Positions 1-53,938 of a stretch of DNA of 53,938 bases are shown here, piece by piece. How positions within the stretch are numbered: position 1 is the stretch's first letter; every line of letters starts with the position of its first letter. Under the pieces are notes generated by a model. The model was given only the letters and a program-made list of their open reading frames with translations. It did not search any database and was not told where the DNA came from. This stretch comes from Acidimicrobiaceae bacterium. Its GTDB lineage: Bacteria > Actinomycetota > Acidimicrobiia > Acidimicrobiales > Aldehydirespiratoraceae. Made by a program: the position numbers and the translations under genes. The stretch covers positions 1 through 53,938 of the forward strand of contig PBTQ01000001.1 of the NCBI GenBank assembly GCA_002729125.1. Direction: 5' to 3'.

Positions 1-711
1 GAGTACTGGGTCGTCGGCGACACCCCGCCTACCCGCTTCTTCAGCGACTTAGGGTTCACCCGGAACGCTGAGCTCACCGAGGCCATAGGCGATCTCGACT
101 CGCTCCAGATCAGTGCCGAGCAACTCGACCTGCTCGACGTCGATCGGCTCATCATCGCCGCAGACCCCGTCACCCAGGAGGCGATCGAGGCCGATTCGCT
201 ATGGCAGAGCCTCTCGGTGTTCCAGGACGATCGCGTCGTGTGGATTCCGCAACGCAGCGAACTCTTTGGGGCGCTCAGCTTCTCGACGATCCTGAGCGTG
301 GAATTCCTCGTTGAGAATTTGGTCTCCCTATTGGCCGAGTCCGGCTCAGCGGACACACCTGATACCGAGCTCAGCCCTGAGGCGGAGGCGGCCATGGCCG
401 CCTTCGCCCTGGTCTACGACAGCGAGGCGGCTTGGGAGGACAAGGCCCCTCACCTCGAGAACGCAGCCTCGCTTGAAGCAAGCAACACCGGTTATCGGGA
501 AGGTGCATCCAACAACGGCGGCATCTCACTCAATCCCACCAGCGCCACGATCAATGGCGACGTGGCCACCGTTATCTACGACGTCTACTTCGGTGATAGC
601 CCCGCATACACCGACCTCGACCGGGTGATCGCCCGAGTCGACGGCGTGTGGCTCGTCACCGAAGAGGACTTCTGCGGCTTCCTGGCGTCGGCGCGCACCC
701 CATGCAACTGA
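1..711 (+). CDS. Siderophore ABC transporter substrate-binding protein fused to C-terminal Mtb12-like domain (5' partial)
   Basis: The frame is open from base 1, so the N-terminus and any lipoprotein signal lie outside the window. The first ~110 visible residues fit the C-terminal lobe of FecB/FepB-type binding proteins, which capture ferric siderophores outside the membrane. They include the segment DVDRLIIAADP followed by a 'VVWIPQR' strand and a closing helix (LSVEFLVENLVSLL). After a short acidic linker comes a second domain of ~110 residues (from about SPEAEAAM at base 376 on) with the pattern DKAPHLE..., GDVATVIYDV and FCGFLASARTPC. This resembles the small secreted Mtb12-like antigen domain seen in actinobacterial lipoproteins. 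The binding lobe is established family knowledge; the Mtb12 match is from memory of the pattern. A fusion of the two is unusual. A strong hairpin follows the stop. Confidence 0.75.
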   Translation, partial: EYWVVGDTPPTRFFSDLGFTRNAELTEAIGDLDSLQISAEQLDLLDVDRLIIAADPVTQEAIEADSLWQSLSVFQDDRVVWIPQRSELFGALSFSTILSVEFLVENLVSLLAESGSADTPDTELSPEAEAAMAAFALVYDSEAAWEDKAPHLENAASLEASNTGYREGASNNGGISLNPTSATINGDVATVIYDVYFGDSPAYTDLDRVIARVDGVWLVTEEDFCGFLASARTPCN

Positions 712-768
712 CCCCACCTCCTGAAGGGCCCTCCTAACCCCCTACTGCAGGGCAGCAGGCGGCATTCT

Positions 769-808
769 CGCCCGCCGAGTCCGTAGCTGCGAGCGGACTC
801 GGCGGGCG
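769..808 (+). terminator. Perfect 15-bp inverted repeat after the binding-protein gene
   Basis: Bases 769-783 pair perfectly with 794-808 around a 10-nt loop. The stem is almost entirely G+C. There is no T-tract, as is common for actinobacterial terminators. It lies 58 bp past the stop of the upstream gene and before the next gene, so it most likely ends the upstream transcript. Confidence 0.6.
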
Positions 809-947
809 GTGTCGCGCCCAAACGAGCGCTAGCTCAACGGTAGAGCCACCCCACGCGACGGCAAAGGCGAGAACGGCAAGATGAATGAGGCAATTCGACC
901 AAGACGCATTGCGGCGTGATGGCCTGGGCTTACGGCATGCTGCAGGC

Positions 948-1520
948 GTGCAGGATCTCCTAACGGCATTCGGGGTGGTGTTCGTCGCCGAGCTCGGCGA
1001 CAAGACCCAACTCGTAGCGGCTGGCTTTGCAACCCGCCATCAAGCCCGCCTGGTCGCGACCGGCGTCGTTGTCGGCTACGTCGCAGTCAGCTCGATATCG
1101 GTATTGATCGGCGCCGTCGCTGGCGCCGCCTTTCCCACCCGTGCCGTAAACATCGCCGCAGCGCTCGTATTCGTCGCTGTCGGGTTCGCCACCTTGCGCG
1201 CCGGCGACCCCGATGTCGGCGACCCTAAACAGTCGGGGACCGGCCGAGCGGCGGTGGGTGTCGCCGGGTCGATCGCGCTAGCGATTGTGCTGGCCGAACT
1301 CGGCGACAAGACGATGCTGGCAACGATCTCACTGGCTGCCGGCGGCGAAACGGTCGCCACATGGATCGGCGCGACGGCCGGCATCGCTTCGGCGGGGCTC
1401 CTTGGGGTCGTGTTTGGCGACGCCATCGCTCGACGGATGCGCCCGCGAGCCGTTCGGCTCGGCGCGGCGGCGCTCTTTCTCAGCATTGGCCTCTTGGTCC
1501 TAACCGTCGAGCTCCGATAG
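948..1520 (+). CDS. Gdt1/TMEM165 (UPF0016) family cation transporter
   Basis: Integral membrane protein of ~190 residues made of two homologous halves. Each half carries the family signature E-x-G-D-[KR]-[TS]: ELGDKTQ at about residues 15-21 and ELGDKTM at about 117-123. The acidic residues of the two motifs form the ion path. Characterised relatives move Mn2+ and/or Ca2+ out of the cytosol; bacterial ones are often manganese exporters. About six hydrophobic segments are visible, with a hydrophilic loop between the halves (about residues 85-100). The GTG at 948 is chosen because the protein then begins directly with the first helix, as is usual, and because CATGCT lies 6 nt upstream like a leaderless -10. 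An in-frame ATG at 885 would add 21 hydrophilic residues. Placed among iron genes, it may balance manganese against iron. The substrate is inferred. Confidence 0.85.
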   Translation: MQDLLTAFGVVFVAELGDKTQLVAAGFATRHQARLVATGVVVGYVAVSSISVLIGAVAGAAFPTRAVNIAAALVFVAVGFATLRAGDPDVGDPKQSGTGRAAVGVAGSIALAIVLAELGDKTMLATISLAAGGETVATWIGATAGIASAGLLGVVFGDAIARRMRPRAVRLGAAALFLSIGLLVLTVELR

Positions 1521-1540
1521 CCTGGTTAGGCACGCCTAAC
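1521..1540 (+). promoter_or_regulatory. IdeR/DtxR-like iron box upstream of the siderophore-interacting protein
   Basis: Bases 1526-1539 read TTAGG-CACG-CCTAA, the inner part of the IdeR/DtxR consensus TTAGGTTAGGCTAACCTAA. Over the 19-mer 1521-1539, 13 positions match. The wider palindrome GTTAGGC/GCCTAAC spans 1525-1540. It lies 43 bp before the GTG start of the reductase gene, a suitable place for iron-dependent repression. A similar site occurs at 5336-5354. Confidence 0.55.
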
Positions 1541-1582
1541 TGATCACAGCCTGATCAAAATACTCCGATGAGAGGAGTCCCT

Positions 1583-2377
1583 GTGTACGCAGAAGTTCAC
1601 TCGGTTGAGCGCCTGAGCCCATCGATGGTCCGCGTCGTCTTGTCCGGTGGTGAGCTCGATGCGTTCGAGCCCTCCCCCGCCACCGATGCTTACATCAACG
1701 CCCGATTCCTTCCATTGAACTCACCTGTCCCTGTGCCGTTCACCGACGACGACCTCGATGGCGTTGACGTAGAGCTGCGACCAAAGCCACGACGCTTTAC
1801 CGTTCGACGCTGGAACGCTGACGCCTCAGAGCTGACCATCGACTTCGTCGCCCACGGTGACGTCGGTTTCGCCGGCAATTGGGCACAACGCGCAAAGCCT
1901 GGTGACCGGCTTCAATTCTCCGGCCCGAGCGGCTCTTACCGACCTTCGATCGACGTTGATTGGCACCTGATGGTCGGCGACGAATCCGTGCTGCCCGCAA
2001 TCGGGGCGGCGCTCGAGGCAATAGAGCCCGGGCGGCACGTCCAAGTTGTAGCTGTCGTTGACGACGCAGGGTGTGAACTTGACCTCCCGAGCCGAGGTGA
2101 CGTGTCGATCACCTGGCTACACCGGGACGGCGTAGCCGATATCGAGGCTCTACTTCCCGATGCCGTTGCGGCAACGACTTTTCCTGAGGGAAGTTTCGAC
2201 GTCTTCGTTCACGGCGAGGCCGCAGAGGTGCGCGCCGTGCGTAAACACTTGCTCGCCGAGCGAGGCGTCACCTCGGACCGTGCATCAATCTCGCCGTATT
2301 GGCGCCGCACCTACACCGACGAGGCCTGGCGGGAGATTAAGCGCGACTGGGTCGCTGACCAGGCCAACGACGTCTGA
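1583..2377 (+). CDS. Siderophore-interacting protein (FAD-dependent ferric-siderophore reductase)
   Basis: About 264 residues, the usual length of the ViuB/SIP family. These cytoplasmic flavoproteins reduce Fe3+ in imported siderophores to release Fe2+. The N-terminal FAD-binding barrel shows the flavin motif RRFTVRRW and the segment DFVAHGDVGFAGNWA. The NAD(P)H-binding lobe has GDESVLPAI and FVHGEAAEVRAVRKHLL, and the C-terminus has the family ending SPYWRRTYTDEAWREIKRDW. GTG 1583 is preferred as start because AGAGGAG (1571-1577) lies just upstream as a ribosome site; an ATG at 1568 would place that site inside the gene. Expression is probably iron-controlled through the IdeR-like box at 1521-1540. 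It faces the haem/siderophore operon that ends at 2411, and a small ACCCC-GTAT-GGGGT hairpin at 2385-2398 lies between the two convergent genes. Confidence 0.9.
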   Translation: MYAEVHSVERLSPSMVRVVLSGGELDAFEPSPATDAYINARFLPLNSPVPVPFTDDDLDGVDVELRPKPRRFTVRRWNADASELTIDFVAHGDVGFAGNWAQRAKPGDRLQFSGPSGSYRPSIDVDWHLMVGDESVLPAIGAALEAIEPGRHVQVVAVVDDAGCELDLPSRGDVSITWLHRDGVADIEALLPDAVAATTFPEGSFDVFVHGEAAEVRAVRKHLLAERGVTSDRASISPYWRRTYTDEAWREIKRDWVADQANDV

Positions 2378-2410
2378 CACCACCACCCCGTATGGGGTCC
2401 CGCATAGCAA

Positions 2411-3205
2411 TCAGCTCGATGCTTGGGCGCGTGCCTCGCCAAGAAGTTCGATCACAGCTGGGCGTGCCTGATCGGAATCGGTGAGTGGGTTAGCGAACGG
2501 CAACCTCGCCATACGCGGTCCGGCTGGGGTGTCTGCGGTAAGCGTCACCCCGTAGCGGTCGATTCCCACCATCTTCGCGTCGGTCGCATCGCCGAGACCG
2601 GCGAGCACCTGCACGTAGAGCAGGTTGGCGTCGCGATGGTCGTCATTCATGTGCTCGACGACGCCACCGGCGACCTCGGAAAGCGGATCGACCTCAGCTC
2701 CGGCGTAGTCGTCAGCATCGACCCAGCTCATGTGACCAAAGCCACCGACGTAGCGGACCGACTCGACGTTGATGCGCCAGAAACCGAAGTCGGTGAAGTC
2801 GGCATAATAGGACGCGTACGGATGCTTCTCGAGATAGCGATCACGGAGATCACCGGGCTGCTCAAGCAACTCGATTCGCCCGACCATGGTAAGACGGGCG
2901 TTCCCGAGCGGGTCTCCGTCGCCGCTCATGTCGACCATGAGCATGCTCACTCGGTCGTCACCGCGAGCGTTGACCGTGTGCTCGGCCATCTCGCTAATCA
3001 GCACGATCGGCTGACCAACATCATCGGCTGCGTAAGAGACAACGCTGCCGTATGGGTAGCCCGCTGAAGTCAAAGTCGACAGCGTCGCCATTCGGTTCGC
3101 GGCGACGAGCGTGCGGGACAACTCGGCGTCGACCGGAAAAGACGATGGATCACCTGCAATCGGTGGGCCCGCCCGGCCTCCACCATGTTCTTTCGGCCGA
3201 CTCAT
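2411..3205 (-). CDS. HugZ-like haem utilisation protein (FMN split barrel plus DUF2470)
   Basis: 264 residues. The N-terminal two thirds form a pyridoxamine-phosphate-oxidase-like split barrel (from about MATLSTLTSAGYPYGSVV), ending in RYVGGFGHMSWV, which resembles the haem-contacting segment of HugZ/HutZ proteins. The C-terminal ~85 residues carry the DUF2470 pattern EHMNDDHRDANLLY...MVGIDRYGVTL. Characterised relatives bind haem and some degrade it to free iron; whether this one is catalytic cannot be told from sequence. The gene starts inside the end of the upstream binding-protein gene (ATGA overlap at 3202-3205), so it is the third gene of an iron-uptake operon. That context favours haem-iron release over a general flavin-reductase role. 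Confidence 0.8.
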   Translation of the reverse strand: MSRPKEHGGGRAGPPIAGDPSSFPVDAELSRTLVAANRMATLSTLTSAGYPYGSVVSYAADDVGQPIVLISEMAEHTVNARGDDRVSMLMVDMSGDGDPLGNARLTMVGRIELLEQPGDLRDRYLEKHPYASYYADFTDFGFWRINVESVRYVGGFGHMSWVDADDYAGAEVDPLSEVAGGVVEHMNDDHRDANLLYVQVLAGLGDATDAKMVGIDRYGVTLTADTPAGPRMARLPFANPLTDSDQARPAVIELLGEARAQASS

Positions 3206-4248
3206 GGGAATACTCCTTCGAGATCATCCAGAATCATATTCGCCGCTGCGACCCCACCCTGCTGCCACGCCAACGGATCAACAACGTGGACGTTCCCCGA
3301 TTCGGCTGCGCCGAGGGTCGGATAGAGCGGATGGTCGAGAATGGCCTGAATGGTGCCATCGACATCGCTGCCGTCGGGATTGGCGCCTGCGCCAAACACG
3401 AAGAGGTGATCGGCATCAGCGAGTCCGAGTTCCTCAAGCGAGAGCTGCACGTAGCGGATGCCGGTGTCATCGGCCGGAACGGCAGAAGGCCACGAAAAAC
3501 CGACGTCATCGAACACCTGGCCCGCAAAGTGGAACCTCGTGTGGAGCCGGATAAGTGGACCGAGAGCCCGCACGATGGTGGTCTCCACGCCGGCGGGGTC
3601 CCCAATCGCCGCCTGAAGGTCCGCGACGCGAGCGTCGTAGGCGGCAAGTTCTTCAATCATCTCCGCCTCCCTTCCGACAGCTGCGGCGATGCGCACTCCC
3701 GAACCGCGCCAGTCCGTCAGGTCATGCTCGACTGCAACGGTGGGAGCGATCCGCGAATACACGTCAAACGTTTCCTGCAGGCCGGAGTCGAAACCAATGA
3801 TGAGATCGGGTCGCATGGCCGCCATCAATTCCGGGTTCTCATCAGGAAACCCGATCGATTCGATCCCGTCTAGGTCGTAGTTTGAGAGCAGGCGTGTCAC
3901 GTTTATCGGCCCGTCTGGTAGCGGCGCGCCGACGATGTTCTCGACACCGAGAAAAAGCAGTACCGGCAGAATCGTCCCTGCATCCAGAATCAGGATCCGC
4001 TCCGGCGAGTTCGGCACCTCGGTCGTTCCGAACGCATGCTCCACCACCCGTACCGTCAGGGACTCGGCAACCGCCGTCGTTTCCGTCACTTCGTCGAGTC
4101 CCGTCGTGGTCGACGCCACTGCGAGCGAAACCGTCGTGATCGAGGCTGCGGGTCCCGAAGCCAGCTCACCAGGCGTGCCTCCACCACCGCTCGATCCGCA
4201 AGCAACAGCGAACAGAGCAAGAACAGCGACAGCAACTCGATACTTCAC
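3202..4248 (-). CDS. Iron-siderophore ABC transporter substrate-binding lipoprotein
   Basis: 348 residues. It begins with a lipoprotein signal (MKYRVAVAVLALFAVAC, Cys17 as lipid anchor), then a low-complexity Gly/Ala/Thr/Ser linker to about residue 65. The rest is a FepB/FecB-type helical-backbone binding fold: 'PERILILDAGTILPVLLFLGVE', 'MRPDLIIGFDSGLQE', 'IAPTVAVEHDLTDWRGSG', and a C-terminal 'VHVVDPLAWQQGG'. Such proteins sit on the outer face of the membrane and hand ferric siderophores to the FecCD permease. It overlaps both neighbours by 4 bp and is translationally coupled to them. The divergent permease/ATPase genes at 5365-8514 are the obvious partners. The exact siderophore cannot be predicted. 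Confidence 0.88.
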   Translation of the reverse strand: MKYRVAVAVLALFAVACGSSGGGGTPGELASGPAASITTVSLAVASTTTGLDEVTETTAVAESLTVRVVEHAFGTTEVPNSPERILILDAGTILPVLLFLGVENIVGAPLPDGPINVTRLLSNYDLDGIESIGFPDENPELMAAMRPDLIIGFDSGLQETFDVYSRIAPTVAVEHDLTDWRGSGVRIAAAVGREAEMIEELAAYDARVADLQAAIGDPAGVETTIVRALGPLIRLHTRFHFAGQVFDDVGFSWPSAVPADDTGIRYVQLSLEELGLADADHLFVFGAGANPDGSDVDGTIQAILDHPLYPTLGAAESGNVHVVDPLAWQQGGVAAANMILDDLEGVFP

Positions 4249-5306
4249 GCCAGCTCCTCGATGGTCTTGACGAGTTCACCGATCAGCCGTATCCGGCCCT
4301 CAACACCTTGAAAGCCGACCCGGTCGAGAATCGCAACCCGCCCAGCGGCGACAGCGGGGATGGCCTTCCAAAGGGGCTGATCCTCGGCCGCCGCCAGCGC
4401 ATCCGATTCCGACTCAAGTTCGAGGTTCTGGAGCAACAGCAACACGTCGCCATCAAGCAGCGTTAGTTGCTCGTCTGAGAGCGGGCGGATGCGCCCAAAC
4501 GCCTCGTTGGCGAAGTCGCCGCCACCGGGTGACACGGTCAAGCCGAGGTCCAGGAGCGTCGCCGGAACCGCAGCGGGCGCGTCGACCCATGCCGCAAAGG
4601 CGAAGTCGTAAACGCTTGCAACGCTTACGGTGAGACCGGGGGCGAAAACACCTCGAGCCTCGGCGAGGGCGCGGTCGTAGAGCCCCAACAGCCCATCACC
4701 TCGCCCAGGAACGCCGAGCGCATCGGCGAGTTCGCGCACCCGGTCCCGCCAGTCGTCAGCTTGCAAGACTACGATGTCATCGGCAAGCCCATCGATGAGG
4801 TCACCGGCATCTGCAAGGTCGATGAAGCTCTGTCCGACAATCAGCAGGTCGGCATCAAGAGTCCAGAGTTCTTCTGGGTTGAGGTCGAACGACGACCTAA
4901 ATTCGATGCCCAAAGTGTCGCGCTCGATCCCGACAAAGCCATCGGTCCCATTTGTCGTGGAAAAAACCGGTGTGACCCCCATGGCCAAGAGGTCGGCAAG
5001 TAACTCATCCTCCCCTAGGGCCACGACCCGGCCGATGTCGAGCGGCGAGTCTTCGATCACTATCGACTCTGGCTGCTCCACCGGCCCGTGGGTCGATGAA
5101 CTCGAGTGTGCGGCATCGTCATCGGGTCCAGAGGTCGCCGTCTCAGATCCCGACTCGCTTACACGTTCAGGGCCCGACGCCGACCCAGCCAGATCGGCGT
5201 TGCTGCCAACGGTGGCTTCGGGGCCTCCGCAGGCTGAGGCGAGCAGCGCAAGAGCCACCATGACCGCTGGTAACGATGGGCGAGAGAGAAAGCGGCGATC
5301 GAACAC
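4245..5306 (-). CDS. Iron-siderophore ABC transporter substrate-binding lipoprotein (first gene of operon)
   Basis: 353 residues from a GTG start. The frame stays open far upstream, but the GTG at 5306 is best: it gives a lipoprotein signal (basic start FDRRFLSR, hydrophobic LPAVMVALALL, lipobox ASAC) and lies 7 nt after a TACACT -10 (5314-5319). After a Ser/Gly/Glu-rich linker the mature part shows binding-protein elements: 'LGEDELLADLLAMGVTPVFS', 'LWTLDADLLIVGQSFIDL', 'VVLQADDWRDRVRELADALGV' and a C-terminal 'VAAGRVAILDRVGFQG'. It heads the three-gene operon 5306-2411 (two binding proteins plus HugZ-like protein). An IdeR-like box at 5336-5354 lies upstream, so iron repression is likely. 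Having two different binding proteins for one permease suggests more than one siderophore is taken up. Confidence 0.87.
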   Translation of the reverse strand: MFDRRFLSRPSLPAVMVALALLASACGGPEATVGSNADLAGSASGPERVSESGSETATSGPDDDAAHSSSSTHGPVEQPESIVIEDSPLDIGRVVALGEDELLADLLAMGVTPVFSTTNGTDGFVGIERDTLGIEFRSSFDLNPEELWTLDADLLIVGQSFIDLADAGDLIDGLADDIVVLQADDWRDRVRELADALGVPGRGDGLLGLYDRALAEARGVFAPGLTVSVASVYDFAFAAWVDAPAAVPATLLDLGLTVSPGGGDFANEAFGRIRPLSDEQLTLLDGDVLLLLQNLELESESDALAAAEDQPLWKAIPAVAAGRVAILDRVGFQGVEGRIRLIGELVKTIEELA

Positions 5307-5313
5307 TGTAGGG

Positions 5314-5357
5314 AGTGTACAGAAAGCCTCGTAAATTTTATTAGGACTACCTATCAT
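5314..5357. promoter_or_regulatory. Divergent iron-regulated promoter: two leaderless -10 elements and an IdeR-like box
   Basis: The 58-bp gap between the divergent genes holds three elements. On the minus strand, TACACT (5314-5319) lies 7 nt before GTG 5306. On the plus strand, TATCAT (5352-5357) lies 7 nt before ATG 5365. Between them is TTAGG-ACTA-CCTAT (5341-5354); the 19-mer 5336-5354 matches 12 of 19 positions of the IdeR/DtxR consensus. The box overlaps the plus-strand -10 and lies upstream of the minus-strand -10, so one bound repressor could silence both operons. Confidence 0.6.
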
Positions 5358-5364
5358 CAGCGCA

Positions 5365-6603
5365 ATGAGCGTGACGGATGAGTCTTCTGTCGATGTCAGC
5401 CCAGGTGACGGTGTCTTGTCCCGGGTGTCCTGGGTCGCGCTCGCAGCCCTGATCGCAATGGTCGCCGCTTTGTTGATCTGGCCCGAGTCGATCCCTGAAT
5501 TCCAGTTCTCGTGGTTCGAGGTGGTGGGCATCGTCGGCGTGCTAACCGGCGGCCCGATCATGGCTTCGACGATGGCCCACACACGCAGCCCCACCGCTGG
5601 CCCCCTGGTGCGCAACCATGCCCTGGCCCTTCCATGCTCGCTCGCGCTCTTTTCCTTGTTTGTCCTATTGAGCCTGCGCTGTGGCTCTCTCGAGATCGAC
5701 AACGCCACCGCCTGGAATGCGCTCTTCGACTACGACGACCGCACCCAAGGACAGATCGTGGTCCGGGAGCTGCGAACACCCCGAACCCTCCTAGGAGCGG
5801 TCGCCGGCGCCTGCCTTGCCGTCGCAGGCGCAATCACTCAGGGCGTGACCCGGAACCCTCTCGGGGCCCCGGGTATCCTCGGGGTCAACACGGGCGCGTC
5901 ATTCGCGATCGTGACCGCCATCTTCGTTGGCGGCTTCGTATCCCCCGAAGGCTATGTCTGGTTCTCTTTCATCGGAGCGGCCGGCGCTGCAGTGCTCGTC
6001 TATGCCGTCGCCTCAGTCGGGCCGGGTGGCGCCACCCCAGTCAAGCTCGCCCTCGCTGGTGTCGTGATCACCGCCCTGCTTAGCGCCTGGACTACGAGCC
6101 TCTTGCTGCTGGACCAAGAGACCCTCGACCAAGCCCGCTTCTGGCTGGCGGGTTCAATCGCCGCGCGGGGCACCGACGAGATCGCGCTGCTGTGGCCCAT
6201 CATCATCACCGCTCTGATCAGCGCCATGGCGCTCGGTCGGCAGGTGAACCTCTTGTCGATGGGTGAGGACGTCGCAGCAGGTCTTGGACAGCGCGTCAAC
6301 TCCGTCCGGGCGATCTCAGCGGCAGTGGTCGTCGCCCTGGCTGGCAGTGCCGTTGCGATTGCCGGCCCGGTCGCCTTCATCGGCCTTGCGATCCCTCACA
6401 TGGTGCGGGCGCTCGTGGGACCCGACTATCGCTGGATAATCCTCTACAGCCTGGTTCTCGGCCCCTGCCTGCTCCTTGGCGCCGACGTCGTCGGTCGGGT
6501 CGTCGTCCGGCCGTCCGAGCTCCAAGTCGGAATCGTCACCGCAGCAATTGGAGCGCCGTTCTTGATTTATCTCGTCCGGTTCACGAAGTTGGCGGAGCTG
6601 TGA
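5365..6603 (+). CDS. FecCD-family siderophore ABC transporter permease
   Basis: 412 residues, longer than the usual ~330-350 because of an extra N-terminal ~70 residues with two hydrophobic segments (about 22-40 and 48-66). The core has the expected eight to ten transmembrane helices and FecCD signatures: 'RELRTPRTLLGAVAGACLAVAGAITQGVTRNPLGAPGILGVNTGA', 'LALAGVVI', 'GEDVAAGLGQRVN' (coupling-loop region that contacts the ATPase), 'GPVAFIGLAIPHMVRALVGPDYR' and 'PSELQVGIVTAAIGAPFLIYLV'. It forms one half of the membrane channel for ferric siderophores, paired with the next gene, which it overlaps by 4 bp (GTGA). Expression starts from the iron-box promoter at 5314-5357. Assignment to the family is secure; the substrate is not. 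Confidence 0.92.
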   Translation: MSVTDESSVDVSPGDGVLSRVSWVALAALIAMVAALLIWPESIPEFQFSWFEVVGIVGVLTGGPIMASTMAHTRSPTAGPLVRNHALALPCSLALFSLFVLLSLRCGSLEIDNATAWNALFDYDDRTQGQIVVRELRTPRTLLGAVAGACLAVAGAITQGVTRNPLGAPGILGVNTGASFAIVTAIFVGGFVSPEGYVWFSFIGAAGAAVLVYAVASVGPGGATPVKLALAGVVITALLSAWTTSLLLLDQETLDQARFWLAGSIAARGTDEIALLWPIIITALISAMALGRQVNLLSMGEDVAAGLGQRVNSVRAISAAVVVALAGSAVAIAGPVAFIGLAIPHMVRALVGPDYRWIILYSLVLGPCLLLGADVVGRVVVRPSELQVGIVTAAIGAPFLIYLVRFTKLAEL

Positions 6604-7727
6604 CGTTCGCCATCGCTGCGCCCGCAGCCAACACCGCAATGATCGTCACCGCCAGCTTGCTCGGCGTCTTCGCTGCGCTCCGTCTGGCCGACGTCGTCCC
6701 CAATCGACGCTTTTCGTTTCGTATTGGGCCAGTCAGTGCACTCATTCAGTCCCGCGTGATCGTCATCGGGGTGGCCGGGTTGATACTCGCCGGCACCTTG
6801 TTGGTCATCGGATTGATCGTCGGCGACTTCCCGATCGGCGCATGGGACGCCCTCGGCGAGGCGTTCTGGGCCCGGGGAGGTGAGTTCGACTTCATTGTCA
6901 ACACGCTCCGCTTCCCGCGAGTGACCGTTGCAATCCTCGCGGGCATGTGTCTCGGCATGTCAGGCGCCATCTTCCAGGCCTTGATCAACAACCCGCTGGT
7001 CTCGCCCGACATCATCGGAGTCAATACAGGCGCTGCAGTCTTCGCCGTGCTAGTCCTCGCAACCGGGAAGAACATCGGACTGTTGCCCGTAGCCGCCTTC
7101 GGTGGTGCGCTGGGGGCTGCCGCGATCATCTACCTTCTCGCCTGGAAGCGTGGTGTTTCGGGTTCGCGGCTCGTGCTCGTCGGTGTTGGGGTGCAAGCGC
7201 TGCTCGGGGCTGTGATCACCTTCATCACCGTCCGTTTCCCGATCGAGAGGATCGCCGCCGCTGCTCGTTGGCAAGCCGGTTCACTATTCGGCGTCAGTTG
7301 GGAAGACGCCCGGACGCTCACCATCGGCTTGTTGCTGCTCACCCCGGCCGCATTCGTCTTGACCCAACGTCTGCGGCTTCTGCAGTTGGGAGACGAAGCG
7401 GCGGCGGGACTCGGCATCCACGTCGAACGCGACCGATTGGCGTTGATCGCAGTTGCATCAGGGCTCGCGGCCGTGGCCGTCGCCGTCACCGGCCCGTTGG
7501 GCTTCGTCGCCCTTCTCGTCCCTCACATGGTGCGGCTTATGGTCGGCCAACTCACCGGCGGCACCTTATTGCTGACCGCAGTCGGCGGCGGCGCCTTCCT
7601 GCTCAGCGCCGATCTGATCGCCCAGCGCCTGTTCGCGCCAACGAGCCTGCCGGCCGGTGTCGTCACCGGCGCAATCGGCGGTCCGTACTTCCTCTTCCTC
7701 TTGGCCAGGTACAACCGTGCACTCTGA
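6600..7727 (+). CDS. FecCD-family siderophore ABC transporter permease (second subunit)
   Basis: 375 residues from a GTG that overlaps the preceding stop (GTGA). It begins with an extra hydrophobic segment, then the normal FecCD core: 'NTLRFPRVTVAILAGMCLGMSGAIFQALINNPLVSPDIIGVNTGA', 'LVGVGVQALLGAVITF', 'LGDEAAAGLGIHVER' (ATPase-coupling loop), 'GPLGFVALLVPHMVRLMVG' and the ending 'LPAGVVTGAIGGPYFLFLL'. With the preceding protein it would make the heterodimeric permease (FepD/FepG-like arrangement). The ATPase gene starts 11 bp before this one ends, so the three are translated together. Confidence 0.92.
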   Translation: MTFAIAAPAANTAMIVTASLLGVFAALRLADVVPNRRFSFRIGPVSALIQSRVIVIGVAGLILAGTLLVIGLIVGDFPIGAWDALGEAFWARGGEFDFIVNTLRFPRVTVAILAGMCLGMSGAIFQALINNPLVSPDIIGVNTGAAVFAVLVLATGKNIGLLPVAAFGGALGAAAIIYLLAWKRGVSGSRLVLVGVGVQALLGAVITFITVRFPIERIAAAARWQAGSLFGVSWEDARTLTIGLLLLTPAAFVLTQRLRLLQLGDEAAAGLGIHVERDRLALIAVASGLAAVAVAVTGPLGFVALLVPHMVRLMVGQLTGGTLLLTAVGGGAFLLSADLIAQRLFAPTSLPAGVVTGAIGGPYFLFLLARYNRAL

Positions 7728-8514
7728 GTCCGACGCACCGACACTCAGCACCGAGGACCTGACGTTGTCCTACGGCGGCCCCAACATCGTCACAAAACTC
7801 GGCATCGTGATCCCGCCCGGCGAGATCACGGCGATCATTGGGGCCAACGGCTGCGGCAAGTCGACGCTGCTTCGAGCCATGGCCCGCCTGCTCAGACCGG
7901 TTAGCGGCGCAGTGATCCTTGATGGTGAAGCGATCAACGAACAGCCCACCAAAGCAGTTGCCCGCCGACTTGGCCTACTGCCCCAAGCGCCCCGCGCACC
8001 TGAGGGTGTGATCGTGTCCGACCTCGTGCGGCGCGGCCGCTATCCCCACCAGAAGGTGTTCCAGCAGTGGAGCCCCCGCGACGAGGAAGCCTGCGAACGG
8101 GCAATGCGGCTAACCGACATGCTCAAATTCGAGGAACGGCCCGTAGACGAACTCTCCGGTGGCCAGCGCCAGCGCGCGTGGATCGCCATGGCGCTCGCCC
8201 AGGACACGCCGCTGATGTTGCTCGATGAGCCGACGACCTACCTTGACATCGCGCACCAAATCGACGTGCTCGAACTGCTCAAACAGCTCAACGCAAACGA
8301 GGGTCGCACCATCGTAATGGTGCTACACGACCTCAATCTGGCGTCCCGTTACGCAAACCACCTTGTCGCAGTGGCTGATGGTGGGATCGTTGCTGAGGGG
8401 GTCCCCGGCGAGGTGATCACATCCGAGATCGTTGAGCGGGTTTTTGGCCTGCCGACGGTCGTGATCGAAGACCCGGTGACCGGTTCGCCGCTTTGCGTTC
8501 CTGCAATCAGCTGA
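7717..8514 (+). CDS. Siderophore ABC transporter ATP-binding protein
   Basis: 265 residues, standard for FecE/FepC ATPases that power ferric-siderophore import. All motifs are present: Walker A GANGCGKST, Q-loop 'LGLLPQAP', signature LSGGQRQR, Walker B LMLLDEPT, and the H-loop in VLHDLN. GTG 7717 is chosen: it gives the usual short N-terminus before 'LSTEDLTLSYGG' and has an AGG ribosome site about 7 nt upstream inside the permease gene. Longer in-frame starts would run deep into the permease. It is the third gene of the permease operon. Its 3' end overlaps the convergent bacterioferritin-like gene by 8 bp. Confidence 0.93.
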   Translation: MHSESDAPTLSTEDLTLSYGGPNIVTKLGIVIPPGEITAIIGANGCGKSTLLRAMARLLRPVSGAVILDGEAINEQPTKAVARRLGLLPQAPRAPEGVIVSDLVRRGRYPHQKVFQQWSPRDEEACERAMRLTDMLKFEERPVDELSGGQRQRAWIAMALAQDTPLMLLDEPTTYLDIAHQIDVLELLKQLNANEGRTIVMVLHDLNLASRYANHLVAVADGGIVAEGVPGEVITSEIVERVFGLPTVVIEDPVTGSPLCVPAIS

Positions 8515-8953
8515 TCGTGTAGTCACGCAAGAGCTTGTTGAGCTCAATGACGTGAAGCTCTTCCTCACCGATCTGGGTCCGAGCAAACTCTTCGAGGTAC
8601 ACGGAATCTCCCTCAGCGATCTCAAGCATCTGCCGGTAAAGATCGAGCGCACGACGTTCGTGGGCGATCGACTCGCGCAACACGGTCTCGAGTGAATGGT
8701 CGTGGCTTTCCTCGATATGAGCGATGCCCTGGTCGGGATGGCCACCGAGGCCAGTAACCAGTTCGCCCACCATCTGGGCGTGGAGAAGCGACTCCGACGC
8801 TTGTGCCTTCATGAAATCGACAAGGGGCAACCGGTTAGGACCAGTGATGACCAGTGCGTAGTGGGTGTAGCGGACCACGCCGGCCAACTCGGCCTTCATG
8901 ATCTCATTGAGCACGGGAATAAGCTTTTCGGTGTCGAAAATCTCGTCAGACAT
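8507..8953 (-). CDS. Bacterioferritin-like ferritin-fold protein
   Basis: 148 residues, slightly shorter than bacterioferritin (~158). It is a four-helix bundle with ferritin-type iron ligands: 'IMKAELAGVVRYTHYAL' (first Glu), 'AQASESLLHAQMVGE' (ExxH), 'ESIAHERRALDLYRQML' (Glu) and 'IGEEELHVIELNKLL' (ExxH). This set is what a di-iron ferroxidase centre needs, so iron oxidation and storage is the likely role. The ATG at 8953 starts at 'MSDEIFDTEKLIPVLNEIMKAEL'; an upstream ATG would add 16 unconserved residues. A TAGAAT -10 (8982-8987) and an AGAGAAGG ribosome site precede it, so it has a short leader unlike its neighbours. A haem-ligand Met is not evident, so it may be a haem-free relative. 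Confidence 0.82.
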   Translation of the reverse strand: MSDEIFDTEKLIPVLNEIMKAELAGVVRYTHYALVITGPNRLPLVDFMKAQASESLLHAQMVGELVTGLGGHPDQGIAHIEESHDHSLETVLRESIAHERRALDLYRQMLEIAEGDSVYLEEFARTQIGEEELHVIELNKLLRDYTIS

Positions 8954-9332
8954 CAGGCACTGCCTTCTCTGGGGAAGCCCCATTCTAGAAGCATTCGACA
9001 ACCTCCAACTCGTCGAGCTTCATCGCAATAGCAAACGTCACAGCGCCGAGGTTGACCAAGACACCGGGAACGAACACCGGCTCACTGCGCCTCTAGAAGA
9101 TCGGCCATTTGCGTTGCTTCGAGGGCAAGTGCCCCCGCCTGACCCTGGTCCCAAACCCCTGAATCAGCATCATGCGTGAGTCAGATTGTCCGGGTCCCTG
9201 AGCAAACCTTCGGTGGAGGGGATCGGGACGTAGGTTCTGATTGCGGGACACGACAGATCGGGGACAAAGCCAGCAACCGATTGACGTCAGGTCGATCGCT
9301 CCCCCAGACTTCGAAGACAGTCAAAAAGAGAA
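8954..9332. other. Intergenic stretch without a supported gene
   Basis: Between the bacterioferritin-like gene and the next lipoprotein gene I see only the TAGAAT -10 of the former (8982-8987, minus strand). The short open frames crossing this stretch have no recognisable protein content. No RNA gene or clear repeat is visible. Confidence 0.5.
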
Positions 9333-9971
9333 GTGAGTCAGATGATGAATCCTTACCCGACGCAGCGATCAAACCGGGCCTTCAGGGTGCTGGCTACTGC
9401 AGTTGTGGTTCTGTGCTTCGCTGCTTGCAGCAGTTCGGACGACACCAGTGCAGAGGGAGCTGGCGCTGCGGAGGAGGCTTCTTCAACGACTGCGTCCCCC
9501 ACGACGACGGATACGCCATCAACGACGACCGAGTCGCCGACCACGACGATTCCCGAAACGACGACTGTGCCTCCTGTGACCGTTACGACAGCAACGACCT
9601 TGCCCTTCGATGACGAACCGCCGGAAGCTCCGACAGGTTTGGTTTGTCTCGGTATTGGTGGGGGCAGTATGGAAGTGCTCTTGGCGTTTGATGCCCCATC
9701 CGAACCTACGGATATTGAGACGATCCGTGTGTACGTCGACGAGGGGAGCGGCTTTCAACGTGTCGCCAAAACAACGATTGAAGGTTCTCCGGCGTCGTTG
9801 GGCAGCGTCTTTGATCTCAACACCACCGATCCGACAACATGGTCGATGGGGGTCTATCCAGTGCCGAACGCTGCGGAGATCGGCATCGCTGTGACGTTCG
9901 GCGACGCCGCCGGCAACGAATCGGGCTGGTATCCCATCACGGTGACGCCGACGGGAACCAGTTGCTCGTAA
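9333..9971 (+). CDS. Secreted lipoprotein with Thr-rich linker and fibronectin-III-like domain
   Basis: 212 residues from GTG 9333; ATG 9342 is an equally good start. The N-terminus is a lipoprotein signal ending in VLCFAAC, so the protein is probably anchored to the membrane outside the cell. A ~50-residue linker very rich in Thr, Ser, Pro and Glu follows. The last ~115 residues (from about PPEAPTGLVCLG) look like a beta-sandwich of fibronectin type III style, ending in GNESGWYPITV, with two Cys (VCLG and the terminal TSCS) that could form a disulfide. No enzyme motif is seen. It is the last gene before the tRNA fragment and therefore possibly the last gene of the proposed island. Function unknown. 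Confidence 0.7.
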   Translation: MSQMMNPYPTQRSNRAFRVLATAVVVLCFAACSSSDDTSAEGAGAAEEASSTTASPTTTDTPSTTTESPTTTIPETTTVPPVTVTTATTLPFDDEPPEAPTGLVCLGIGGGSMEVLLAFDAPSEPTDIETIRVYVDEGSGFQRVAKTTIEGSPASLGSVFDLNTTDPTTWSMGVYPVPNAAEIGIAVTFGDAAGNESGWYPITVTPTGTSCS

Positions 9972-10010
9972 CCCGAGTCGGCATCGCTGGCGAATGGGTG
10001 GGCGGCCCGA

Positions 10011-10060
10011 GGTGCTGCCGTTGAGGAGTTGAAGAGGTGCCGCCGTTGAGGAGTTGAAGG
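10011..10060 (+). repeat. Tandem direct repeat, two 25-bp units
   Basis: Two adjacent 25-bp copies (10011-10035 and 10036-10060) differ at only two positions. The shared core is GCCGTTGAGGAGTTGAAG. They lie 40 bp after the lipoprotein stop and ~155 bp before the tRNA fragment. A further small hairpin (GGGGTA/TACCCC) and a T5 run follow at ~10059-10096. These could be end sequences of an integrated element or just part of a terminator region. Confidence 0.6.
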
Positions 10061-10216
10061 GGTAGGGGATACCCCGGCGTCGGCGCTTTTTGCCAGGCTG
10101 CGTCTAGGCCACGAGATATCTCAAACTGACCGTTACTGCCGAGAACTGATCGGGGGAGAGTTCCCTGTAATTAAGGGGCGGTTGGGGTTTTCGTCAGTTC
10201 TGTCAGGGTTGTGTTG

Positions 10217-10263
10217 TCGGTCTGGGGGACCGAAGGTCGGAGGTTCAAATCCTCTCAGCCCGA
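10217..10263 (+). pseudogene. 3' half of tRNA-Pro(GGG), putative attachment site of an integrated element
   Basis: The sequence folds as the anticodon arm to the 3' end of a tRNA. The anticodon stem TCGGT (10217-10221) pairs with ACCGA (10229-10233) around the loop CTGGGGG, giving anticodon GGG (proline). A variable region, a T-arm GGAGG-TTCAAAT-CCTCT (10239-10255), an acceptor strand CAGCCCG (10256-10262) and discriminator A follow. The expected acceptor 5' strand CGGGCTG and the D-arm are absent upstream, so it cannot be a working tRNA. A normal terminator follows. Tyrosine-recombinase elements that enter a tRNA gene leave exactly such a 3' copy at the far end, with the element on the 5' side, here to the left. 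The intact tRNA-Pro should be outside the window. Confidence 0.75.
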
Positions 10264-10268
10264 CCCCT

Positions 10269-10296
10269 GAGAATCCCTGCTTCGGCGGGTATTCTC
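10269..10296 (+). terminator. tRNA-type terminator hairpin with TTCG tetraloop
   Basis: GAGAATCCCTGC (10269-10280) pairs with GCGGGTATTCTC (10285-10296) with one mismatch and one G-T pair, closed by the very stable loop TTCG. It begins 6 nt after the tRNA fragment. Its presence supports reading that fragment as the genuine 3' end of a former tRNA-Pro transcription unit. Confidence 0.65.
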
Positions 10297-10402
10297 GCCG
10301 TTCTGGGATGGGTTGCTCGAGCGAGATAGATGAACTGCTGACCGCTTATCAAGCTTCGCTGACCCACTGAGGTGTGCGCGGCCACGGTCTAGAGTCGCGG
10401 CC

Positions 10403-11590
10403 GTGAAGCAGGTGGCTGTGTGTCTGGTTGTGGCGGTGGCGTTGACGGGCTGCGGTAGTGGCGCTTCTCCCGAGGAGCTTGAAGAAGCGCTTGGCCGAAT
10501 CGAGGAATTCGAGGAAGTGCTTGACCGCATCGAGGAGCTGGAAGCGGAGTCAGCGTTGATCGATTCGAACGACCTGGTCGAGTTGACTCCGGCGGCGATT
10601 GGTGCGCGGTTCAGCGATGCCGTTTGGAGGGTGGAAACAGGCGCCTGCGCGGATTACGCCACGGGGTCGGGGTTCGCCGTATCTGAAACCATCGTGGTGA
10701 CGAACCAACATGTTGTTCAAGGCGACCTGGCGCCCCTCCTGGTTTCCCGAGATGGTCGAAGGGTCGCAGCACGCGTCCTCGATTCCAGCATGGAGCTTGA
10801 CGTTGCCGTCTTATACGTCGATGAACCGCTCAACGCCCATCTCGAATGGGCGGACCTTGACGCGCTGCGTGAGGGCGACCCGGTTGTCAGCCTCGGCTAT
10901 CCGGCTCCGTACAACGAGTTTGCCGTCAGCCCCGGGACCCTTCTGTCGTTCATTGTCGAAGATGGCAGCAGGATTGGTGTGGTCTCAGATGAGAGCAGCG
11001 ACTACGGCTCCAGTGGCGGGCCCCTTCTCTCAGCTGACGGCCGCATCATCGGAGTCGTCACGGAATTCGTCGACGCAGAGCTTTCAGGTCAGACGAACGG
11101 ACAGAGCTACACCTATGACCGTCTGGGCGACTTCATCGAGCAGGCAGAGCGGGCTCAGCCTAAGTCCGTCTCAACGTGTGATGGCTTCGTCTACGGAACC
11201 AACGAAATCGCAGACTCGCTGTGGGGCCTCTGCGCCGATGAGCGCTACTGGGCATGCGACAGCCTCTTCAACCTGGATCTGCATCTTCCCGTCGGCGGCG
11301 AGTACATCGACTTCGGCGCAACGTGCGGGGATCGCGTCGAGACTGACCGCTACTGCGTCGAGGAGTTCGGAACGATGAATCCGCTGCAGTATGGGGACGA
11401 TCCGTTTCTCGACGACTTTCATGATGCGTGTCTTGGCGCCGATGGCGATGCCTGCGACACGTTGTGGATGGCAACGGCTCAGTTCGAAAACGCTGCGTAC
11501 TTTGACGTCGCAGCTACTTGCGGCGGTACTGAGGACTTTGATGTCGTGTGGTGTGGTGACATCGTCCCTGAGCTCATCGGTGACCCCTAG
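10403..11590 (+). CDS. Lipid-anchored trypsin-like serine protease with duplicated Cys-rich C-terminal repeat
   Basis: 395 residues. A short lipoprotein signal (VAVCLVVAVALTGC) is followed by a charged, probably coiled segment of ~30 residues (EELEEALGRIEEFEEVLDRIEELEAE). The protease domain spans about residues 65-245 with a full HtrA/DegP-type triad: His in TNQHVV, Asp in MELDVAVL, Ser in DYGSSGGPLL. There is no PDZ domain. The last ~140 residues hold two copies of a Cys-containing repeat (ACDSLF...YIDFGATCG and ACDTLW...YFDVAATCG) known from other actinobacterial surface proteins. GTG 10403 is supported by a TAGAGT -10 (10390-10395) 7 nt upstream, so the mRNA is probably leaderless. It likely acts outside the membrane; its substrate is unknown. 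Confidence 0.85.
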   Translation: MKQVAVCLVVAVALTGCGSGASPEELEEALGRIEEFEEVLDRIEELEAESALIDSNDLVELTPAAIGARFSDAVWRVETGACADYATGSGFAVSETIVVTNQHVVQGDLAPLLVSRDGRRVAARVLDSSMELDVAVLYVDEPLNAHLEWADLDALREGDPVVSLGYPAPYNEFAVSPGTLLSFIVEDGSRIGVVSDESSDYGSSGGPLLSADGRIIGVVTEFVDAELSGQTNGQSYTYDRLGDFIEQAERAQPKSVSTCDGFVYGTNEIADSLWGLCADERYWACDSLFNLDLHLPVGGEYIDFGATCGDRVETDRYCVEEFGTMNPLQYGDDPFLDDFHDACLGADGDACDTLWMATAQFENAAYFDVAATCGGTEDFDVVWCGDIVPELIGDP

Positions 11591-11811
11591 ATTTTCCCGT
11601 GATGACGACTGCAGTGCCTGACGAGGCGTGACGAGACGAAACGCGGTGAGCCACCGCGGCACCTTCCGGAACCAGGGCGAAGGCGAAGGAAAGCAAGCCC
11701 ATGGCGCGCTTTCCGCCCCTCGAAGGTTCCCACTGTGGGCGGTCAAGCCGAGCGACTCAGGATGCCTCGTCGCGTCCTCGGGAATGTTCACCGGGCTCTA
11801 GGCTCCTCCCT

Positions 11812-13233
11812 ATGACTCCCGAGGAGTTCCGCGCTGCGGCTCACGAGCTGATCGACTGGCTGGTCGACCGTCGGGTTGCGATCGAGGACCGTCCCGTGCG
11901 GCCCCCCGTACAGCCGGGCGACATTCGGCGAGCGCTGCCCACCCAACCGCCGCAGGGTGGAGATTCGGCGAGTGACCTGATCGCTGATCTTGAGTCGATT
12001 ATCGCCCCGGGCATCACCGAGGTGCAGCATCCGATGCACTTCGGTTGGTTCCCGTCGAACGCAAGCCTTTCCTCGATTCTGGGTGACATCGCGTCGTCAG
12101 GCCTCGCCTCGCTCGGCATCTCGTGGGAATCGTCGCCGAGCCTCACCGAGGTTGAGGAAGTCGTGGTCGATTGGCTCCGTGATCTGACCGGACTCAGCGA
12201 TGTGTGGTCTGGTGTTATCCAGGACACGGCGTCGACTTCCTGTCTCGTCGCCATGCTGGCGGCCCGTGAGCAGGCCACCGGCCACGCCCAGGCCGGGGGC
12301 GGGGTGCTTGGCTTCGGCAAACGGCTCCACGTCTACACCACTGACGAAGCCCACTCGTCGGTGCGGAAGGCTGCTCTGCTCGCCGGTTTTGCCGCCGACG
12401 ACATTCGGGTGATCGAGGTCGATCCTGTCAGTCGAGACATGCAGGCCGATGCGTTGGCCGAGACGATGGCCGCCGACGTTGCTGCCGGTGGGGTGCCGGC
12501 GATCGTGGTCGCGTCGCTCGGCACGACCGGCGTAACGGCGTTCGATCCGTTACCGGAGATCATCGAGACCGCTCGCCGCCACGGCGCATGGGTCCACGCC
12601 GATGCCGCGATGGCTGGCTCGGCGATGCTCCTGCGTGAGTACCGTCACCTCTTCGCAGGGGTCGATGACGCCGACTCGATCTCGTGGAATCCTCACAAGT
12701 GGATGGGCACGATCCTCGACACATCGCTGCTGTACCTGCGAGATCCCGAGCACCTGATCCGGGTGATGTCGACTAACCCGAGTTACCTGCAGTCGACCGC
12801 CGGCGGGGAGGCCACCCAGTACCGCGACTGGGGCATCCCGCTTGGGCGCCGCTTCCGAGCGCTCAAGCTCTGGTACCAACTCCGACTCGATGGCCCGGAG
12901 GCGATTCGTCAGCGACTCCGTCGCGACCTCGACAACGCTCAATGGTTCTCTGAACGCATCGCCGAGAAGCCGGGCTGGGAGGTCGTAGCACCGGTGCGGC
13001 TCCAGACCGTGTGCGTGCGCCACACACCCACTGAGCTCAACGGTGATGCAGCAGCGATCAGCGATCACAACCAGCGTTGGGTCCGTGAGGTCAACGTGTC
13101 GGGCGCCGCCTTTCTGTCCCCGTCGCTGCTTGACGGCGGATGGATGGCGAGGGTGTCAATCGGTGTGGAGTCGACCGAACGACGACATCTTGAGCGGTTG
13201 CTCGACCTGATGGACGAACACACCCGCATGTGA
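11812..13233 (+). CDS. PLP-dependent group II amino-acid decarboxylase (aromatic-L-amino-acid type)
   Basis: 473 residues, the family's usual length. These enzymes use pyridoxal phosphate to decarboxylate aromatic amino acids such as Tyr, Trp or DOPA to amines. Seen motifs: the N-terminal 'HPMHFGWFPSNASLSSILGDI', 'TTDEAHSSVRKAALLAG' (cofactor-stacking His), 'LGTTGVTAFDPL', 'WVHADAAMAGSA' (Asp holding the pyridine N) and 'SWNPHKWMGT' with the PLP-binding Lys. The ATG at 11812 lies 7 nt after TAGGCT (11799-11804), a leaderless start; earlier in-frame codons encode unconserved sequence. Substrate choice among aromatic amino acids is not resolved. It is the first gene to the right of the protease and stands alone. 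Confidence 0.9.
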   Translation: MTPEEFRAAAHELIDWLVDRRVAIEDRPVRPPVQPGDIRRALPTQPPQGGDSASDLIADLESIIAPGITEVQHPMHFGWFPSNASLSSILGDIASSGLASLGISWESSPSLTEVEEVVVDWLRDLTGLSDVWSGVIQDTASTSCLVAMLAAREQATGHAQAGGGVLGFGKRLHVYTTDEAHSSVRKAALLAGFAADDIRVIEVDPVSRDMQADALAETMAADVAAGGVPAIVVASLGTTGVTAFDPLPEIIETARRHGAWVHADAAMAGSAMLLREYRHLFAGVDDADSISWNPHKWMGTILDTSLLYLRDPEHLIRVMSTNPSYLQSTAGGEATQYRDWGIPLGRRFRALKLWYQLRLDGPEAIRQRLRRDLDNAQWFSERIAEKPGWEVVAPVRLQTVCVRHTPTELNGDAAAISDHNQRWVREVNVSGAAFLSPSLLDGGWMARVSIGVESTERRHLERLLDLMDEHTRM

Positions 13234-13255
13234 GCGGACGCATCCCATTGGCAGT

Positions 13256-14404
13256 TCAGTACCCGTCGGTGAGCGGTCCGTCGAGACCAGGGCGGTCTGC
13301 CGCCACATGAGACGGCGTCAGCTCAAGCTCGACCAGTCGATCGGGCCAGGCCGAGCCACCGATATTCGCTGCGGTGGCTTGGGCGAGAGCGTCAGCGGTG
13401 TGAATGCCGTAGCCGCCTTGGCCGACCAGCCAGTAGAAGCCGTCGACAGCCGGGTCGAAGCCACTGACGGGTGTGCGATCCGAGGTGAAGGTGCGCAGGC
13501 CGGCCCAAGTCGAACGGACGTGACGCACCTCGAGGGTCGTGAACGCTGCAAGGTTGTGAAGGCCGAGCGCGACATCGTGTTGCTCGGGCTTTGCATCGCA
13601 CGGTTCCGAGGGTGTCTCGTCGGCCGGTGAGACGAGCAGGCCGCCTGGTTCCGGCTTGCAGTAGCCGATCATGCCGCTGCGGTCGTCAGGTTGGAACGCG
13701 GTGATCGGCCAGCGACGGACCTCGTCGGCGTCGAAGTGCCCGGGGATTGCAGCGATCGCAATGGTGCGGCGCAAGGGATGCAGACCGAGAGGCTGAGCGC
13801 CCGCAAGTTTGCCAATCCGGTCGCCCCATGCGCCTGCGGCGTTGACCGCCACCGATGCTGTGAGCGTGTGGTTGCCGGCAGCGACCCGCCATGAGCCTTC
13901 GGTGCGTTCAAGTGAACGCACCGGCGCCGATGTGTGGATCGTGCCATCGGCGGCGCAAAATCGCTGGACGTAGTTCTGGTGGTAGCCGGCGACGTCGATG
14001 TCTTTGGAGTCGGGTTCCCACAGCGCCCCGGCGATCTCGGGCCGCAGGATTGGCAGGATCTCCCGGGCCTGGTCGCCATCCAGGAACTCGGTTGTCGGGA
14101 CAAGCGTCTTGGCGTGCTCAACCTGGGCCTTGAGTGCTTCTACGCGCGGTTCGCGCCCGACCATGAGTTCCGGTCTGGGGCCGAGGAAGGGAAGAAGCGA
14201 CGCTTTCGACGCGAGGGTGAGCTTGCGGACTTCGTCGTTGCCGTAATTTTCGAGGTACTGCGCCGCCGATCGACCAGTCGTGTGGAATGCCAAGGTCGCT
14301 TCGGCCTCGACCAGCACGACCGACGCTCCCTGTTCGGCGAGTCGGGCTGCGGCGGATACGCCGGCAATCCCGCCCCCGATGACGACGACGTCACAGCTCC
14401 TCAT
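13256..14404 (-). CDS. FAD-dependent D-amino-acid dehydrogenase (DauA-like, DAO family)
   Basis: 382 residues. The N-terminal Rossmann motif VVVIGGGIAGVSAAARLAEQ binds FAD, followed by 'FHTTGRSAAQYLENYG', typical of catabolic D-arginine dehydrogenase (DauA) and relatives. 'AVNAAGAWGDRIGKLAG' and the C-terminal 'FYWLVGQGGYGIHTADAL' close the FAD site. Such enzymes oxidise D-amino acids to imino acids and pass electrons to a carrier. ATG 14404 lies 7 nt after TAGGGT on the minus strand (14412-14417), so the mRNA is probably leaderless. The gene is divergent from the HD-domain gene with only 34 bp between starts, which suggests joint control and perhaps consecutive steps in one pathway. Substrate is inferred only. 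Confidence 0.85.
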   Translation of the reverse strand: MRSCDVVVIGGGIAGVSAAARLAEQGASVVLVEAEATLAFHTTGRSAAQYLENYGNDEVRKLTLASKASLLPFLGPRPELMVGREPRVEALKAQVEHAKTLVPTTEFLDGDQAREILPILRPEIAGALWEPDSKDIDVAGYHQNYVQRFCAADGTIHTSAPVRSLERTEGSWRVAAGNHTLTASVAVNAAGAWGDRIGKLAGAQPLGLHPLRRTIAIAAIPGHFDADEVRRWPITAFQPDDRSGMIGYCKPEPGGLLVSPADETPSEPCDAKPEQHDVALGLHNLAAFTTLEVRHVRSTWAGLRTFTSDRTPVSGFDPAVDGFYWLVGQGGYGIHTADALAQATAANIGGSAWPDRLVELELTPSHVAADRPGLDGPLTDGY

Positions 14405-14438
14405 GGCCTGCACCCTAGAGCGGGAGTACCATCGCGGT

Positions 14439-15020
14439 ATGGCCGTCACCGATGCGAATCCCGACAGTTTCCGCCGTATGGACGAGTCCACTGCTGAGCA
14501 GTGGGCTCACATCGGCGCTCGGACCTTCGAGAACCAGGGTCGGGTCGCCGACCGCATGATCATGCTGCTCGAGTCACTTACCGAGATCAGCGATGGCTTC
14601 ATCACCGACCAGCTCACCCACTGCCTGCAGACGGCGACGATGGCCGAGAAGGCCGGCGCCGACGAAGAGATGATCTTCGGTGCGCTCATGCACGACGTCG
14701 GCAAGGCGATCTCGGTGCCCAACCACGGTGCCATATCGGCGGAGATGATCAAGCCCTACGTGCGCGACGACGTCTACAAGGCGATCCTCAATCACCAGGA
14801 CTTCCAGGGGAAGCACTACTACGGCCATTTCGGTGCCCCCACCGATCTGCGCTTCACGAAGTACGTCCAGACCGAGTCGTGGTGGGCGCTGTGTGCCGAG
14901 TTCACCGACGACTGGGATCAGCAGGCCTTCGATCCCGACGCCGAGACGTATCCGCTCGAGTATTTCGAGCCCCTGATCCGCAAGGTCACCGCCCAGGCCA
15001 AGCAGGCCCTCGGCGACTGA
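14439..15020 (+). CDS. HD-domain protein resembling MIOX/PhnZ mixed-valent di-iron oxygenases
   Basis: 193 residues, the same size as PhnZ. The HD-type metal ligands are in place: His61 (LTHCLQTA), His85-Asp86 (MHDVGK), His96 (PNHGA), His119 (LNHQD) and an Asp at about 157-158 (EFTDDWD). Six ligands imply a binuclear iron site. The order and the tail 'DDWDQQAF...LEYFEPLIRK' resemble PhnZ and myo-inositol oxygenase more than phosphohydrolases, where such proteins cleave C-C or C-P bonds using O2. Whether it is an oxygenase or a phosphodiesterase cannot be settled by eye. ATG 14439 lies 6 nt after TACCAT (14427-14432). The divergent D-amino-acid dehydrogenase hints at an amino-acid-like or aminophosphonate substrate. 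Confidence 0.75.
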   Translation: MAVTDANPDSFRRMDESTAEQWAHIGARTFENQGRVADRMIMLLESLTEISDGFITDQLTHCLQTATMAEKAGADEEMIFGALMHDVGKAISVPNHGAISAEMIKPYVRDDVYKAILNHQDFQGKHYYGHFGAPTDLRFTKYVQTESWWALCAEFTDDWDQQAFDPDAETYPLEYFEPLIRKVTAQAKQALGD

Positions 15021-15047
15021 CATGCGCAGCGTCGCTCGTCTTGACGG

Positions 15048-15818
15048 CTAGTGCGGCGTGAGGCCGCCGTCGGCGATCAGCGCCTGGCCGGTGATGAAAC
15101 TGCCGGCGTCGGAGCACAGCAGCAGAGCTGGGCCAACCATCTCGTCGGGGTGAGCGCCTCGCTGCATGAACGCCGCCTTCTGCATCGACTCGACTGCTTC
15201 GGGCGGGTTGTTCATCACCATGTCGGTCATGACTGTGCCGGGAGCCAGGGCGTTGACCCGGATGCCGCTCGGGGCGAACGCTGCGGCCATCGACCGGGTG
15301 AGTCCCAGAAGTCCGGCCTTGCCGGCGGAATACATGGCGCCGTGCGGGTTGAACAGGAAGGCCGCCGCCGAGATGATGTTGAGCACCGCCGCATTGCCGG
15401 ACGCCTCAAGGTGGGGCAGCGCCCGTTCGACAAGGAACGCCGGCCCGCGCAGGTTCGTGTCGAGGGACTTGCTCCATGCCTCCTCGGTGAGATGACCGAG
15501 TGGCAAGGCCAGTGCGTTGGCGGCGCCGTTGACGACGATGTCGATGCGGCCGAAGGCGGCGACCGTCTCATCGACCAGATTCGAGATCGAGTCGAGATCA
15601 CCCATGTGCGTGGGAACGCCGATCGCTTCGATTCCCATCTCGGTGAGGTGTGCGACCATGGCGTCGCAGGCGTCGGCCTTGCGGCTCGCCACTGCGATCT
15701 TGGCCCCGGCGACTCCGAACCCCTCGGCGATCGCCTTGCCGATGCCGCGGGTGCCGCCGGTGATGATGGCGACCCGACTGGTCAGGTCGTGGAGGTTGAC
15801 GAGTTTTTCGCGATCCAT
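15048..15818 (-). CDS. Short-chain dehydrogenase/reductase (FabG-like)
   Basis: 256 residues, classical SDR length. It shows the NAD(P) site TGGTRGIGKA, the strand motif NGAAN (usual NNAG replaced), catalytic Ser in NIISAAAF and Tyr-Lys in MYSAGKAG. Then come the 'IRVNALAPGTVMTDM' loop and the C-terminal 'ITGQALIADGGLTPH'. The ASRKAD turn after the second strand carries basic residues, which suggests NADPH preference. It lies 25 bp downstream of another SDR on the same strand, so the two are probably co-transcribed. Substrate unknown; such enzymes oxidise or reduce alcohol/ketone groups, often on acyl-CoA or steroid-like compounds in these bacteria. Confidence 0.9.
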   Translation of the reverse strand: MDREKLVNLHDLTSRVAIITGGTRGIGKAIAEGFGVAGAKIAVASRKADACDAMVAHLTEMGIEAIGVPTHMGDLDSISNLVDETVAAFGRIDIVVNGAANALALPLGHLTEEAWSKSLDTNLRGPAFLVERALPHLEASGNAAVLNIISAAAFLFNPHGAMYSAGKAGLLGLTRSMAAAFAPSGIRVNALAPGTVMTDMVMNNPPEAVESMQKAAFMQRGAHPDEMVGPALLLCSDAGSFITGQALIADGGLTPH

Positions 15819-15843
15819 GGTGTGGTCCTCGTGGGTGTGTGGG

Positions 15844-16572
15844 TCAGCTGGTGGTGGAGCCGCCGTTGACGGCGATGGTCTGGCCGGTGATCCACGCCGC
15901 TTCGTCGGAGGCGAGGAAGGTGACGGCGTACCCGATGTCGTTCGGCGTGCCGGTTCGGCCGACCGGGATCAGGCGGGACATTTTTTCGGTGATCTCGCTT
16001 GGCCCGCCCTCGCGGTCCATCAGGCCGATGGCGAGGGTGTTAGCGGTGACCCCGTCTCGGGCGGTCTCGAGCGCAAGGTGTCGCATGAACGAGATTGCGC
16101 CGCCCTTGCCGGCGCCGTAGAGCGATACGCCGATGTTTTGTCCGTGGGTGCCGGAGCCGGATGAGATCGTGATGACTCGTCCGTGTCCTCGCTCGCACAT
16201 GCCGTTGATCACGGCACGTGTGCAGTTGAGAACGCCGACGATGTTGATGTCGAGAAAGGGACCCCAATCGTCGGGGGTCGTCTGCCGGAAGGGGAGGGGA
16301 CGCATGCCGGGCGGGATGCCGGCGTTGTTGATCAACACGTCGACCGGGGCGACCGCGGCGAGGGATGCGGTCACGGCCGCGAGCTCGGTGACGTCGAAGG
16401 GGAGCGCGACTGCCCGTTCGCCGAGTTTTGCTGCTGCGCTCATCGCCCGGTCGGGTTCGAGGTCGTTGACGTAGACGTGAGCGCCCGCATCGATCAGCAC
16501 CCGGGCGATGCCGAGGCCAACACCCTGGCCGGCGCCGGTGACGAGAGCAGTGCGATCGGTGAGGTCGAACAC
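15844..16572 (-). CDS. Short-chain dehydrogenase/reductase
   Basis: 242 residues from GTG 16572. The cofactor motif is TGAGQGVGLGIA, followed by 'YVNDLEPD' (an acidic residue after the second strand, favouring NAD over NADP), NNAGIP, catalytic Ser in TISSGSGTH, Tyr-Lys in LYGAGKGG, and the C-terminal 'ITGQTIAVNGGSTT'. The frame is open further upstream, but that extension would cover the divergent SDR gene and lacks SDR similarity. A minus-strand TACGGT (16581-16586) lies 8 nt upstream. It is the first gene of a two-SDR unit (16572-15048). The substrate is not predictable. Confidence 0.9.
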   Translation of the reverse strand: MFDLTDRTALVTGAGQGVGLGIARVLIDAGAHVYVNDLEPDRAMSAAAKLGERAVALPFDVTELAAVTASLAAVAPVDVLINNAGIPPGMRPLPFRQTTPDDWGPFLDINIVGVLNCTRAVINGMCERGHGRVITISSGSGTHGQNIGVSLYGAGKGGAISFMRHLALETARDGVTANTLAIGLMDREGGPSEITEKMSRLIPVGRTGTPNDIGYAVTFLASDEAAWITGQTIAVNGGSTTS

Positions 16573-16580
16573 GAGCCTGC

Positions 16581-16590
16581 ACCGTAGTGT
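16581..16590. promoter_or_regulatory. Overlapping divergent -10 elements between two SDR genes
   Basis: In the 24-bp gap between divergent SDR genes, the minus-strand -10 TACGGT (16581-16586) and the plus-strand -10 TAGTGT (16585-16590) share the same TA pair. The plus start follows 6 nt later and the minus start 8 nt later. Both mRNAs would be leaderless. Confidence 0.5.
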
Positions 16591-16596
16591 GCGGCC

Positions 16597-17442
16597 ATGA
16601 GGGAGGACCCAAACGACACTCGCCTGCGCCGCTTCGAGGGACGCCGGGCCCTGGTCACCGGCGCCAGCCGCGGCATCGGGGCCGGTATCGCCGAACGGCT
16701 CGCCGCCGAGGGTGCCGATGTTGCCCTCGTCGCTCGAACTCGGTCCGAACACGCCGTACTCGAGGGCTCACTTGAAGAGACTGCGGCGCGTTGTGAAGCA
16801 CATGGCGCCCGCTCGGTGATCGTCGTCGCCGACATCACTCGTCCCGACGACCGGGAGCGTCTGATCGCCGAGGCGGTCGAGGGTCTCGACGGATCGATCG
16901 ACGTGTTGGTTAACAACGCAGCGGCGGCGATCTACCAACCAATGGCCGACTACCCGTTGAAGCGTCGCCATCTCACGTTCGAGGCCAACGTTCACGCGCC
17001 GCTCGACCTAGCCCAGGCGGTGCTTCCGCCGATGGTCGAGGCAGGGGAAGGCTGGATCCTCAACCTGTCGAGCGGCACCGCCAGCCCTTGGGTCGGCCCA
17101 CCCTTCGAGGTCGGCAGTCTGGGTACTACCATTGCGATCTATGGCGCGTCGAAAGCAGCGCTCGACCGGCTCACCAATGGCCTTGGTGCTGAGTTGTTCG
17201 GCAGTGGCGTGCGGGTCAACGCCGTACAGCCGCGCGCGGCCGTACTCTCTCAAGGCGCGGTCAAGCTCGCCGGGAAGAAGTTGCGACCCGAACAGGTCGA
17301 GTCGATCGAGCAGATGGTCGAGGGATCTGTCGTGCTCGCCTGCTGTGACGAAGACGTCACCGGCCGGTCGACAGTCAGCCTTGAGAACCTTGTCGCGTTC
17401 GACCTCGCCGTTCGAGGGCTTGACGCCCGACCACTGCCGTAG
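16597..17442 (+). CDS. Short-chain dehydrogenase/reductase (third SDR of the cluster)
   Basis: 281 residues. NAD(P) motif TGASRGIGAGIAERLA, VARTRSE after the second strand (Arg, favours NADPH), NNAAAAIY in place of NNAG, catalytic Ser in LNLSSGTASP and Tyr-Lys in IYGASKAALD. Between Ser and Tyr is a longer insert (about 15 residues, WVGPPFEVGSLG) than in most classical SDRs. The C-terminal end is divergent from the family's 'TGQ...DGG', with 'VTGRSTVSLENLVAFDLAVRG' instead, so a specialised substrate is likely. ATG 16597 follows TAGTGT by 6 nt. The gene ends just before a long bidirectional terminator. Confidence 0.87.
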   Translation: MREDPNDTRLRRFEGRRALVTGASRGIGAGIAERLAAEGADVALVARTRSEHAVLEGSLEETAARCEAHGARSVIVVADITRPDDRERLIAEAVEGLDGSIDVLVNNAAAAIYQPMADYPLKRRHLTFEANVHAPLDLAQAVLPPMVEAGEGWILNLSSGTASPWVGPPFEVGSLGTTIAIYGASKAALDRLTNGLGAELFGSGVRVNAVQPRAAVLSQGAVKLAGKKLRPEQVESIEQMVEGSVVLACCDEDVTGRSTVSLENLVAFDLAVRGLDARPLP

Positions 17443-17469
17443 GCGTCGCCATTTCCCGGCGGGAACGGA

Positions 17470-17510
17470 GAACGCCCCGCCGGTGGCAAGGGCCAGCCGG
17501 CGGGGCGTTC
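17470..17510. terminator. Bidirectional terminator between convergent SDR and katG genes
   Basis: GAACGCCCCGCCGG (17470-17483) pairs perfectly with CCGGCGGGGCGTTC (17497-17510). The stem continues after a one-base bulge with TGGC/GCCA around the loop AAGG, giving about 18 bp in all. It sits centrally between two convergent stops and would stop transcription from both sides. Confidence 0.8.
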
Positions 17511-17543
17511 TTGAGTTTGCGGCGGGCAGGGCCCGCATCAGGC

Positions 17544-20184
<2,641 letters not shown>

Positions 20185-20190
20185 AGCACA

Positions 20191-20213
20191 GATTCTGGAC
20201 TAAGTCAAGAAAT
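20191..20213 (-). promoter_or_regulatory. FurA operator/promoter of the furA-katG operon
   Basis: On the minus strand this reads TCTTGACTTAGTCCAGAATC, very close to the furA operator core known from mycobacteria (TCTTGACT...TTCCAGAA). It ends 6 nt before the GTG start of furA, so it overlaps the promoter and suits autorepression. The match is from memory and not from a database search. Confidence 0.55.
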
Positions 20214-20298
20214 AGGCTGTGTCGGTCTTTGATGAAATCAATTGGATGGTTCCGCTGTCGCAAGAACGGCCGGAGTTCTGCCGAGAAACGAGCGCCGA

Positions 20299-21336
20299 TC
20301 AGGATCGGCGAAGGGCGATTCGGCCGTTGCCGTCCACCGCCCGGCCGATGACTGCGGCGGTGTGCCCGTCGGCGACCAAGTCGGCGACGACGTCGTTGGC
20401 TGCATCGGGATCAACCCCGAAGACGAGGCCGCCTGATGTCTGGGCGTCGGCGAGGATCGTCACGTCGAGATCATCGACACCAGCACCGATGTCGAGCCAC
20501 TCGTTGATCCAGGCCAGGTTCCGGCCGGTGCCGCCGGGCACCACGCCGTCGGCTGCGAGCTCGGTGGCGCCCACAATCATGGGGACATCGTCGACGACGA
20601 TCTCGAGCCCGACCCCGGACTCCTGCGCCATGCGGCCGGCATGGCCGAGCAGGCCGAAGCCGGTGACATCGGTGGCCCCTGAGGCCCCGGCGGCAATCGC
20701 CGCGGCGGCGCCTGCGGCGTTGGTGGTGGTCATAGAGGTGATGGCGGCCTGCATCGTGGCGGCATCGGCGACATTGCGCTTCTGGGCAGTGGTGATGATG
20801 CCGATGCCGAGCGGCTTGGTGAGAACGAGCGCCTGACCGGCCTGGAGGCCCGCGTTGGTGAGCATCTTGTCGGGATGGACTTCGCCCACTACTGCCATGC
20901 CGTACTTGGGTTCGGGGTCGTCGACCGTGTGTCCACCGGCAACGACGAAGCCGCACTCGTGCGCAATGTCCTGACCTCCGAGCAGCACGTCACCCAGCAG
21001 GTCGTTAGAGAGTTCCTCGGTGTTCCAGCACACGAGGTTGAGCCCGAGGAGCGGAGTACCGCCCATTGCGTAGATGTCGCTGACGGCATTCGCAGCAGCC
21101 ACCCGGCCCCAGTCGCGCGCATCGTCGACCACCGGCGTGATGAAGTCGGCGGTGACGACGAGGGCGCGTTCGTCAGAGAGGCGGTAGACAGCGGCATCGT
21201 CGCCGCTGGCCGCCCCAACGAGCAGGTTCGGTGAATCAGGTGGAGTAAGGCGGCGCACGACCTGCGCCAGTTCGCCGGGGGCGAGCTTGCAGCCTCAACC
21301 AGCGCCGTGGCTGAACTCTGTTAGTCGTCGCGTCAT
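20299..21336 (-). CDS. selD: Selenide, water dikinase SelD, a selenoprotein read through an in-frame TGA
   Basis: The enzyme makes selenophosphate from selenide and ATP. The frame from ATG 21336 reads MTRRLTEFSHGAG, then TGA (21295-21297), then GCKLAPGELAQVV, continuing into the conserved 'NLLVGAASGDDAAVYRL'. In E. coli SelD the matching segment is SHGAGCGCK, so TGA replaces the catalytic Cys and Lys17 follows at the right spacing. The TGA therefore encodes selenocysteine (residue 14 of 345). A start at 21258, after the TGA, would remove the active site. Other motifs: 'TADFITPVVDDARDWGRVAAANAVSDIYAMGG', 'VVAGGHTVDDPEPKYGMAVVGEV' and 'TDVTGFGLLGH'. The host must possess SelA, SelB and tRNA-Sec elsewhere. 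Confidence 0.92.
21262..21292 (-). promoter_or_regulatory. Candidate SECIS hairpin for SelD selenocysteine
   Basis: Just 3' of the UGA the mRNA can fold: CUGC (21289-21292) pairs with GCAG (21262-21265) and CGCC (21280-21283) with GGCG (21273-21276), with an internal loop between and a CCC tip. Position matches bacterial SECIS elements, which lie directly after the UGA within the coding sequence. The loop does not show an obvious canonical GU, so details are uncertain. Confidence 0.4.
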
Positions 21337-21423
21337 GGCACCCCCTCGGCCTTGTGTCGGGTTGGAGCCGGAGACCGGCGCCGCATTCCTCGTACCCGCA
21401 CCCTACGTCGTAGGGTCTTGCTC

Positions 21424-22500
21424 ATGACCGACACCGTCGATCCTCGCCTTCAGACCCGTGCAACCGAACTCTTCGGTGTCCGATTCCCGATAGTGCAGAC
21501 CGGTATGGGTTGGGTCGCTGGCGCATCACTCGTCAGCAGCACCGCCAACGGCGGCGGACTCGGCATTCTCGCCTCCGCCACCATGACTTTCGACGAGATG
21601 GTCGAATCGATCGACGAGGTGCACGAGCGCACGGACAAGCCTTTCGGCGTGAACCTTCGAACCGACGCTGTCGACATCGAACAGCGGGTCGATCACCTGA
21701 TTTCTGCAGAGGTCAAGGTCGCGTCCTTCGCCCAGGCGCCGCGACCCGACATGGTTGCGAAGCTCAAGGAGGCAGGCCTCGTTGTCATGCCCACGGTCGG
21801 CGCCCGTCGTCACGCCGAAAAGGTCGCTGAGTGGGGCGTCGACGCTGTGCTGTGCCAAGGCGGCGAAGGTGGCGGGCATACCGGCTCGGTGCCGACGTCG
21901 CTGTTGTTACCGCAGGTGATTGATGCAGTCGACATTCCCGTTATCGCTGCCGGTGGCTTTCACGATGGCCGGGGTCTCGCCGCCGCCCTCGCGTGGGGTG
22001 CCGACGGCATCGCCATGGGTACGCGTTTCCTACTCACCGCCGACTCCAAGGTCCCCGAGGAGGTCAAGCAGGCTTATCTCGCCACGCCGGTGACCGGCAC
22101 CGTTGTCTCCACCGCCATCGACGGTGCGCCCCAGCGGGTGATCCGCACCGACATGGTCGATTCGCTAGAAAACGCCGGCCTAACCCGCTTCCCGAAGGCG
22201 GCGCTGAATGCCCTGCGCTTCCGGAAGATGACCGCCACCTCGCTCGGCGACCTATTCCGCGAAGGTCTGGCCATGAAGAAGAACCAGGATCTCTCCTGGG
22301 CGCAGCTCGCCATGGCGGCCAACGCCCCGATGCTCACCAAGGCCACGATGGTCGATGGCGCGATTGGAGTCGGCATCCTCCCGACCGGTCAGTGCGTCGG
22401 CGTCGTCGACGATCTTCCGACGTGCGACGAATTGATTCAGCGCATCGTGGGGGAGGCGGTCAAGGCAATGAACCGCCTCGCTCCCGCCGCTTCCTCCTAG
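21424..22500 (+). CDS. Nitronate monooxygenase (2-nitropropane dioxygenase family)
   Basis: 358 residues, an FMN-dependent TIM barrel. It begins 'ELFGVRFPIVQTGMGWVAGASLV', the family opening, and has 'ANGGGLGILASATM', 'KPFGVNLRTD', 'CQGGEGGGHTGSVPTSLLLPQV' (phosphate/FMN loop with catalytic-region His) and 'IPVIAAGGFHDGRGLAAALAWGADGIAMGTRFL'. Members oxidise alkyl nitronates such as propionate-3-nitronate, or act as enoyl-type FMN reductases; the exact substrate is open. ATG 21424 follows TAGGGT (21411-21416) by 7 nt, a leaderless start. It is divergent from selD and is followed by the B12 riboswitch of the next operon. Confidence 0.88.
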   Translation: MTDTVDPRLQTRATELFGVRFPIVQTGMGWVAGASLVSSTANGGGLGILASATMTFDEMVESIDEVHERTDKPFGVNLRTDAVDIEQRVDHLISAEVKVASFAQAPRPDMVAKLKEAGLVVMPTVGARRHAEKVAEWGVDAVLCQGGEGGGHTGSVPTSLLLPQVIDAVDIPVIAAGGFHDGRGLAAALAWGADGIAMGTRFLLTADSKVPEEVKQAYLATPVTGTVVSTAIDGAPQRVIRTDMVDSLENAGLTRFPKAALNALRFRKMTATSLGDLFREGLAMKKNQDLSWAQLAMAANAPMLTKATMVDGAIGVGILPTGQCVGVVDDLPTCDELIQRIVGEAVKAMNRLAPAASS

Positions 22501-22506
22501 ACTGAT

Positions 22507-22680
22507 CCCGTTCGCCAGCAGCGAATTCCGGTGAAATCCCGGAACTGTCCCGCAACGGTAAAGCCACGCTCTCGAGGGTGGACGAGTCCGGTCGCCTGAC
22601 GGTGAACGTCAACGAACCAACCCTCGAGGAAGGGGAGGCTCGCGCGAGAGGGGGCTCCTGAGAAGGTGGTTCGCTGTCGC
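22507..22680 (+). ncRNA. Cobalamin (B12) riboswitch
   Basis: The conserved core GGTGAAATCC...CTGTCCCGCAACGGTAA runs from 22530 to 22561, followed by the B12-box-like GAGTCCGGTCGCCTGACGG (22585-22603), a near match to the common actinobacterial GAGTCCG..GACCTGCCGG. A closing helix is possible between GCAGCGAA (22518-22525) and TTCGCTGT (22670-22677). A second long hairpin (GAACCAACC/GGTGGTTC, 22614-22672) may be the expression platform. It ends about 25 nt before the AGGAGG ribosome site of btuF, so translational control by bound cobalamin is likely. All downstream genes up to 28957 are B12 genes, which confirms the identification. Confidence 0.9.
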
Positions 22681-22715
22681 TCGTGCCCGACCAGCTCGAG
22701 CCACAGGAGGAAACC

Positions 22716-23717
22716 ATGATGAAGTTGCGTTCCACGCTCATCTCCCTGCTGGCTGTGCTCGCGTTGTTTGCTGCTGCCTGCGGCGACGACGACAACGACA
22801 CCGCTACCGAGGCCGAATCGACGTCGGCCTCGCAATCAACGTCGGCACCCACCGACGATGCTGATCATGACCACAAAGCTGACGAAGATCACGACCACGA
22901 GTCCGAGGACGCCATGGCCGACGACGATGCAGCTCCCGCGCGTCCTGAACGCATCGTCTCAATTGATCCGTCCGGCACCGAGATCATCTACGCCATCGGC
23001 GCAGGCGACCGCGTCGTCGCCGTCGACGACTACTCGTACTTCCCTGAGGGCACCCCGGTGACCGACCTTTCCGGTTGGCAGCCCAACCTCGAGGCGATCT
23101 TGGCCTTCGAGCCGGATCTCGTTGTCATGGGGTCCAACAGCGACATCGAAGCAAGCCTCGAGGCCGCCGGTGTGGCCGTGGCTCTAAGCAACGCTCCCAT
23201 GTCGTTCGACGACGTCTACAGCCAGATTGAGATCGTTGGCGCCGCCACCGGCAACATCGGAGAGGCCGCCGAACTCGTGCTCGAGATGCAGACCGAGATT
23301 GATGAGCTCACGGCCAATGCTCCCGACGGCTCGGGCCTGAGCTACTTCCACGAGCTCGACAACACCCTGTACAGCGTGACCTCGTCTACCTTTATCGGCG
23401 CCGTGTACGCCCTGTTCGGTCTTGAGAATGCCGCTGATCCGGCTGACGCCGACGGCGCCGCCTTCGGCTATCCGCAACTCAGCGACGAGTACATCGTCGA
23501 CGCTGATCCGGACATCATCTTCTTGGCCGACACCATCTGCTGCGGTCAGAGTGCCGAAACCGTTGCCGAGCGCGCCGGCTGGGACCAGCTCTCGGCCGTC
23601 CAGAACGGCACCGTCATCGAGCTCAACGACGACATCGTGTCGCGCTGGGGGCCGCGCCTCGTCGACTTCATCGAAGCAATCGCTCTGGCCATCGAGTCAG
23701 CGACCGTACCGGCCTGA
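22716..23717 (+). CDS. btuF: Cobalamin ABC transporter substrate-binding lipoprotein BtuF-like
   Basis: 333 residues from ATG 22716, which has AGGAGG (22705-22710) just upstream; ATG 22719 is also possible. The N-terminus is a lipoprotein signal (LLAVLALFAAAC). Residues ~49-71 form an unusual His/Asp/Glu-rich stretch with repeated DHDH. The binding fold follows: 'RIVSIDPSGTEIIYAIGAGDRVVAVDDYSYFP', 'PDLVVMGSNSDIEASLEAAG', and a C-terminal 'TVIELNDDIVSRWGPRLVDFIEAIA'. This is the outer-face receptor for corrinoids. The riboswitch upstream and cobalamin genes downstream make cobalamin the likely ligand. The His-rich linker could bind Co2+, Zn2+ or Ni2+. Confidence 0.88.
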   Translation: MMKLRSTLISLLAVLALFAAACGDDDNDTATEAESTSASQSTSAPTDDADHDHKADEDHDHESEDAMADDDAAPARPERIVSIDPSGTEIIYAIGAGDRVVAVDDYSYFPEGTPVTDLSGWQPNLEAILAFEPDLVVMGSNSDIEASLEAAGVAVALSNAPMSFDDVYSQIEIVGAATGNIGEAAELVLEMQTEIDELTANAPDGSGLSYFHELDNTLYSVTSSTFIGAVYALFGLENAADPADADGAAFGYPQLSDEYIVDADPDIIFLADTICCGQSAETVAERAGWDQLSAVQNGTVIELNDDIVSRWGPRLVDFIEAIALAIESATVPA

Positions 23718-23736
23718 TCCCGAGCCGGCCCAGGCC

Positions 23737-24807
23737 ATGACCGATGCGAGCGCCGCTGGGACCGGAGGCGAGCCACTGCGAGTGGCTCGCCTCCGGCCTG
23801 GCGCGCTCGTGGCCGGGCTCGTCGCCGTCCTCGGCGCAATGGTCATCGGGATGGCTCTGGGGCCGGTCGACATCTCCCCGAAGCTGATCGTCTACGAACT
23901 GCTGGACGATTTGCCCCTCATCGAACTTGACTCGGGCCTTTCGGCCCAGCGGGTCGCCATCATCGAACAGATCCGGTTGCCCCGAGTGGTGCTCGGCTTT
24001 CTCGTCGGTGCGACGTTGTCGGTGAGCGGCGCGGCGTATCAGGGAGCGTTTCGCAATCCGCTCGCCGATCCATACCTGCTTGGCATCGCCGCAGGGGCCG
24101 GCCTCGGTGCCACGGTGGCGATCACCCAGGACTGGGGTGACGGGGGCGGCTTCACCGACCCGGTCCCACTTGCGGCCTTCGGCGGGGCACTGCTCGCCGT
24201 GGTGTTGTCGTACACCGCAGGACACGTCGGCGGCCGGTCGACGGCATCCCTCGTCCTCGCCGGCGTTGCCGTTGCGAGCTTCCTGACCGCCGCGCAGACC
24301 TACGTGCTGCAGGCCAACTCCGATGCATTCCGGGAGGTGTACGCCTGGATCCTCGGTCGGATCGCAACGAGCGGCTGGTCCGAGGTGGTGCTGATGGTGC
24401 CGTACTTCCTGCTCGCTGCTGGCATCGTCTTCCGCTATCGGCGGGCCCTCGATGTGCTAGCCGTCGGTGACGAAGAAGCACAGGCCCTCGGCCTTGAGCC
24501 GCGCAAGATCCGCGTGATCGTCGTGCTCGCCGCGTCGCTGGGAGCTGCAGCTGCAGTCTCGGTAAGCGGCCTGATCGGCTTCGTGGGCATCATCGTTCCG
24601 CATGCCGTGCGATTGGCGTTCGGCGCCAGCCACCGGGTGTTGATTCCCCTGTCAATCCTGTTCGGCGGAGCGTTCATGGTCTTGGCTGACCTGGCCGCCC
24701 GAACGATCGTCGAACCCGCCGAACTGCCAATCGGCGTGGTCACCGCCTTCCTTGGCGCCCCGTTCTTCGTGTTGGTGCTGCGCACGAGTCGGAGGTCGGT
24801 GTGGTGA
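23737..24807 (+). CDS. btuC: Cobalamin ABC transporter permease BtuC-like (FecCD family)
   Basis: 356 residues. FecCD/BtuC permease with about ten transmembrane helices: 'IEQIRLPRVVLGFLVGATLSVSGAAYQGAFRNPLADPYLLGIAAGAGLG' is the classic family segment, then 'LVLAGVAVASFLTAAQTY', the ATPase-coupling loop 'GDEEAQALGLEPRKIR', 'GLIGFVGIIVPHAVRLAFGASHR' and 'AELPIGVVTAFLGAPFFVLVL'. The ATG at 23737 begins 19 nt after the btuF stop; longer frames run inside btuF. The protein forms the homodimeric channel through which B12 enters. It overlaps the ATPase gene by 7 bp. Confidence 0.92.
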   Translation: MTDASAAGTGGEPLRVARLRPGALVAGLVAVLGAMVIGMALGPVDISPKLIVYELLDDLPLIELDSGLSAQRVAIIEQIRLPRVVLGFLVGATLSVSGAAYQGAFRNPLADPYLLGIAAGAGLGATVAITQDWGDGGGFTDPVPLAAFGGALLAVVLSYTAGHVGGRSTASLVLAGVAVASFLTAAQTYVLQANSDAFREVYAWILGRIATSGWSEVVLMVPYFLLAAGIVFRYRRALDVLAVGDEEAQALGLEPRKIRVIVVLAASLGAAAAVSVSGLIGFVGIIVPHAVRLAFGASHRVLIPLSILFGGAFMVLADLAARTIVEPAELPIGVVTAFLGAPFFVLVLRTSRRSVW

Positions 24808-25577
24808 GCATCATCTCGATCTCCGGTCTCACGGTTGATCTCGGAAACCAGCGAATCCTGGAGGGCGTCGACCTCGACATTGACGCAGGCGAGTGGGTCA
24901 ACATCATCGGACCCAACGGAGCCGGCAAGACCACGATGCTCCGCTCGCTCCTCGGCACGGTCGAGCACACCGGCACAATTGAACTCGACGGCACACGGCC
25001 GACGAAGCCGATCGAGCGGGCCCGTCGTCTCGCCTACGTGCCCCAAAGTTCGGTGATCCCCGGTGGGATGCACGTCGGGGATTATGTACTGCTCGGGCGC
25101 ACACCGCATCGGGGCGTCTTCGGCCGCGACTCCGACACGGACTGCAACATTGCAATGGACGTCCTCACACGACTCGACCTTGCCGAATTCACGATGCGCG
25201 AGGTCGGTTCACTTTCGGGCGGCGAACGTCAACGGGTTGTGTTGGCTCGCGCTCTCGCCCAGCAGGCCGACATCGTGCTGCTCGACGAGCCGACAACGGC
25301 GCTCGACCTCGGCCACCAGCAAGAAGTCCTCGACCTCGTCGAATCGTTGCGGCGCGATCGAGGTCTCACGGTCGTCGCCACATTGCACGACCTCACCCTC
25401 GCAGCCCGATACGGCGACCGCATCGCTGTGTTGTCGGGTGGGCGTATCGTCGAGACTGGGCTGCCGTCGGCAGTGCTCACCGCCGCCACGATCGCCGAAC
25501 ACTTCGGCGCCACCGTTCGCATCATCGATGATCCCGACGGGCCGGTAATCGTTCCCACCACAGGAGTACCTCAATGA
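24801..25577 (+). CDS. btuD: Cobalamin ABC transporter ATP-binding protein BtuD-like
   Basis: 258 residues from GTG 24801. Walker A GPNGAGKTT, Q-loop 'LAYVPQSS', signature LSGGERQRVV, Walker B IVLLDEPT, 'ALDLGHQQEVLDLV' and H-loop ATLHDLT are complete. It hydrolyses ATP to drive corrinoid import through the BtuC-like permease, whose gene it overlaps by 7 bp. The short C-terminal tail after 'ATIAEHFGATVRIIDDPDGPVIVP' is as in haem/cobalamin ATPases. It overlaps cobO by 4 bp (ATGA), linking import to adenosylation. Confidence 0.93.
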   Translation: MVSIISISGLTVDLGNQRILEGVDLDIDAGEWVNIIGPNGAGKTTMLRSLLGTVEHTGTIELDGTRPTKPIERARRLAYVPQSSVIPGGMHVGDYVLLGRTPHRGVFGRDSDTDCNIAMDVLTRLDLAEFTMREVGSLSGGERQRVVLARALAQQADIVLLDEPTTALDLGHQQEVLDLVESLRRDRGLTVVATLHDLTLAARYGDRIAVLSGGRIVETGLPSAVLTAATIAEHFGATVRIIDDPDGPVIVPTTGVPQ

Positions 25578-26170
25578 CCGAAGAACGAGAGTCCAACTCC
25601 AAACCGAACGATGCTCCGCCAGAGGAGGATCCCCGCCCCGACGGCCTCCGATCGGCCAAGAGCTTGCTGCTGGTCAACACCGGAGACGGCAAGGGCAAGT
25701 CATCGGCCGCATTCGGTATCGCCATGCGCGCCCGCGCCCGAGACTGGCCCGTCGCCGTCATCCAATTCCTCAAGAGCGACGACTGGGTTACCGGCGAGCA
25801 ATTGATGGCCGAGCCGCTCGGCATCGACTTCCAGTCGCTCGGCGACGGCTTCACCTGGGATTCCGCCGACCTCACCAAAGACGAGGCCGAGGCTAGGGAG
25901 GCCTGGCGTCAAGGAAAGGAAGTCGTCGAGGCAGGCGAGCATCGACTCGTCGTCTTCGACGAGATCACCTATCCCCTCAACTGGGGATGGATCGACTCGG
26001 CCGAGGTCGAGGCAACCTTCCGCAACCGCCCCGAACGGGTCTCCATCGTTGCGACGGGCCGTGACGCGCCGGAGTGGCTCATCGACCTCGCCGACACCGT
26101 CACGGTGATGGAAAACCGCAAGCACGCCTACGAGCAGGGCGTCGCCGCCAAGAAGGGCATCGATTACTAG
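25574..26170 (+). CDS. cobO: Cob(I)yrinic acid a,c-diamide adenosyltransferase
   Basis: 198 residues, CobA/CobO/BtuR type. It transfers the 5'-deoxyadenosyl group of ATP to Co(I) corrinoids. The P-loop is NTGDGKGKSSAAFG, inverted in nucleotide use as is typical of this family. 'VIQFLKSDDWVTGE', 'FTWDSADLTKDEAEAREAW' and 'VVFDEITYPLNWGWID' are signature segments, ending in 'TVTVMENRKHAYEQGVAAKKGIDY' (family end: G.KA..GIEY). The charged N-terminal ~25 residues match the flexible lid region. Placed directly after the transporter, it would adenosylate imported corrinoids before the nucleotide loop is assembled. Confidence 0.95.
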   Translation: MTEERESNSKPNDAPPEEDPRPDGLRSAKSLLLVNTGDGKGKSSAAFGIAMRARARDWPVAVIQFLKSDDWVTGEQLMAEPLGIDFQSLGDGFTWDSADLTKDEAEAREAWRQGKEVVEAGEHRLVVFDEITYPLNWGWIDSAEVEATFRNRPERVSIVATGRDAPEWLIDLADTVTVMENRKHAYEQGVAAKKGIDY

Positions 26171-26186
26171 TGCGCTGGAGCGGCTC

Positions 26187-26726
26187 GTGATCCTCTTCAT
26201 CACCGGTGGCGCGCGTTCGGGCAAGTCGACGGCAGCGGTCGAGGCAGCGCGCCACTCCGGCCGGGCGGTCGTCTTCGTTGCGACAGCGAATGCAGGCGAC
26301 GCCGAGATGGCGGAGCGCATCGCTCGCCACCAGAACGAACGTCCCGACGAGTGGACGACCGTCGAGGTGCCGAGCGCTCTCGCAGAGGCCATCACGGACG
26401 CCGACCCGGAGGCGTGCGTAGTCGTCGACTGTCTTTCCCTATGGGTCGCCCATGCGTTGATGGCGGATGAGATGCTCAGCGTTGAGTCGCTTGACCTGAG
26501 GCTCGATGCTGTTGTCGCCGCCGCCAGCGGACGACCCGGCCCAACGATCGTCGTCTCCAACGAAGTTGGTTCCGGCATCGTCCCCGACAATCTGCTCGGT
26601 CGTTCCTTCCGCGACCTGCTCGGACGTGCCAATCAGCGGTTCGCTGTAGCGGCTGATCGTGCTGTGCTCTCGGTGTCCGGTCGCCTCGTCGAACTCGGCA
26701 CCCCTTCGGAGACACTTCGTGTCTGA
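26187..26726 (+). CDS. cobU: Adenosylcobinamide kinase/guanylyltransferase
   Basis: 179 residues. CobU (CobP) phosphorylates adenosylcobinamide and then transfers GMP to it. The P-loop is GGARSGKS, followed by 'VVFVATANAGDAEMAERIARHQNERP', where the His in RHQNERP is the guanylylated residue of the family. 'VVVDCLSLWVAHALM' and 'IVVSNEVGSGIVPDNLLGRSFRDLLGRANQ' are strongly conserved. The GTG at 26187 has a CTGGAG ribosome site; it begins 16 nt after cobO. It overlaps cobT by 8 bp. Confidence 0.95.
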   Translation: MILFITGGARSGKSTAAVEAARHSGRAVVFVATANAGDAEMAERIARHQNERPDEWTTVEVPSALAEAITDADPEACVVVDCLSLWVAHALMADEMLSVESLDLRLDAVVAAASGRPGPTIVVSNEVGSGIVPDNLLGRSFRDLLGRANQRFAVAADRAVLSVSGRLVELGTPSETLRV

Positions 26727-27711
26727 TTCCGCACTTGTCCGTCTTCTCGAGCATCTCCCTGGCCCCGACACGGTCTCGCAGGCCGCAGTGGCCGAGCGGG
26801 CGGCGACGACCGTTCGCCCGGCAGGGGCCTTCGGGCGCCTCGACGCACTCGCCTCGTGGCTTGCCGCTTGGCAATGGTCGACCGCACCGAAGGTCGAGAA
26901 GCCTGCCGTGGTCGTATTCGGTGCCGATCATGGCGTCACGGCCGAGGGCGTCAGCGCGTATCCGGGCGAGGTGACCCAGGCGATGGTCGCCGCGATGGAT
27001 CAGGGTGTTGCCACGGTGACAGCTCTCGCCAAGCAGGTCGGTGCGACGTTCTCCTTCCATGATGCCGGCGTTGGGCATCCGACGGGCAACATCCGTGTCG
27101 AGGACGCCATGAGGCCCGATGAGTTCGACGACGCTGTGAAGATTGGGGTTGACGCGGTTGAGAACATCGACGCCGACCTGCTCGTCTTCGGCGAGGTCGG
27201 CATCGGCAACACCACTCCGGCTGCAGCTGTGACTGCGGCCGTGCTCGGAGGGCGCCCCGGCGACTGGGCCGGCCCCGGTACAGGCGTGCAGGGTGAGGCA
27301 CTCGTCAACAAACGCCAGGTCGTCGACGACGCCGTCGCACGAGTCGGTGATGTCGCCCCACTCGAGGCACTCCGGCGACTCGGTGGCCGCGAGCTGGCGG
27401 CGATGGCCGGCGCAACCGTGGCGGCCCGCCATCGCGGGATCCCGGTTCTGCTCGACGGTTTCATCGCCACCGCCGCGGTCGTACCTCTGCATCTTGCTCG
27501 CCCTGGAGCGCTCGACCATGTGTGGGCCGGGCACGGATCCGCCGAGCCCGGTCACGTGCGGCAACTCGACGCGATCGGTAAGGAGCCGCTGCTTACGCTC
27601 GATCTTTGTCTCGGTGAGGGGAGCGGTGCGGTGATCGCGATCCCGATCGTCCAGGCGGCCTGTGCGTCGGTCGTCGAGGTCGCCACCTTTGAGGAGTTCG
27701 GGCTCGCATGA
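26719..27711 (+). CDS. cobT: Nicotinate-nucleotide-dimethylbenzimidazole phosphoribosyltransferase
   Basis: 330 residues from GTG 26719; the frame extends into cobU but without similarity. CobT activates the lower-ligand base as alpha-ribazole phosphate. Seen motifs: 'VVVFGADHGVTAEGVSAYPGEVTQAMV', 'GEVGIGNTTPAAAVTAA', 'GPGTGVQGEALVNKRQVV', 'LLDGFIATAAVVPL', and 'LCLGEGSGAVIAIPIVQ', whose Glu corresponds to the catalytic residue near the C-terminus. Slightly shorter than the ~350-residue Salmonella enzyme. It overlaps cobS by 4 bp (ATGA). Confidence 0.95.
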   Translation: MSDSALVRLLEHLPGPDTVSQAAVAERAATTVRPAGAFGRLDALASWLAAWQWSTAPKVEKPAVVVFGADHGVTAEGVSAYPGEVTQAMVAAMDQGVATVTALAKQVGATFSFHDAGVGHPTGNIRVEDAMRPDEFDDAVKIGVDAVENIDADLLVFGEVGIGNTTPAAAVTAAVLGGRPGDWAGPGTGVQGEALVNKRQVVDDAVARVGDVAPLEALRRLGGRELAAMAGATVAARHRGIPVLLDGFIATAAVVPLHLARPGALDHVWAGHGSAEPGHVRQLDAIGKEPLLTLDLCLGEGSGAVIAIPIVQAACASVVEVATFEEFGLA

Positions 27712-28454
27712 GCTTCCGGCACGCCTGGGCGTTCCTGACCCGCCTTCCGGGAGGTGCTCACCCGGCCGACGAGCGGGCGCTTGGTATGAGCGTGCCGTGG
27801 TTCCCGGTCGTCGGCGCTGTGATCGGGCTCGTGATCGGGTTGGTCTGGCTCGGGTTGAACGAACTTGTGTCGCCGCTCACGTCGGCAACGATCGCCGTGA
27901 TGGTCGGGGTCATGATCACCGGGGCGTTCCACGAGGACGGTTTGGCCGATACTGCCGACTCGCTCGGCGGGTACACGCGCGAACGTCGTCTGGAAATCAT
28001 GAAGGACTCGCGGGTCGGGACCTTTGGAGCGCTAGCTCTCGTCTTCTCTGTTCTGTGTCGCGTGGTTGCGCTCGCTGCGCTCGAACCGGTCGAGGGTGTG
28101 GTCGGCCTCGTGATGGCGCATGCAGTGGGTCGCAGCATCGCCACCATCGTGATGGCGTTTAGCCCGGCTGCCTCGTCGACCGGGCTCGGACAGAGCTACA
28201 CCGCACACCTGCCCAAGCCGGCGGTGTGGGCGATCAGCGCCGTGATCGCAGGCTGCAGTGTCGTGGGCGGCCCCGCCGGGGTTATCGGCTACGGCCTCGC
28301 CCTGGTCGGCGCGTTGCTGATCGTCGGCCTCGCTCGACGTGCCTACGGTGGCACGACAGGCGACGTGCTCGGCACGATCGAACAGGTCGGGGAGATGGCG
28401 GTGCTGTCTGCGGCAGCTCGTCTCGTCGCCGATTACGGGTGGCAGTGGGGGTGA
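27708..28454 (+). CDS. cobS: Adenosylcobinamide-GDP ribazoletransferase (cobalamin synthase)
   Basis: 248 residues, a membrane protein with about six hydrophobic segments. It joins adenosylcobinamide-GDP to alpha-ribazole (phosphate), completing the cobalamin skeleton. The hallmark is 'GAFHEDGLADTADSLGG' followed by 'RRLEIMKDSRVGTFGALAL', the metal/substrate site. The end 'RRAYGGTTGDVLGTIEQVGEMAVL' is also conserved. It overlaps cobT before it and the phosphatase after it by 4 bp each, so translation is coupled through the whole group. Confidence 0.95.
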   Translation: MSFRHAWAFLTRLPGGAHPADERALGMSVPWFPVVGAVIGLVIGLVWLGLNELVSPLTSATIAVMVGVMITGAFHEDGLADTADSLGGYTRERRLEIMKDSRVGTFGALALVFSVLCRVVALAALEPVEGVVGLVMAHAVGRSIATIVMAFSPAASSTGLGQSYTAHLPKPAVWAISAVIAGCSVVGGPAGVIGYGLALVGALLIVGLARRAYGGTTGDVLGTIEQVGEMAVLSAAARLVADYGWQWG

Positions 28455-28957
28455 TTCTCCGGCTCGTTCGCCACGGTGAGACGGACTGGTCGGCGGAGCG
28501 CCGGTATACCGGCCTCACTGATGTCGGGCTCAACGCAGTCGGTCGGCGTCAGGCCGCCGCGCTGTCGGGCATCGCTGCCGACCCCTACGACTCGGTCTGG
28601 TGTTCCGATCTGGGACGCTGTGTGGAGACCGCCGGCCTGATGGGGGCCGAGGCGACGCCCACACCCGAACTGCGTGAGTTCGACTTCGGTGAGATTGAGG
28701 GTCGACGGTGGGACGACCTAGATGAGGCAACCCGGCACGGGTTGCTCGATTTCGACGGCTTCGTGGCACCGGGTGGCGAATCCGTGGCGGCCTTCGGTCT
28801 GCGGATCGACAGGTTCGTGTATGGGCTGGTCGACGGTCATCACCTGCTGATCGTGCACGGTGGCGTGGTCCGGCATCTGTTGCGGCGTATCGGTGCTGAC
28901 ACTGATGTCCGTCCTGGCACCTGGCGTGACGTGGAGCTGGGTCAGTCGAATTCGTAG
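28451..28957 (+). CDS. cobC: Histidine phosphatase family protein, probable alpha-ribazole phosphatase
   Basis: 168 residues from GTG 28451 (GTGA overlap with cobS). It has the phosphoglycerate-mutase-like motif LRLVRHGETDW with the phospho-acceptor His, 'SDLGRCVETA', 'REFDFGEIEGRRWDDL' and the second catalytic His in LLIVHGGVVRHLL. As the last gene of a B12 operon it should dephosphorylate alpha-ribazole phosphate or adenosylcobalamin phosphate. The fold is certain; the CobC role rests on position. It is shorter than Salmonella CobC (~200). Its 3' end overlaps the convergent gene by 16 bp. Confidence 0.85.
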   Translation: MILRLVRHGETDWSAERRYTGLTDVGLNAVGRRQAAALSGIAADPYDSVWCSDLGRCVETAGLMGAEATPTPELREFDFGEIEGRRWDDLDEATRHGLLDFDGFVAPGGESVAAFGLRIDRFVYGLVDGHHLLIVHGGVVRHLLRRIGADTDVRPGTWRDVELGQSNS

Positions 28958-29454
28958 GAAGCGGCGTGGTCAACCCAGACGCCCATCTCGCGGTCGAGCC
29001 ACGGCTCCGACGACGGAGGCTCGGCCCACACCTCGACGTGGGCGGATCCGGTTCGCCGCCAGCGGCTCGGTGAGCCGGCCGGCTCGAGCACGAGGTAGTC
29101 GCCGGTGACGGTTCGGCCCGTGCGGCCGATGCCGTCGACCGGTTGCTCGAGCTTCACGACGGTGGTCGCCTCGTGGAGTTGGCCGGGAACGATGTCGCAC
29201 ACGATTCCGGTCACCGAGTCCGTGCCGAGCCAGGTTGCGTCAGGCCCTGGTCCGATGCGGACGGTCAGCCCGATCGCAGGGATGAACGCTTTCGGTGGGG
29301 TTGTGCCGAACGGCTGGCTCTGGGCGCCCGGCATGTTCTCGAACGAGTCGATGTAGCCGCCGCGTGTGCCGCCCGCAGGTCCGCCGGATTCGTGCAGCCG
29401 TCGATCGGGCGCTCCACCGGTCCGGGAACGCCGCCAGGGGGGAGTGGGGGACAT
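28942..29454 (-). CDS. Conserved-looking protein of unknown function
   Basis: 170 residues, not recognised. The first ~35 residues are basic and Gly/Pro-rich. The middle appears to be beta-strand-rich (IGLTVRIGPGPDATWLGTDSVTGIVCDIVPGQ, then TTVVKLEQPVDGIGRTGRTVTGDYLVLE), and the end is Trp-rich. No signal peptide or membrane segment is visible. ATG 29454 is supported by TACCGT (29461-29466 on the minus strand) 6 nt upstream, so the mRNA is probably leaderless, which argues for a real gene. It ends inside the convergent cobC-like gene (16-bp overlap) and lies 42 bp after the dus gene on the same strand. Confidence 0.6.
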   Translation of the reverse strand: MSPTPPWRRSRTGGAPDRRLHESGGPAGGTRGGYIDSFENMPGAQSQPFGTTPPKAFIPAIGLTVRIGPGPDATWLGTDSVTGIVCDIVPGQLHEATTVVKLEQPVDGIGRTGRTVTGDYLVLEPAGSPSRWRRTGSAHVEVWAEPPSSEPWLDREMGVWVDHAASYEFD

Positions 29455-29496
29455 CAGCGAACGGTAGCGAGCGGATACGTGCTCGGCCTCGTCGGG

Positions 29497-30696
29497 TCAG
29501 CCGCCACTGACGAGCTGTTCGGCGCCCTTCGGCATCGCGACCTCGTCGTCTCGGTCGTCGAGCCAGCCTTCGGGAAGGTGAACGTCCTTGGGTGAGCCGG
29601 AGTGACCGCGCACCATCCTCATGCCGCCGATCGGGAATGGGGTCTCTCGGTCGAGTGACCCGATCAGCTCGCGCATCTCCTCGAGGGAACCGACCCGGTT
29701 GAGACGCGCCCGCATCTCGCCGCCGGCCGGGAAGCCCTTGAGGTACCAGCCGGTGTGCTTGCGGAAGTCGCGAATGCCGTGCTCTTCGCCCATCCACTCG
29801 CAGAGGAGCTCAGCGTGTTCGACCATGCCGTCGAGCACGTCGCCCAGGTTGGGGTGTGGCGGGACAGGCCGCTGGTCGAAGACGGCGGCGAGATCACCGA
29901 AGAGCCATGGTCGACCGAGGCAGCCGCGGCCGACCACCACACCGTCACAACCGGTGGTGCGCATCATGCGCAAGGCGTCATCGGCTTCCCAGATGTCGCC
30001 GTTGCCAAAAACGGGGATCGACGTGACGGCGTTCTTGAGTTCCGTGATGCGGCGCCAGTCGGCGTGTCCCGAGTAGAGCTGGTTTGCCGTACGGGCGTGG
30101 AGAGCGACGGCCCTGGCGCCTTCGGCTTCTGCGATACGGCCGGCGTCGAGGAACGTGATGGCGTCGTCGTCGATACCGACGCGGAACTTGACCGTAACCG
30201 GCACATCGCCGGCGTTCTTCACGGCCGCCTGCACGATCTTGCGGTAATGCGCACGTTTCCACGGCAGGGCCGCGCCGCCACCGTGGCGGGTGACCTTCTT
30301 CATTGGACAACCGAAGTTCATGTCGATGTGATCGACCGGGATGCCGTCGACCAGGCCGTCGGCGAGCAGCCGGGCGGCCTCTCCGATCGAGTAGGGATCG
30401 GTGCCGTACAGCTGGATCGACCGGGGCGACTCGTCGGGGGCGAAGGCGGCGAGTTCGAGACTCTTGCGATGCCCTTCGACGAGCGCGCGAGCGGTGATCA
30501 TCTGGTTGACGTAGATACCGGCGCCGTAGCGGCGGCACAGGGTGCGGAACGGGGCGTTGGTGACGCCGGCCATCGGCGCGAGAACCACTGGCGGCCACAC
30601 CTCGATGGGGCCGATGTGGGGCGCGGCGAACTCGTCCGGGCGGGCGGGCGGCTCCGGATCGGGAGCCGGCAGGGGAGCGGCGTCGACGTCGGCCAT
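29497..30696 (-). CDS. dusB: tRNA-dihydrouridine synthase
   Basis: 399 residues. An FMN enzyme that reduces uridines in tRNA D-loops. TIM-barrel start 'VVLAPMAGVTNAPFRTLCRRYGAGIYVNQMI', 'IQLYGTDPYSIGEAARLL', the catalytic Cys in DMNFGCPMKKV, 'VTVKFRVGIDD', 'VALHARTANQLYSGHADW' (catalytic-region His), 'IPVFGNGDIWEADDALRMM' and 'GCDGVVVGRGCLGRPWLFGDL' are all typical of the DusB group. The C-terminal helical domain has 'FRKHTGWYLKGFPAGGEMR'. ATG 30696 has a GGAGG site 3 nt upstream. The start region is Pro-rich and probably disordered. It is divergent from the transhydrogenase operon. Confidence 0.93.
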   Translation of the reverse strand: MADVDAAPLPAPDPEPPARPDEFAAPHIGPIEVWPPVVLAPMAGVTNAPFRTLCRRYGAGIYVNQMITARALVEGHRKSLELAAFAPDESPRSIQLYGTDPYSIGEAARLLADGLVDGIPVDHIDMNFGCPMKKVTRHGGGAALPWKRAHYRKIVQAAVKNAGDVPVTVKFRVGIDDDAITFLDAGRIAEAEGARAVALHARTANQLYSGHADWRRITELKNAVTSIPVFGNGDIWEADDALRMMRTTGCDGVVVGRGCLGRPWLFGDLAAVFDQRPVPPHPNLGDVLDGMVEHAELLCEWMGEEHGIRDFRKHTGWYLKGFPAGGEMRARLNRVGSLEEMRELIGSLDRETPFPIGGMRMVRGHSGSPKDVHLPEGWLDDRDDEVAMPKGAEQLVSGG

Positions 30697-30826
30697 GACC
30701 CTCCAGGGTAGAGAGGCGAGCTCGGCTTCGGTCGCCACCGGTCGCGAGCCGTCGGTTGTTTCGCCCAACGCTTCGATTGTCAATAATTCCCCGGCCGGAG
30801 ATTCGGCGGACCGAGTGAGGCGATCG

Positions 30827-32014
30827 ATGCACATCGGAGTACTGGCCGAAACCGGCGAACGCGAGCGGCGCGTGTCGCTCACCCCGAGTGGCGTTCGCGC
30901 TCTTTATGGCGCGGGCCACGCCGTCGCCATCGAGTCCGGCGCCGGCGTGACAGCCGGTTTCCCCGATCAGGCGTACGTCGACGTCGGCGCCGACGTCGAC
31001 GAGCGAGGTGAGGTGGTCGACGGTGCCAGTGTTGTGATCACGGTCAACGGCCCTGACGAGCGCGCGCTGCAGTCGGCGCCCTGGTCCGCCATCGGGTCGG
31101 GTCACGTCGTCGTCGGCCTGCACGATCCCCTCGGCCGGCCCGCCCGCGCCGAGGCACTCGCCGCCACCGACGCCACGGCCATCTCTCTGGAACTGGTGCC
31201 TCGCATCACCCGCGCCCAGTCGATGGACGTGCTCTCGTCGATGGCCACGGTTGCGGGGTATCAGGCCGTGCTCCTCGGCTCGACCCGGATCCAGAAGATG
31301 ATTCCGATGCTGATGACCGCGGCCGGCACGGTGCCGCCCGCCCGCTTCCTCGTGCTGGGTGCCGGAGTCGCTGGTCTGCAGGCGATCGCCAGCGCCCGTC
31401 GGCTCGGCGCGGTGGTCGAGGCGTACGACATCCGACCCGCCGCCCAGGAGCAGATCCGCTCGCTCGGGGCGAAGGCCGTCGACCTCGAGCTCGCCGACGA
31501 CGACGCCGAAGACGCCGGCGGCTATGCCACCGAACAAAGCGACGATCAAAACCGCCGCCAGCACGAGCTGCTCGCACCGCACGTCGCCGATGCCGACGTG
31601 GTGATCACGACGGCGACCGTCCCGGGTGCCGCCAGCCCGGAACTCGTCACGCCGGAGATGATCGAGTCGATGCGGCCCGGCTCGGTGATCGTCGATCTCG
31701 CCGCCGAGCTGGGCGGCAACACCCGCCTCACTCGAGCCGATGACGAGATCGAACACCGTGGCGTGTTGATCCTGGGACCGACGGACCTGACGTCTCGGGC
31801 ACCCATGACGGCGAGCCAAATGTTCTCGACCAACATGGTGTCGTTGTTGCGCCACCTCGCGCCCGACGGCGAGCTGGTTCTTGACCTCAACGACGAAATC
31901 ACCGCCGGCACCGTCTTGACCATGGGCGGCGAGGTCCGCCATCCCGCCGTGCGTTCACGCCTCGGACTTCCCGAGCTCTCCGTGACGCCCCCGAACCAGG
32001 AGGAAGAGGAATGA
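30827..32014 (+). CDS. pntA: NAD(P) transhydrogenase subunit alpha part 1 (NAD-binding)
   Basis: 395 residues. This soluble domain I binds NAD(H) in the proton-translocating transhydrogenase, which makes NADPH at the expense of the proton gradient. The opening 'IGVLAETGERERRVSLTPSGVRAL' matches alanine dehydrogenase/PntA, the dinucleotide fold is 'FLVLGAGVAGLQAIASARRLGAVVEAYDIRP', and the conserved end 'ILGPTDLTSRAPMTASQMFSTNMVSLLRHL' is present. ATG 30827 follows a GAGG site. It is first in a three-gene operon with overlapping starts (ATGA at 32011-32014). The split into three subunits is the usual arrangement in many non-enteric bacteria. Confidence 0.94.
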   Translation: MHIGVLAETGERERRVSLTPSGVRALYGAGHAVAIESGAGVTAGFPDQAYVDVGADVDERGEVVDGASVVITVNGPDERALQSAPWSAIGSGHVVVGLHDPLGRPARAEALAATDATAISLELVPRITRAQSMDVLSSMATVAGYQAVLLGSTRIQKMIPMLMTAAGTVPPARFLVLGAGVAGLQAIASARRLGAVVEAYDIRPAAQEQIRSLGAKAVDLELADDDAEDAGGYATEQSDDQNRRQHELLAPHVADADVVITTATVPGAASPELVTPEMIESMRPGSVIVDLAAELGGNTRLTRADDEIEHRGVLILGPTDLTSRAPMTASQMFSTNMVSLLRHLAPDGELVLDLNDEITAGTVLTMGGEVRHPAVRSRLGLPELSVTPPNQEEEE

Positions 32015-32289
32015 CCTTCGTAGTCGCATTGACGCTCTTCGTGTTGGCCGTGTTTCTCGGAGTCGAACTGATCTCCAAGGTCCCGCCGACCCTGCATACG
32101 CCCCTCATGTCCGGCTCGAACGCCATCAGCGGGATCACGCTGATCGGAGCGCTTGCCTCTGCCGGCACGGAGCACTCAAGCCTAACCACCGTCCTCGCCG
32201 CCGGCGCCGTGGCGCTCGCGACGATCAACGTCGTCGGCGGCTTCCTGGTCACGCACCGGATGCTCGGCATGTTCGCGAAGAAGCGCTGA
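32011..32289 (+). CDS. NAD(P) transhydrogenase subunit alpha part 2 (membrane)
   Basis: 92 residues with three hydrophobic segments (about 3-20, 38-58, 62-82). This is the PntA2/PntAB membrane subunit of split transhydrogenases: 'TFVVALTLFVLAVFLGVELISKVPPTLHTPLMSGSNAISGITLIGAL' is the family core, with the Pro-Thr-Leu-His-Thr-Pro-Leu-Met-Ser-Gly-x-Asn-Ala signature. Together with PntB it makes the proton channel. It overlaps pntA by 4 bp and abuts pntB with TGATG. Confidence 0.95.
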   Translation: MTFVVALTLFVLAVFLGVELISKVPPTLHTPLMSGSNAISGITLIGALASAGTEHSSLTTVLAAGAVALATINVVGGFLVTHRMLGMFAKKR

Positions 32290-33671
32290 TGTCCGACGAA
32301 CTCATCCAGTTCGGCTACCTCGTCGCCGCAGTCCTCTTCATCCTCGGGATCCGCGGCCTCGCTCGGCCTCGAACGGCCGTGCGCGGCAATAAGCTCGGCT
32401 CGCTGGGCATGCTCGTCGCCGTCGTCGTGACGCTCACCGACAACGACATCATCGGGTACGGCGCCATCGTCGGCGGCCTGGTCGTAGGCACCGCCATCGG
32501 TGTGCTGCTCGCCACCCGCGTCCAGATGACCGGTATGCCCCAGCTCGTCGCGCTCTTCAACGGCTTCGGTGGTGCTGCGTCGCTGCTCGTCGCCGCCGCC
32601 GGGTTCATCGAGGTGCTCGACGTCGTCGAACCCGATCTCGAGACGTCGGTCGCCACCGCTGCGGCGCTCGCGATCGGTGGCGTCACGCTCACCGGCAGCA
32701 TCGTGGCGTTCGGCAAACTGCAGGAGCTCGTTGGAGGCGGCGCGGTGGCGTCCGCGCCGCTGCGGGTGCTCAACATCGCCGTCGCGGTCGCCACGATCGT
32801 GTTCGGCGTGGGGCTCGCCGCCGATCCCGCCCGCTGGTGGATGTGGGCACTGGTCGCTGTCAGCCTCGTCCTCGGCGTCACGCTGGTGGCGCCGATCGGT
32901 GGCGCCGACATGCCGGTCGTCATCGCACTGCTCAACTCCCTGTCGGGCCTCGCCGCCGCAGCAGCTGGGTTCATCCTCGACAACAGCCTGCTGATCATCG
33001 CCGGGTCGCTCGTGGGTGCGAGCGGCCTGATCCTCACGGGCATCATGTGCCGGGCGATGAACCGAACACTGGTCAACGTGCTGTTCGGCTCCATCGAGTC
33101 GAGTGGCGTCACCGCCGACGCCGACGAGGTCTACGCAGGGCGCGTGACGTCGTCGTCGGCCGATGACGTTGCGTTGCTGCTCGAGACGGCGAACCGTGTC
33201 GCGATGGTTCCCGGCTACGGGATGGCGGTCGCCCAGGCCCAGCACGCGGTCCGCGATCTCACCCGGGCGCTGCAGGAACGCGATGTCGAGGTGGTGTTCG
33301 GCATCCACCCGGTCGCCGGTCGCATGCCGGGCCACATGAACGTCTTGTTAGCCGAGGCCGAGATCCCGTACGAGCAGTTGCTCGAGATGGACACGATCAA
33401 CCCGACCTTCGACCGCACCGACGTCGTGATCGTCATCGGCGCCAACGACGTGGTCAATCCCGAGGCGCGAGAGAACCCCGACAGCCCCATCGCCGGTATG
33501 CCGATTCTCGACGTCGACAAAGCTCGGACCGTCGTGGTGGTGAAGCGGTCGTTGAGCCCTGGGTTCGCCGGCATCCCAAATCCGTTGTTCGCCGGGGACA
33601 ATACGCTCATGCTGTTCGGCGATGGTCGGGCCGCCGTCGAGGACATGACCAAGGCGCTCGCCGAGCTCTGA
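32289..33671 (+). CDS. pntB: NAD(P) transhydrogenase subunit beta
   Basis: 460 residues, full length. The N-terminal ~270 residues are membrane-spanning with eight to nine helices, including 'GMPQLVALFNGFGGAASLLVA' and 'DMPVVIALLNSLSGLAAAAAGFIL', typical of the channel domain II. The C-terminal soluble domain III binds NADP(H): 'VPGYGMAVAQAQHAV', 'FGIHPVAGRMPGHMNVLLAEAEIPYEQL', 'VVIVIGANDVVNPEA' and 'VVVVKRSLSPGFAGIPNPLFAGDNTLMLFGDG'. Its start overlaps the preceding stop (TGATG). Its end lies 9 bp from the convergent Maf-decarboxylase gene. Confidence 0.95.
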   Translation: MSDELIQFGYLVAAVLFILGIRGLARPRTAVRGNKLGSLGMLVAVVVTLTDNDIIGYGAIVGGLVVGTAIGVLLATRVQMTGMPQLVALFNGFGGAASLLVAAAGFIEVLDVVEPDLETSVATAAALAIGGVTLTGSIVAFGKLQELVGGGAVASAPLRVLNIAVAVATIVFGVGLAADPARWWMWALVAVSLVLGVTLVAPIGGADMPVVIALLNSLSGLAAAAAGFILDNSLLIIAGSLVGASGLILTGIMCRAMNRTLVNVLFGSIESSGVTADADEVYAGRVTSSSADDVALLLETANRVAMVPGYGMAVAQAQHAVRDLTRALQERDVEVVFGIHPVAGRMPGHMNVLLAEAEIPYEQLLEMDTINPTFDRTDVVIVIGANDVVNPEARENPDSPIAGMPILDVDKARTVVVVKRSLSPGFAGIPNPLFAGDNTLMLFGDGRAAVEDMTKALAEL

Positions 33672-33680
33672 ACGAGTCGA

Positions 33681-35741
33681 TCAGCCCCGCGCGGCCCAGG
33701 CCGCCTCGCTGTGGCGGGTGATGAGATCGAGCAGCACGTCGACGTCGTCGAGCGTGACCGCCGGGTTCATGAAGATCAGACGGAAGCAGTTGATGCCGTT
33801 GACTGGCTGGTAGCCGATCAATGCCGAACCCTCCACCTGCATCGCCGCCTTGGCCGCTGGGGCGACTGCGTGAAGTGCCGCGTGTTGTCCGTCGTCGAGA
33901 GACGCAAGATCGAACGGGCGGAGTTCGGGCGGGACCCAGGTCAGGCAGACGTTGGTGAAGTCTCCGGCGACGATGAACGCCACGTCGTCGCGTTCGGCCA
34001 CGCGGCGTCGCGCGTGGTCGGCGAGCGCCACGGCATGGTCGACCCGCGCCGCCATGCCGTTGTCGCCGCGTGACTTCCATGTGAGCCAAGCCTTTAGCGC
34101 GTCGACCCGACGACCGCACTGCAGGCTCCGGTCGCCTGCGTCGAGGTCGGCGTTCGCCTTCTCGGGCTGAAAGAGATAGTCGGCGCCGATGGCAAAGGTG
34201 GTGAGCAGTCGCTCGGGCTCGCGCACGAGCAGGGCGGTGCACTGTTGGGTGAGCCCGGCCATCTTGTGGAGGTTCCACACCACCGAGTCAGCGCGCTCGA
34301 TACCGGACAGCCGTTGGCGCTCCGTGGGAGAGAGAAGCGCAGCGCCACCGTAGGCCGCGTCGACGTGAAGCCAGATACCGTGCTCCTCGCAGCGGTCGGC
34401 GATCGCGTCGATGGGATCGAACGCAGCGGTCACGGTGGTGCCCGCCGTGGCGATCACGGCGAGTACTTCGGGCCCTTCGGTGAGACTCTCGTCGAGTGCG
34501 TCGACATCCATGTCCCCTGCGGCGTCGGTCGGCACCGACACCACCGAGGTTCGACCGAGTCCCATGACTGCGGCGATCTTCTCGGTGGCGTAGTGCCCCG
34601 AATCGCTGACCAGGATCCGAAGTCGTCGCCCGTCGGAACCCGCCGTGACAAGATCGAACTGGAGCCGATGACGGGCGAGTTGCAGCGCATGGAGTTGCGC
34701 AAGTGACGCCCCCGCGCACATGAGCCCGGCGGGATGGTCGCCGGTTTCGGGAAAGCCGACCAGTCGCGCCATCTTCGCAAGAAGCGCACGCTCGATCATC
34801 GTGAAGACCGGCGCGACCTCGAACGTGGCGTTGGTCGTGTTGAGCGCAGCCCCGAGCCAGTCGCCAACAACGCCGAGCGGATCGGCACCCGAGTAGTTCT
34901 GATTGAGGAAGTAGGGGTGGTTGGTATGAACGGACCGTCGCACCACCAAGTCGGCCGCCTCGACGAGGTCGCCCGGCTCGGCGGGCGGCGCGTTATCGGT
35001 GATCTCGAGACCGATCGTGCGGGCGAAGTCGGCGGCCAAGTCGGCGGGGCCGGCCCATCGGACGACGGGCTCGTCGCGGCTGGGAGGGCGGGTGACGTGG
35101 TGGAGGGCCCGGGCGGCGATCGCCTCGACAGGGTCGATCGGCGCCGGCGATCGAAAGTCGAGGAGGTCGAGACCGTGAGCGGCGAAGAGCTTGTCGACGA
35201 GGGCGAGCGAAAGACCGATGACTCCGTTCGCGCTTCCCTCGATGCGGTCGGCAAAGAGGCCCGCGGCTCCCTGGAGTCCGTAGGCCCCTGCCTTGTCGTC
35301 GGCGTCGCCAGAGTCGACGTACCACGCGAGCCGCTCCTCGGTGATCTCGTCGACCACCACCTCCGTCACATCCCGGCCGCTGTGCACGAAGGCATCGCCA
35401 CCTGCGCCAACAACGGCGACGGCGATGCCGGTGAGTACCTGATGGGGTCGGGCGGCGAGCGAACGCAGCATCGCACGGGCCTCGTTGCGATCCTCCGGCT
35501 TGCCGAGGATCTTCCCGTCGAGCGCGACGGTCGTGTCGGCAGCGAGCACGACGCGGCCGGCATCGAGCGCGGCCATGGCTTTTGCTCGCGCCAATCGTTC
35601 GACATAGTCGCCCGCCGACTCGCCGGCCAGGGGCGTCTCGTCGACGGCAGCAGGCTCGATGCGCGGGTGCACCCCGACTCTGCTCAAGAGCTCTCGTCGA
35701 CGGGGAGAGCCTGACGCCAAGATCAGTTCGAGGTCGATCAC
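33681..35741 (-). CDS. Fusion of Maf-type nucleotide pyrophosphatase with PLP-dependent glutamate/cysteine-sulfinate-type decarboxylase
   Basis: 686 residues in one uninterrupted frame from GTG 35741. Residues ~1-190 are a complete Maf domain: 'LILASGSPRRRELLSRVGV', 'AADTTVALDGKILGKPED' and 'DADDKAGAYGLQGAAGLFADRIEGS'. Maf proteins hydrolyse non-canonical or modified nucleoside triphosphates. After a short linker, residues ~210-686 are a full group II decarboxylase: 'VHTNHPYFLNQNYSG', 'NATFEVAPVFTMIERALL', 'TAGTTVTAAFDPIDAI', 'WLHVDAAYGGAALLSP' and the PLP Lys in VWNLHKMAG. The fold resembles GAD/CSAD enzymes; substrate unknown. Each part is normally a separate protein. A -10-like CAGAAT lies 6 nt before the GTG. 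Both active sites look intact. Confidence 0.9.
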   Translation of the reverse strand: MIDLELILASGSPRRRELLSRVGVHPRIEPAAVDETPLAGESAGDYVERLARAKAMAALDAGRVVLAADTTVALDGKILGKPEDRNEARAMLRSLAARPHQVLTGIAVAVVGAGGDAFVHSGRDVTEVVVDEITEERLAWYVDSGDADDKAGAYGLQGAAGLFADRIEGSANGVIGLSLALVDKLFAAHGLDLLDFRSPAPIDPVEAIAARALHHVTRPPSRDEPVVRWAGPADLAADFARTIGLEITDNAPPAEPGDLVEAADLVVRRSVHTNHPYFLNQNYSGADPLGVVGDWLGAALNTTNATFEVAPVFTMIERALLAKMARLVGFPETGDHPAGLMCAGASLAQLHALQLARHRLQFDLVTAGSDGRRLRILVSDSGHYATEKIAAVMGLGRTSVVSVPTDAAGDMDVDALDESLTEGPEVLAVIATAGTTVTAAFDPIDAIADRCEEHGIWLHVDAAYGGAALLSPTERQRLSGIERADSVVWNLHKMAGLTQQCTALLVREPERLLTTFAIGADYLFQPEKANADLDAGDRSLQCGRRVDALKAWLTWKSRGDNGMAARVDHAVALADHARRRVAERDDVAFIVAGDFTNVCLTWVPPELRPFDLASLDDGQHAALHAVAPAAKAAMQVEGSALIGYQPVNGINCFRLIFMNPAVTLDDVDVLLDLITRHSEAAWAARG

Positions 35742-35809
35742 CCGGGAATTCTGGCACGCCCCTCGGAACGCGCCACCAGCGTTCCTGCTGGGGCGCCTAG
35801 CCTCTGGGG

Positions 35810-37066
35810 ATCGACACGCCGGAGACATCCCCTTCTGACCCGAACGTCCCCACGTCGGACGATGAGGTCCGTGCACTGCCTGAGGAGCTACCGCCGCCAA
35901 CGGCGGAGGAGATCCGGCCGGACAGCTTCATCATCACCACCGGGTTTTTTCGGGCCGGCACGGACCCCATCCGGCTCCCACGAGCCGTTGATGGGCCTAC
36001 ATACACGCCCGAAGAGGCCGAGGTGGCGGCCCGTCAGTTCTTCGAGGCGTTGGCCTCCGGACGCGAACTCGAACACGTCCAACCCGACGCGGTCGAGTTC
36101 GCTCGTGCCAACGGTTTGCTGGTCCTCTTCAACGAGGGCGTCAGGGCGGTCTTTGAAACCCACCTCGAGCGCATGCCGACCGACATTGAGGCACGGTGGC
36201 GTGACCTGATCGCCGGTGGAGCCCGATCCGAGGCGTTCGGCCCACTCACGTTGCAGGAGCGTCTCGACGAGCGTCAGGTCGAGACGGCGCTGGTGGCCGG
36301 CCGACGTCAGCGGGTTGCGAATCTGTGCGTCACGTTGGTTCTGATCGTCGGCGTCGCCGTCGGTGCTTCATGGGGATGGCAGGAGTTCGGGCCCGGTGAG
36401 GCCCGTACCCGCGGTGCGCTGCAGTTCGCCGACACGGACGAGTCCGCCGACGTCGCAGCGGTCGAGGGTGGGCCACCCGTTGCTGAGCCTGCCCTCAGCA
36501 CGGCGCTCAGCGATCCGATTTCGGTGCTCGCTGGCGACGGCCCTGTCGCCGATCGGGTCACGTCGGCGCCATTCGTGCGGTTCCCGTACCCACCGGGTTC
36601 GATTGGAGCCTCGATCTTCCAGTATGCGAACTCGGGGCATGTTGTCCTCGTCGGCCCCGCCGGGTTCACCGACGACGCGTGCCTGCGGGTCAGTGTTGTC
36701 AGCGAGGAACTTCGTCCGCTCGACACCGTGACTCACGGACCGTGCGTCGAGACGATCGGCCGCGATGCCACGGTCGGCTGCATTGGTGACACGGCGATCC
36801 TCTTGGCGCTCTACATCCCGACCGGTGAAGTGGCGTTGCCGGAGGGCGGCACTGGTTTCGCTGATGCGATACGCCTTCAGCTCGTCGCCGATGGCGCCCC
36901 CGACTACGAGGTTCTCACCGTGCGGGGCACGATCGAGGTCGATCCCGATAGCGACACCGTGATCCCTCGCTTCGGGGGCCAGATCGGGGACACGATCATG
37001 TTCGACACCGGCGCCGGTCGGTCGGGCATGTGCACGCTCACCGGCGACTTTCCTAGCCGCCCCTGA
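35810..37066 (+). CDS. Single-pass membrane protein of unknown function (start uncertain)
   Basis: Not recognised. A safe minimal start is GTG 36023 (347 residues), but the frame is open back to 35801 with codon use like the gene, and reads as an acidic Pro-rich N-terminus leading smoothly into 'TYTPEEAEVAARQFFEALASGREL'. No ATG, GTG or TTG occurs there. A TAGCCT -10 (35798-35803) would put the mRNA start 6 nt later at ATC 35810, a possible rare start. A cytosolic helical part (to about residue 160) is followed by one transmembrane helix (VANLCVTLVLIVGVAVGASWGW) and an external domain with several Cys (DDACLRVSV, HGPCVET, TVGCIGD, GMCTLTG) that may form disulfides. Topology suggests a sensor or anti-sigma-like layout, but no such motif is seen. 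Confidence 0.6.
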   Translation: MDTPETSPSDPNVPTSDDEVRALPEELPPPTAEEIRPDSFIITTGFFRAGTDPIRLPRAVDGPTYTPEEAEVAARQFFEALASGRELEHVQPDAVEFARANGLLVLFNEGVRAVFETHLERMPTDIEARWRDLIAGGARSEAFGPLTLQERLDERQVETALVAGRRQRVANLCVTLVLIVGVAVGASWGWQEFGPGEARTRGALQFADTDESADVAAVEGGPPVAEPALSTALSDPISVLAGDGPVADRVTSAPFVRFPYPPGSIGASIFQYANSGHVVLVGPAGFTDDACLRVSVVSEELRPLDTVTHGPCVETIGRDATVGCIGDTAILLALYIPTGEVALPEGGTGFADAIRLQLVADGAPDYEVLTVRGTIEVDPDSDTVIPRFGGQIGDTIMFDTGAGRSGMCTLTGDFPSRP

Positions 37067-37070
37067 CCGT

Positions 37071-37802
37071 ATGTGCGGCCGCTACGTTTCCGCCACGTCT
37101 CCCGATCAGCTAGCTCGCTTTTTTGGTGTGTCCTCACTCGCAGGGATGCCCGGCGACCCAGAGGATCGGTATGTCGGCAACTACAACGTCGCGCCGACGC
37201 AGGGTGTCTTCACCGTCTACGAGTCGCATGGGGAACGCCTTCTCGATCGATTCCACTGGGGCCTCGTTCCGTTCTGGGCCAAGGATCCCTTGATCGGATC
37301 GAAGATGATCAACGCCCGCGCCGAGACATTGGCGGAGAAGCACTCGTTCAAGCGGTCGTTCGCGACGAGGCGCTGCATCATCCCCGCCGACGGCTTCTAC
37401 GAGTGGAAGAAGGTCGAAGGGCACAAGCGCAAGCAGCCGATGTTTTTGGCCATGATCGACGGTTCACTGTTCGCATTCGCTGGCCTCTGGGAGGTCTGGA
37501 CCAACGAACATGAGCTCGACGACGCCGGTGAGCCGCTTCAACTGTTCAGTTGCACGATCGTCACGTGCGAACCCAACGACAAGATCGCGGACGTGCACGA
37601 CCGTATGCCGGTGATGTTGCCTCCGGATACCTGGGATACCTGGCTTGATCGCGAGAATTGCGACCTCGAGGCGCTCCAGGAACTCCTCGTGCCTTCGCCA
37701 TCTGGGTTGATTCGGATGCACCCGGTGTCCACCGAGGTCAACAACGTCCGCAACAACGGCCCCTACCTCGTCGACGAGGCTGAGCCGGTCACCAGCGGCT
37801 GA
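37071..37802 (+). CDS. SRAP family abasic-site-crosslinking protein (YedK/HMCES)
   Basis: 243 residues. After removal of Met1, Cys2 (MCGRYV) becomes the N-terminal catalytic residue that forms a thiazolidine link to abasic sites in single-stranded DNA, shielding them during replication. Other family residues are present: 'NYNVAPTQ' (Asn), 'WGLVPFWAKD', 'INARAETLAEKHSFK', 'RCIIPADGFYEWKK' (catalytic Glu) and 'IADVHDRMPVMLP' (catalytic His). Often annotated as SOS-response-associated peptidase. It starts 4 bp after the preceding membrane-protein gene and is likely co-transcribed with it. No LexA box was seen. Confidence 0.95.
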   Translation: MCGRYVSATSPDQLARFFGVSSLAGMPGDPEDRYVGNYNVAPTQGVFTVYESHGERLLDRFHWGLVPFWAKDPLIGSKMINARAETLAEKHSFKRSFATRRCIIPADGFYEWKKVEGHKRKQPMFLAMIDGSLFAFAGLWEVWTNEHELDDAGEPLQLFSCTIVTCEPNDKIADVHDRMPVMLPPDTWDTWLDRENCDLEALQELLVPSPSGLIRMHPVSTEVNNVRNNGPYLVDEAEPVTSG

Positions 37803-37805
37803 GGC

Positions 37806-38204
37806 TTAGGTGTCGAGCGCTGCGGCGAGTTGCTCGCAGAGTTCATCGAGGGCGACCTGATCAGGGTCGGTGTCGGCGTCGGTGAAGTCGAGGTCGCCCA
37901 TGCCGTTGATCGGCACCACATGGACGTGCACGTGGGGTACTTCGAACCCGGCGATCATGAGCCCGACACGGGCGGGGGCGAGGAGTGTTTTCTGGGCCTG
38001 ACCGATGCTGTGGGCGACGGTCATGAGGTGGGCAGCGGTGGCGGAGTCGAGATCGGTCCACTGGTCGACCTCAACGCGGGGCACGACAAGAACGTGGCCG
38101 TGAGCGAGGGGCCGCACGTCTAGGAACGCGACGCAGACGTCGTCGGTCCAGACGAAGCGACCAGGGATCTCGCCGGCGATGATGCGGCTGAAGATGGAAG
38201 GCAC
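37806..38204 (-). CDS. HIT family protein (nucleotide hydrolase/transferase)
   Basis: 132 residues from GTG 38204. It starts 'SIFSRIIAGEIPGRFVWTDDVCVAFLDVRPLAHGHVLVVPRVEVDQW', the Hint/protein-kinase-C-interactor pattern, and ends with the histidine triad HVHVHVVP, whose middle His attacks nucleotide phosphoramidates. Most members hydrolyse AMP-lysine or similar adducts. A TACGAT -10 (38211-38216 minus strand) lies 6 nt upstream, indicating a leaderless mRNA. It is convergent with the SRAP gene and divergent from the pgsA-like gene. Confidence 0.93.
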   Translation of the reverse strand: MPSIFSRIIAGEIPGRFVWTDDVCVAFLDVRPLAHGHVLVVPRVEVDQWTDLDSATAAHLMTVAHSIGQAQKTLLAPARVGLMIAGFEVPHVHVHVVPINGMGDLDFTDADTDPDQVALDELCEQLAAALDT

Positions 38205-38210
38205 GCCGGG

Positions 38211-38220
38211 ATCGTAGGCT
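38211..38220. promoter_or_regulatory. Overlapping divergent -10 elements between HIT and pgsA-like genes
   Basis: The 23-bp gap contains TACGAT for the minus gene (38211-38216) and TAGGCT for the plus gene (38215-38220), which share one TA. Starts follow at 6 nt (GTG 38204) and 7 nt (GTG 38228). Both -10s cannot be occupied at once, so the two genes may be transcribed alternately. Confidence 0.55.
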
Positions 38221-38227
38221 GCGAGCC

Positions 38228-38860
38228 GTGAGCGAGGAAGCCGCCGGCGCACCGCCGGAACGAGAGCGTCAGTTGGGGATCTTCGAGGACAAGATCCTTA
38301 CCGTCCCGAACATGATCTCGCTGGCTCGCCTCGCCTGCGTTCCCGTGTTCCTGTGGCTCCTGTTCGCGCAGAACAATCTGTGGGCTGCTGCTTGGCTGTG
38401 GGGAGGCATCGGCGCCACCGACTGGGTCGACGGCTGGTGGGCCCGCAAGTTCGATGTCATCAGCGAGTTCGGCAAGTTCGTCGACCCGCTCACCGACCGG
38501 GTCGCGCTCATTGTGCCGATTCTCGCAATCGCCATTGAGGGTGCCGTGCCGTGGTGGCTCGTGATCGTCACCCTGGCCCGAGAGGGTCTCGTCGCCCTCG
38601 CCGGTCTGGCGCTCAGTGCTATGGGTGGGCGCCGAATCGATGTCACCTGGTGGGGAAAGGTGGCGACCTTCGGCCTGTACTTCGCCTTCCCGTTCCTGCT
38701 CGCCGGTGCGAGCGACCACAGCACGGCTGCCGGGTTCGAGATCGCTGGTTGGGTCGTCGTCGTGCCGTCGCTGATCTACAGCTACCTGTCAGCGGCGCAG
38801 TACATCCCGCTCGCCCGAATCGCCTTGCGAGAGGGGCGCCTCGACAAGCGGATGGGTTGA
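38228..38860 (+). CDS. pgsA: CDP-alcohol phosphatidyltransferase, probable phosphatidylglycerophosphate synthase
   Basis: 210 residues, polytopic membrane enzyme. The CDP-alcohol motif D-x2-D-G-x2-A-R-x8-G-x3-D-x3-D is complete in TDWVDGWWARKFDV...EFGKFVDPLTD. The N-terminal 'LTVPNMISLARLACVPVFLW' and about five to six hydrophobic segments fit PgsA, which makes phosphatidylglycerol phosphate from CDP-diacylglycerol. Related enzymes make other phospholipids, so the exact alcohol is uncertain. GTG 38228 is supported by TAGGCT 7 nt upstream. The family position near gcvH and garA resembles the pgsA2 region of M. tuberculosis. Confidence 0.87.
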   Translation: MSEEAAGAPPERERQLGIFEDKILTVPNMISLARLACVPVFLWLLFAQNNLWAAAWLWGGIGATDWVDGWWARKFDVISEFGKFVDPLTDRVALIVPILAIAIEGAVPWWLVIVTLAREGLVALAGLALSAMGGRRIDVTWWGKVATFGLYFAFPFLLAGASDHSTAAGFEIAGWVVVVPSLIYSYLSAAQYIPLARIALREGRLDKRMG

Positions 38861-38909
38861 GCCGTTCACGGCCACCATCGTGGCCTGCGCGTGCGTTAGG
38901 TTCGCGGCC

Positions 38910-39290
38910 ATGAACGTTCCTGACGGACTCTGCTATTCCAAAGACCACGAATGGGTCCGTGTCGGGGGTGATGTCGCCACCGTCGGCATCACCGACTACG
39001 CCCAGGACGCGCTCGGCGACGTCGTGTACGTCGATCCACCTATGATCGGGAGCGCGCTCAACGCTGGCGACTCCCTCGGCGAGGTGGAGTCGACCAAGTC
39101 GGTGTCGGAGTTGTACGCACCGATCAGCGGCACTGTCGCCTCGACCAACGACGTACTCGAAACCGAGCCGGAAAAGCTCAACGCCGACCCGTACGGCGAC
39201 GGCTGGATCTGCACCGTCACGATGTCCGATGCGGGTGAACTCGACGCCCTGATGGACGCCGAGACCTACCAGACCTTCATCGCAGGCTGA
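38910..39290 (+). CDS. gcvH: Glycine cleavage system H protein
   Basis: 126 residues. The lipoyl carrier that shuttles the aminomethyl group among the glycine cleavage enzymes. It begins 'LCYSKDHEWVRVGGDVATVGITDYAQDALGDVVYVDPP' and carries the lipoylated Lys in VESTKSVSELYAPISG. ATG 38910 follows TAGGTT (38897-38902) by 7 nt. No gcvP or gcvT gene is adjacent; instead it heads the block shared with mycobacteria (gcvH, garA-like, MerR). It lies 2 bp before the FHA gene, so the two are co-transcribed. Confidence 0.97.
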   Translation: MNVPDGLCYSKDHEWVRVGGDVATVGITDYAQDALGDVVYVDPPMIGSALNAGDSLGEVESTKSVSELYAPISGTVASTNDVLETEPEKLNADPYGDGWICTVTMSDAGELDALMDAETYQTFIAG

Positions 39291-39292
39291 TC

Positions 39293-39760
39293 ATGCCCGG
39301 GATCATCTGCCCGAGCTGCGGGCTTGAAAACCAGATCGGGTCCAACTTCTGCTCGTCGTGCGGTACCGATTTGCGCCACGACGACATCACGTCCGAGACC
39401 CCAGCGATCTCGGCCGATAACGACCTCGATGCCATCGATCGATCGGCGTTCGGTCCGCATGAGGGGCTGTTCGTTGTCACCCAGGGTCCGAAGTCTGGTG
39501 CTCGCTATGCCCTCGACGGCGACATCGTCGCCCTCGGGCGTCATCCCGAGTCCGACATCTTCCTCGATGACATCACCGTCTCGCGACGCCACGCCGAGGT
39601 GCGGCGCGACGGCGCCCTGTACCGGGTATGTGACGTCGGCTCGCTCAACGGCACCTACATCAACCGGGACCGGGTCGATGAGCAGGAACTCCATGAGGGC
39701 GACGAGCTCCAGGTCGGTAAGTTCAAGCTCGTGTTTGTGTTCGGCACAGGCGAGATCTGA
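39293..39760 (+). CDS. Zinc-ribbon plus FHA-domain protein, GarA/OdhI-like
   Basis: 155 residues. The first ~28 residues are a zinc ribbon with two CxxC pairs (IICPSCG and FCSSCG). A short acidic linker with Thr/Ser (DDITSETPAIS) follows, then an FHA domain (from about residue 58): 'YALDGDIVALGRHPESDIFLDDITVSRRHAEVRR' and 'VGSLNGTYINRDRV', with the phospho-Thr-binding Arg, Ser and Asn. In mycobacteria GarA at this position, switched by phosphorylation of its N-terminal Thr, controls 2-oxoglutarate dehydrogenase and glutamate metabolism. Here a zinc ribbon occupies the N-terminus, so regulation may differ; the linker Thr is a candidate phosphosite. Confidence 0.88.
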   Translation: MPGIICPSCGLENQIGSNFCSSCGTDLRHDDITSETPAISADNDLDAIDRSAFGPHEGLFVVTQGPKSGARYALDGDIVALGRHPESDIFLDDITVSRRHAEVRRDGALYRVCDVGSLNGTYINRDRVDEQELHEGDELQVGKFKLVFVFGTGEI

Positions 39761-39784
39761 GCGCTGGATCGAAGGAGAACGGCC

Positions 39785-40585
39785 ATGACCGACGGCCCCT
39801 ACCACTCGATCGGCGAGGTGCTTTCCTTGCTCAAGGAGGAGCACGAGGATCTCACGATCTCGAAGATCCGTTTTCTGGAAAGCCAGGGCCTGATCGTGCC
39901 GGAGCGAACCGGATCGGGCTACCGCAGGTTCTACGACACCGATATCGATCGGCTCCGCTGGATTCTTTCCCAACAGCGGGACAACTTCATGCCCCTCAAG
40001 GTGATCAAGCGTCACCTCGACAAGGAGGGCTTCGATCCCGGTGCGGAGATGGGAGAGCGTCCGATGGCGGAGTTATTGCCGGAGCCTTCGCTGTTCTCCG
40101 AGCGCGAGATGAGCGGGTCGCTCGAGGCGGCTGAAGCCGAACGGACCGCAACGGAGGCAACGGTCGAGCCCGAACGGTCCTCCCCGGAAGCCGTCGCTGC
40201 GATGGGATCACTGAGTCTGACGGCCGGCGAGCTCGCCGAAGCCAGCGGTACCGACCTTGGGTTCGTCGTTGAATTGGAGAAGCTCGGCCTGATCGCCGCC
40301 GTGAACATCGCCGACCGAGCGGTGTTCGACGACGAGGCCCTCTTTGTCGCCAGGGCGGCCGCTGCGATCGTCGCACGAGGCATGGAGGTCCGTCACCTCC
40401 GCATGTACAAGGTGGCCGCTGATCGCGAAGCGGGCATCCTCGCCCAGCTGCGAGCTTCGGCGCTGGCCAAGGGTGGCTCGTCTGCTGCCGCCGCTCGTGA
40501 CGACCTCGCCGAGTTGGTCGTGCAGGGCGACGTGATCCGTCGGTCGCTACTGCGGCGCGAGTTCGGGCTTCCACTCGGCGGCTGA
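39785..40585 (+). CDS. MerR-family transcriptional regulator (Rv1828-type)
   Basis: 266 residues. The N-terminal winged helix 'YHSIGEVLSLLKEEHEDLTISKIRFLESQGLIVPERTGSGYRRFYDTDIDRLRWIL' is MerR-like. The C-terminal half (SLTAGELAEASGTDLGFVVELEKLGLIAAVN...) resembles a second degenerate winged helix, as in M. tuberculosis Rv1828. No metal-binding Cys set is present, so it senses something other than metals. An AAGGAG site precedes ATG 39785. It lies 24 bp after the FHA gene, as in mycobacteria, and 2 bp before hpt. Its targets are unknown. Confidence 0.87.
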   Translation: MTDGPYHSIGEVLSLLKEEHEDLTISKIRFLESQGLIVPERTGSGYRRFYDTDIDRLRWILSQQRDNFMPLKVIKRHLDKEGFDPGAEMGERPMAELLPEPSLFSEREMSGSLEAAEAERTATEATVEPERSSPEAVAAMGSLSLTAGELAEASGTDLGFVVELEKLGLIAAVNIADRAVFDDEALFVARAAAAIVARGMEVRHLRMYKVAADREAGILAQLRASALAKGGSSAAAARDDLAELVVQGDVIRRSLLRREFGLPLGG

Positions 40586-40587
40586 TT

Positions 40588-41148
40588 GTGGCCCATACCC
40601 CGGAGATCCTGCTCGATCGAGACGAGCTTTCGGCGGTTGTCAAACGCCTTGGGCGTGAGTTGTCCGAACGTCACGCCGACGGTGTGGTCATGATCGCCGT
40701 CCTGCGTGGGAGTGTGCCGTTCCTTGCTGATCTCGTCCGCGTGATGACGATCCGAACCTCGGTTGATTTCGTGGCGTTGAGCCCTTACACGCCGGGGACC
40801 GGTCGGGTCCGGCTTGTGATGGACGTCGCCAGCAACATCGAGGGCAAACATGTCGTGATCGTCGAGGACATTGTCGACACCGGGCTGACGTCGGCTTTCC
40901 TCATCGGTGAATTGCAGCGGCGGAACCCGGCGTCGGTGTCGCTGTGCACATTGGTCGACCGCCCCACCCGTCGGGTGGTGCCCGTGCCGATCGACCACAT
41001 GGGCGTGCAGATCGAGGACCATTTCGTGATCGGCTATGGCCTCGACCATGAAGGCCGGTACCGCAACCTGCAGGTGCTCGCCATCGCTGACCCGACCGTG
41101 CTCGCCGAGGATCCGGACGCCTACGTGGAGGCGCTCTACGGGGCGTAG
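40588..41148 (+). CDS. hpt: Hypoxanthine phosphoribosyltransferase
   Basis: 186 residues from GTG 40588. Purine salvage: makes IMP/GMP from hypoxanthine/guanine and PRPP. The PRPP loop is VVIVEDIVDTGLTS. 'VVMIAVLRGSVPFLADLVRVM' contains the pyrophosphate loop, and 'IEDHFVIGYGLDHEGRYRNLQVLAI' is the base-binding end. It is inserted between the MerR and BFN genes, which are adjacent in mycobacteria. Its TAG stop is also the start of the -10 hexamer of the next gene. Confidence 0.95.
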   Translation: MAHTPEILLDRDELSAVVKRLGRELSERHADGVVMIAVLRGSVPFLADLVRVMTIRTSVDFVALSPYTPGTGRVRLVMDVASNIEGKHVVIVEDIVDTGLTSAFLIGELQRRNPASVSLCTLVDRPTRRVVPVPIDHMGVQIEDHFVIGYGLDHEGRYRNLQVLAIADPTVLAEDPDAYVEALYGA

Positions 41149-41157
41149 GGTGGGCCC

Positions 41158-41658
41158 ATGCAGGAGATGGACCTTCTCGGCGTCCGGGTGGAGATGCCCG
41201 CGAACGCACCCATGGTGTTGCTGAGAGAGCGCGACGGGGGCGACCACGCCCGAACCGTGCCGATCTTCATCGGCGCACCCGAAGCGACGGCGATCGCCTT
41301 GGCGCTCGACGGAATTGCCACGCCGCGGCCGATGACGCACGATCTGCTTCGCGACATGCTCGAGTCGTTGTCGGTCGATGTCGATCGCATCGTCGTCACC
41401 GACCTGCACGACAAGACCTTCTACGCCGAACTTCATTTGATCACCAACGGCGCGCCCACTGTCGTGTCGTGTCGGCCTTCCGACGGCCTCGCTCTCGCCG
41501 TGCGTACCGGCACGCCGATCTATGTCAACGACTCAGTGATCGCCGAGGTCGGGTTCGTCGATGGCGCCGAGCCCGATAGTGACGATCAGCCTGAAGAGGT
41601 GGTCGAGGAGTTCAAAGAGTTCCTCGACACGATCTCACCGGAAGACTTCGAAGACTGA
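41158..41658 (+). CDS. Bifunctional nuclease domain protein (DUF151, Rv1829-type)
   Basis: 166 residues. The DUF151/BFN core is visible: 'LLGVRVEMPANAPMVLLRERDGGDHARTVPIFIGAPEATAIALALDGIATPRPMTHDLLRDML', then 'VVTDLHDKTFYAELHLI' and 'VSCRPSDGLALAVRTGTPIYVNDSVIAEVGF'. Plant and archaeal members have been reported to have nuclease activity, but the bacterial role is unclear. The last ~25 residues are very acidic. ATG 41158 lies 6 nt after TAGGGT (41146-41151). It holds the same position as Rv1829 between two MerR genes. Confidence 0.88.
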   Translation: MQEMDLLGVRVEMPANAPMVLLRERDGGDHARTVPIFIGAPEATAIALALDGIATPRPMTHDLLRDMLESLSVDVDRIVVTDLHDKTFYAELHLITNGAPTVVSCRPSDGLALAVRTGTPIYVNDSVIAEVGFVDGAEPDSDDQPEEVVEEFKEFLDTISPEDFED

Positions 41659-41830
41659 GCGACACGATAAGCACGCGCAAGGCCTCGCGCGGTCCGCGCG
41701 AAGATTCGCGCGGAGGGTCGTTGATCCGTCGCGTTGCGCGTCGTACGATCCGTTTCGTTACATCGGCGTAATTTCGTCGGTGTCGGTTACCGGCGTACAC
41801 TCGCCGGTGGGGATCGAGGGAGTGACCACC

Positions 41831-42295
41831 ATGGCCGAACAGGGTTTCAGCGGAAAACGGACCGCAGAGATTGTCGACATCACCTATCGCCAGCTCGACT
41901 ACTGGGCGCGCACCAACCTGGTGAAGCCATCGCTCGCGCAGGCCACGGGTAGCGGGAGCCGTCGCCAGTATTCCTACCGCGACCTTCTCGAACTCAAGGT
42001 CATCAAGAGCCTGCTCGATTCCGGTATCCGGCTCGAGCAGGTCCGCAAGGTGTTCACCTACATGCGAGAACAGCTTGGTGAAGACGTCGCCAGCGCCAAC
42101 CTTGTGATCGACGGCTCCAACTCCGTACTCGTAAACACCGGCGAAGAGCTGATCGACCTACTTCAAAACGGCCAGGGCGTGCTCAACGTCTTGCCGCTCG
42201 CCGGCGTGAAGGACGAAGTCGACGCACGCATCGTGTCGCTCTACCCCGAGATCGCGGAGAAGGTCATCACCCAGCGGGCGGTCGCCGCGAACTAA
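41831..42295 (+). CDS. Small MerR-family transcriptional regulator (Rv1830-type)
   Basis: 154 residues. The winged helix is 'FSGKRTAEIVDITYRQLDYWARTNLVKPSLAQATGSGSRRQYSYRDLLELKVIKSLLDSGIRLEQVRKVFTYM'. A C-terminal part follows with 'ANLVIDGSNSVLVNTGEELIDLLQNGQGVLNVLPL'. It corresponds in position and type to Rv1830, a regulator linked to growth and cell division. ATG 41831 has GAGGGAG upstream; the 170-bp gap before it has a TACACT -10 candidate (41794-41799), so it has its own leadered promoter. Confidence 0.88.
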   Translation: MAEQGFSGKRTAEIVDITYRQLDYWARTNLVKPSLAQATGSGSRRQYSYRDLLELKVIKSLLDSGIRLEQVRKVFTYMREQLGEDVASANLVIDGSNSVLVNTGEELIDLLQNGQGVLNVLPLAGVKDEVDARIVSLYPEIAEKVITQRAVAAN

Positions 42296-42304
42296 AACCT
42301 GCTC

Positions 42305-42628
42305 ATGGCCGATTTCGCCCATGAGTCCGAGCGCCAATTCGCCCAACTCCTCGATGCCTACGGCATCCGCTGGGACTATGAGCCGACCACGTTCGTGCTC
42401 GAAGTCGACGCAAAGGGCAACACCGCCGAGGCATTCACGCCTGACTTCTACCTTTGCGACTTCGACACCTACGTCGAGTTGACCACCTTGCGTCAGCCCC
42501 TGGTGACGAAGAAGAACCGCAAGGTCCGCCGGCTGCTCGAAACGCATCCCGACGTCACGATCAAGCTCCTCTACCGCAAGGACATCGAACGGCTGGAGGC
42601 AAAGTATCGCCTCGCCGATGCCGCCTGA
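42305..42628 (+). CDS. Small PD-(D/E)XK nuclease-like protein
   Basis: 107 residues. The layout fits a minimal PD-(D/E)XK nuclease fold: an N-terminal helix with Glu (HESERQFAQLLDAYGIRWDYEPTTF), then 'FTPDFYLCDFDTYVELTTLRQPLVTKKNRKVRRLLE'. The PD is followed after about ten residues by the V-E-L element; a Thr stands where the active-site Lys is expected, with several Lys just after. It could be an active nuclease, an inactive relative or a structural protein. It begins 9 bp after the MerR gene and is convergent with aroC. The identification rests on pattern only. Confidence 0.6.
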   Translation: MADFAHESERQFAQLLDAYGIRWDYEPTTFVLEVDAKGNTAEAFTPDFYLCDFDTYVELTTLRQPLVTKKNRKVRRLLETHPDVTIKLLYRKDIERLEAKYRLADAA

Positions 42629-42686
42629 GATCCGCCGCTCCCTCCAGCAGCAGTGCCACCCAAACCAGCTGTTCGTCGGCCGGGGC

Positions 42687-43793
42687 TTAGGAGCGTTCGG
42701 GGAGCGGTGGCAGGACGTCGGTTGCCTGCTGGCGCAGCCAGTGATCAGCAAGCGTCAGCAGCATCATCGACTCGACCATCGGCACCGCTCGGGGCAACAC
42801 ACATGGGTCATGGCGGCCACGGGCAGCAAGGGTCGTGTCTTCACCGTCGCGGGTCACGGTCTGTTGTTCGCTGGAGATCGTGCCGGTGGGCTTGAAGGCA
42901 ATGCGGGCGGTGATGTCCTCGCCGTTGCTGATGCCGCCCTGGATACCGCCGCTGTTGTTGGTGGTGGTGCGGATGCGCCCGTCGTCGCCGGCCATGAACG
43001 GATCGTTGTGGGCGAGACCGCTGAGGCGAGTGCCAGCGAAACCGCTGCCGATCTCGACGCCTTTCGCCGCAGGAAGCGACATGAGTGCGCCCGCCAGAAC
43101 GGCATCGAGCTTGTCGAACACGGGCTCGCCGAGGCCGGCCGGAACGTTGCGGGCGACCGCCTTGACGACACCACCGAGCGAATCGCCGTCGCGACGGGCC
43201 TGCTCGATCGCTGCCGTCATTCGGGCGGCAGCGTCTGGGTCGGGGCAGCGCGTGGGGTCGGCTTCGACCTGCGCCAGGTCGACGGTGGAGGCGTCGACGG
43301 AGGCATCGATGTCAGCGACCTGATCGACCCATCCGAGCACGTCAATTCCGGCGACCTGCGTCATGAGCTTCCGGGCGATTGCTGCGGCCGCAACCCGACC
43401 AATGGTCTCGCGGGCTGAGGCGCGTCCACCGCCGGCCCAGTTCCGAAAGCCGTATTTCGCGTCGTAGGTGAAGTCGGCGTGGGAAGGGCGGTAGACGTAG
43501 CGAAGGTGGTCGTAGGCGCCGCTGTTGTGGTCCTTGTTGCGGACGACGATGGCGATCGGTGTACCGGTCGTGTAGCCCTCGAAGACGCCGGACAGGATCT
43601 CGGCCTGGTCGGCTTCGTCGCGCTGGGTGACGAGTCGCGACTGCCCGGGACGGCGACGATCCAGGTCGAATTGGATCTCGCTCAGGTCGATCGGCAGGCG
43701 TGGAGGACAACCGTCGATGACGACACCGACGCCGCCGCCGTGGGATTCCCCGAAGGTGGAGACACGGAAAAGCGTTCCGAACGAACTGGACAT
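42687..43793 (-). CDS. aroC: Chorismate synthase
   Basis: 368 residues. Last step of the shikimate pathway: EPSP to chorismate with reduced FMN. The signatures are complete: '[26 protein letters not shown]' (GESHG), '[39 protein letters not shown]', and '[24 protein letters not shown]'. ATG 43793 lies 7 nt after TACACT on the minus strand (43801-43806), so the mRNA is probably leaderless even though glpD lies upstream on the same strand. It stands apart from other aro genes here. Confidence 0.97.
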
Positions 43794-43836
43794 AGTTGCC
43801 AGTGTACGTCCCGGGGTAGGCCCGTCGGCCGATGTT

Positions 43837-45549
43837 TCAGGCCTCGACGAGCCCGCGGCCGTCGACCGCCTTCCGACGCTCGGTATCGGCGGTTTGGTCG
43901 TCGAGCGCATCGTTGGCGAGGAGTTCGGCGTCGACGCGATCGTTCCAGGCCTGGACTTCGTCAACGGTGTTATCGGCACTCCAACCCAGCTCCGGAGCGA
44001 TCAGGGCAGCGACCCGCTCTGCGATCTCCGTACCGCGATCCACCGTCTCGATGGAGATGCGCATACGGCGGGCCAGCACGTCCTCAAGATGGAGTGCGCC
44101 CTCGTGCCGCACGGCATAAACGGCCTCGGCAGCGAGGTAACCCCCACCGGGAAGGATTTCGCCGTGACCGGGTTTGTCATCGGCGATGTCGAGCACCGCC
44201 GGAACCCGCGACCCGTGGCGCCAGAGCAGGCGTTCGACCAGGTGCTCGGGAAGATTGTGTTCACGGGCCAGGCGCGGGGCGGCGAGCTTCCAGGTGCCGC
44301 TCCAGGCATTTGCTCCAATCAACGGGACCTCGTCGGTGTTGGAGGCTGCGACGTCCAGGTCGAGATCGGCCACGGCGGCATCGACGGCGTCGGCGGCCAT
44401 CACCCGGTAGGTCGTGTATTTGCCACCTGCGATCGAGATCAGCCCTTCGGTGGGCTGGGCGACGGCATGCTCGCGACTGAACTGGGTGGTGTCGTCGCCT
44501 TCGCCGGCGATGAGCGGACGAAGGCCGGCGTAGACGCCGACGACATCGGTGCGGGTGAGTGGGGTCTGTAGCGCTGCGTTTGCCTGCTCGAGCAGGTAGT
44601 CGATGTCCTTCGATGAAGCGGCCGGGTGTGCTCGGTCGAGATCCCACGTGGTGTCGGTGGTGCCGAGCAGCCAGTAGTCGCCCCACGGGATGATGAAGAG
44701 GACCGATGACGGTGTGCGCAGAACGACGCCGCTGTCGCCCCCGATCCGATCGCGTGGCACGACGATGTGGACGCCCTTGGCGGCGTGAACGCGTAGGCCG
44801 GCCGGGCCCGCCATGTCCTGGATGTCGTCGATCCACACGCCGGCGGCATTGATGGTGCGCTTGGCGCGGATCTCGTAGGTGTCGTCGGACTCGATGTCGC
44901 GCACCACGGCACCGACCACGTGGTTGCCGTCCTTGAGGAGCGATTCGACCCGGGTGGAGGTGGCGATCGCTGCGCCATGATGGGCGGCGGTCCGGCCGAC
45001 GGCCACGGTGTGACGGGCATCGTCGATCTGGGCGTCGTAGTAGAGTATCCCGCCGATCAGACTCGATTTCCGGAGTCCGGGTACTAACTCGAGCGCCTTT
45101 TTGCGGCTCAGGTGGCGATGGCGGGGAAACCTCTTCCCACGGGCGAGCGCCATGAGGTCATAGAGGAGCACGCCGGCGCCGTAATAGACGCGTTGCCAGA
45201 TTCGACCTCGGAGCGGGATGAGGAAGGAGATCGGGCGCACGAGGTGTGGCGCGACCGAGGTGGTGTGCAAACCGCGCTCTTGGAGCGCCTCGTGAACCAG
45301 GGCGAAATCCATCTGCTCGAGGTAGCGCAGGCCGCCATGCATGAGTTTCGAGGAACGACTGGAAGAGCCGGAGGCGAGGTCGCGCTGCTCCACAAGACCG
45401 ACAGAGAGGCCGCGGGTCGCGGCATCGAGGGCGCAGCCGACGCCGGTGACACCGCCGCCGATGACGAGCACGTCAAGTTCGCCCTCGGACATGCGTTCGA
45501 GGTCGCGCCGGCGCTGCTGGGGGTTGAGGGAACCAGGTTCGGGGGACAT
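43837..45549 (-). CDS. glpD: Glycerol-3-phosphate dehydrogenase (FAD)
   Basis: 570 residues. Membrane-associated flavoenzyme that oxidises glycerol-3-phosphate to dihydroxyacetone phosphate and feeds electrons to the quinone pool. FAD motif '[22 protein letters not shown]', then '[21 protein letters not shown]', '[11 protein letters not shown]', '[10 protein letters not shown]', '[12 protein letters not shown]' and '[15 protein letters not shown]', all typical. The C-terminal helical domain has '[15 protein letters not shown]'. ATG 45549 is preferred; an in-frame GTG two codons upstream (45555) is possible. It is divergent from the acyl-CoA synthetase gene by 43 bp, an arrangement that fits glycerolipid breakdown. 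Confidence 0.95.
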
Positions 45550-45592
45550 CCGCACGCCAGCGTATGCTCCGGGCCGGAACAGGGGGACTTGA

Positions 45593-47212
45593 ATGCCGAA
45601 TTTCGCCAGCATCTGGGAAGGGGTCGCCGACGCTGTGCCCGACGCGCTCACCGCTGCGCACGGCTTCGACTCGCACTCTTGGAGGGAGTTCGAGGATCGC
45701 AGCGCCCGAATCGCAGCGGCGATCGACGCCGCCGGGATCGGTCACGACGACAAGGTTGGGCTTTACCTCCACAACGGGTTTGAATACGAAGAGGCGCAAT
45801 TCGCAGCGTTCAAGCAGCGCGCCGTGCCCTGCAACGTCAACTATCGCTACCTGGCTGACGAACTGGCGTATCTGCTCACCAACGCCGACGCGAAGGCACT
45901 CTTTTTCGACGTCTCGCTCGCAGACCGTGTGGCGGAGGTTCGCGACCGCTGCCCTGATCTCCACCTGATGATCCAGGTCGGGGGCGGGGAGCTGCTCGAC
46001 GGCGCTGTTCACTACGACGATCTCCTTGCGGCCCACGAGCCGGCACCCCGAATCGAGCGGTCCGGTGATGACCTCTGGTTCCTGTACACCGGTGGCACGA
46101 CCGGCAATCCCAAAGCCGTCATGTGGCCCCACGCCGAGCTCCAGAAGAGCGCAGAGGCGTTCTATCGCCCACTCGGACAGCCGGTTCCCACCACGGTCGA
46201 GGCCGCCGTCGCCGCTGCCGTCGAACTCCACGAGCGCAACCGCACCACGCGGGTACTCGCTGGCGCACCGCTGATGCACGGCACGTCAGGCATCGTGTCG
46301 TTGCAGGTCCTGATGACCGGTGGCGCCGTGGCGACCCTTCGGAGCCGTTCGTTCGACGCGAAGGAACTGTGGGAGGTCGTCGCCCATCACCGGCTGACCA
46401 TGCTCGCCATCGTCGGCGAGGCATTCTCCCGCCCGATGCTTGAAGAACTCGATCGGGCGAAGGCGGCGGGGGATCCCCACGACCTCTCGAGCCTGTTCCA
46501 GATCATGTCCTCAGGTGTCATGTGGTCGAAGGAATCCAAGACGCGATTCCTCGACCACAAGAAGCTCACCTTGCTCGACACACTCGGCTCCTCGGAGAGC
46601 CCGGGGCAGGGAAGCCAACTCACCAAGGGCGACGCCGACCAGGCCAAGACCGCCAAGTTCGAACTCGGCGACACCACCGTCGTGATTACCGACGACGGTC
46701 GCATCGTCGAACCCGGTTCCGGAGAGCGGGGCCGCCTCGCCAACCGGGGCGTCGTACCCCTCGGCTACTTCAAAGACGAGAAGAAGACCGCCGAAACCTT
46801 CCCGATGATCAACGGTGTGCGCTATTCGATCCCCGGTGATTACGCAACGGTCGAAAACGACGGCACGATCACCTTGCTCGGCCGTGGTTCGGTCAGCATC
46901 AACTCCGGTGGCGAGAAGATCTACCCCGAGGAGGTCGAGGAGGCGCTGAAGTCACACCCCGACGTCATCGACTGCAACGTCGTCGGTCTGCCCGACGAAC
47001 GCTGGGGGCAGACCGTCAACGCCGTGCTCAGCCTCGAAGACGGCGCCGAGATCAGCGACGACGACCTCATCGCCCACGCCCGAACCCGCATTGCCGCCTA
47101 CAAGACGCCGAAGCGTATCCTGCGGGTCGAGAGCGTCCTTCGCGGCCCGAACGGCAAGGCCGACTACACCTGGGCCAAGAAAACCGCCGAGGAGATCACC
47201 GGCATCTCCTGA
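45593..47212 (+). CDS. Acyl-CoA synthetase (AMP-forming, FadD-like)
   Basis: 539 residues. ANL-family ligase that activates a carboxylic acid as acyl-AMP and then acyl-CoA. The P-loop is LYTGGTTGNPKAVMW, then 'LDTLGSSESPGQ' (A5-type), 'YSIPGDYATVENDGTITLLGRGSVSINSGGEKIYPEEVEEAL' (hinge and A8 region), and the catalytic Lys in GPNGKADYTWAK. It is close in layout to mycobacterial FadD enzymes for branched or sterol-type acids, but chain preference is not visible. An AGGGGGA site precedes ATG 45593. Convergent with the mycothione reductase gene, 3 bp apart. Confidence 0.92.
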   Translation: MPNFASIWEGVADAVPDALTAAHGFDSHSWREFEDRSARIAAAIDAAGIGHDDKVGLYLHNGFEYEEAQFAAFKQRAVPCNVNYRYLADELAYLLTNADAKALFFDVSLADRVAEVRDRCPDLHLMIQVGGGELLDGAVHYDDLLAAHEPAPRIERSGDDLWFLYTGGTTGNPKAVMWPHAELQKSAEAFYRPLGQPVPTTVEAAVAAAVELHERNRTTRVLAGAPLMHGTSGIVSLQVLMTGGAVATLRSRSFDAKELWEVVAHHRLTMLAIVGEAFSRPMLEELDRAKAAGDPHDLSSLFQIMSSGVMWSKESKTRFLDHKKLTLLDTLGSSESPGQGSQLTKGDADQAKTAKFELGDTTVVITDDGRIVEPGSGERGRLANRGVVPLGYFKDEKKTAETFPMINGVRYSIPGDYATVENDGTITLLGRGSVSINSGGEKIYPEEVEEALKSHPDVIDCNVVGLPDERWGQTVNAVLSLEDGAEISDDDLIAHARTRIAAYKTPKRILRVESVLRGPNGKADYTWAKKTAEEITGIS

Positions 47213-47215
47213 GCT

Positions 47216-48571
47216 TCACAACTCGAGCAGTGCCTGCTCGATGACCTCGGGCAGCGCCGGGTGGATGAAGTACTGCCTACGGCTCATCTCATCGACCGTG
47301 CGGCCGAACACCATGCCCTGAATCAGCTGCTGGATCAGGGTCGACGCCTGTGGCCCGCAGATGTGGGCCCCGAGCAGTGTGCGGGTGCGGGTGTCCATCA
47401 CCAGCTTCACGATGCTCGTGGTGTCCTCCATCGCCCAGCCGTACGCAGCGGAGCCGTAGTGCTGGACATGCGCCTTGTAGCTGATGCCGGCCTCGGTGGC
47501 CTGGCGCTCGGTCATGCCGACCGAGGCCACCTGCGGGTGCCCGAAGACGGCGTGAGGAATGAGCTCGTGGTTGACCTCGATCATCGAATCAGGGTTCGAC
47601 AGATTGTGGGCGACGACTCGTGCCTCGTGATTGGCCACGTGCTTGAGCTGTACCGGATTCGTGACATCACCGAGGGCGAAGACGCCGTCGACCGTGGTGC
47701 GGAGGTGGGTGTCCGTCACGACGTAACCGGCGTCGTCCATCTCATAGCCGTGCTCGGCGAGCCGGAGCTGATCGCCATTGGGGACCCGGCCCGTCGCGAC
47801 GAGAAGGGCATCGACCCGAAGTTCCTCTCCGTCGGGCGACAGTTCGAGCACGATGTCGTCGCCTTCGGTGCGAGCCGAGGCCACGTCGGTCTTGAACCGG
47901 GTGTCGAACTTCTGTCGGTACGCCTCGGTGAAGGCCGCGGAAATCGCCTCGTCCTCGTTGCGGAGCATGGCATCGCTTCGAACGATAAAGGTGACCTCCG
48001 AGCCGAGAAGGCCGAACACATTGCCGAGCTCCGTGGCGATGTAGCCGCCGCCGAGCACGGCGAGCCGCTTCGGCAACTCGTCGACCCGCATGATCGTGTC
48101 GGAGGTGTGGTAGCCGACCTGGTCGAGCCCCGGGATCGGCGGAATGAAAGCTCGTGCGCCTGCCGCGATCACGATCTGCTCGGCCGTGATGATGTCGTCA
48201 CCAACCTGAATCTCCTTGGGGCCGACGAAGGTCGCCGAGTCCTGGTAGACGGTGACGTTGCCGAGGCCTTTGCGATAGCCCTCACCAGCGGCAGCGATCG
48301 GATCGATACGGTCGAAGATGCGGTCGCGTATCGCCGTCCAGTCAGCCCCGTCGAAGGTGGTGTGCACGCCGAGCCGCGGGCCGGTGTGGGCGGCGAGTTC
48401 GGCGATCTCGGCGGCGTACACGAGCATCTTTGACGGAATGCAACCCACGTTCATGCAGGTGCCACCGAACAGGCCTCGCTCGACCATGGCGATATCGAGG
48501 TTGTCGTGCTCCGGACCGATGATCGAGTTCCCGGATCCCGCGCCGATGATGACGAGGTCGTGCGTGCGCAT
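47216..48571 (-). CDS. mtr: Mycothione reductase
   Basis: 451 residues. Pyridine-nucleotide disulfide oxidoreductase with FAD motif 'DLVIIGAGSGNSII', redox disulfide GGTCMNVGCIPSKMLVYAAE, NADPH motif 'LAVLGGGYIATELGNVFGLLG', 'DGVFALGDVTNPVQLKHVANHEARVV', and the C-terminal catalytic His-Glu in FIHPALPEVIEQALLEL. The short GSGNSII start and 'MLVYAAEIAE' are specific to Mtr, which keeps mycothiol reduced; this supports an actinobacterial host. ATG 48571 lies 6 nt after TAGCCT (minus strand 48578-48583). No mycothiol synthesis genes lie in the window. Confidence 0.93.
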   Translation of the reverse strand: MRTHDLVIIGAGSGNSIIGPEHDNLDIAMVERGLFGGTCMNVGCIPSKMLVYAAEIAELAAHTGPRLGVHTTFDGADWTAIRDRIFDRIDPIAAAGEGYRKGLGNVTVYQDSATFVGPKEIQVGDDIITAEQIVIAAGARAFIPPIPGLDQVGYHTSDTIMRVDELPKRLAVLGGGYIATELGNVFGLLGSEVTFIVRSDAMLRNEDEAISAAFTEAYRQKFDTRFKTDVASARTEGDDIVLELSPDGEELRVDALLVATGRVPNGDQLRLAEHGYEMDDAGYVVTDTHLRTTVDGVFALGDVTNPVQLKHVANHEARVVAHNLSNPDSMIEVNHELIPHAVFGHPQVASVGMTERQATEAGISYKAHVQHYGSAAYGWAMEDTTSIVKLVMDTRTRTLLGAHICGPQASTLIQQLIQGMVFGRTVDEMSRRQYFIHPALPEVIEQALLEL

Positions 48572-48687
48572 GGGCGCAGGCTAGGCCGACCGATACGGGG
48601 CGACGAGCATCAGTCCGACGGCGACACCCTGCTTCCCGCTGCCGGTGCAGGCGTCGGCGTGTGGAGGAGCGGGGCTAGGGTCCGGTC

Positions 48688-49164
48688 ATGACCGATCGCC
48701 CCGTCTCTGGCAAGTGGTTCGAGGAGTTGACCGAGGGCCTCGTCATCCAGCACGTGATCCGTCGCACGATCACCGAAGCCGACAACATCGGCTTCACCAC
48801 GATGACGATGAACCCGGCGTGGCTGCATCTCGACGCTGACTACGCCGCCAACGAGACCGAGTTCGGGAAACCGCTCGTGAACTCGCTGCTGACGCTCAGC
48901 CTGGCGGTCGGCATTTCGGTGCACGAGACGACCCTCGGGACCACCGTGGCCAATCTGGGTTTCGAGGAGAGCGTCTTCCCGGCGCCGGTCTTCCACGGCG
49001 ACACCATCCGAGTCGAGACCGAGGTTCGGAAGCGTCGGGCGTCGTCGTCTCGGCCGAACCAGGGTGTGGTCACGTTCGAACACCGGGTGTTCAACCAGGA
49101 CGACGTCCTCGTGTGTCGCACCGTGCGAAACGCACTCATGCTGTGCCGTCCTGACGGCGGCTGA
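48688..49164 (+). CDS. MaoC-like hot-dog dehydratase
   Basis: 158 residues. The single hot-dog domain has '[45 protein letters not shown]', with the Asp-x4-Phe/His-type active-site layout of R-specific enoyl-CoA hydratases, and '[17 protein letters not shown]'. It resembles mycobacterial Rv2499c and mesaconyl/methylfumaryl-CoA hydratases. ATG 48688 follows TAGGGT (48676-48681) by 6 nt. It ends exactly where the convergent CitE-like gene ends; the two are also neighbours in mycobacteria, which suggests work on the same branched acyl-CoA. Confidence 0.9.
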
Positions 49165-50004
49165 TCAGTCGTCAGCCTGGGCGAGCACGCGACGCGCCTG
49201 CACCGCGACCGGTTCGTCGACCATCTGACCTTCGAACGCAACCGACGCCACGCCCTGTGCCTTGGCGTCGTCGTACGCCTTGAGGAGACGGCGAGCCCGG
49301 TCGATCTCTTCGCCCGACGGGAGGAAGGCCTCGTTGGCGATCGACACCTGCGATGGGTGAATGCAGAGCTTTCCGCCATAACCCATCGCACGCGCCTCGA
49401 GGCACTCTCGATGGCAACGGTCATCGTCGGTGAAGTCGGCGACGATCTGGTCGATCACCGTGACGTCGGCGAGACGGCCCGCGAGGGCAATCTGGGCACG
49501 GGCGTAGGCGATCTCGTCGTTGGAGGCTGTGCGCACCCCGCCCAGGTCGGCGATGAAGTCCTCGGCGCCGAAGTAGCCAGCGCTGATCACGTCGTGGGCA
49601 AGAAGGGACCGGGCGTCTGCGACGCCGAGGGCGGTCTCGACCCCACCGATGATCGGCATGTCGAGGCCGCGGTCAGCGAGCCGCGCAGCGAGCGAGTCGA
49701 GGCCGGCGATGGTCTCGATCTTGGGCACCACGATGCCCGAGAGCCCTTCGGCCGGAAGGCTGTCGAGATCATCGTCGTGCCACGGTGTCGTGTCGTCGTT
49801 GACCCGAACCAGGATCGGGAGCTGCCCGGCGAGGTCGGCGACCGCCGAGCGCATCTCGGCACGACCGGTGTCCTTGGCGTCGGGCGGGGTGGCATCCTCT
49901 AGGTCGATCACAATTGCGTCGGCGCCGGTGCGCGGCATCTTGCGCAGGAGGTCGGGCCGGACGGCCGGGGCAAAGAGCAATGAGCGGAGCCGACGAGGGA
50001 GCAC
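49165..50004 (-). CDS. CitE-like HpcH/HpaI aldolase/lyase
   Basis: 279 residues from GTG 50004. TIM-barrel of the citrate-lyase beta-subunit type: 'RSLLFAPAVRPDLLRKMPRTGADAIVIDLEDATPPDAKDTGR' (metal-binding Glu/Asp), 'LVRVND', 'GIVVPKIET', 'IIGGVETALGVADA', 'GAEDFIADLGG' and 'GKLCIHPSQVSIANEAFLPS'. No citrate lyase alpha or gamma genes are near, so it is a stand-alone enzyme such as the mycobacterial Rv2498c-type 3-hydroxy-3-methylglutaryl/malyl-CoA lyase. A TAGGGT -10 (minus strand 50011-50016) lies 6 nt upstream. Confidence 0.9.
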   Translation of the reverse strand: MLPRRLRSLLFAPAVRPDLLRKMPRTGADAIVIDLEDATPPDAKDTGRAEMRSAVADLAGQLPILVRVNDDTTPWHDDDLDSLPAEGLSGIVVPKIETIAGLDSLAARLADRGLDMPIIGGVETALGVADARSLLAHDVISAGYFGAEDFIADLGGVRTASNDEIAYARAQIALAGRLADVTVIDQIVADFTDDDRCHRECLEARAMGYGGKLCIHPSQVSIANEAFLPSGEEIDRARRLLKAYDDAKAQGVASVAFEGQMVDEPVAVQARRVLAQADD

Positions 50005-50064
50005 GCTGGCACCCTACGCGCCGATCTGGCAGCGTGACGTCATGTCCGACGGGGGAGTGGAACG

Positions 50065-50514
50065 ATGAAACAGCAGGGTGTGAACCGAGTCGTGATGGCC
50101 GTTCGCGATCTTGAGGCCGGGCGAGCGTTCTACGAGGAGCTGCTCGACTGCACCTTCCACTCGGCCAACGATGAGGAGGCGAGCGCGTTCGGCGTGCGGG
50201 TGCTGATGTCGTGGGACGGCGGAATCGAACTCGTCGCCCCGATCGAGGGAGCGGGAAGTCATGTCGACGCGATCCTCGACACCAAGGGAGAAGGCCTCAT
50301 CGGCGTGGTGTGGGCCGTTGCCGATGCTGACCGGGCCAAAGAGGCGGCCGAGCGACTCGGCGTTCCCAGCTTCTTCACGCTGGACTACGACCAAGACCAA
50401 ATCGACGCCAACCTGCAGGGTCGGTTCAGGAAGTACTACCAGCACTTCCTGATGCCCTCGGGGCTGCTCGGCGACGCTCAGGTGCTCGTCGGCGAGTTCG
50501 AGACGCCGGACTGA
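50065..50514 (+). CDS. VOC-superfamily (glyoxalase/dioxygenase fold) protein
   Basis: 149 residues. Two beta-alpha-beta-beta-beta repeats, starting 'VNRVVMAVRDLEAGRAFYEELLDCTFH' and 'GLIGVVWAVADADRAKEAAERLGVPSFF'. The usual metal-binding His/Glu set is not clear: the first strand has Val-Val-Met-Ala-Val instead of a His, so it may not bind metal or may use other residues. The end 'FRKYYQHFLMPSGLLGDAQVLVGEFE' is distinctive. No function can be assigned beyond the fold. It is tightly followed by the LLM gene on the opposite strand, 3 bp apart. Confidence 0.75.
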   Translation: MKQQGVNRVVMAVRDLEAGRAFYEELLDCTFHSANDEEASAFGVRVLMSWDGGIELVAPIEGAGSHVDAILDTKGEGLIGVVWAVADADRAKEAAERLGVPSFFTLDYDQDQIDANLQGRFRKYYQHFLMPSGLLGDAQVLVGEFETPD

Positions 50515-50517
50515 GCG

Positions 50518-51723
50518 TCAGATTGAGATCGCGAACTCCGGTGGGGTGGCCTGGTCGACGATCGGGTCGACCGGGTTGTTGAACGTCGGGAACTGGCGCT
50601 GGGCCTGCCGACGATACTTCGTGGTCGAATGCTCCGGGTCGGTGTCGAACTCGGGGATCACCTGCTGGCCAAAGACCTCGATCATCTCCAGCACCTGCTC
50701 GTGTGCAAAGCCTTCGTCGGGGGTGCCGAACGTGACCTGGGTGCAGCCGACGTCCTGGTATGCCTGAAGCTGCTCGCAGACTTCTTCAGGGTTTCCGCAC
50801 AGCATGTAACCCTCGGCGATCGCCCAGTCGAGGGTGGCGTCGTCGAGCTCGGCGTGTGCCCGGGCGTTCGGCCACACGATGGCGTCGGGGCTCTGCGGCA
50901 TCGAGTCGTGGTAGAGGTTCACCATCGTGACTCGGTAGCCGCGAAGATTGCGTTTCGCCATGGCTCGCGCTTCCTCGCGGTCCTCGAGGCAGATGACGGC
51001 GTTGGTCATCATCACGTTGTGGTTCTGGAACTGGCCGACCGGGTCGCTGACGTTCTCGGCCGCTTCGAGGTAGGCGTCAACCCGCCCCTTCAAGTTATGG
51101 ATCGGTTCGAAGTTGAAGGCGATCGCGCCGAGGCCCATGGCGCCAGCCTTTGCGTAGGTAGCGGGATTGCCGCACGCCACCCACATCGGGGGGTGGCCCT
51201 CGCCATAGGGCTTCGGGAGGATGTTGTGAGGCGTCGGCACCGAGAACGCCTCACCATGGTGCTCGTAGTCCTTTTGCTCCCACATGCGCGGGATCTCGCG
51301 AATGACCTCGTCCCAGATGGCCTTGGTCTCGGTGAGTTCGGTGCCGTTGAATGTCCGGACCTCGTGACTGCCGGCGCCCCGACCGGTGCCGAACTCGAAC
51401 CGGCCCTCGGAAAGGTGATCCATCATCGCCGCTCGTTCAGCGATGCGAACCGGGTGGTCCTTACTCGTCGGGAATGAGGTAATGGCCGAGCCGACATGGA
51501 TCTGGTCGGTGCGTCCGGCGACGTAACCCATCACCGGATACGGCGCGGACATATGGCTGTATTCAGTGAGTCCGTGGTGCTCGCCGAACCAGGCGTACTT
51601 CCAGTTGTGGCGGTCACCGAGCACGGCGTACTCGGCTTCGCGCATGAGCATCAGATGCTCAGAATCAGGATCGTGTGCTGCGGGCCCCGGCAGGTACCCG
51701 TTGAAGAACAGCCCGAACTCCAT
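50518..51723 (-). CDS. LLM-class flavin-dependent oxidoreductase (bacterial luciferase-like)
   Basis: 401 residues. TIM-barrel monooxygenase of the luciferase family: 'EFGLFFNGYLPG', 'YAWFGEHHGLTEYSHMSAPYPVMGYVAGRTDQIHVGSAI', 'HPVRIAERAAMMDHLSEGRFEFGTGRGAGSHEVRTFN', 'PPMWVACGNPATYAKAGAMGLG' and 'EVCEQLQAYQDVGCTQVTFG'. Members use FMNH2 or F420H2; in actinobacteria both occur. Start ATG 51723 has a GAGGGGG site; longer frames upstream are not conserved. The C-terminal 60 residues (EFDTDPEHSTTKYRRQAQRQ...) are an extension. Substrate unknown. Confidence 0.9.
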   Translation of the reverse strand: MEFGLFFNGYLPGPAAHDPDSEHLMLMREAEYAVLGDRHNWKYAWFGEHHGLTEYSHMSAPYPVMGYVAGRTDQIHVGSAITSFPTSKDHPVRIAERAAMMDHLSEGRFEFGTGRGAGSHEVRTFNGTELTETKAIWDEVIREIPRMWEQKDYEHHGEAFSVPTPHNILPKPYGEGHPPMWVACGNPATYAKAGAMGLGAIAFNFEPIHNLKGRVDAYLEAAENVSDPVGQFQNHNVMMTNAVICLEDREEARAMAKRNLRGYRVTMVNLYHDSMPQSPDAIVWPNARAHAELDDATLDWAIAEGYMLCGNPEEVCEQLQAYQDVGCTQVTFGTPDEGFAHEQVLEMIEVFGQQVIPEFDTDPEHSTTKYRRQAQRQFPTFNNPVDPIVDQATPPEFAISI

Positions 51724-51831
51724 GTCGCCCCCTCGGCATCGCTTCGGTGGGACAGAGGCTACGGGGGCGGCAGCGAGCGAGCAAGAACTCGACGGTCTCG
51801 TCAGCCGGGCGCAGGCCTGGCGTCCCACCGG

Positions 51832-52689
51832 CTACACCGTCGTCAGGAGCGCCACCATGCCGAGGCCGTTGATCAAGGCGTGGGTGATGATCGAGGCGCC
51901 GATGCGTCCGGTGAGGAGTCGTCCCATGCCGAGCGCGACGCCCAGAGTGAACAGCACGGGGAACCGGCTCGGTTCGAAGTGGGCCGCAGCGAATGCGGCG
52001 GAGGTGATGAGCAACACCCACCATTCCGACATTCCCCGCTTCAGCAGGGTGCTCCACCACAGGCCCCGGTAGACAAGTTCCTCGATCACCGGGACGGCGG
52101 TGGCGGCGAACACGGCGACGAAGACGATCCAGATCGTAAGGCCCGACGTGTCCGCGTCATCGATGAGCCCGTCCGATCCTTCCGGCGAACCGTCGAGGCC
52201 TTCGTCTGCGGCGTCTTCGAGGAGTTCCGCAACGCTTGCCGTCGGCGTCTGGGCACCCAGCTCGTTCATTGCGGCGACAACGCCGGCGACCGCCAGAAAG
52301 CCGCCGACCACCAGCACGGGCCCGATGACCCAATCAATCTTCCGAACGGCCATCCCGTAATCGCGGTCGATCCCGGTGCCCTTGGACCTCGCGATCCACC
52401 AGACGAAACCACCCTGAGCGATCTGGGGGCCGGCGACGAGAAGCGGGAGCCACGGCGAGTTCAGGGCTGCGTCGGGAGCAACCAGTGCCATGATCCCGAC
52501 CAGCACGATCGAGGCCACGACGAAGACCCCGAAGCTGGCAAGTGCGTCGCCGAGACCCCACCGGGCGAACGGCGGGAACGGGATCAGAGGTGGCCGACCC
52601 TGGTCCTTCCACTCGCTCGCGCCCCCGGCGGGTTTCAGCGGAGGAGGCGGGGGAGGAGGTGGTGGGGGTGGGAGTGACGACTCGGCCAT
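51832..52689 (-). CDS. CPBP-family intramembrane metalloprotease
   Basis: 285 residues. It opens with an unusual run of about twelve prolines (residues 7-18) and a cytosolic segment, followed by about seven to eight membrane helices. The three motifs of the CPBP/Abi family are present: EExxxR in VIEELVYRGLWW, the His of FAAAHFEP, and the third motif His-x3-Asn in ITHALINGLGM. Homologues include prenyl-protein proteases and bacteriocin self-immunity proteins; the bacterial substrate is generally unknown. A long acidic loop rich in Asp/Glu/Gly (ELLEDAADEGLDGSPEGSDG) lies between helices. Stands alone on the minus strand. Confidence 0.88.
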   Translation of the reverse strand: MAESSLPPPPPPPPPPPLKPAGGASEWKDQGRPPLIPFPPFARWGLGDALASFGVFVVASIVLVGIMALVAPDAALNSPWLPLLVAGPQIAQGGFVWWIARSKGTGIDRDYGMAVRKIDWVIGPVLVVGGFLAVAGVVAAMNELGAQTPTASVAELLEDAADEGLDGSPEGSDGLIDDADTSGLTIWIVFVAVFAATAVPVIEELVYRGLWWSTLLKRGMSEWWVLLITSAAFAAAHFEPSRFPVLFTLGVALGMGRLLTGRIGASIITHALINGLGMVALLTTV

Positions 52690-52712
52690 CGGGTGGCGAG
52701 GGTAGTTGTCAC

Positions 52713-53831
52713 TCAGGGGTGGAGGTCACCGCGGTCGTGCAGGTTCATCGCCGGGAACGGCCCGAAGAACCCGTGCTCGTAGAGGCCGTACCCGACCTGA
52801 TCCCCATAGGTGAACTCGCCGACCGAATCGACGACGCCGTACTGGGCGAGTCCCCGGATCTCGTCGACGTGGTAGGTGAGTGCTTGCACGACCTCGTCGT
52901 CGCCCTGCCACATGCCGTGGCGCCAGTCCTCTTCGAAGCCGTAGCCGGTGCCGATCGAGATGAAGTTGGTGACGAGCGGCTTGGCGGCGATCGTGATCGG
53001 GCCCTCGGGCGCTTCGGGCATCGTGATGCGGCTTCCCGAGAGCAGACGGGTGCCGGAGATCATGTCATGATCCCACTCGGGAGTTCCGAGCCACTCGACC
53101 GGCCGGTCTGGGTCGGCCCAAACGCGGACGGCCTCTTCGAGGGGACGAACCCCATCGGGGCGCTGGTGACACATGTAGACGATCGAATGGTCGCCGAAAT
53201 CGATCGGCATGTAGTTCCACATGCCCGGCATGACCGAGATCGACTGCCGGATGCCGTCGGGCTGCTTCTCGCCGACAGGGCGCACGCCCCAGGAACGATC
53301 GCGACTGCCACCGCAACGGTCAGGCGTGACGGCGATGTCCTCACCGGCGACGGTGAGCGTGCCCTCCCAGCGGCCCATCTGAGCGAACCGCTGGGTGTCG
53401 AAGACCACCGTGCCCCTGCTGCGCAGATATTGGCGAGGTTCCTCGAAGGCGGGGATCGATGCCGTCCAAGTGACGTCCATGGCGATGTCGGCGTCGTTCG
53501 GTTCGACGATCACCCGGAGCTTCTCGAGCGGCTCGATGATCTCCACCCGCATCGGGCCGACCGAGATGTCCATGCGGTCCTCGAGCGGCTTCGAGGTCCG
53601 CATGATGCGCTGGATGCCGTCCTTGGTGACCGCAAGAAACGCGTCGGTCGTGCCCAGGTTGGGGTATTGCCCGAGCCCGAAGATCGCGAAGTACTCGTCG
53701 GATGACGGGTGCAGGTTGAAGTAGTAGCGGTCGTAGAAGTTCCGGTCAGACGTGGCAACGTGGCGGACGAACTCCGAGGTCTGATGGACGGGGTAGTCGT
53801 CCCACCCGGATACCGAACGTTCTGCAGTCAT
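52713..53831 (-). CDS. Conserved protein of unknown function, beta-rich (possible lipocalin-like/CrtC-AttH type)
   Basis: 372 residues, no signal peptide or membrane helix. It appears rich in beta strands and Trp/Tyr/Gly: 'HPSSDEYFAIFGLGQYPNLGTTDAFLAV', 'FDTQRFAQMGRWEGTL', 'RCGGSRDRSWGVRPVG', 'MWNYMPIDFGDHSIVYMCHQRPDG' and 'QVGYGLYEHGFFGPFPAMN'. The R-D-x-S-W-G segment is seen in lipocalin-like hydratases of the CrtC/AttH superfamily, which bind hydrophobic molecules, so a role with lipids or steroids is possible. I cannot name a function. ATG 53831 lies 6 nt after TACGGT (minus strand 53838-53843), a leaderless start. Confidence 0.7.
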   Translation of the reverse strand: MTAERSVSGWDDYPVHQTSEFVRHVATSDRNFYDRYYFNLHPSSDEYFAIFGLGQYPNLGTTDAFLAVTKDGIQRIMRTSKPLEDRMDISVGPMRVEIIEPLEKLRVIVEPNDADIAMDVTWTASIPAFEEPRQYLRSRGTVVFDTQRFAQMGRWEGTLTVAGEDIAVTPDRCGGSRDRSWGVRPVGEKQPDGIRQSISVMPGMWNYMPIDFGDHSIVYMCHQRPDGVRPLEEAVRVWADPDRPVEWLGTPEWDHDMISGTRLLSGSRITMPEAPEGPITIAAKPLVTNFISIGTGYGFEEDWRHGMWQGDDEVVQALTYHVDEIRGLAQYGVVDSVGEFTYGDQVGYGLYEHGFFGPFPAMNLHDRGDLHP

Positions 53832-53890
53832 GAGAGGACCGTAACTCGCTGGTTCACGGTGGACCCAATGCTCGCGGTACCGTCTCGTGC

Positions 53891-53938
53891 GTGACGAAGA
53901 CTCGTGTACCCGCCGTCGACGGCCTCTTCACCGAGGTC
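53891..53938 (+). CDS. Probable Zn-ribbon/OB-fold (DUF35-like) protein, 3' truncated by window end
   Basis: Only 16 codons are in the window, reading MTKTRVPAVDGLFTEV from GTG 53891. A TACCGT -10 (53878-53883) lies 7 nt upstream, the same layout as other starts here, so this is likely a real gene. The opening 'RVPAVDGLFT' is typical of acyl-CoA-associated Zn-ribbon OB-fold proteins, which partner thiolases or MaoC-type enzymes. Too short for more than a suggestion. Confidence 0.4.
   Translation, partial: MTKTRVPAVDGLFTEV

Follow-up and report, generated by a model that had tools for sequence, protein, structure and literature searches.

The window analysed here, a stretch of 53,938 nucleotides on contig C3 of an Acidimicrobiia-related actinobacterial MAG (2.59 Mb, 118 contigs, about 90% complete), raises the question of whether a TGA codon in a selD-like frame ends translation or encodes selenocysteine (Sec). 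Judged from the sequence, the frame 21336-20299 encodes, with a probability of about 0.98, a selenoprotein form of SelD, the UGA of which would be decoded as Sec with the aid of SelB and a downstream stem-loop.

The selD frame and its internal TGA

The frame was read from the ATG at 21336 to the stop codon at 20301-20299. It comprises 346 codons including the stop (345 residues) and the TGA is its sole interruption, which confirmed the coordinates of the earlier note, where the frame had been followed upstream of 21258 through one TGA to this ATG. The read-through protein matched TIGR00476 with 371 bits (cut-off 125) over residues 4-312, covering positions 1-310 of the 311 of the profile and hence its full length, and PRK00943 with 358 bits. 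Residues 4-340 were aligned with E. coli SelD (PDB 3u0o), which shares its fold family and length as well as the active-site motif (SHGAGxGCK). The motif around the TGA, FSHGAG-U-GCK, aligned U14 with the first of the two Cys in GAGCGCK of 3u0o and put the Lys at +3, as had been claimed from the catalytic SHGAGCGCK region. Both the catalytic Cys/Sec and the Lys of the N-terminal loop are therefore present (GAG-U-GCK), the difference being Sec here and Cys17 in the E. coli enzyme.

One alternative is that translation starts at GTG 21258 and yields a shortened SelD-like protein that lacks the loop (e.g. a related AIRS-fold protein). The stop-aware ORF list does begin there, giving 20299-21258 alone, so that the active site is lost, as had been foreseen; this GTG falls within the SECIS hairpin. 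However, homologues conserve the sequence upstream of 21258 through the TGA, and none of the 95 examined starts downstream of the TGA/Cys codon; the earlier note had named such downstream starts as evidence against its own reading. In addition, an enzyme without Sec14 and Lys17 would lose its catalytic residues; the catalytic role of these loop residues (Cys17 and Lys20) is established for E. coli SelD. The shorter start is contradicted by the conserved upstream sequence and is hardly conceivable.

Table 1. Features of the selD locus and further genes of the genome with an in-frame TGA at an active-site Cys (U, predicted Sec).
Feature	Position	Strand	Motif or pairing	Basis
selD, selenide water dikinase (selenophosphate synthetase), TGA read as Sec	20299..21336	-		TIGR00476, PRK00943, 3u0o alignment
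TGA, predicted Sec codon U14	21295..21297	-		catalytic Cys position of SelD; TGA/Cys across the class
SECIS hairpin I	21270..21286	-	bases 12-15 with 25-28	
SECIS hairpin II, likely SelB-binding minihelix	21252..21268	-	bases 30-35 with 41-46	
FdhA			CNRT-U-HAPS	TIGR01591, E 4e-178, 600-aa piece; under the whole-protein cut-off of the model
SelW-like protein			CVP-U	family search
Three UGSC proteins			U-GSC	PF24696
PrxQ/BCP-like peroxiredoxin			TPG-U-TMESC	family search
TlpA/ResA-like protein			W-U-ATC	family search
SelL-related protein			U-LPC	family search
WAxxUGC-type protein			W-U-GC	family search
AhpD-like protein			CHY-U	family search

Conservation of the codon and the Sec machinery

A SelD-like match was obtained in 212 of the 296 genomes of the class, and the active-site region was extracted from 95 of these 212. 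The active-site codon was TGA in 67 of the 95 SelD loci and Cys (TGT or TGC) in 28, with the flanking motif conserved on both sides. Among the SelD loci of named genomes (n=80), 24 had TGA and 52 had Cys, leaving 4 unparsed. The closest named relatives were from Acidimicrobiaceae/Acidimicrobiales MAGs (best identity 95%), and the closest ones have the same TGA. Since TGA is one base away from both TGT and TGC, it might represent a nonsense mutation or a sequencing error in a Cys-SelD, leaving the gene broken. Against this, 67 independent assemblies share the TGA, at protein identities as low as about 43-50%, nearly all of these forms lack any other internal stop, and the second hairpin behind the codon is under selection in the TGA forms only. 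A broken gene was rejected as extremely improbable, given the conservation of the TGA in many species. Some Sec-SelD relatives (L043, L062, L087, L100) carry U-AGK instead of U-x-C-K and have lost the second loop cysteine.

A tRNA-Sec gene was detected in the host genome (64 bits, over the cut-off), which ARAGORN also called as tRNA-SeC with anticodon TCA. SelA (375 bits, cut-off 268) and SelB (289 bits, cut-off 242) were found as well, encoded by adjoining genes on contig C72; selB reaches the end of this contig, so that its C-terminal RNA-binding domain was not seen in this assembly. Both same-genus genomes gave SelB matches over the cut-off. The genome thus holds selA, selB, selC and selD, the set by which the Sec-decoding trait is recognised, and the full pathway predicted in the earlier note was recovered; the lack of selA, selB or tRNA-Sec, which would have counted against that note, was not observed. 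By our tally, a SelB match over the family cut-off is present in 61 of the 67 genomes with Sec-SelD and in about 25 of the 28 with Cys-SelD, and the 20 listed genomes that lack SelD have none.

The UGA might also be read by a near-cognate tRNA (e.g. as Trp or Arg) instead of Sec, as proposed for insect SPS1-UGA; the Hymenoptera SPS1-UGA keeps its UGA in a SelD relative without Sec machinery (PMC4561486). In the present case, however, the full Sec machinery is encoded by the host genome, the alternative residue was always Cys across the relatives examined, and a SECIS follows the UGA. This read-through was rejected on these grounds as very unlikely. The assignment of the TGA as a Sec codon, already made in the earlier note, was supported by the TGA/Cys conservation, by tRNA-Sec, selA and selB, and by the SECIS. 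Sec-containing SelD has long been established, and no bacterial selenoproteins are more widespread than FdhA and SelD (PMC1794560, PMC4561486). The known forms (e.g. Haemophilus influenzae SelD; SPS2-Sec) likewise have Sec at the catalytic Cys position, with a bacterial SECIS right behind the UGA and the Lys three residues further on; only sequence divergence and host clade differ. The selD of the window is a well-supported instance of this form.

By analogy with these known families we infer that Sec is inserted, that SelB binds and that the SelD enzyme is active. The UGA would be decoded as Sec in translation, with SelB carrying Sec-tRNA-Sec, binding the stem-loop just past the UGA (hairpin II) and delivering Sec to the ribosome. 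The residue would lie in the flexible N-terminal loop, where E. coli SelD has Cys17 and Lys20. SelD would then make selenophosphate from selenide and ATP, and SelA would take this selenophosphate to make Sec-tRNA-Sec, so that SelD would help to make the amino acid that SelD itself needs.

Two stem-loops behind the TGA

The region behind the TGA was compared in 63 distinct Sec-type and 28 Cys-type sequences, numbering the U of UGA as 1. For hairpin I, which has one mismatch in the window (C13/A27), 92.9% of cells were paired in the Sec-type sequences, compared with 77.3% (sd 2.1) in a synonymous-codon null and 67.9% in the Cys type. For hairpin II, which has a loop of bases 36-40 (GGUCG in the window, at 21262-21258), the figure was 97.6%, whereas the null gave 68.1% (sd 1.9; maximum of 500, 74.3%). 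The pairing of hairpin II far exceeds what synonymous codon choice explains. In the 28 Cys-type genes, a set that comes largely from related lineages, 40.5% of cells were paired, close to the null for these genes (35.6%, sd 2.6). Hairpin II is likewise lost from Cys forms where the family contains Sec forms too (e.g. L114-L120). Among the Sec-type sequences, 49 have G-C, 6 A-U and 1 U-A at pair 31-45; at pair 30-46, 55 have G-C and 3 C-G, and at pair 33-43, 58 have G-C, 2 U-A and 1 C-G. The mean fold energy of bases 28-48 against the synonymous null gave z values of -22 for the Sec type and -2.3 for the Cys type, both inflated by kinship because the nulls treat sequences as independent. Despite this inflation, selection on hairpin II is indicated alike by pair sliding, by compensatory changes and by the Cys control. 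The peptide encoded at the SECIS is ELAQVLR in the Sec forms and mostly DLRTVLG in the Cys forms.

A G was present at position 2 of the apical loop in every Sec-type sequence, in keeping with the G expected among the first two loop bases of a bacterial SECIS, and hairpin II appears likelier than hairpin I to be the SelB-binding part. The earlier note had placed the SECIS at 21292-21262 (bases 6-36); this segment contains hairpin I but reaches only as far as the first base in the loop of hairpin II. The SECIS position is the sole correction to that note, the interpretation of which was otherwise supported. A fold of the single sequence was no better than shuffles (z 0.67). It was hence dropped as evidence, and the structure is based on the comparison of many relatives only. 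The E. coli fdhF SECIS likewise forms a hairpin whose apical loop carries GGUC, with GCA/UGC on either side. Its loop lies 18 bases after the UGA, compared with 32 in selD, where there is an extra proximal hairpin.

A whole-genome pattern search with the minihelix core, GCAGGTNNTGC, gave 42 matches, compared with 44 in a reversed control, and among 30 match loci examined a convincing in-frame TGA context was found at the selD locus only. This core is therefore not a general genome-wide SECIS signature. In two relatives of one genus with genomes of about 1 Mb (L059, L060), Sec-SelD is kept and the minihelix is altered (CUUGCUCAGGUUCUGAAG) and may pair with a bulge.

Further selenoproteins and the neighbourhood of selD

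The earlier note had also predicted other hidden selenoproteins. Family searches, the list from which is a lower bound, detected at least 10 further genes with an in-frame TGA at an active-site Cys (Table 1; L125 on contig C13, L159 on C21, L160 on C78, L165 on C52, L166 on C56, L167 on C79, L168 on C50, L169 and L170 on C38, L179 on C40), that is, at least 11 with SelD. Since the threshold for a selenoprotein-rich organism is six (PMC5029168), this genome is selenoprotein-rich. Most of these further families are among those reported to abound in aquatic metagenomes (PMC2398784). Within the window, 227 candidate frames interrupted by TGA were listed; a codon-composition filter left about 83, most of them overlaps of neighbouring genes.

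selD is followed immediately downstream, on its own strand, by genes for a KatG-like catalase-peroxidase and a regulator of the Fur family (17544-20184, -), possibly an oxidative-stress neighbourhood. A cobalamin riboswitch (22492-22617, +; Rfam RF00174, 33.4 bits) is located just 5' of a periplasmic-binding/ABC transporter and CobU cluster. An Rfam tRNA match at 10205-10263 (+; 34.9 bits), of 59 bases only and with no ARAGORN call, is possibly a degenerate or partial tRNA.

A limited search of the open literature found no paper joining selenocysteine, selenoprotein and Acidimicrobi-, nor one joining Actinomarina with selenocysteine, and an earlier report may exist; deep-Sep lists 83,103 Sec-using organisms (PMC12013277). 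The selenoprotein-rich acidimicrobial genome and the class-wide SECIS evidence are each somewhat new. We give an even chance to the broader proposal that the Acidimicrobiia are a little-recognised selenoprotein-rich group (at least 11 genes here, plus katG) in which a two-hairpin selD SECIS shapes the protein and Sec-to-Cys reversions free a measurable RNA constraint.

Automatic annotation would cut selD short at its active site, and the gene model was corrected here. The results establish that an uncultured actinobacterial lineage with a large hidden selenoprotein set uses selenium, and the numerous Sec/Cys pairs of the class are a natural data set on the mutual constraint between SECIS RNA and protein.

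Follow-up and report, generated by a model that had tools for sequence, protein, structure and literature searches.

The window, a 53,938-nucleotide stretch of DNA from an Acidimicrobiaceae bacterium, carries on its minus strand a gene in which a Maf domain is joined to a PLP-dependent decarboxylase. Its single open frame (33681-35741; 686 codons plus stop) runs from a GTG at 35741 to a stop codon at 33681-33683 and encodes a product of 686 aa. The Maf domain occupies residues 5-186 (35184-35729, minus strand; PF02545, E = 3.9e-50) and spans positions 1-184 of the 187 in the Pfam profile. The decarboxylase follows as residues 204-684 (33690-35132, minus strand) and was delineated by Pfam, phmmer and Foldseek: Pyridoxal_deC (PF00282, E = 9.7e-72) matches residues 258-600 at profile positions 21-372 of 375, and in the alignment with the CSAD/GADL1/GAD group homology extends to residue 676. 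The open frame and the full-length Pfam domains bear out the first-pass annotation, which had described an uninterrupted frame with two complete halves, and all four motifs quoted there (SPRRRELL, ADTTVALDGK, HVDAAYGGA and NLHKM) are present. The junction, expected near 35,100, falls at about residues 196-203 (35133-35156, minus strand), as judged from stand-alone Maf tails and from the starts of coupled decarboxylases. It is flanked by the conserved Maf tail LDLLDF and by the decarboxylase's first helix; only about eight residues separate them, and therefore little or no sequence appears to have been lost at fusion.

On the same strand lies dus, coding for a tRNA dihydrouridine synthase (29497-30882; PF01207, E = 2e-85, and synteny), the real start of which is probably near 30633. 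The plus-strand genes pntA, pntA2 and pntB of an NAD(P) transhydrogenase (30815-33671; Pfam) are located between dus and the fusion gene. On the opposite side stands a divergent conserved gene (36023-37066, plus strand) that is found beside maf throughout the family; its 347-aa product has no Pfam match.

The GTG at 35741 is the start codon of the fusion gene in all eight species that carry it. The ORF caller's extension to a TTG at 35900 was rejected, as both homology and the conservation of the upstream sequence across these species favour 35741. Upstream of the GTG is a short stretch, CGCTGGTGGCGC (35770-35781, minus strand), of which the first 11 or all 12 bases are common to the eight species, followed about 10 bases ahead of the start by a -10-like CAGAAT, CAGACT or similar. 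The closeness of the GTG to this conserved stretch suggests a leaderless transcript, for which the stretch is a possible promoter or operator element. A junction-proximal start codon that could serve as an internal restart for separate translation of the decarboxylase was not found in common among all eight genes; a GTG at residue 205 is present in the fusion genes of G004, G005 and G007.

A search for the same domain order, as proposed in the first-pass annotation, recovered the full-length fusion without stops from the window's genus, in which eight of nine genomes carry it (63-92% identity), and from none of the other genomes among the 51 of the family. No further full-length Maf-decarboxylase match came from samples of the order (397 genomes) and the phylum (396 genomes), and no viral relatives were found. 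Public contigs matching the fusion belong to separate MAGs, most of them named Acidimicrobiaceae or Acidimicrobiales. The fusions fall into two subclades that are 63-64% identical to each other. Pairwise dN/dS ranges from 0.10 to 0.24 for the Maf half and from 0.07 to 0.21 for the decarboxylase half, and both halves are therefore maintained by purifying selection. The assembly that contains the window is fragmented (118 contigs), which could raise the suspicion of an error in assembly or sequencing where the two halves meet. However, the in-frame junction recurs in eight genomes and, in most genome pairs, synonymous change in the linker far exceeds nonsynonymous change, so that the chance of such an artefact is negligible. 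Since the fusion recurs in seven further genomes, several of them separately deposited MAGs, chance, a frameshift and misassembly can all be excluded; neither a junction error nor a general two-gene arrangement among the relatives, either of which would have spoken against a real fusion, was seen. The Maf-decarboxylase fusion is thus genuine, selectively kept and confined to one genus. Two other candidates drawn from long open frames, in G250 (973 aa) and G217 (717 aa), were discarded, as their upstream parts are unlike Maf and look like high-GC chance frames. The fusion combines known families, and no description of it was found in the open-access literature, the part of the record that was searched.

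YhdE-type Maf proteins hydrolyse dTTP, UTP, CTP and methylated or pseudouridine triphosphates. In the Maf half the signature residues S12, R15, E35, K54, D69 and K81 are all present and conserved in the eight fusions, and the subfamily motif R14-T70-Q157 is of the YhdE type (R-T-Q, not W-Q-E), both as defined in PMC3899018. The entire domain, with the S-R-E-K-D-K and R-T-Q sets, is shared with the YhdE-type Mafs E. coli YhdE and B. subtilis BSU28050 (PF02545); these are stand-alone proteins, whereas the C-terminus of the fused Maf runs on into the decarboxylase. Judging by family membership, this half likely converts pyrimidine nucleoside triphosphates to monophosphate and pyrophosphate, and dTTP, UTP, m5UTP and pseudo-UTP would be its substrates. 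In the window's subclade the residue before VIGL is Gly, where all other family members compared have Asn; in the other fused subclade this Asn is retained and followed by Ile. The Gly could be taken to mean that the Maf half is inactive and contributes only to folding or regulation, but we consider that very unlikely, given signature and subfamily residues that are intact in eight genomes and the low dN/dS of this half.

The decarboxylase half has its best sequence match in 2jis (phmmer, E = 2.1e-97). Its E values against CSAD, GADL1 and GAD range from 2e-97 to 7e-90, versus 9e-50 for the next group, and both sequence and fold (Foldseek ranks 1-16) place it nearer to these enzymes than to aromatic or diamine decarboxylases. 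In an AlphaFold model of the fusion protein (mean pLDDT 86.7, pTM 0.75) both domains are folded, and pLDDT drops below 50 only in the Maf loop 151-153 and in the region of the mobile catalytic loop (518-523 and 536-540). A monomer was modelled, and the relative placement of the two domains is not fixed by the model. The best Foldseek matches to it are CSAD, GADL1 and GAD67, with a TM score by target length of 0.88 to CSAD. Lys493 (NLHK; codon 34263-34265, minus strand), the predicted Schiff-base lysine for PLP, is kept in all relatives, and together with Asp461 (the PLP Asp), His383, the loop Tyr522 and the substrate residues Gln281 and Arg654 it agrees with GADL1, CSAD and GAD. The half thus has the fold and PLP lysine of CSAD, GADL1 and GAD65/67 as well as their Gln and Arg for substrate binding, and in the structural alignment is 36-39% identical to CSAD. 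It differs from them in being bacterial, in having a Maf domain in place of the animal N-terminal extension, and in a catalytic loop that is one residue shorter. Its scores against the PanP model TIGR03799 (147 bits; equivalog cut-off 606) and against L-2,4-diaminobutyrate decarboxylase NF052646 (188 bits; cut-off 900) are far below the thresholds.

In this group of enzymes specificity has been attributed to a pocket residue: it is Ser in GAD, Tyr in the aspartate-decarboxylating GADL1 and Phe in CSAD, which acts on cysteine sulfinate (PMC7367687). All eight fusions have Tyr at this position (Tyr283; codon 34893-34895, minus strand), as GADL1 does, and Phe is found in 34 of 35 unfused relatives, namely in both coupled enzymes and in 32 of the 33 stand-alone ones. 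The stand-alone CSAD-like decarboxylases of Acidimicrobiales share the catalytic motifs and about 51-60% identity with the fused half; unlike it they are not joined to Maf and, with the exception of one from G250, carry Phe rather than Tyr. Among the stand-alone decarboxylases examined, that exception (L064:1498-2991) alone has a pocket Tyr like that of GADL1; it could help to separate the effect of fusion from that of substrate change. The pocket Tyr of the fusion hints at a shift toward aspartate, on a rule that may not carry over to bacteria.

Membership in the CSAD/GADL1/GAD group lends support to the first-pass proposal that an acidic amino acid is the substrate. The C-terminal half would then be a PLP-dependent alpha-decarboxylase that likely converts aspartate to beta-alanine and/or cysteine sulfinate or cysteate to hypotaurine or taurine; this prediction draws mainly on the one pocket residue and on the neighbour genes of relatives. 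A substitute for PanD or PanP, providing beta-alanine from aspartate for pantothenate and CoA, would be in line with Tyr283, a residue shared with the aspartate-preferring GADL1, with the absence of PanD (PF02261) from all 19 genomes checked and with the presence of PanC and PanB in G000 as well as in the four genomes closest to it. Furthermore, PanD occurs in none of the 33 order genomes that carry the decarboxylase (match at E <= 1e-80; sample of 397 genomes), versus 153 of the 364 others, but this exclusion is weak, because entire families share each state and it is confounded by phylogeny. The low score against the PanP model also speaks against this role. A general function in pantothenate synthesis is moreover doubtful because G004, G005 and G007, which have no PanC or strong PanB match, nevertheless keep the fusion under purifying selection, whereas six relatives that have neither the decarboxylase nor PanD (G008, G009, G016-G018 and G023) retain PanC. 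On balance we regard the PanD-substitute role as rather unlikely; uses of beta-alanine other than pantothenate synthesis are conceivable as well. With respect to the organisms themselves, the lack of PanC and of a strong PanB match at L006, L007 and L008 (G005, G004 and G007) suggests pantothenate auxotrophy. The window also encodes a second PF00282 decarboxylase (11701-13233, plus strand), which shares about 28% identity with the fused enzyme, has relatives in many family genomes and is a candidate alternative source of beta-alanine.

Alternatively, the decarboxylase half could act on cysteine sulfinate or cysteate within organosulfonate metabolism, with hypotaurine or taurine as the product. 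CSAD is the top match by both sequence and fold, the unfused relatives have the CSAD-type Phe, and at least 13 of the 33 stand-alone loci have, beside the decarboxylase, a histidinol-dehydrogenase-like gene for an HpsN-type dihydroxypropanesulfonate (DHPS) dehydrogenase. The enzyme at L067 is far closer to sulfopropanediol 3-dehydrogenase (E = 1e-136) than to histidinol dehydrogenase (4e-66). The DHPS-specific GR[YF]AH motif, in which PMC11382572 treats the final His as diagnostic, is found in 12 of these 13 enzymes, the thirteenth being cut off by the end of the locus. Such neighbours indicate C3 sulfonates as substrates of the unfused decarboxylase. On the other hand, the fused proteins have Tyr instead of Phe, no HpsN-type gene was found in G000, and CDO_I-family cysteine dioxygenase is absent from all 19 genomes, for which reason a route through cysteine dioxygenase was rejected. 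Taurine formation by the fusion is therefore to be seen as a tentative possibility.

In G014 and G021 the HpsN-type enzyme is itself fused to a DegT-type aminotransferase, and the two are encoded in one frame at L026 (8471-11017, plus strand), L088 and L089. At L026 and L088 this gene adjoins the CSAD-like decarboxylase and a dimethylglycine-dehydrogenase-like FAD/GcvT gene. This neighbourhood may represent a sulfonate (cysteate/taurine) gene cluster of Acidimicrobiales, possibly one new to the literature.

Comparison of gene order throws light on how the fusion arose. In most of the family maf is located directly upstream of dus with the same flanking genes (e.g., G008, G009, G014-G018, G021 and G023), and dus follows directly after maf or maf-decarboxylase in the relatives. 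The order maf-decarboxylase-dus was split in the window genome, since dus directly follows the fusion in the seven other fused genomes, where no pntA-pntA2-pntB intervenes. In G022 and G058 a separate sister decarboxylase gene stands directly after maf, and in G022 dus comes next; the maf stop and the decarboxylase start overlap by 4 bases (GTGA in G022 and ATGA in G058). A comparison of the domain phylogenies, likewise suggested at first pass, gave a divided answer: the decarboxylases of fused and coupled genes form one group (SH-aLRT 99), within which the fused ones are a single clade (100/100), but neither the Mafs (AU p = 5.5e-7) nor the flanking genes (AU p = 9e-5) of these genomes form one clade. 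In view of this conflict, the shared insertion is either ancestral with several subsequent losses or the result of lateral transfer into the same site. Adjacency of maf and decarboxylase was likely the precursor of the fusion: the decarboxylase gene would have come between maf and dus, been translated by a stop/start overlap as in G022 and G058, and then been joined in frame with maf in the ancestor of the window's genus.

Maf proteins and PF00282 decarboxylases both form homodimers. We consider the protein most probably a two-headed enzyme, the product of an end-to-end fusion of adjacent genes, with two independent activities. The main consequence of the fusion would probably be equal expression and joint assembly of the halves, and their active sites would exchange no intermediate. 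A true functional link, in which one half acts as metabolite sensor or supplier for the other (e.g., pyrimidine pools acting on beta-alanine or taurine output), could account for the persistence of the fusion in two diverged subclades and for the adjacency of the two genes in two genera. A parallel exists in human ASMTL, in which an N-terminal YhdE-type Maf is likewise covalently joined to a seemingly unrelated enzyme, a methyltransferase, and which has been interpreted as evidence of a functional relationship (PMC3899018); its C-terminal partner and its lineage differ, and it represents an independent event. However, in the order the decarboxylase gene is mostly not linked to maf, and in the family maf mostly stands beside dus without a decarboxylase. 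This pattern points to co-expression or accident and not to a common substrate, and no shared metabolite is apparent. The Rosetta-stone argument calls for partners linked in many independent lineages; here adjacency or fusion is confined to two genera of one family, g1 and g8, and the order and phylum samples contain no other full-length fusion. A functional link thus appears improbable. More improbable still is its specific form, in which pyrimidine triphosphate, acting through Maf, would govern how much beta-alanine or taurine is made, or control would run the opposite way, with the change from Phe to Tyr marking a substrate switch on entry into this role.

The fusion by itself reveals no new pathway. 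The new pathway, metabolite repair and stationary-phase co-regulation envisaged in the first-pass annotation found no support, and the protein most likely originated from adjacent overlapping genes between maf and dus. The protein is a bacterial counterpart to the Maf fusion known from eukaryotes, ASMTL, and its relatives display the likely steps of its formation, from unlinked genes through adjacent ones with overlapping stop and start to the fused state. The difference in the pocket residue, which runs parallel to the fusion, offers a testable case for substrate change in a decarboxylase, and the fusion is good material for studying gene fusion together with substrate change.
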